Shown: positions 1 to 64,000 of the stretch, piece after piece
Position numbering within the stretch: the first letter of the stretch is position 1
Layout of the letters: the number at the start of each line of letters is the position of its first letter
Source of the DNA: Antedon mediterranea
Taxonomy: Eukaryota > Echinodermata > Crinoidea > Comatulida > Antedonidae
Length of the DNA stretch: 64,000 nt
NCBI RefSeq assembly: GCF_964355755.1
Contig: NC_092676.1
Coordinates: forward strand, 25,340,288-25,404,287
Reading direction: 5' to 3'
Notes under the pieces: model-generated
What the model was told of the DNA's origin: nothing
Databases searched by the model: none
Seen by the model: only the letters and a program-made list of their open reading frames with translations
Translations under genes and position numbers: made by a program

Positions 1-30
1 ATATTCCCTAACTAATGACCAATTCTTCAC

Positions 31-350
31 TAAAAGGTGTATTGTATTTTGTTTAATGTGACATTTTAATATCCCATAATTTAGTTACCCACTTTGACCA
101 AAAATTGGATCGAAAAAATTTATTTACCTGAAAAAACTGTAATTTAAATCAAAAAATAGTCAAATTGGCTGCCAGCCAATGGATTTTTGGTTGCATTTAT
201 TTTGTCATTTTATAAGTGAAAACATTATTTTCTTACCATTTTTTTTTCTACATAAGTGATTAACTTGATTAAAACTACAAAATAATCTATTCAAAGTCAG
301 ATTTAATCAATCTTCATTTTTCATGTTTTTCGGGGACAATACACCTTTAA
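31..350. mobile_element. MITE-2 copy (TIR ...GATGTATTGTCC)
   Basis: Degenerate left end (TAAAAGGTGTATTGT) and right end GGGGACAATACACCTTTAA are inverted. The body shares the stretch GTCAAATTGGCTGCCAGCCA with copies at 35781 and 62634. It is non-coding and lies in the intron before the first ARHGAP39 exon of the window. Confidence 0.7.
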
Positions 351-542
351 GTCTCTAATCATGGACCATTTGTTGTCAGTAATATACAGTACATACCATG
401 ATATCAGGATAATATGTAATAACATTCTACAAAACAATAAAAGAACAAGGGATTGTATTCCATTACCTGACGATACATGTTTAAAGCCTGTTAGGTTAAA
501 GGTACACATTCTATTGATTGGATACTCTGTTTCCTTTTGCAG

Positions 543-30423
<29,881 letters not shown>

Positions 30424-31134
30424 GATGGAATAAAAGAGTTCTTGTCAATTAGAGTTATGATGTAACATCTTGTGCAGATCGAGTTATGAAGAGCTGATTT
30501 TCAGGATCAAAGAAAATATATATATTCAGGAATTTTTCGCTCGGAAAAAGCAGGTGCTGGCACGTGCTATTGTGTGCGTGTTTACGCACGCACAGTGCAC
30601 GTTCCCGTTAAAATGGGACGTGTGATGGAACGTGTTGATCATCAGGTGCTGGCATGTGGTATTCAGTATTTGTTTATAGCACAGGATATATTATTTGTGT
30701 ACTAATATTGAAGTAATGGTCATGTATTTACAGGAACATATTTATTAACTCATTTTGGTATTTGTATCTTATACATGCATTGACATTTATATATGAAAGT
30801 ACCTTACAATGTGTTAACATACTGATCTCCCCATCCCCCCCCCCCCCACACCCATATTGTTGGTGTAGTACTCAATAGAATGGGTTGTGCTATATTTGTA
30901 CATCCTATGTGTACAGTGGAGAAGACATACATATGTTGTACGTGTTATTGTCGCATGTATTTCAATTAGCATGAGCTTTGTCAGTATGTGTTGCCGCGTG
31001 TTATACATAGATAGTAGCACGTGTGTTATACATAAATCGTGTCGCGTGTTATACATTCATTGTCTCTCGCGTGTTGCACATAGATCGTGGCGCGTGTTGA
31101 TGTTTTCAAATACATAATGTGTCTTGGTTTCTAA

Positions 31135-31319
31135 AGGCCAACTCAGACAGCGTCGTACAACCAGGCCCGATGAAAACGTCTTGACTTGTCAGTGCTGTTA
31201 AATCATGACGAGACTAGTCATTTTGAGATAGCGTCGAGCATAGTTTTTAGGGGAGAATTTAACATGTTTAATTTTCTCCTGATGCAAGCCTCGTCGTACT
31301 ATGCTGTCTCAGTTGACCT
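31135..31319. mobile_element. small MITE with AGGYCAACT ends
   Basis: Left end AGGCCAACTCAGACAGCGTC; inverted right end AGGTCAACTGAGACAGCATA. The flanks are A-rich (TAA / AAA). Confidence 0.65.
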
Positions 31320-33083
31320 AAACTCATTTTTGTTTACATTCATCTTTCAAGACCTGTTGGAACATACCATTCACTTCTTAGTGACATATAAAGTACGGTG
31401 CCTGCAGCTGTATTGTCAGTGTGTGAAACTCTATTGTTCATTATCAAGAATATTATCTTTTTGTGTTTTTTCTGGCCAATAGTTTCTTGAGAACATTGTC
31501 ATATACGGTAGCATTGTAAACGTTTTCCTAGCGCCCTCTATTGTTTGGTAATGAATACAAATACTGTATTTTTTATGTAGGAAAGAAATTCAGAATGTTG
31601 AATTGCTCGGTTATATTTTGTTTCTTCTCCATGGTTTTATCAACTGTTAAATCTGTTATCTTAATGCATTGTGATATCTTTGATCTTCTGGTAAACAAAC
31701 TGCGTATGCATAAAAAACCTTTTTTTGTAGCCTCAGTCACTCTTGTCAACCCTTTGTCTTTTCTATAGGTACTTTGACCGCTGACCCGTAATTTTTTTTC
31801 TGCTTAGCCAATCCCCATAAAATCAAATTTTTATTGCAAGTTACATTGTATTACAGTTCAAAATCCTTCGTAATCTATATTTTGATAAACTATTCAACTT
31901 ATGACATGCCATGACCAAATTTTCTATTATCTAATAATCTATTTTATTTTTTTTTACCTGACCATGACCACTGCTCCAGATTCTGTGTATTGTATTAGCT
32001 GATATACGCTTTCCTATTTGTTTGGCCTTTTGTTCATACTTTGTGTCGGATCTTACTAAACAAAAATTCCTGTTTCATACATCACTGTTGCGTGTTATTT
32101 GAATACTTTGCTTCGATTGGCTACTGTAGCATAGACCTATATTTATAGGGGCGTGGCTGTAGTATGAATTGTATCATATGATTATGATGTCACTAGTATG
32201 TTTAGCTTACAATTGTGAACATTTAAGTTTAATCAGACAATCAAAATTTCCTTTTTTTATTGCATGCAAACAATCAATTGTATTCATTGTCGCTGGGAGC
32301 TTTTCAATCATTTTCTAGACTGCAAGAAAAAATGCAGACACGTCTTTCTAAAACCGTTTTCAAAAACCCTAATAATAATAATAAACAGTATTTATATAGC
32401 GCCTAATGGATCACTGATAATCTATGAAATAGATTTGCATCATTGATTTCTAAGTTTATTATCCAATTTCAAAGCCAGATATTTATCCCACTTTTAAGTA
32501 TCCTGCTACATACATTATAATCTGCTTTGATATATATATATATACAAAGTTTTTGATTTAATATTAGTGAAAAGATAAATATTTTGGCACATATAGCGTT
32601 TCATATGTATACTACTTGAGCTCATTGAAATTTTCGGACAAAGATCGAAACGTCAACTGGTGGTCTAACACAAAAAAGACAATAACTACAGACACTTGGG
32701 GCAAGTCTAGTGCTTTGAGGGCATTATTATTCATACACTGTTTAGTATGTATTCAAATTCAGCTCCTAGAACAATTTTCCGCTCGTGAATTTTTTTTTAG
32801 GAGGTTCGACTCCAGTCTTGTGTGATGAGGTCTTTTATTTCACGATATAGATAGTCCCCCAATGAGGAAGGTTTATTTTATACCTTCCTGGTTCAATCAT
32901 GATCAAATTATTTTTGGCAATAATTTATCAGGGATTTTTCATGATTAAATCTGTTTTTATAATTGCCTATCTGTGCCACTCCTAGCTGGTTTATTAAAAG
33001 GAGTGGGATTCTTTATGAGGCTGAAATATAATCCCAAAATTATTTTCTGATAGTCATTTTTAAAGCTTTTTTTTTTTTACAAA

Positions 33084-33206
33084 AACGCAACGAAAGGACC
33101 GTTAAGCGTAACGCAAGTGACCAATTACAAGCAATGGATTATTCGAACGGTCCTTTCCCATTGATCAATTCGCTTGCGTCGCGCTTACGTCTTTGAGTTG
33201 CGTCGA
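33084..33206. mobile_element. MITE-3 copy (degenerate ends)
   Basis: Inverted arms ACGCAACGAAAGGACCG and CTTTGAGTTGCGTCG, with internal GACCAATTACAAGCAATGG against CCATTGATCAATTCGCTTGC. Confidence 0.65.
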
Positions 33207-33814
33207 TGATGGTGAAGAGATGACATTCAATTTCTATTTGTTAAACAAAAAATGTTTAGATAATTTTGTACACACAACAAATAACTGTTCTATATTGAAC
33301 AAATTTCTTACCTTTTTTTTTATATTTTTATGGAACAAACATTATTTTTATCATTTTCGAGTACATTCAATGCCTGCAATTAACAATAAGATACAATAAA
33401 AGCGCTGATAGAACGATTTAAAAAGCAACCAAGTATACGAAAAAAATACAATTATTAAAAATATAATTGTAAGATGTAGGCCTAGATGTTTTACGACAAT
33501 TTGCAACTCAATTTATTTTTTATTTATTTCATAGAATTTTTCTCTTTATATTTATTTGCCATTTTCTATCAAATTTACTTTTGCAAAAAGTTATATATAT
33601 ATGTACAGCCTTAAATTTTGTACTATTTGATATGCTTCCGATAATTGTTTAAAAATAACGAAGGATGCAATAAAAAGCATAGCATTGTGAAGTTAGATTA
33701 TTCTCACTGAAATAATAATAATATCAGTGATACGACTAAAATGAGAAAAACAGTATGTTATTATAAAGATGTTTAGCATATAGTATTAACCGTAGATTTA
33801 TGAATAAATATTAT

Positions 33815-34023
33815 GCTTGATTCACACTGGAGACGCAACGCAAGGACGTAAGCACTATAAAACTAGGTTGTGATGTGCCCCCAAATATGGTAGTGATATG
33901 ATATCATCGTGTCTATTTGCACATAAAGTGTGATTTGACCAATCACAAGCGATGGATTATCCGAACTGTCGCTTGTCATTGGTCAACTCGCTTGCGTTGC
34001 GTCTCTAGTGGGAATAAAGTTTT
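33815..34023. mobile_element. MITE-3 copy containing a nested MITE-1 fragment
   Basis: Arms AGACGCAACGCAAGGACGTA and TTGCGTTGCGTCTCTAGTGG are inverted. Between them, 33853-33935 is MITE-1 interior (CCCAAATATGGTAGTGATAT), so MITE-1 jumped into an existing MITE-3. Confidence 0.7.
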
Positions 34024-34537
34024 AGTGTTAAGATTTATTAATATCGCTATTATAATATATAATAATTCCCATTATTGTTTTATTATTAATATTAAATTTA
34101 TTATTACAAATATTGTATTGTGAATCAATACAAAGTTAATGTACATAATTTTTCGTATGATTACTTTCTCCTCCATTTTATCTATAGAATTGTGAATATG
34201 TAATTTATATGTAACTTATTTCATGTGTTTAAACTTAAGGTTTTTGTGCTATGTTAATCCTGTGTACAGATAACCTAAATATCATGAATAAAATGATTTG
34301 CAATATTTCAAGTTAAACACATTTATCGATCTTCATTGCAATTATTAGTTCACTGTAAAATGTTCTTTGAAATGTTGTGCTCCGTCAAATTGCGTGATAG
34401 ATTAAAATGAAAGTTCACATGACATTTGCGACAACCTAACACCAATAAGGCAATAGGACACTGAACTCTATGTCTGGCTGAGACAAATACTAACAGTACT
34501 GTACTATGTACATTCCCCGCGGCGCGCGATGTCTGTT

Positions 34538-34786
34538 AAATCTTGGTTAATTCCCACTAGCGACGGAACGTAACGCAACCTACGCAACGTAAGAAAATAC
34601 CCTTCCAATAATTGTGTTTCCCACCCCCATCTTCCCCCCCCCCCCCCCCGCCTGCGTGAAATCAAATCTGCGATATTTGCAGCATTGTTGCGTCGTCGTC
34701 GGTTTCCACTTGTGGTTACGCAATACAGCACTTTGCGTCAAAACGTCGCTGCGTTACGTTGCGTCGCTAGTGGGAACCACGCTTTA
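34538..34786. mobile_element. MITE-3 copy with poly-C insertion
   Basis: Left side TTCCCACTAGCGACGGAACG; right side GCGTCGCTAGTGGGAACCAC followed by GCTTTA. A run of about 15 C lies at 34636-34650. Confidence 0.7.
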
Positions 34787-34958
34787 GGGACGTAGAAGAA
34801 CTGACCGTGTCGCAGCCACAGATAAACCCTTTGATCAGCATCCTCCTGTTAGCTTGCTTTGTTAGAACCTACTAATAGGCCTATGTACTTTATCTATCGT
34901 CCGCCTGCACATAGAAACTACCAAACGCTTTGTTCATTATGATGCGGTTTCTGCTTTA

Positions 34959-35119
34959 AGCGTGGTTCCCACTAGAACGTAATGCAAGGACGTAAACGGA
35001 ACGCAAGCGTTTTAACCAATGACAAGCGAAGTTATAGACAGTTAGCAATCACAAGCGAATAAGCCATCGCTTGTGATTGGTCAATTCACTTGCGTTGCGT
35101 CGCTAGTGGAAACCACGCT
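34959..35119. mobile_element. MITE-3 copy, intact with TTA duplication
   Basis: Ends AGCGTGGTTCCCACTAGAAC and inverted AGCGTGGTTTCCACTAGCGA, flanked by TTA at 34956-34958 and 35120-35122. The arms continue with AACGCAAGCG... and a ...GACCAATCACAAGCGA-type stem, so most of the element can fold back. Confidence 0.8.
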
Positions 35120-35417
35120 TTACCGCTAACAAAAATTAACAGTGGGGTTTATTATCAATGTTGTTGCCAAGGTTATATTTATACAGCAATATAAATGTAT
35201 AGCTACCCTCTTATTGCTCGAATTCGTCTGCTATCTGGGTCATAATAATTATTATAATTACTCGATGGTCTATTCAATCATGGAGTATCCGTGGATTCCA
35301 ACTATTGTACAGTAACTATACAAAGGATTTCTTTTTTCATCGTGTAGACCACAAGCGCTATTTAATGACCATGATACCAAATAATTTATTATTAAACAAT
35401 TGTTTACAATGTATTCA

Positions 35418-35674
35418 AAGCTCTGTCTACACTACCAAAAATGAAAAAAAACTTGTCACATGCGGACGTGACACACATGCTCAAAAACGTACAGAGTGGC
35501 GAACACAAGTGAGACGCGCAATGTCCAACGAAACTAATTTGAGAAAAAAAAGTGATGTGCTCAAATATGCCAGTAATGTGCCCAAATATGGTAGTGATAT
35601 GACATCATCATGTCCATATAGGCCTATGGGCACATCCCATTTTTGTCACATAAAGTTTGATGTGTAGATAGAGT
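35418..35674. mobile_element. MITE-1 copy interrupted by about 100 bp of unrelated sequence
   Basis: Left end AAGCTCTGTCTACACTACC, MITE-1 core near 35556-35640, and right end AAGTTTGATGTGTAGATAGAG. Confidence 0.7.
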
Positions 35675-35780
35675 TAACACAATAAATCCGTAAACAGAAA
35701 GATGTGTTTTAGCTAAAATACAAAATATACCTAATATTATTTTCATTAATTTTTTATTATTTATTTTATTATTTCTCTAC

Positions 35781-35990
35781 TTAAAGATGTATTGTCCCCC
35801 TAAAAAAAAAATCATTTACCTTAAGAAATTAAAATTGTAAGCAAAAAAATAGTCAAATTGGCTGCCAGCCTATTGGTTTTTGTCTGTTTATAAGTAAAAG
35901 CATCATTTTGTCTATGAAAGTGCTTAGCTTTATTAAAGCTGCAAAATGGACTATTGAAAGTCTGATTTTATTAATCTTCATTTTTTATGA
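35781..35990. mobile_element. MITE-2 copy just downstream of the pathogen-related-like gene
   Basis: Begins TTAAAGATGTATTGTCCCCC and contains GTCAAATTGGCTGCCAGCC. Its interior has TTTATT at 35967-35972, which reads AATAAA on the minus strand about 50 bp past the minus-strand stop. The MITE may therefore supply that gene's poly(A) signal (inference). Confidence 0.7.
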
Positions 35991-36019
35991 AAATTTCGCT
36001 ACTCCAGCTCAGAATGAAT

Positions 36020-37967
36020 CTAAATCTTGACCGGACAGTTCGGGTTGAATTTCGTCATCGTTGCCATCATGGGATTGGGATCGTAGAATACCTGCAGCTT
36101 CTCAATCTTGAGTGCGTCATCCACAGTCGCAATACAACATCCCGTCATTTCAATTTCTTCGTTCGTTGGTTCGTTTCCTAGATACGGTCCGGACCATTTC
36201 GTCCAATGTCGCCAAGTAAAAGTTACTTTTGGTGGTCCTAAAAAAGAGACAAAGTAACGGTAATAAAAGTGTCTGATTTGTGATAAATGCGGACTCGACT
36301 CGTTAATCGATGTATATAATATTAATGGCATTTCTTTTTACGTGGAAAAAACACTCTCTGTACATTATATTAGATTCAACATTTTTTTTCTTAAATTTTA
36401 TTTACAATTTGCTTCTGACGGATTAACCTAGGATACATTAAACTTAGTACCACCAATTTTACCCTAATGTTTTTGTTGTATTCTTGGGTTAGAAATGTTT
36501 TGACAATGCGCTTTGTAATTTCCTGCCGAAATCCTTTCACATTATGAAGAGGATTATTCATAGGACTTATAATCGAAGGTTTTGATAAGGCGTGCTTTTG
36601 TGATAAATACTTCGGAATTTATAGAGAAGCCGGACCGGTTTTGTGTTTTTGCGTGTAATGCGTAAATATTACATTATGTAGTTTCATTCACTCTCTTCCC
36701 TGGTTTTACTGACCAACTGGCAACGATTGAATAGTTTAGTCTGTCATTTTCCTAGCCCCATTACATTTTTGTAATTTGACCATAAACTACTCACCAGAAA
36801 TAACTTCAATAAGTTCCCAGGCAAAGCCGTCTGGAAAAGCTTCTTTAAACACACCATGGGAGCTTTCATTGGTCTGTCCTTGTCCATTGTACAAGGGACA
36901 TTCGCTTAAAAGCATATTGTAGTTTCCCATTCTTATGTTATCTTCAACATTCAGTGGTTTGCCGCCATTAACAATGAATTCGTACTTTTCGTGGTTAACC
37001 GATTTCCAATCCTATGCAATAAAAATATTTTTTCAATAGCATTTTTTTTGTGTGTGGTGAGATGTTTTCAATTAATATATATCAATGTGATATATTATCA
37101 GACTGGATTTCAGTGTGTAAAACAAAATCAAAGGTTATATTTTCTTCTTTCTTTGCTTTAACTGATACCACCTGTATCTGTAACTGAAAGCCAATTTACA
37201 CAGACGAGCGGTAAAGGTAATAACAATATAGAATCTATTTTATTCCTTTTGATCTTTTATACAAAGCGTGGTTACCGTTGTCTGTGTATAAAATAGTAAT
37301 TCTCTTCGTTACGTGTTTGGAAGAGAATTTATATCTCATCGTAGTTGTACGACACGGTTTGGTATGCCGTGTGTGTTATGCAAATGAGTTTGTGCAGGTG
37401 TAGTGGGTAGGCTAAAGGAGTACGGTTATGGTAGTTGGCGTGTGTGGCCGCACCTGCCCAGAATAAACATGTTTCAAACAGATAGTTTGTTTTTGTTGGT
37501 TCTTGTATGGGGTTAACGGGGACTGAGATGAGATTTGACCTTACGAGCAAAAAGTATGTACTATAATGGTCACCATACAGGTGCTTTATTCCTGATAAGA
37601 TTCATGTTCACGCACGCCTCCCGGACGATGGGTAGGATGTTGCGAGCGATCAGACCAAATAATAGTTAGGTCTATAGGCCTATAGGCTAATACCCAATCT
37701 TATAAATTGAAGGAACTGATAGATACTTTTTGGATACAAAGAAAACAAAATGTTATCACTTACTTCTTTGTCCATTTTATGAGTACTTTCCATTTCCCAT
37801 GTTTTGACAAGATTTTCTACTATCTTTTCCAGAGATCCGGGAGCATGTTGACGCGTCTTCTCTTCTATGTATTTTTCGTTGACCAGATCGTAGTTAGGCT
37901 TTCCTTTCCTCCATCTGATATTAGGATCTTCCATGTGGTCTCTTACTGGTGTTTCCACAGCTGCCAT
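36020..37967 (-). CDS. pathogen-related-protein-like (SnoaL/NTF2-like fold) protein
   Basis: Three minus-strand exons, 37764-37967, 36795-37011 and 36020-36237, join in one frame (phases 0 and 1) to give 212 residues. The ATG is at 37967 and the stop TAG at 36020-36022. The protein matches the plant pathogen-related protein family along its whole length. Recognisable blocks are IRWRKGKPNYDLVN, GSLEKIVENLVKTWEMESTHK, KYEFIVNGGKPL, FPDGFAWELIEVISGPPKV and FTWRHWTKWSGPY. No signal peptide or membrane segment is seen, so it is probably cytosolic. The biochemical activity of this family is not established; an NTF2-like small-molecule-binding fold is inferred from known relatives. Taxon spread is patchy (plants, fungi, some invertebrates). 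Gene calling is confident; function is not. Confidence 0.9.
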
Positions 37968-38020
37968 AGTGTAAAGTTAACCTAACCGTTGATTCGACGT
38001 TTTAGCTTCAAGTGACGTGA

Positions 38021-38030
38021 ATATATATAA
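38021..38030 (-). promoter_or_regulatory. TATA-like element upstream of the pathogen-related-like gene
   Basis: On the minus strand TTATATATAT lies about 54-63 bp upstream of the ATG, with CACGTCAC (CRE-like half site) directly next to it. Spacing suits a short 5'UTR. Prediction only. Confidence 0.35.
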
Positions 38031-39257
38031 CTCATTTCGTGTGCAAAACGGGTAATAAATAGTTGTGGTTCATTCAAGCTTATCAATAGATAATAATTCA
38101 TGTTGATACGTCATAATGTTCATGAAGTTATTTGATATGAATATTCATGGTAGTCTTATGCAGATCTATTGAGAGGGAGGGGAACGAAACGGTACAGTTA
38201 TAGTTACGCTAATTCTTTCAATAATTCATTTTGTTTGGTAAAAATCATTGTCAACATAGACAACTAGAAAAATACACTTAAAATGGATTTAAAAACTATA
38301 AAAAGCAGAAAAGCGTGAGTTAAAATGTTGAGAAAAAAATACAGTTATAAGATTACAGTAAAAAATACGTTTAAAAAGTTATAAAAATTGAAATACCAAT
38401 TAAATGTATAATTAAAACACTAAAAATATAAAAGTGGTTTGAAAAAGTTGAATTGATTTGGCAATAAAAGATTTTGACCAGGATAGCCCAAAAACCCAAT
38501 TACTCGGGTTTATTTCAGTGTTTTAGGGGTCTTGAAATAACACAGTAATAATTGTTAATCACAAACTTATGGACTGTGTTTAAATTTGTATAACTATCTT
38601 CAACATTCTATTAAATTTAAATAGACTTAATTTGGCGAGCTCTTTTTGTTCAAGTCGAAATATTTTGCAGAAGGAAGAGTGAGATTCCTCGGTACCCTGG
38701 TGTAAATACATTTTAGTTCATGATTTGTTTTTCGACTAAATCACGTTTGCATTATTACACACAAGTATACTTGTGTGCACTAGTAAGTCGCTTTGTTATA
38801 TTATGCTTTCAAGTGTCTGTGCCAGACGACCCCACTAAGTTGATTTTCAAAAGAAATTATGTTAACAGAATAAAAAATAACCTTTGCGACTGCAAGAACC
38901 ACCATTGTCTGTTCAATAAATACTAGGCTTCTATATTCACGTCAGAGGCTTTTTAATAAAGGTAGGGATGTATGAAGATATTAAAATTAGAAATGGCGTT
39001 CTTGCAGGGAAATATTTTTTAAATTTTCATACGCGCGCATACAACAAAGTAACTCGCCAAGACGCCAATTACAGGATGGATAAACTATTTTATAATCGTA
39101 TTGTGCTTATTATAAACATAGTAAATATCAAAATGAACGAAACAGTTTGTTCTGGGGAAAAATCTACTAAAACTGGACAACAATATATTACTGAATAGGC
39201 AACTTTCTAAAAACATTTTTTTTTAGCAACCTTACTCAACAATAATCACCCAACTCG

Positions 39258-39556
39258 GGTAATTGGGCCGAGCGGTTAATGGCAGGGCGCGTTTACCCGT
39301 ACCTAGAAGCCAACAAATCGGCGAGGGTTCGCTGCTAGTTCTAGTGGTGGAACATAAGTCTTCTCGGATAAAGTTCAGTGTACACATTTATAACATGTGT
39401 GCACATTAAAGAACCCAGTTCATTATTCAGTAGGGAGTTACCACGGTGAACTGGTTGAAAAATAGCCCCTGTATCAGGGGGATTACCACCACCTGGGACA
39501 GTGATTAATTTACTATTGGTAATCCTTGGTCACATGTGCCTAAGACATAAATAAAT
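39258..39556 (+). mobile_element. tRNA-derived SINE, family A, near full length
   Basis: Head GGGCCGAGCGGTTAATGGCA (A-box) and GGCGAGGGTTCGCTGCTAG (B-box region). The body contains AAAGAACCCAGTTCATTATT, the 3' part contains GGGGGATTACCACCACC, and a short AAATAAATAAAT tail follows. Confidence 0.8.
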
Positions 39557-39568
39557 AAATAATATAAA

Positions 39569-39665
39569 GCTTGGTTCCCATAGGACGCAGCGTAAGAACG
39601 TAAGCCGCAACGCAAACAAAGAATTGACCAATCACAAGTGTTGAGGCTTTTCTAATTACTTGTTT
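39569..39665. mobile_element. partial MITE-3
   Basis: Left end AAGCTTGGTTCCCATAGGAC, then AACGCAAACAAAGAATTGACC and AATCACAAG. The right half is missing. Confidence 0.55.
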
Positions 39666-39939
39666 GTCCTAGTGTGCCCAGGCCCTATTTACTTTATAAA
39701 TGTATTTTGTGATAGTATAAAGTGCACCAAAGACATGAATAGACATACATGCATTTATAGACAGTTTTACAATTTATTCTAACAATAAAGCAACGAAAGA
39801 TTTATTTTTTTTTTTTACGCAGCAGTAATTTGATTTTTCCCAATGTTGTTGTCAAATATGTAGAGGGCGTTAATAAGTCACAACAGAAACCAACTGTACA
39901 GTAAGTACGCGCCACCAACACCCACCAGCTCAGAGGAAA

Positions 39940-42900
39940 ATGGCGAAAATGTTTTCAGTTAGTAATATGTTGCTGGTTTTTTGTATTGTTTTCTGTTTCT
40001 TAAATTCAGTTGAAGGTGCTTCGGAACCATGTAGATCTGATGCTTGTTTAGATTGCCCAAATTCCTGCAACTGTAGTAGTTCTACAGCTAATTGTTCGAG
40101 ATTAGGTTTCACCGGGTTTCCGGGAAAGCTAGGTGATTACGAATTCATGTAAGTATGTACTAAAACCACCGGTCGAATCGGTATTGAAAGACAGAATAAG
40201 GAAATTGTCCTGGCCTAGCTATGAGGCCTATGTTTACAGTGGTAAAACATTAAATTCCGCCGAATTGGACACCCAAAAAACCAAATACAGTCTAAAAAAA
40301 ACCAGACATTCCCATTTTATTATTTCTCCCTTCTTTAATTTCATTCAAGGAGGCTGGTCATCTGTGAGTTATAATAGGGCCTGATACAATTTACCCAATG
40401 CACTTCCAGGGTTTAATTTTACGCCGTGGCTAAAGATACGGTAACGTATATCCATACTTTTCAAAACTAAAGGTACGGTAATTAGAGGTAGCCATAGCCT
40501 CATCACAAGCCCACTCGGCTGGCTTGCTGAAAACCATACATTGCCATTGCCATCTATTTGATTACCATCTATCTTACATAGCGTCCTCTATAATTACCGT
40601 ACCTTTAGTTTTTAGAAGTACGAATACGGTACCGTATCTTTTAAAGTTAAATTTACTTGCTTACTTATTTGTATCCCAGAGGAAAAACATCTGAATTCAG
40701 GTCTGCTTCGTATAGAGGCCAAACATGCTTATAGGACCCTCATGAAAAACATTGTATTAAAATTAAACATATAGTATAAATTTGTGCAGGTGGTCAGACC
40801 AGATTATTTCAATAGCAGACTTGAAAACATTTAATATAGTCGAATTTACAACATCGTTGGACATAGAGTTCCACTGGTTTACAGTTCTCCTGGAGAAGGA
40901 TCTCTGCCTCAAGTTTGATCAAGATAGAATAATGATAGATGATGTTTCAACTGAAATGAATTTCCTCTGGTATATCTGCCAACATTAAAGTCAAAAAAAC
41001 AAATCTGTTGACATTATCAATACCTCTAATAATCCTGAAAGTTTGAGAGTATAGTAAATTTAAAGCTCTTAATCTGGTTTAATACGGCAAATGTTTAAAC
41101 TCTGAAAACATGCGAGTAAGACGTTTCTAGAATGACTTCTTCCTTTTTTAATTTGGGAGAGTAAACTAAGTTACAGTATTCAAGATTAGGTTTTACAATT
41201 GCTTTATATAACTTCAACAGCCCTTCAAAACACGAAACGACCTCTTGATCATACCCAAATTTCATAATTAGCTCTTTTGCTAGCATGAGAAACAAAAATT
41301 CAAATCCGGATCAAAAGTTGCACCTAAATCTCTGTTCATTGTCAACTGCTTTGAGTTCAATGTTGTTGAAAATCAGGATTATGTCTGCCATAGTGGATAT
41401 CTTTACATGTAAATTTTTTAACCAGGCAGACAAGGTGTCTATATTAACTTGGAAGTTTAATTTATCTTCATCTGAATTTATGACTCTTTATGATATAAGT
41501 TCTATCAACTAAATCCAGAGGCCTAGTACATGTTATTGATGTGTTTTAATGTTATATTGATTTAAAAAAGATTGAAATATTGAGTACTGTATACTCATCA
41601 GTGCTAATCATCATTTTATTAAATTATAATACACTATTAAAAAATGCATTCAATTTAAAAATTACAATTTACATGTATGAATATTTATATTTTTTTATGG
41701 AACTTTATTTCTTTTTTCAGTGATTTTAGTAAAAACAATTTCACCATGGTTGTATCTAGTGCTTTGCCAGGACATCCAAGCCTAAAAAATCTGTAAATAT
41801 AACATTTTATTTTATTAACAATATTTTAGAATTTATCTAGGAATATAAAATCCTATATTTATGTTATTATCAATATTTTAGAATGTAATGCGTAATAATC
41901 TAATTTAGATGTCTGTTCATGAAATTGTTTTGCTTTTATTTTAGTGATCTGAGCAGGAATCTCATAAAACAATTGAGTAACCAATCATTTGATGGTCTTG
42001 AAAGCATTGAAGAGATGTAAGTGGTAATGTGTTTATTTACAACTACTGTACGCTGATAAAATGATGTATTTTGTCAGAGAATTTTACTTTTATTTTCACT
42101 TTACCACATCAATACAATTCCACTCACCATGAAAAAATATGTTTTTTTGTTTTTTTTTAGTTTTAATTATTAAACAGAGTCACACAGAACAAACAAAACA
42201 ACTTAAAAATCAGTAAGACTCGATTAATTGGATATCACAAAAAGTATTTAATTTCATTGGGGTCCATATTCGACTTTAAAAAAAAAGAATTTGAAAAGTT
42301 GATAAATTGTGACCATTTTTCAATCCTTCCCCATATGCAAAATATGAATAACATAATTCAATTCATTATCATATCATTTATACTAATTTGCAACCCAAAT
42401 ACTGTCCATTATAACATGTAACTGTAATTGATTTGGCAAGCTTAGGTTCTAGTAATTAATTGTCTTTTTCTTTTTTTTTCGCCAGAAATCTTTCATACAA
42501 TAAATTGGAAATTTTAGCTGATAATGCATTCCCAAACCTAACGAATCTCACAATATTGTAAGTATTACACTTTTTTTTATAAATGTTAAGCTCTGTCTAC
42601 ACTATCAAACTTTATGTGACAACAAAATATGATATGCCATATATGTACATATCACTACCATATTTGACAATAGGGACCTTTCAATGACCAACCTAGGTCA
42701 GGTCAATCAATGTTTTGTTGGTCGTTGAACCTAGAAAACCTATGCCGAGGTGGAGAATGATGGACATGCGTCCCAATATCTCCTCATGCGCACAATGTAC
42801 TAACATGACAGACATGGTTTAGTCGTTGGTTTTTGGAAATCGCAAGCTCCCTAAAGCTCTGTCTATACTATCAAACTAGTTTGACAAAAACAAATATGGT

Positions 42901-45900
42901 AGTAATGTGCCCAAATATAATAGTGATGGGCCCAAATATGGTAGTGATATGCCCAAATATGGTAGTGATATGCCCAAATATGGTAGTGATATGACATCAT
43001 CATGTCCATATATGGACATTTTTTATCAATTTTGTTTGTCAAATAAAATTTGATAGTGTAGCCAAAGCTATATGAAAAAAGCTTACAGAATATGCAGACA
43101 ATTTAATGTATGTTATTGTTAGTTCTTTAATTTTTACATTTTTCTTTTCTTAGGAATTTAGGCAACAATGACATGTCAATTTTTAATCCTGTTGCTTTTG
43201 TGCCGAACATGATCAGAATGAAGAAGCTTTTGTTAAACGATAACAGATTCACTACGTTGTCTGATGTTACTGCAATTACGTTCCCGAACCTTCAACAGTT
43301 GTAAGTATTCGATTGTGAACGTAGCGGGTACAAATTTGGCGATCCTTTTTTTTTAAACGTCACTTTGTTATTATAATTATTATTTCTTTATACTGGGTAG
43401 CGTTTTCAGTCAAAGATTCTTGTCCCAGAGGGCCCAGTTAGGATGAGTGGCTGTGTGTGACGGTGGATGTTTGTGACCATAGTTTTGTGTGTACATAATA
43501 AATAAATAATAAAACACCGGGGTAACCCCCTACACATCTCGAAAGATGTACTAGGTACTAGTGCAAGTGAACTAGATGTGTACACTGGACTTTTGGTTTA
43601 TAGTCCATATCAGAGAAGACTCGTTTTACCACCAGACTACCATGGAGCGGGTGAGCCTCGAACCTTTGCCGATGGCTACATAATTATTTATGGTTCCACT
43701 GTATTAATCACTCGGCCACTCGCTCGTTTACTCATTCTATGCATGATCGTACGTTTTGGAGAGGAATGTACAGAATGACAGTCACATCTTGGCCTAAGAT
43801 GATTGTACAATAAAATCTAAGCCTAGAAATATACTGTATTAGTATTATATACTATATTAGTCCACCTTGTTCTATTACATTCTATGCCTCCTCCTAAGCT
43901 GGCTTACTATTAGTGGTGTTGTGGTTTTACTTATATTATATATTGATATAAGTCTGCGGTACACCATGTATATTAGTTGAGTTGAGTTTCTCGACGCTTC
44001 GCTCAATATGCTTTGATCGTCCTCAGGAGTGAGAATGCAGAAAGTTCAGGAACTTCAAGTTTGTACCGCAAAGTTATATCAACATTTGATTTCCCCATGC
44101 AAACCTTCAAACAATATATTATATACTTTGTAATTTATAGTCATAAATATATACTACCATTATATATATTTTTTTGCTATTATTTGATTGGTTGATTTTG
44201 TATCGAGTACAGTGCATTAGTTAGTTCTATTGCAGGTACCTACTGTATGCATGTTGAGCTTTTTGTAAACATTTTGTGTTTTTCTTAATGTTAGAGATCT
44301 TAGCGGTAATTTGATCCAATGTGATGAGAATATGAAATGGATTACGACATTTCTGGTTAAAGAAGACACCTCCGTACAAGGCACGTGTGATGGCCCTGTT
44401 CAACTGAGTGGCAAAAATCTTGATGCAGTTCTAATGGAGCAATTTAGTGGTAATTGATAAGTTTTTTTTGCTTGTTCAAATGATTGTCATTCATATATTC
44501 TTTATATATTCTTCCTAAAAACACAACACTTGATGTACTGATGTAATGTCCTTGTTATTCAATGTATATTCCACATGACATGAAATCCCGATCAGTTAGC
44601 ATGTTCAGCATTTATTTAAACAGTTTAATGTTTTTCAGATCCTACATATACAGTTCAACCAACCACAATGATGATGACAAAAAATATGGAAACAACAGTG
44701 AAAGACAAGAAGAATCCAGAAGAATCTGGTGGAACAAGTAAGTATGCACTGTTTGCGATGACCTATGACATCATGTTTATTTATATATATATATAAATCC
44801 AAAGGCAAATTACTGAAAAAAATGACAATGCTGTGGGTATCAGTGGCTGGATCTCAATGGAGATACAAAAATAAAAAGCGAAAAGCTAAATCAAAACGAT
44901 AAAGTAAACAGCCAGAAAAGTTAGCAGAGCTTTCGGGTAACACTAGCCCTTCATCATTATATATATATAATGAATGAATGTTTTTTTTTAATAGATGCAG
45001 CAGCAATTGAGTTACCAAGCCTTTTCATACTGATAACAATGATATTACTGACGACCTATGACATAATGTTTATTTATATGTACCGTACTGACGCGGGTAT
45101 AAGCCCATACTCGGGTATAAGCCCACCCCCGACTTTTAACTAATTTTCATGAAAAATGAGGCACTCTGGTATAAGCCCACCCATTAATTCGAAGATCTAC
45201 AGTGTGTCGTAATACATTATTTTGTATTTGGTGACGTCCATACACCGAATACACCTACCTTTGATCATAACCAAGCTAGGCTAATATACGCTAGGCCATA
45301 TGAGGCCTAGCGGTCCTGTTTTGTTTACACTCCATCGAAGATCGCTTCACACACCACGCTACAAGTCGCCAAAACGGAAAACCACTATTTGGTATCGGCT
45401 GCCATAAACAAGCTTATTAAATTTCTTTGGTACATTTCTATTTAAGAACATTGTATACTTGCATTTCTGCTTGATAAATTCTTGTTCAATTGATGTTTAA
45501 AATAAGATATTCTACGATAAATTACACGAACTATAAGCTTAATTTTACGACACTCTACACCTCGTGTATTTAGAGGCAACGTCTTACACGTGAGGGCGCT
45601 CGCTCGCATGGTGGAATACACAGTGTACATGTTTTTTTTTGACGATCTGCATTTTTGGATCCTCGGGTATAAGCTCACCCCCCAAACTTGACGTGAGTTC
45701 ATGTTCAAGGGGGGTGGGCTTATACCCGCGTCAGTACGGTAATTGTGAATGTTATTGTTTGACAAATAGATGCAGCAGCAATTATTGTGTTACCAATCCT
45801 TTTCATACTGATAATAATGATATTACTGACGACCTATGACATCATGTTTATTTATATATAATTCTGAATGTTATTGTTTTACAAATAGATGCAGCAGCAA

Positions 45901-46067
45901 TTGTGTTACCAATCATTTTCGTACTGGTAATATTGATAGTAATCGGGGTTATATTGTACAAGAAGTGCCATCAGCCACGACAAGCCACGAACAAGAAGTA
46001 CAGTGCAGTCAGCAAAGAACAAAATACCGGTAATAGAGTTTACAGTGACGTTACTACCGACTTATAA
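39940..46067 (+). CDS. small leucine-rich-repeat type I membrane protein
   Basis: Exons 39940-40148, 41721-41792, 41945-42016, 42486-42557, 43154-43300, 44295-44449, 44639-44737 and 45889-46067 join in frame to 334 residues (stop TAA 46065-46067). Residues 1-26 are a signal peptide. A Cys-rich LRR N-cap follows (Cys 31, 36, 39, 43, 45, 52), then about five LRRs of the type IDFSKNNFTMV, LDLSRNLIKQLS, INLSYNKLEIL, LNLGNNDMSIF and LLLNDNRFTTL. A C-cap (IQCDENMKWI...GTCDGP) comes next, then a Thr-rich stalk. The transmembrane helix is ~277-299, and a 35-residue basic tail ends NRVYSDVTTDL. Three LRR exons are exactly 72 nt with the same phase, one repeat per exon. I cannot assign an orthologue; adhesion or recognition is the generic role of such ectodomains. 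The terminal exon has two upstream alternative copies (44995 and 45770). Confidence 0.88.
40431..40642. mobile_element. foldback MITE in LRR-gene intron 1
   Basis: Inverted arms TAAAGATACGGTAACGTAT with AACTAAAGGTACGGTAATTA, and TAATTACCGTACCTTTAGTT with ACGGTACCGTATCTTTTA. Confidence 0.7.
40785..41510 (-). pseudogene. decayed LINE reverse-transcriptase 3' end
   Basis: Minus-strand frames, broken by stops and shifts, contain blocks typical of the end of non-LTR ORF2 proteins: LLKLYKAIVKPNLEYCNLVY (cf. the usual LYKALVRPHLEYC) and, near the 3' end, RRTVNQWNSMSNDVV (cf. FFSxRVVNxWNSLPxxVV). It is non-functional and lies in the first intron of the LRR gene, antisense to it. A CR1/jockey-like clade is a guess. 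Confidence 0.75.
42588..42672. mobile_element. MITE-1 left-end fragment
   Basis: AAGCTCTGTCTACACTATCA at the left, then a truncated interior (CATATATGTACATATCACTA). Confidence 0.65.
42854..43069. mobile_element. MITE-1 copy with tandem 21-bp units
   Basis: Left end AAGCTCTGTCTATACTATC, and about five units of CCCAAATATGGTAGTGATATG. The right end is degenerate AAATTTGATAGTGTAGCCAA. TA occurs at both edges. Confidence 0.8.
43490..43738 (-). mobile_element. tRNA-derived SINE, family A, partial
   Basis: Minus-strand head GAGTGGCCGAGTGATTAATA and GGCAAAGGTTCGAGGCTCAC (A- and B-box). The body CGGGGTAACCCCCTAC is shared with 16441-16783. Confidence 0.75.
44795..44960. repeat. dispersed repeat, family D copy 1
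   Basis: Shares ATCAGTGGCTGGATCTCAAT, AAAGGCAAATTA and AACACTAGCC with 54826-54990, in the same order. Confidence 0.65.
44995..45143 (+). other. alternative/vestigial terminal exon copy 1 of the LRR gene
   Basis: Same acceptor (AATAG) and same opening bases (ATGCAGCAGCAATT) as the true last exon. Read in the splice-compatible frame it gives NAAAIELPSLFILITMILL, then TTYDIM, and runs into a transposon end before a stop at 45141-45143. Helix-like but with a polar interruption; possibly decayed. Confidence 0.6.
45083..45739. mobile_element. TA-flanked inverted-repeat DNA element between exon copies 1 and 2
   Basis: Ends CCGTACTGACGCGGGTATAA and its inverse TTATACCCGCGTCAGTACGG, with TA at both flanks (45081-45082 and 45740-45741). 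Internal CGGGTATAAGCCCACCCC-like motifs recur. No transposase frame. It inserted inside the duplicated exon array. Confidence 0.8.
45770..45861 (+). other. alternative terminal exon copy 2 of the LRR gene
   Basis: Preceded by ACAAATAG. The frame that joins exon 44639-44737 gives NAAAIIVLPILFILIIMILL and then TTYDIMFIYI before the stop TAA at 45859-45861. This would encode an intact hydrophobic helix but almost no cytoplasmic tail, unlike copy 3 (45889), which has a 35-residue tail. Confidence 0.65.
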
Positions 46068-49000
46068 TTGGTACTGTAGTTGTGTTGCAGATTTTAATAG
46101 TGGTAAAAAGCTTTGTTTATCGTGTGTTACTGTGGCTTCTAGATTTCATTATCTTAAAGGAGAAGTAACATGTTTTATATTCAATACAATAAATGTTTTA
46201 ATACAGATGATTGATACATCTCAGAATTGCCAAAATGTGGTTTTAAGGAAAACTGCGAATGAAAAGTGTATTAACAGATTCGTATCAATGAATAGATGTA
46301 TTGCCTTGATAGCCAATTAATTTGCCATTGTATTTGACAAGGCGTTCATTAATCACAAATAATTAATTAATGATGCTCATAAAATGTGCGTTGCAATTTG
46401 AGATATCTTGTGGCTTGTTATGTAGTCACCCTAATGCAAAACAGTACTTCAACTAAATTGTTGTACGTGCTATCCCGTGTAGTTTCCTGATCGATTAAGC
46501 GTGGTTAATTGGACGTAACACAAGCGATATGATCCATTGTCATGATTGGTCAAATGATGTCGTTGCATTGTAGTCGAGTTGCTTGCAGTAATCTTATTCA
46601 ATTTTCTAGTGTATATCTACAAATCTATCATTTCAAAATATTCATTCATATTTTGATTCATAATTCAACTAATAGTTATTCAATAATAAATGTATGTGCA
46701 ATAAGTTTATATAATAATTCAAGAAACAATTCTGAAAAATAAAATTTTAAATATTAAAATTCAAAATTTGTCAGAAGACTAAATTTTTATCTGATTGTTT
46801 ATTTAATTTTCAAGATTCTTTCATCAATTGGACTTTTTATATAGAATTAGTTTTGAGATTTTTAAACTTTACCTCATTTATCCAATCTAAAGATGTGCAG
46901 ACACTATACTGGTAAATACATTGTTTATGCAATCCAATTATAATCCCGCCCCCTTCAGACCCCCTGAAATTAAATTCTGTCAAATACGGTATATCAAAAA
47001 TAGCATTATTGTTTTTTAGGTGTTTTTTATGCTATTAAATTATATTTCAGCTATTTAAACTAAATATAATCAATTTTTTAATCAATAGTGTCGTATAAAG
47101 CGAGTATGTTTAAAAACAAATTGTTAAGGCTGTGCGCATCATATATGTATTTGTGGCAAATCTAATATACTAAAGGTCGAGAACTACACAGTAAGTCACA
47201 ATACATTACTGCAGAAACTAAAGTAGATTTACTGCAGTATATATTAACTTTGTCACAGTTTTTGTAATGCTTTACCTTGATTTTAAAGTTTTTCATATTT
47301 TAAATTTTCAGCTTTTTCTTTATTATAAACTTTATTTGTATTGACAGTATTTTGATTATTAGTGGGTGCTTCGATGAGGATCAGGGAATTTATGATTGCA
47401 TGATGGGAATGAGTCCTCATCAACAGAGTGTTTGATCCCATGCTTACTTACCATTCAGCATTGTTATAGCGTATCAAAACTGGGCCCAAATATCTGAATG
47501 TTGGCGTAGTTGGAAAGAAACTTCTGTTATGCAATCATAAAATCTCTTAGTATTTTATAATTCCATAATATGCCCACCCGTTTTTATTTAATTAGTTTAA
47601 TCAGTAATTTAATTTGTTAAATGTATGTTTGTATGTATTTTAAAGTATTAATTTTGCTTATAATATTTGGTGGCTTACGAAGGTCTTTCATTTGTAATTA
47701 CAATATCAACTGCTTGTCAATTGGTTGCCAGTTTTACAGGTGTTTTTTTTTCCAATTTTGAATGAAATTTTATAAATAATTTCAGCTTATGATATAGGTA
47801 GTGTACTGTAGATGGAGATAATATTCAGCATTTATATATATTGTGGTACTAGGTGTTCATATATACTGTAATTAAGTTTCTTTTATATATATATAAATTG
47901 CCAATGGACATTTTGATATTTAGTTTTATCGTGTATATTATTTTATACAAATGTAAAAATGTTTTTGCTAAACTGAACATTTTATTAAATAAGTGAAGTC
48001 CTCAAATACACCCATTTAACAACAGAATAATTGTATAAAATTCTTTATTGACTCCCTGCCTTTCTATAATAAATATATTTTATTTTACATACTGCACACG
48101 TACAATAAATGCAGTAAATATTTTCATCTGGAGACAGACAATACATTTTAAAATCAAATTGGATCAAGAGATATAAAATAATTCAGACATAATTTTGATA
48201 CAAATTATTTATTAAACTTATTATTATTGTATTTTAAATATAGCAAAAAACCAAATTAATATTTTTATACCAAATAAGGAGATATATTGTCTTAATTTTA
48301 ATGCAAACGTCATCATCGTTTTTACCCTTTCTAAGATAATACTATTGTAAAACATTTGTGTGTTGTCCCGTAATGACAATTATTTATATAGGCTATTTTA
48401 AGATATTTATTTCTTAGCCCATGAAGCTATAACATGCTCAGCTTAACAAGTCATTTCAATAATTGTTCATGTTTGTTAAATTTAATTAAACTACTTAAAA
48501 TTTGTTTTAAAGAAATTTTACCTGTTAATAATCCCAGCATTTTGCTTGCTTTTGTCATAGATTGTGGTGTTGGTTAATAAATGATGCGCTAATTAATAAA
48601 TGTGAAGTTGTAATTTATTGTCATTTAGTTAGTCAACTGTTTATTTTACATTTTGATGAAACTGTCACTGTACATTTTTTATCAAAATTATACCTCGATA
48701 ATAACAACCGTAACTTAAATGCGTCTTTCGCGCTCCATACCAGAGTTTGAAATAATCCTGTCGCAAGTATTTTTCCACCTTCAGAAAGCGTGGTAAAATT
48801 TGATTAAAAAACTACGGGTTTTTAGCAAGAAACCTACAGTAACTGGTGTATTATAATTCATTAATATTTCTACTCAATTTGAAAGTAAGAACTATTTTAA
48901 TTTAATAATTGAACAGCCACAAGCTTCAATTTTAGCTAGGCTAAGCTTTTTATGAACTGGATGGCCGATGGTCAATAATAAGGCGGCAGGACCTGCCATC

Positions 49001-49455
49001 CATTGAGGGGGTGATACTCAAAGATTCGTGTTTATAATTATATGGATTAGGCCTAGCCTAGGTTTTTTTTTAATTAAATTTTGTAATAACACACTTTCAC
49101 TATGAAAAATTTTGGATATTTTGGTTTTCGATGGTTGATTGGCATCGCTATTTTGACTATCTAACTAAAGAAAGAGATTTATTTTATTTGAAACCAACAA
49201 AAGCATATTAACTGTACATTTTACTGTAAGTAAGTGTAATCTCTATAAAAATAGACGTTGATTTTATTTCAAACTTGACTGTTTTCTGTCATCAACATAT
49301 TTGTCCTGCACGGCAGCAAGATCTCACTATCTTACTGCACTACTGTGCATCATGTCATTATTCCGATAATATGATAATACCACATAAAAAAATAGATTGT
49401 TTCTAGGCAAAAATGATCTGATGAATTTGTAGAAAGCATTCTTTCTATTTTTTAG
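46068..49455. other. AT-rich intergenic region between LRR gene and NUP62
   Basis: Apart from a partial MITE-3 (about 46496-46565, AAGCGTGGTTAATTGGACGT) I see no exon, repeat family or RNA gene here. The 5' non-coding exon of NUP62 probably lies near its end but cannot be placed. Confidence 0.5.
46188..46193 (+). terminator. candidate poly(A) signal of the LRR gene
   Basis: AATAAA about 120 bp after the stop at 46067. It is the first such hexamer downstream. Confidence 0.4.
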
Positions 49456-49462
49456 GAACAAC

Positions 49463-52400
49463 ATGAGTTTCAATTTTGGCGGTGGGGCCGCAGCTGCACC
49501 AGGAGGCTTCTCATTTGGAGCTCCTAAACCAGCGACGGCAGCTGCACCAGCAACTAGTGGCTTCTCTTTTGGAACTCCTGGTGCGTCTTCCGCAGCCAAT
49601 CCTGTAGGAGGAACAACAGCCGGTATCACTGGGGGTATAGCTGCTGGTGCACCTTCTGGATTTTCATTTGGTATTCAAACAAATATTATTAACACAGTTG
49701 ACAGGAAGATAGCACTAGGGGAACATGCTCCCCTTGTTTGACAGCTAAATGAAATTTTAAATTACTTTTTTGTATCTAAATTTAAATGTTTGTGCTCCTC
49801 TTGAGGCTTGTTTGGTTTCCTTTTAGCAAGATACTTTACCTACGTTTGCCTCTCTCCACCCAGGTGTATAATGGGAACCCGGTTAAACACAACTTTGCGC
49901 TGATTACTAGCTGCATTGGGAGTATGTTTCCATACGTGTTTGATCTCCCAAAAAAAAAAAATGACTGGGGTAATAATGTTCAGCGCTTAGAGGTTTCACA
50001 ACATTAGGCGCTATATAAATCCAGGATATTATTATTATTTATTATAGCACTCCCTTCTTGTCAATTGTATTACCCACTATACGATCCTCAAAAGAGGTGC
50101 GTCATTTGTCCGATGTCAGTCATACCTTATGAATACCATGACACACCCCATCAAAAAGCAATCTACCTTTAGATGACCATGAAGCACCCATTTTGACACA
50201 TTGTTGTTCATGATATGGTAGGTGGTAAAGTAAGGGATGTATATATAACTTAATTTAAAATATGCAACAATGACTGAATTATTTATAATATGATAATTAT
50301 TATTTATCAGGGGCAGCTGCCAGTCAACCTCAAAGTAACATTGGAACAGCTCAAAAGAGTACAGGATTCACATTAGCTGGCAGTACACCCATCAAACCAG
50401 CAGGACAGGGTCTAAATCTAGGCTTGACACAAGTCTCAACAGGGCCTACTGCAGGCTTTACTACAGGAGGACAAGGCGCAGCAAAGCCTGCCACTCAGAC
50501 TACAGGTCTTGGTATTATGCCTGCAGCCACTAAACCTGCTGCTACTTCAGCTAAAACAGGAGGCTTAACTCTTGGTGGTCTGGGTACTTCGACACCAGTT
50601 ACCAAAGCAAGTGGTTTAAGTTTAGGAGGGTTAGGAGGGTTAGGCTCGGGTACACTTGGTTCAACTACACCTGCAGCTTCCAAAGCAGGGGGCTTGACCC
50701 TAGCAACACCAGCTACGAAATCAGGAGGGCTAACACTTGGCGGAGCTGGAGCTACAGGTAACCATGTATATATTTATTTTATTTCTGTATATTCTTTGCT
50801 AAGTATAATTTCATTTACTGAAAAGATTAAAAGGTAGTAAATAGTTTTAGCATACTATATAAAAATAAATGTTATAGGTGTGATGTGTTTTAATAACTGA
50901 TTACTCTTACTACAGTATTACTTTCTTTAAAGTATTGATTCTATACTTTACACTGTTTTTGTTTTACTGTAGGTGCTTTGGGAGGAGCCAAACCAACCCT
51001 TAGTAAGTACAGCATTTTGTTCTGATAGTGTGGTATATTGGCAAGGAATAAACTAAATTTAATGATATAGATATTTATAATAAATTTGTTTTCTTTTTGT
51101 AGATCTTGGAAAAACAACAACGGCATCAACTACTGGAGCTGCAGGAATCACAGCTGCGTAAGTTTTCTGTAATACATCCTCTATAGTTTCAATCAATGCT
51201 GTATTATGGGTTAAAAAACTTTTTCAATTTCCACACTCCCAACAACATTTGTAGATGTGATCAAATCATCTCCTAAATGGACCAATTTCAATTCAATTCA
51301 TACACATTTATTCAGTTATTTTACAATAATAACTTGGGCCCGCACTAGAGGCAATAGCTTGTCTCATGAGGGCCCCTACAATAAATATATGCAAAATGAA
51401 TAAAATGAAATACTGTGTATAAAAAAATAGACAACTAGAGGGGACTCAGAGAGTACAAACCTCCGCCTACTGTAAAATTCCCCTACATAAAATGCCCCCT
51501 GAATATTTTTTTTTTACATTTTTTTTTATTAGTTCTAAGTGTAAATATGTTAACTGCACACTACAAAGTTGTGGATGACAGTGTGGTGTAATGGTTATGT
51601 ATCCAGCCTCTCATAGTTGAGATCGCTGGTTCAAGTCCCACTGAGGGTTTTTTTTAGGTGATCATTTAGAATAAAATGATCACCTATTGTTATTGTATGA
51701 AATCTTTATTATTATTTTTTTTCTTTTTATTGTTTCTGTACACTATTTTGTGTAACAATTATCTCAAAAAGTTTAATGTCAATGATTACCAAAATTTCAG
51801 AATATCTTTCAAATAATATAACTTAATCCTAATGAGCTTTCCAGCGTGATCACTCATCCGTGACGTCATTTATACGCCATTTTGTGAAATCACATTATCA
51901 ATCATATCTCCATAATTCATTATGACATATTAATGAAATTCACTACAGGTAAACTTCAGGTCAAGGGTAAAAATATTAGCAAATAAAAAGGTTTGAAGGT
52001 CATGCACGTGAAATCGCGCGTTAAAAATTTAAAACGCGCAAAATTAGGTTTTGATCAATTTAGAGCATGAATTAGGCCATTTGCGCGTTTCAAAAAATTA
52101 CTGCGCAAAAATGCGTTTTTGTGCGCACGATTCTTAAAATGCGTAAAAAATAAAATTTGATGTATAAATCACATTCTACTCACAATCCTTAGTACATTCA
52201 CCAATTTTGAGTCCATTCCGACTTAAAATAACGCTATACGGGCACGTTAAAAATGACAAAATGCGCACACTAATTGTACAAAAGTGCTAAAAATGGTAAA
52301 AAATAAGGACTTTTTTAAATGAATATAACTCTTCAGAATGGCAGATGACCCCCAATTTTTTTAACTTATTATGGAAGCCAATAAGATGTAGATACAAATG

Positions 52401-55400
52401 TATATACACATTAGACGTACAAAATGGTATGACGTCATCAAATGGCCACTTGAATTTAAAAATTAGGAATTTTTTTCTTTTTGTGTGGGTTATCACATTC
52501 AATAGAGCGCATCTCCGTTATTTGAGCCCGATTTTCGCACAACTTTTAGTATGTGCTTGCTCAATTAATTATTCTTCTAATGAGTTGTCAACATTTTTAT
52601 TTTGATGACGTCATCACGCGTAAAAACTTGAATAACCTAGGTCGTGTAATTTCAGCTACACCATACATTTGAATATCTTATAGCTCTTCAGAATTAAAGG
52701 TGACCTTGAAGATTATAACTTATTATGAAAGCTGATGAAATGTAGATATGAATTCATATTAAAATTAAGCCTATCGGATGTTGTGATGTTATCATATGGC
52801 CAGTTGAAGTTAAAAAGTAGTTTTTAAATTTCTTTAGTCAAAGTTATACAAATTTCAAAGACCGCGCATTGCGCTTCTACGTGTCAAATTTTCTTCCAAT
52901 CCTTATATTTATTTGCTCAATTCATTATCTTTCGAAATTGTCATCTTCGAGTTTATTTTGATATATCCATCATACCAAAACATTATAAGATGATGTGTGT
53001 CCCGTAATTTCACCTATGCTACACTGTATATAGATATACAGTATATACTGTATATTGTATATGGCATATACCGGTAATAGGCACAACTCAACACTATACA
53101 TATAATAGGATGGAATGTATCATCATTTTCCGATCGTATGATAACGTACGTGCATGTTTAAAACAAATTATTTTCAGTAATTAATTAATTAATGTCAATA
53201 AAATGATAAAAATGATCACCTATAATTCGTCAAAGTGACGAATTAAATTCTAGTTTTATATTATTTTTTTATTTATTTTTTTTTTTTTGTGGACCTTGAT
53301 CTTTGACCCTGACCCTTCAAAATTTAACCACAATTATATGATGTGTCATTGATCATTGTGGCTAAGTTTGGTGAGAATCGGATCAAAACTGTGGTCTCTA
53401 GGCAGTAAAATAGTTTTTTGTTAGTTGTGACCTTGACCTATGACCTTTCCCCCTCAAATTCGAACTCGTCCGAGCTTTTTGGCCATAGATCATTGTGTCC
53501 AAATTTGGTTAGAATCGGATAAAAACTGTGGCCTCCAGGCTGTTCACAGACACACACACAAACACACACACAAACATACAGGGGTGAAAACATAACCTCC
53601 TTGTAATAATGTACACTGAGAAATATATAGGTGCCCTCATATTTATGTTAAGGTTTTAACTTTTCCCAGTCCTGCAGGCCCAACAATGAATTACAGAGAG
53701 TTGGAAGAAGCCATTAACAAATGGACGGTAGAATTAGAAGAACAAGAAAAAGTGTTTCTACAACAAGCTACACAAGTCAACGCCTGGGATAGGTTACTGG
53801 TAGAAAATGGCGAAAAGGTGTGTTTCTTTTATTTTAGACAAACATATACACAAGATGCTCTACATAAACAAAGACTTATTATTAAGTCTTTGGGAGTGGA
53901 GTTGTAAATTGTCATGAGAAAAAAACCCTGACATATGACAGGTCTTGAACCCATGACCCTTAGATTGGTAGCCAAGCATCATAACCAAGCATCATAACAA
54001 TAAAGATTGAGTGGAGCCAAGCCACAGCTCCACTCAATCTTTTTAATCTTAGTAGTGAATCCTAAATACTGGTAGTGAAGTGAATAATGGTTGTGAACCA
54101 TCAGTAGTAATTATATGTGTTTGTTTTGTTTGGACTGCATTGAGCTCTGTCTATACTATCAACTATGTTGATGTTGATACCAAATATGGTAGTGATATGA
54201 CATCATCATGTCCATATATGGCACATCACATGAAGTTTGATAGTGTAGACAAGGGTTTAGTAGAGAATCCTTAAAAGAAAGAATGTTTGTGGACTATCAG
54301 TAGCAATTATATGTGTTTGAAACTCAAAAAAGTGTGATGTGCCCAAATATGGTAGTAATATACCCAAATATGGTAGTGATATGACATCATCTTGTCCATA
54401 CATCTGTCACATAAAGTTTGATAGTGTAGATAGGGCTTTAGATGTTTTAGATAATTCAATAAACCAATATTCCCTATGTTATTACCAGCAATAAGATGAT
54501 TATACATTAGTATCATTTTGTTCCAATTCCAACAGATAACAGTTTTACATAATGATGTGGAAAAAGTCAAAACAGATCAACAAAGGTATTTCATATAGTA
54601 TATTATATATTTTTATTTAATATTTAGATTGTATTGTTTCAGTATCATATAGTTAATACATACTAAATTTTTTGTTAAAGTTGGAAGTTTCATCTATGTT
54701 TTCTCAAAATGTTATGTATGTATATTTGTTTATAACATTTAGCTAAACTTTCCTCATTGATTAACTTTGCTGTTTTTATGGTTTTATGTACTTTATTTTG
54801 AAATGGCTAAAAATAAATATGATATATAAATACAAAGGCAAATTATTTTGTTTAAAAAGTGACAATGCTGTCGGTATCAGTGGCTGGATCTCAATGGAGT
54901 TACAAAAAAGCAAAAATCTCAATCAAAATGATAAAGTAAAACAACAAGAATGGTTTGTAGAGAGCTTTCTGCCAACACTAGCCTTTCATGATATGATATA
55001 TGATTTGATTTTTGCTTAAGAGTTGCCATACAAACAAATTAACATCTATATTATCCAGGTTGGAACATGAATTAGATTACATTGTTGCGCAACAAAGAGA
55101 ACTTGAAGACATGTTAACACCTTTAGAGGAATCCATCAAAACGCAACAGGGCTCGTTATTCACGCAGCATGCTGATGTTGAACGCGAACACACGTAAGTA
55201 GCATCTTAGAAAAAGAATATCTTTTTTAAAGATGTACTGTCCCCAAAAACATGAAAAATGAAGATTAATTAAATCGGTATTTGAATAGGTTATGTAGAAA
55301 AACTGGAAAAAATAATGTTTTCACTAATAAATGGATAAATTCAACCAAAACTCCTTGGCTGGCAAGCAATTTGACTATTTTTTACTTAAAATGACTTGAT

Positions 55401-56368
55401 AAATCTAATTTTATACTGTATGTACGGTTTTCGATAGTCCGAAATAAAGAATACTTAGACAAAAAATATCAATATTGATTGTTTTATCAGGTATCAATTG
55501 GCAGAAACAATAGACAGCCAATTAAAGAGAATGGTGCAAGATTTGAAAGAAGTTATTGAACATCTGAACACATCAAACACTGCAGGAGAAGCTAATGATC
55601 CTGTAAGTGACTCATAGATATGCTCTTCTATACCTTTATTAGTTCTTTTAACTTTGCAATGTGTCACAGTTTCATGTCATGGATTGGATGATAATAATGC
55701 ACTATTTTTTTCAGATTCACCAGATTGCAAAAATTTTGAATGCACATATGGACTCGCTACAGTGGATTGATCATAACACAGGTGAGCTATGAACACCTGA
55801 TCGTTAATGTAAATTATTATAAATTAAGGACTTCAGTTAAATAGGTGTCGTAGTTGAGTGAGAACGTACGTTAAATAAGTGCCACAGTTGAATAAATGTT
55901 CTAGTCAAATAGATCTTGTAGTCGAGTAAGAGCCTCGGTCAAATAAGTGTTGTAGACGAGTATTTGAATAAGCGCCTTAGCTGAATAAGTATTGCAATAA
56001 AAAAAATGTAACTTATTAAGTTTGTAAATTTAGAAAACGTCTTCTTTAAGTTTTTTAAATCAAGTAAACTTCTTGGGTAAATAGGTGTTGCGGCCATCTT
56101 AGCATCTAAGCCAAATAAGCACCTAAGACGAATAAGCACCTTAGGCGAATAAGCACCTTAGGCGAATAAGCACCTTAGGCGAATAAGTTTTTGCAGTTTT
56201 TAATTATCAATGAGGTAGGAATAATAGAACTGAGCTAAGAGAAGTAAATGTTAATATAGATGTTTTTTTTATACAGCAATGTGTCAGAGGAAAGTTGATG
56301 AGATTGCCAGACAAAGTGAGATTGTACGTAGAGATCAGGAAAGGAACGTCCAACTAGCTTTTGATTGA
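49463..56368 (+). CDS. NUP62: nucleoporin p62
   Basis: Coding exons 49463-49670, 50311-50757, 50973-51002, 51103-51157, 53670-53817, 54536-54585, 55059-55193, 55491-55602, 55715-55781 and 56277-56368 (stop TGA 56366-56368) give 447 residues. The start exon is preceded by a splice acceptor at 49455, so a 5' non-coding exon exists. Residues 1-70 hold four FG dipeptides (FNFGGG, GFSFGAP, GFSFGTP, GFSFG). The Ala/Gly/Thr-rich middle has GLTLGG-type repeats but no FG. The C-terminal ~195 residues are the coiled-coil domain that trimerises with Nup58 and Nup54 in the central channel: ELEEAINKWTVELEEQEK, FLQQATQVNAWDRLL, ELEDMLTPLEESIKTQQG, LNAHMDSLQWIDHNTA. It matches vertebrate NUP62 block by block and has a similar, slightly shorter length. 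Confidence 0.97.
49790..50045 (+). mobile_element. SINE-like fragment with GCGCTATATAAATCC-(ATT)n tail
   Basis: The 3' part reads CATTAGGCGCTATATAAATC, then CAGGATATTATTATTATTT, a tail style common to invertebrate SINEs. A short inverted tail also occurs at about 32368-32408. Lies in NUP62 intron 1. Confidence 0.5.
51583..51648 (+). mobile_element. tRNA-like SINE head
   Basis: GTGTGGTGTAATGGTTATG (A-box) and TCGCTGGTTCAAGTCCCACT (B-box) about 40 bp apart, then a T run. No complete tRNA fold is seen, so it is treated as retroposed. Confidence 0.5.
51655..53222. mobile_element. TA-flanked element with palindromic left end in NUP62 intron 4
   Basis: The left end TAGGTGATCATTT and the right end AAATGATCACCTA are inverted, with TA at both edges. 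The left end is itself a hairpin (51656-51685: AGGTGATCATTT, 6-nt loop, inverse). The interior holds two diverged copies of a roughly 350-bp unit, each starting with CTCTTCAGAAT and AACTTATTATG (from about 52328 and 52680), and CpG-rich GCGCG motifs near 52015-52140. No transposase frame. Confidence 0.6.
53285..53530 (+). repeat. dispersed repeat with two related GACCTTGACC modules
   Basis: Two diverged half-units of about 120 bp, each with a GACCTTGA(C/T) start, ATAGATCATTGTG/TTGATCATTGTG, GGT(G/T)AGAATCGGAT and AAAACTGTGG. An (ACAC)n stretch at 53555-53572 follows. Confidence 0.7.
53836..54037 (-). mobile_element. tRNA-derived SINE, family B, directly after a NUP62 exon
   Basis: Same ACACAAGATGCTCTACATAA body as 4097-4257. 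On the minus strand the B-box is ATGGGTTCAAGACCTGTCA. It starts only about 19 bp after the donor of exon 53670-53817. Confidence 0.7.
54142..54257. mobile_element. MITE-1 copy
   Basis: GAGCTCTGTCTATACTATCA at the left and AAGTTTGATAGTGTAGACAA at the right, with a shortened interior. Confidence 0.75.
54319..54432. mobile_element. MITE-1 copy, left end lost
   Basis: Interior from AAAGTGTGATGTGCCCAAAT to the right end AGTTTGATAGTGTAGATAGG. Confidence 0.7.
54826..54990. repeat. dispersed repeat, family D copy 2
   Basis: Same ordered blocks as 44795-44960 (AAAGGCAAATTA, ATCAGTGGCTGGATCTCAAT, AACACTAGCC). Confidence 0.65.
55226..55412. mobile_element. MITE-2 copy, reversed body
   Basis: TTAAAGATGTACTGTCCCC at the left; contains TGGCTGGCAAGCAATTTGAC, the inverse of the MITE-2 core block. 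Confidence 0.6.
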
Positions 56369-56728
56369 GAGCTTCAATGCACTATTTCTATTACAGACAG
56401 ATCTAGGCATAAAATATCAACAACTGAATGCTAGGTAATCTAACAACAGGGTGCTGAGCTCTGGAGATCAAAGAATTTATCTGTGGCTGTGACACCATCA
56501 GAACAGACACTGCACGTTGCAGAGAATATTAACATGATACAGAACTGTTGCTATTTGTCGAAGTCAGACCTAAGATCAAAGGACTGTTACGAGCTCAGTG
56601 TCCTGTTGTTAGATTGCCTTGGTTTATTTAGGTTGTACATGTATCTGTATTATTGTATATTTTTATATTTGTGCATCAGAGAAGTGAATGAGTTCATTCA
56701 GGCACATACACCAGGCATACAGAATCTA

Positions 56729-56833
56729 AATAAAATATCAACAACGCCATTTCTGAAAAAAAATATGAAAAAAAATCACATTTTTGTTATTCTACATTTT
56801 TAAAAAAGAAATAAAAATTATCAAAGAAATAAA
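56729..56833 (+). terminator. candidate poly(A) signals of NUP62
   Basis: AATAAA at 56729-56734, 56810-56815 and 56828-56833, 360-465 bp after the stop. Which one is used cannot be decided here. Confidence 0.4.
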
Positions 56834-57044
56834 ACTTATGTATTATACAATGTATAGAATTATGTGTGATCTTGAGAAGATGAATGATTTAGCTTGTGGA
56901 AATTTTTTTACGGTCTTCATGTGTCATTAAATCGGAATCTTATTTTTTCACTTCGATAGACGATAAAAACAAATACGTATGGACAGCTTAACAGATAGCT
57001 TAATGTGTAAATCAGTAGCTAGACTTATAAGACTGTATTGTCTT

Positions 57045-57165
57045 TTTTATGTTAGTCCACCAGTCGGCGTTTCGATTTTTTTCTGAAAATATGAACTCAA
57101 ATACTAAACGTATGAAACGCCATATGTGCCAAAATATTTTACTAATTTCGGTCTAATGAAGACTA
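57045..57165. repeat. dispersed repeat, family C copy 2
   Basis: Shares CGATTTTT, GAAACGCCATA and TGTGCCAAAATATTT with 18655-18800. Confidence 0.5.
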
Positions 57166-57762
57166 GTCGGTAGCCACAGCCTCCTCTCAAATTTCAAATA
57201 TAGGTCAATGGTTTTGTCACCACCTGTTGATTGGCGTCGGTATGTATACTGGCGTGATTGTACAACATTCCCATCCAGGCCTAGCCAACTACTGATTTGA
57301 ATACAATACGCAAGACATGAGAATTCTCCATTTTGAAGGCCACTCATTTTTTAGGCTGCCTGCTAAAAGTAGGACAAATGTCAGGGTCTGCAAAACTATG
57401 TATATGATAATCTGTTTTGTTGGGGGTCAGAAAAACAAATATTGTTCTCTTCTCTTCTGCAGCCATCGGCAATATTGTATTATTGTTGCCATTGTTTTAT
57501 TGACCCTACGTAACGTACCTGAACAAAGAACAAACGTAACATGTAGCATTAACAACATCAAAGTCGGTTAAAGGGATTTGAAACTACTGTGTATAGCGCA
57601 GATTGTGGGAGCACATCGACTTACCCGCCAATGCAATTTGACTCCCTACTAGCACGTATCCGCGTTAACGGACGCATTCAGCGACAGCGCCCTCAGGTTT
57701 GGCAGTTAGCGCGTATCGCGATACGCTTCACTGGTTTGTTTTGAAATTTCGTCGCCGATTCG

Positions 57763-57829
57763 TATAAATATCAATAGTACCCCCTGTTTGTTTCCCTGTT
57801 TTAAGACAAAGTAAATCAACAAACTCAAC
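57763..57829 (+). promoter_or_regulatory. TATA box and 5' non-coding exon of the RAG1-like gene
   Basis: A strong TATAAATA at 57763-57770 is followed about 60 bp later by a good donor (AACTCAAC|GTAAGTT, GT at 57830-57831). The next exon begins after the acceptor TTTGGCAG at 58295, 4 nt before the ATG. A start site near 57795 would give a first exon of about 35 nt. This fits but is only a prediction. Confidence 0.45.
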
Positions 57830-58299
57830 GTAAGTTATATTTTTAAAATATATTAAACAAGATTTACACATACGTGTAAAATTTATAATTTATCTCAACT
57901 TTATAATGTTGGAAAAGTTTGATCATTTTATTTAGTGATAGGCCTAGATTTCGTCAATGACGAAGTCCGCAAAACTAATCTAGGTACTTAAGTATCTGCT
58001 TATATTTCTTTACACGAAGTTTTTGGTAATAAATGAAATGGTTTAAATTAAATTTGTATTAAAATAGAGACAAAATATCCTAGTAAGACTTGGGAAATAA
58101 TTATTTTTTTATAATTATGTTAGAATGTTTTACTGCTATTTAATAAGCCTATAATTAGTATTTTAGGCCTAGGCATAGTATTAATCAACATAAGTAGGCC
58201 TACTATGTGCTTTGTATAGACATACCAGACCTGTACCTGTATACCAGATAAGTACATTAGAATAGAGTAATCATAATTTTTTTTTTTTTTGGCAGATTG

Positions 58300-61200
58300 A
58301 TGGAAAACCACAAACAAATACTGTGTACACTCTGCAGAGTGTGTGGTATTAAATTAAACAAAGCCGGCTCTCGGTCAAAGAAAGTGGCAGACTATTGGGA
58401 ACAGCTTAATGTTAGCAGAGATGAAGATAGTAGCGTAACTCCATCGTCATTCTGTAATCTCTGCTACATCAAGTGTGTTGTCCAAAAACAACAAATTTCC
58501 TGCAAGGACTGGCCGCCACATAAACGAATAGGATGTAACATCTGTGAAGATAAACTACGAAAAGGTTAGTTAATACTGGTAGAGAAAATTTATTTTGTTT
58601 ATATTTTTAATGTACAGCAAATACTTTTAAAGCCATTGTTAATTGTTATCACATAGGTGGAAGGCCAAAGAAAAAGAAGAGGGGATGTGGAAATGCAGAG
58701 TGTCAAAGAAAAATGGCTCATACCTCATCAGTTACCAAGCATTTTGAACCAATAAACACAACACTAACAACTATTCCCGATTCTTACAACATTATCGGTT
58801 CTCTAAGACCATTCATGTGTTGCATCTGTAATGTATTGTGTGAATGTCCTGTCGAGTTACCATGTCATCATGTTGCTTGTAAAGCATGTGTTAATACTTG
58901 TTTTGTTGATGTCGAGTTCATGATTTGTCCTACCTGTTTAACTAATGTACACTACTTGTCTGTCACTGCTGTACCTGATCTTTTCATTCAATGTTATATG
59001 TCTGTTGCTGTCAAATGTAAGAAATGTCAGTGTCAGTTTGAATGTCGACAGTGTAATACACATGTGTGTGTCTTAAAAGAACACACTTATGCAAAACAAC
59101 CTTCCACAAGCCCTGTGCAAGCGAATGTCGAAGTTTTAGGGCACCAACTACTGTCTGCCAAAACAGCAGAAAATGGTATAGCTACCTTCAGATCAAAGGG
59201 GCAGGTACAATACATTTCTTTATTTTCTCATAATTACAATTGACCGTGTACATACTATACTGTTAAATTTATTCATATTTTCTTTTTTGTTTTGAAGACG
59301 GTTAGGTATATGAAGATACCTGCAGTTAGAGTGTCGTCAAATACAGCATCAAAAAAAACCAAAGACAGGAGGACACACCAGGTACAAAAGTTGATTGTTA
59401 ATGTTTTATAAGGGAACTTCTGAATCAATCGTCAATTTCAACAACTGATACCTTTGCTTTCACAGATTCAACAATTCAGAAAACTGATAAGTGGAGAAGA
59501 TGCTGAATTAGAACAACACAGACACGAATTTTCCCAATTAAATGAAGAATTAAAGACTATGCTTCAAACACCCATTAGGATGCCCCAAGGAGATATACTC
59601 TCAATGAGAACTCACCTTGGACTAAGTGGCTCTAGAACAAGATTATTAAAAAGGTATATTTTATTATTTAGACATTTATTTATTCTGAAATAAAACCAAA
59701 TTATTATTTCAACCTATTATTCAATCTACTTCATTTAAAATAAGCATCCGTTCCAAACTATTATTTCTTCTATTTTTAGATGGTTAGCAAAGTACCGGGT
59801 CGTTTGTGAATGCGAAGCCAGTATTGGCTGTCAAGTTGATGAGATCATAGGCGACAATCTGACATCTGAGTATGTGCCATTGTTAGTGAAAGATACCAAG
59901 ACAGATGAGTTGTTGCTCACAGATGTGCCATTAGTTGTAGTGAAAAACTTAAGAGTGAAAGTAACACAATTGTTAGATGAGCTACAAAGGTATAAATACA
60001 CACGTTTATCAAATGTTCTTTCTTTTTTTCATTAGATTTTTTTTTCAAAGCATTTGAAATATGAACACAATATTGTTTTATTATTGCTTTTAGTCTTGAT
60101 ATGCTTACTTGGCACAATGGTTTGATACCAGAAAATAAAATATGGATTAAACTAGGCGGAGACAAAGGAGGAGGAACTTACAAATTTATGCTGCAAATTG
60201 GCAATGTTGACCGGCCCAATTCTTTGAAAAATACAGTTACAATTTTGATATGGGAAGCAGGCGATTGCACCTACAATTTAAAAACAGGAATGGAGAGAAT
60301 TAGGAACCAAGTTGAAGACCTCAAGACATTGGTGTGGAAGTAAGTAGTTTATATCATAACAGTTCTGACAATTTATAAAAGTATTTACTATTTATGATTT
60401 CACTATATGTTTTGATTTATTTTTATTTTATTTCAGTGGAGAAGAAATTGAATTATTTGCATTCAGCTACAGTACTATAAATACAAATGTCGTGTTTATG
60501 GATTGTCTGAAGCAAAGTGGTAAGTATGTATTTTTTATGTTTCATAATTCTGTACATAATATATACCTCTTCCTTTATTTCAGTGGAAAAGAAATTGAAT
60601 TGTTTGCTTTCGGGGATTACGAATATGAATGCCGTGTTTACGGATTATCCGGAGCAAGTGGTAAGTACTGTAATTCTAATACACTGGAACCTAGTATTAT
60701 ATTAGGCAATATCTCATAAATAGTTTAATACTAAAAAAATGTATTTTTTATAGGACGACACTTTTGCTTATATTGCCTGAGTTCGAAGGGTAAAGTGGAT
60801 TTAACAAAAAGATCTCTAGAATCTATGAAGAAAGATTTGGAAAGTTTTGCAAGCAATGGAAGCATGTTGAAAAATGCGAAGTTTCACAACAACGTAATAA
60901 GTTCACCAATACTTGACATTGACATTGATCATGTAAGTACTGTAAAGCTCATAGATTGATCAAACTGTTTGTTTGATAAGAGTTGATAAGTTGATGCTTT
61001 TTATATCAGAAAAATTATATATATAATTTCTGCCTTGTATGATTAATGTTTGAATAAATATACCATCATCAGTTTTAAATAAAGAATGTTTCATTACAAT
61101 TAGGTTTGTCCACCTGGACTGCATATTAGCTTAGGCCTTGGGTTGAAGCATTATCAAAGTTTAGAGGATGCATGCCACACACTCGATAAAAAGATGGCCC

Positions 61201-62478
61201 AACAAGCTGACGGCATCAATGCAAGCATTGCTCGTAAAGAGTACATTAAGGTACATTATAATTTCATTTGTTGGTACCCTGTATACAGAGCATTCCATCC
61301 ATGTTACTTACAATGACCCTTTTAACCCTATTTTTCAGTTAGTGGAACATAATGAATGTTTGCGTTACCATTTAAATGAAAAGGAAAATCTGGAACAGGA
61401 GATAGGCCAAATGACTGATTATTTTAATGCTTTTAATTTACTTGGTCATGGAAATGATGATTGTGCAATTGAACTGATTACACAGATTAATCAGAAAAGG
61501 GAGAAATTAAATGCTCATGTAAGTATAAGAAATATTTTATTGTTATTATTGAACAAAGCAAATTGAATGAGAAAACTATGTGAATTATGTCATGATTATT
61601 TTGTAGAATGAACATATTGAAGCCACGCCACCGTCTCCAACTTTTTTGAAGAGAACGGGTCCCATTTGTGAGGAGTTGGACAAACGCTTGATCAAAATGG
61701 GCATAACAAGGCAGGCATACTGGGGACAGTGTTTTGTTGGGAACCATATCCATAAATTGTACATGGTAGGTATAAAGCTGACGTTGATGACTTACAAATG
61801 TGGCATGGGCTGTTTCAGTTTTTTTTTAATAATTGCATTTTGAATAAACAATAAATTAAATCATTTCAGACAACAAATATTAAATATTTAATGGATGGAA
61901 TAACCCACACTGTCCAAGCCATTTGTCCAACTCTTTTGAAGGAGGCTGAAGATGTAGCTGTGGCCTACACAAAGTTATTTAATGCATTTGGAGCCTGCCA
62001 CAGATTATACAATTCAGCAGAACAATTCGGGAATGCTGAAATTGATCAGTTGCGTATGTACAGTACAGAAATCTTTGTTAAATTTTAAATAATTGCATAT
62101 TTATTATTAAATAAATATTAAGCATTCAGAATATAAATGACAACTTTGCTTTTGTTACCTACAGAACAAAATATATCAATCTATAAAGAGATTTTCGCCA
62201 CATTCCATGAAACGCAGCCTCCAAAATTTCACATATTGTGCGAGCATATCATACCATGGATCAAGAAATGGGGGGTGGGATTAGGATTCCATGGCGAACA
62301 AGGTGGTGAGTCAATGCACGCAAGATTGAATGGCATCCAACGTGACTACCGTGGCAGAACAACAGACAGATTAACCATTTTGCTGTCAGTGGTGAAAAAT
62401 CACTGGGTTTCGTGCAGTCCATCAACTCTAAAGGCGATTCCTGAAAAGAAGGCCAATAAAAGGAAAATTGAGGAATAA
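58300..62478 (+). CDS. RAG1-like protein: N-terminal zinc modules, RING finger and DDE recombinase-type core
   Basis: Exons 58300-58564, 58657-59204, 59298-59381, 59466-59653, 59780-59989, 60094-60339, 60584-60660, 60754-60932, 61104-61250, 61339-61518, 61607-61765, 61870-62053 and 62165-62478 join without frame breaks to 926 residues. The N-terminus resembles vertebrate RAG1: LCRVCG near residue 12, FCNLC, WPPHKRIGCNICEDKLRKGG, a basic patch, then a C3HC4 RING at ~143-182 (C-x2-C, PCHHVACKAC, CPTC) and a Cys/His-rich tail. The core shows Asp455 (KLGGDKGGG), Asp525 (FGDYEYECRVYGLSGASG, aligning with RAG1 GYDEKLVREVEGLEASG), zinc pair Cys544/Cys547 (HFCLYC), His844-x4-His849 and Glu866 (GFHGEQGGESMHARLN, at the place of RAG1 ASEGNESGNK). 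All four RAG1 zinc ligands and the DDE triad thus have counterparts. No terminal repeats are visible, so domesticated gene versus mobile element is open. An alternative exon lies at 60437-60519. Confidence 0.88.
60437..60519 (+). other. alternative exon A of the RAG1-like gene (lacks catalytic Asp)
   Basis: Duplicate of exon B (60584-60660). Both follow TTTATTTCAG and end AGTG|GTAAGTA. A is 83 nt and B is 77 nt, so both have the same phases. A reads NGEEIELFAFSYSTINTNVV, then FMDCLKQSG; B reads NGKEIELFAFGDYEYECRVY, then GLSGASG. A net +5 and a later +1 nt shift the frame across the catalytic segment, and a YKCRVYGLSEAK remnant is visible in another frame. Either exon alone keeps the gene frame; both together break it. 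Whether A is used or is a decayed copy is not known. Confidence 0.75.
60584..60660 (+). other. exon B of the RAG1-like gene (carries catalytic Asp525)
   Basis: Encodes FGDYEYECRVYGLSGASG, the counterpart of the RAG1 Asp708 segment, directly followed in the next exon by the C-x2-C zinc pair. Separated from exon A by only a 64-nt intron. Confidence 0.85.
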
Positions 62479-62633
62479 TGTACTGGCACTGTTGTATCTT
62501 CACAGATTGTTGTATCTTCACAGGTTTTGAAGTTGATCTTAATAATGTTTTTTTAATGGATAGAGTATAAAATTTGTAATAATACAGAAAACAAAAAATC
62601 TCATGTGCAATCTTTGTGCCCAACAACAAATTA

Positions 62634-62900
62634 TTAAAGATGTATTGTCTTCCTGAAAAAAATAATTATTAAAACATTTTTTGTTGAATATGCCATTTGA
62701 ATGTCACCTAATAGTATCCACTTTGACCAAAAATTGGATCGAAAGAAAATGTATTTACCTAAAAAACTGTAATTTAAAGCAAAAAATAGTCAAATTGGCT
62801 GCCAGCCAATAGGTTTTTGGTTGAATTTAACAATTTATTTTGCCATTTTATAAGTAATTATTAATCTTTATTTTTCATGTTTTTTGAGGACAATACATCT
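62634..62900. mobile_element. MITE-2 copy, near complete
   Basis: Starts TTAAAGATGTATTGTC and ends GAGGACAATACATCT. Contains ACTTTGACCAAAAATTGGAT and GTCAAATTGGCTGCCAGCCA as in the copy at 31-350. Begins about 155 bp after the RAG1-like stop codon. Confidence 0.8.
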
Positions 62901-64000
62901 ACTACTAAGTACTGTATTACGTTACTGGATTTAAGTAGGAACTTTAAGAACATTCTTTCTTTCTTGTCCAAATATGAAAGTAATGTGAATTAGTTTACAG
63001 ATTTCCTATCTCTGTTGAAAGCTGAATGTACAACTAACTATTCAAATATTTTTCCAATCTTAGATTATCAGTTACTGATAACAAATACCTCATTAGAAAT
63101 AAATGTCGTCAATGTCATCGATCAAATTCTTTGATTTATTTGATGACCTATATCAATCATTTTGTTCTCTGTTATTTTGTTATATTATATTATATTTTAA
63201 TAGTGTTAACAATTCTTATAAAACAGTCTATAAATCAATAAATTATGTTTAATTATTTTTAAAAACTGGATTACATGCCATTCAATATATTTGATTAACA
63301 ATAACAATGTTGTATAATTACTTACCTATTTGACAATGGTATAATCCACAACAACCAATCACATAGTGTAAATTGGATCGTTCCATTTGTTTTATTAGGG
63401 GTAAGTACAATTGCATTTTTAAAAATATATAATATACTTGCATCAAACACAATCGTAAACATATTTTAGTTTATAAAAAAAACACTCTATTACAGAAAAT
63501 ACTTTTAGAATGTGTGGTAACAATTTCCTCGCTGATAAGTATGTATTTACAGATAAGACATGCGACTATTTAATGAGGTCGGCAGTATTCTGTTGATTGC
63601 GCAATCTTTAAAAAATGGCGTTTTAATTTGACAAACCGATAATTATAATTATAAATACTCAATTGCCATCTTCATTGTGTCGGATATAAGCAATATCAAG
63701 TTTCTTCTTGAAAAAATGAATGTTTATACAAATTGGTAAATGCTCATATTCCATGTAAATATCAGTAAAAGTTCACATTTTGCCCGGTTCCCATTCCGTA
63801 TATTCAATTATTTCCCGGTTATGACCATGTGCAATCCATAGTGAAACTATCCATATTACCCATAAGACCATAGTCCATTTTCAAAAAACTTCTAATAATT
63901 GGTATTATAAAAAATTAAATAACATACAAAAATTATGTTATTTTGTACCAAAAAAAACAGCAATATTCAAACAATATTATTTTTGCTTTAAAATGTGTTC
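62901..64000. other. AT-rich region downstream of the RAG1-like gene
   Basis: No exon, RNA gene or repeat family could be recognised. In particular no kelch-type (RAG2-like) frame appears on either strand before the window ends. Confidence 0.5.

Follow-up and report, generated by a model that had tools for sequence, protein, structure and literature searches.

A recently mobile Chapaev transposon with a RAG1-related N-terminal region in the genome of the crinoid Antedon mediterranea

Sequence analysis of a 64,000-nucleotide stretch of the A. mediterranea genome (part of contig C7, referred to here as the window) revealed a RAG1-like gene that is very probably the transposase gene of a Chapaev DNA transposon, autonomous and recently mobile. 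The N-terminal portion of the protein is related to that of RAG1, the recombinase of vertebrate antibody genes. The element has transposed recently, as its three near-identical copies occupy unrelated sites. The features of the gene and of the surrounding element are summarized in Table 1.

The predicted gene consists of 13 exons, which are separated by GT-AG introns and join into a single open frame of 926 amino acids (aa). An earlier reading of the window, made from the sequence only, had proposed one uninterrupted 13-exon frame, and this model was upheld. Spliced alignment recovered an identical exon chain in two further genomic copies, on C6 and C3, but this agreement weighs little, since the query was the predicted window protein and both copies are near-identical to the window. 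The exon chain is better supported by two diverged open models from elsewhere in the genome, L013 (919 aa, 44% identity) and L023 (907 aa, 28%), because both keep the same domain order.

Table 1. Features of the Chapaev element and its gene (window positions)
Feature	Position	Strand	Remarks
CTAG, left flank	57649..57652	.	would-be 4-bp target duplication site; right counterpart not found
Chapaev element, window copy	57653..64000, on to C7:25404495 (208 bases beyond the window end)	+	lacks the last 27 bases on the right
Left terminal inverted repeat CACGTATCCGCG	57653..57664	+	matches the C6 right end perfectly in inverted orientation
Candidate TATA box, TATAAA	57763..57768	+	putative
Possible 5′ UTR intron	57830..58295	+	gtaagt ... 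T-rich tract-ag; putative
Exon 1	58300..58564	+	residues 1-89; Chapa / RAG1-type zinc region: C9, C12, C52, C55, W71, H74, C79, C82
Exon 2	58657..59204	+	residues 89-271; RING pattern C143-C182, then zinc-like motif C209, C212, H231
Exon 3	59298..59381	+	
Exon 4	59466..59653	+	
Exon 5	59780..59989	+	
Exon 6	60094..60339	+	D455 codon 60161-60163 (predicted first catalytic Asp)
Exon 7a	60437..60519	+	tandem duplicate of exon 7 that lacks D525; phase and splice-site signals retained
Exon 7 (7b)	60584..60660	+	D525 codon 60615-60617 (predicted second catalytic Asp)
Exon 8	60754..60932	+	C544-x2-C547 at 60765-60776
Exon 9	61104..61250	+	invariant H606
Exon 10	61339..61518	+	
Exon 11	61607..61765	+	GNHxxK motif
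Exon 12	61870..62053	+	
Exon 13	62165..62478	+	H845-x4-H850, E867, E871 (62308-62310); stop 62476-62478
High-copy dispersed repeat, nested in the 3′ non-coding part	62740..62900	.	

A genome search with the gene gave at least 87 matches (49 of 287 candidates scored), among which were three copies, located on C7 (the window), C6 and C3. These share 6,556 bases starting from the CACG at 57653, over which C7 differs from C3 at two positions and from C6 at one, while C3 and C6 differ at one; their flanks are mutually unrelated. The C6 copy is complete (C6:8789464-8796046, 6,583 bp). It starts with CACGTATCCGCG and ends with CGCGGATACGTG, which form perfect 12-bp terminal inverted repeats, and has CCAG on both sides as a 4-bp target duplication. 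In the C3 copy the right end is two bases short, and an ATAT duplication can be read from its flanks only by assuming a small deletion at the junction. In the window copy the right end has been lost, which is why the CTAG at its left border has no counterpart; owing to this loss of 27 bp the copy could supply the enzyme and probably cannot itself move. The element extends past the end of the window and was, as a unit, invisible to the sequence-only reading.

A decayed older copy was identified on C5, and C4 and other places hold further fragments and relatives. The first 638 bases of the element occur at four places in the genome (all four candidates scored), as does a 601-base stretch from the 3′ part of the gene; both counts are lower bounds, and on these figures the element family looks small.

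The same genome contains further Chapaev elements. A second, distinct one of the Chapa-RING type, L013 (C3:30572062-30579241, i.e. L013 1563-8742; 7,180 bp), encodes the 919-aa open model; its ends match over CACGTATGTT and it is bordered by GCTG on both sides. A third lineage, with several similar copies, is represented by L022, L023 and other places on C1, C2 and C3. The open model of L023 includes both the Chapa and RING parts, and a simple check detected no CACG-type termini in L022 or L023. Locus L017 (C4:14568500-14574500) encodes a DUF1280 protein that is divergent; its model, derived by alignment, has neither a Chapa nor a RING part.

Target duplications of 4 bp were thus seen in both elements for which two ends were found (n=2), CCAG in the C6 copy and GCTG in L013. 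Chapaev transposons duplicate 4 bp of their target. Termini of the CA..TG type, arranged as inverted repeats, are present in the C6 copy and in L013 (CACG...CGTG); such termini are described as a rule for the wider group, together with target duplications of 2-5 bp (PMC12730594).

The N-terminal part of the protein contains the LCRVCG and FCNLC modules noticed in the sequence-only reading, as well as the C3HC4 RING pattern (C143, C146, C158, H160, C163, C166, C179, C182). The W-PPH module was also confirmed, although its spacing had been misread and is actually W-P-P-H-x4-C-x2-C, with four residues instead of five. Since the window protein alone gave only weak matches to solved structures and no Pfam RING match, a profile was built from it and six relatives of the same genome (26-44% identity; two of the six are near-duplicates). 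Compared with 177,635 distinct solved sequences, this seven-sequence profile matched best to RAG1 residues 102-421 (E 1.3e-17), which span the N-terminal zinc region and the RING; the first part of this match rests on the four full models that reach the N-terminus (window, L012, L013 and L023). The best protein other than RAG1 was the RING protein UHRF1 (E 9.2e-8). The Pfam family RAG1_imp_bd was found in two of the seven sequences (best E 3.4e-6) and the Pfam RING models in one of seven each, no RING model matching the window protein alone at E<=10. When used alone against solved structures, the window protein retrieved mostly RING proteins, with RNF213 best (8.7e-4) and the RAG1 RING (1rmd) at 3.8e-3. 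On these profile comparisons, the N-terminus and the RAG1 non-core region are homologous, with strong kinship. The name Chapa domain has been given to a truncated N-terminal part of RAG1 (PMC4411706), and two Chapaev subgroups, described in 2015 by Kapitonov and Koonin, carry Chapa followed by RING, as does RAG1 (PMC4411706). The same succession was recognized here through the match to RAG1 102-421.

In the core, residues D455 and D525 as well as the C-x2-C (C544, C547) and H-x4-H (H845, H850) motifs are present, as previously noted. The glutamate of the triad had been placed at residue 866, but this residue is glycine, and the nearby glutamates are E867 and E871. All of D455, D525, C544, C547, H845, H850, E867 and E871 are invariant in the seven aligned sequences (window and six relatives). 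In the profile alignments E871 is paired with the Glu of the RAG1 motif GNES, where the window protein reads GGES, and is most likely the catalytic residue. One chain in the RAG1 alignment has GNQS at this site, which we take to be the known E-to-Q mutant. C544 and C547 follow D525 at +19 and +22, the spacing found in RAG1 numbering (D708, C727, C730). CxxC and HxxxxH are located between the second D and the E, an arrangement of the DDE triad that is given as a rule for Chapaev (PMC12730594). Structure models of single exons (mean pLDDT 44.9 and 35.5) were too poor for a fold search.

The only Pfam family above its cut-off in the window protein is DUF1280 (hmmscan; score 65.2 bits, cut-off 25, E 8.3e-18, residues 290-510), and it was matched in all seven sequences scanned. 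DUF1280 corresponds to Chapaev transposases, which belong to the same clade as RAG1 (PMC3985635). A profile comparison with the RAG1 core, proposed as a check in the sequence-only reading, gave no match: PF12940 was not found in the window protein at E<=10, nor is it among the 19 Pfam families listed for the seven sequences at E<=1, in searches whose HMMER filters discard weak matches. A PF12940 search of the A. mediterranea genome was also without a match, but equally silent in 14 control genomes, and so says nothing on absence; a query of 80 RAG1 residues surrounding the catalytic Glu likewise gave no match at E<=1 and is as uninformative. A core-only profile of six sequences, compared with the same 177,635 solved sequences, placed RAG1 first at E 0.029, a value that holds for the chain (separate stretches have E 3 and 81), and the coiled-coil protein prefoldin second at E 0.062, among eight matches at E<=10. 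In this alignment C-L-x-C is paired with RAG1 CTLC, HxxxxH with HxxxxH, and GGES (E871) with GNES. We consider the kinship of the core with RAG1 real but ancient, and marginal by sequence.

The proposal that the protein keeps the full RAG1 domain order consequently holds for the N-terminal zinc and RING region (E 1.3e-17) and for the order CxxC, HxxxxH, Glu, but not for the family of the core, in which PF12940 was not recognized. Its suggested status as a separate branch of the RAG1/Transib superfamily gives way to a known Chapaev transposase core (DUF1280; PMC3985635) within a domain order that is already described (PMC4411706). The core does not fall into an unrelated transposase superfamily, since Chapaev is grouped with Transib/RAG1 (PMC4411706) and in the wider CMCT clade (PMC12730594).

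The non-coding parts of the element were also inspected. The TATAAA upstream of the gene and the gtaagt/ag pair that follows it suggest a promoter within the element and an intron in the 5′ UTR. Downstream of the gene (62480-64208) the longest frame between stops has 67 aa, and an antisense frame of 134 aa (62261-62665) overlaps exon 13. No kelch or PHD match at E<=10 and no Pfam family above its cut-off, as sought for a RAG2-like gene, was found in any of seven frames, i.e. six of 50-67 aa in this region and the antisense frame; a strongly split gene could escape such a search. The convergent RAG2-like gene expected of RAG1L/RAG2L elements was therefore not recognized in these frames. The repeat nested in this part is dispersed through the genome, where 3,199 first-look candidates were counted and 40 of them scored. 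Inverted matches to it are located at 55245-55395, upstream of the element.

The sequence-only reading had also considered a domesticated member, i.e. a RAG1-like host gene. The intact 13-exon frame and the right terminal repeat missing from the window copy would fit such a gene, but it should be immobile and without transposed copies, whereas the gene sits in a recently transposed element. Its three near-identical copies lie at sites that are unrelated, and one of them has inverted repeats and a target duplication; a decayed older copy is present on C5. We regard domestication as very improbable. An origin of the copies by segmental duplication or by duplication in the assembly has next to no probability: they differ pairwise at only one or two positions, as duplicates would, but the shared sequence begins at CACG and stops at the element end or at most 27 bases from it, the flanks differ, and CCAG borders the C6 copy on both sides.

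A RAG-like element (RAG1L/RAG2L, ProtoRAG) or Transib proper, in place of Chapaev, would account for the RAG1 N-terminal match and for the order of CxxC, HxxxxH and E, which is common to both. We judge this reading to be as improbable as domestication, given that the core is DUF1280 with PF12940 unmatched at either threshold, that the duplications have 4 bp against the 5 bp given for Transib (PMC8355894), and that the seven frames of the 3′ part are without a RAG2-like match. The transposase of a mobile Chapaev element thus remains by far the best explanation of the gene.

As for its action, the presumably expressed transposase of this Chapaev element would most likely bind the CAC...GTG ends, and the element would most likely be excised by the D455/D525/E871 triad, if the predicted fold and chemistry are correct. 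The triad would be supported by a putative zinc site formed by C544, C547, H845 and H850, and insertion would take place into a target with a 4-bp stagger. The Chapa zinc region and RING (homologues of the RAG1 non-core region) precede the Chapaev DDE core, and the RING, to judge from that of RAG1, may serve in dimerisation or ubiquitin ligation.

Exon 7 is preceded by a tandem copy, exon 7a, with its own AG and gtaagt, the same phase and no stop (83 bases versus 77). Use of 7a instead of exon 7 keeps the frame and replaces GDYEYE by SYSTIN; because D525 is thereby lost, the resulting isoform is predicted to be catalytically dead. Inclusion of both 7a and 7b, or of neither, breaks the frame. 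Both exons are carried by the C5 copy, in which 7a shows two differences and one 3-base gap, and in the fragment L018 only the 7a type is present; the corresponding introns of L012 and L013 (105 and 94 bases) hardly leave room for a copy of exon 7. Selection on 7a was considered and set aside: in the aligned part, window and C5 copies diverge by 3.3% in exons (65/1,954) and 2.0% in introns (26/1,270), so exons show no sign of constraint in the C5 copy, which therefore cannot decide the question for 7a. The kept phase and open frame could be chance, and exon 7a may be either a duplicate in decay or a brake that works through splicing. P elements have splice repressors, which offer an analogy for the latter. 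It seems unlikely, though conceivable, that 7a and 7b are mutually exclusive parts of a built-in brake, in which the 7a isoform, lacking D525 and retaining Chapa, RING and the remaining transposase, poisons the active complex.

Several known systems resemble the element described here. Transib and RAG1L/RAG2L transposons (PMC7204232) belong to the same broad CMCT group and share CA..TG termini (PMC12730594); the Antedon element differs from them by 4-bp duplications, no PF12940 match and no recognized RAG2-like gene. The Aplysia N-RAG-TP (Panchin and Moroz 2008, via PMC8355894 and PMC2996935) is likewise mobile and encodes a protein similar to the RAG1 N-terminus, but these accounts describe it as the N-terminal-like part only, and it is by this description that we set it apart. 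Vertebrate RAG1 has a homologous N-terminal zinc/RING region and CxxC, HxxxxH and Glu in the same order, whereas the core studied here is only marginally similar to it (E 0.029), is not matched by PF12940, and belongs to a mobile element with its own ends and without a RAG2-like match in the 3′ part. It has been argued that an ancestor common to RAG1 and Chapa-RING Chapaev passed on the RAG1 N-terminus along with the core (PMC4411706).

The closest counterparts are the Chapa-RING Chapaev transposons (PMC4411706), animal DNA transposons with the same domain order and a DUF1280/Chapaev core. This architecture is already described, and the present element adds a family to a known group, from which it is distinguished by its occurrence in this 354-Mb genome, recent mobility, 13 coding exons and a duplicated exon 7. 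It is a very young example of the group with an intact gene, and since one family offers this gene together with both ends and a target duplication, the role of a RAG1-type N-terminus in a transposase becomes testable in cells.
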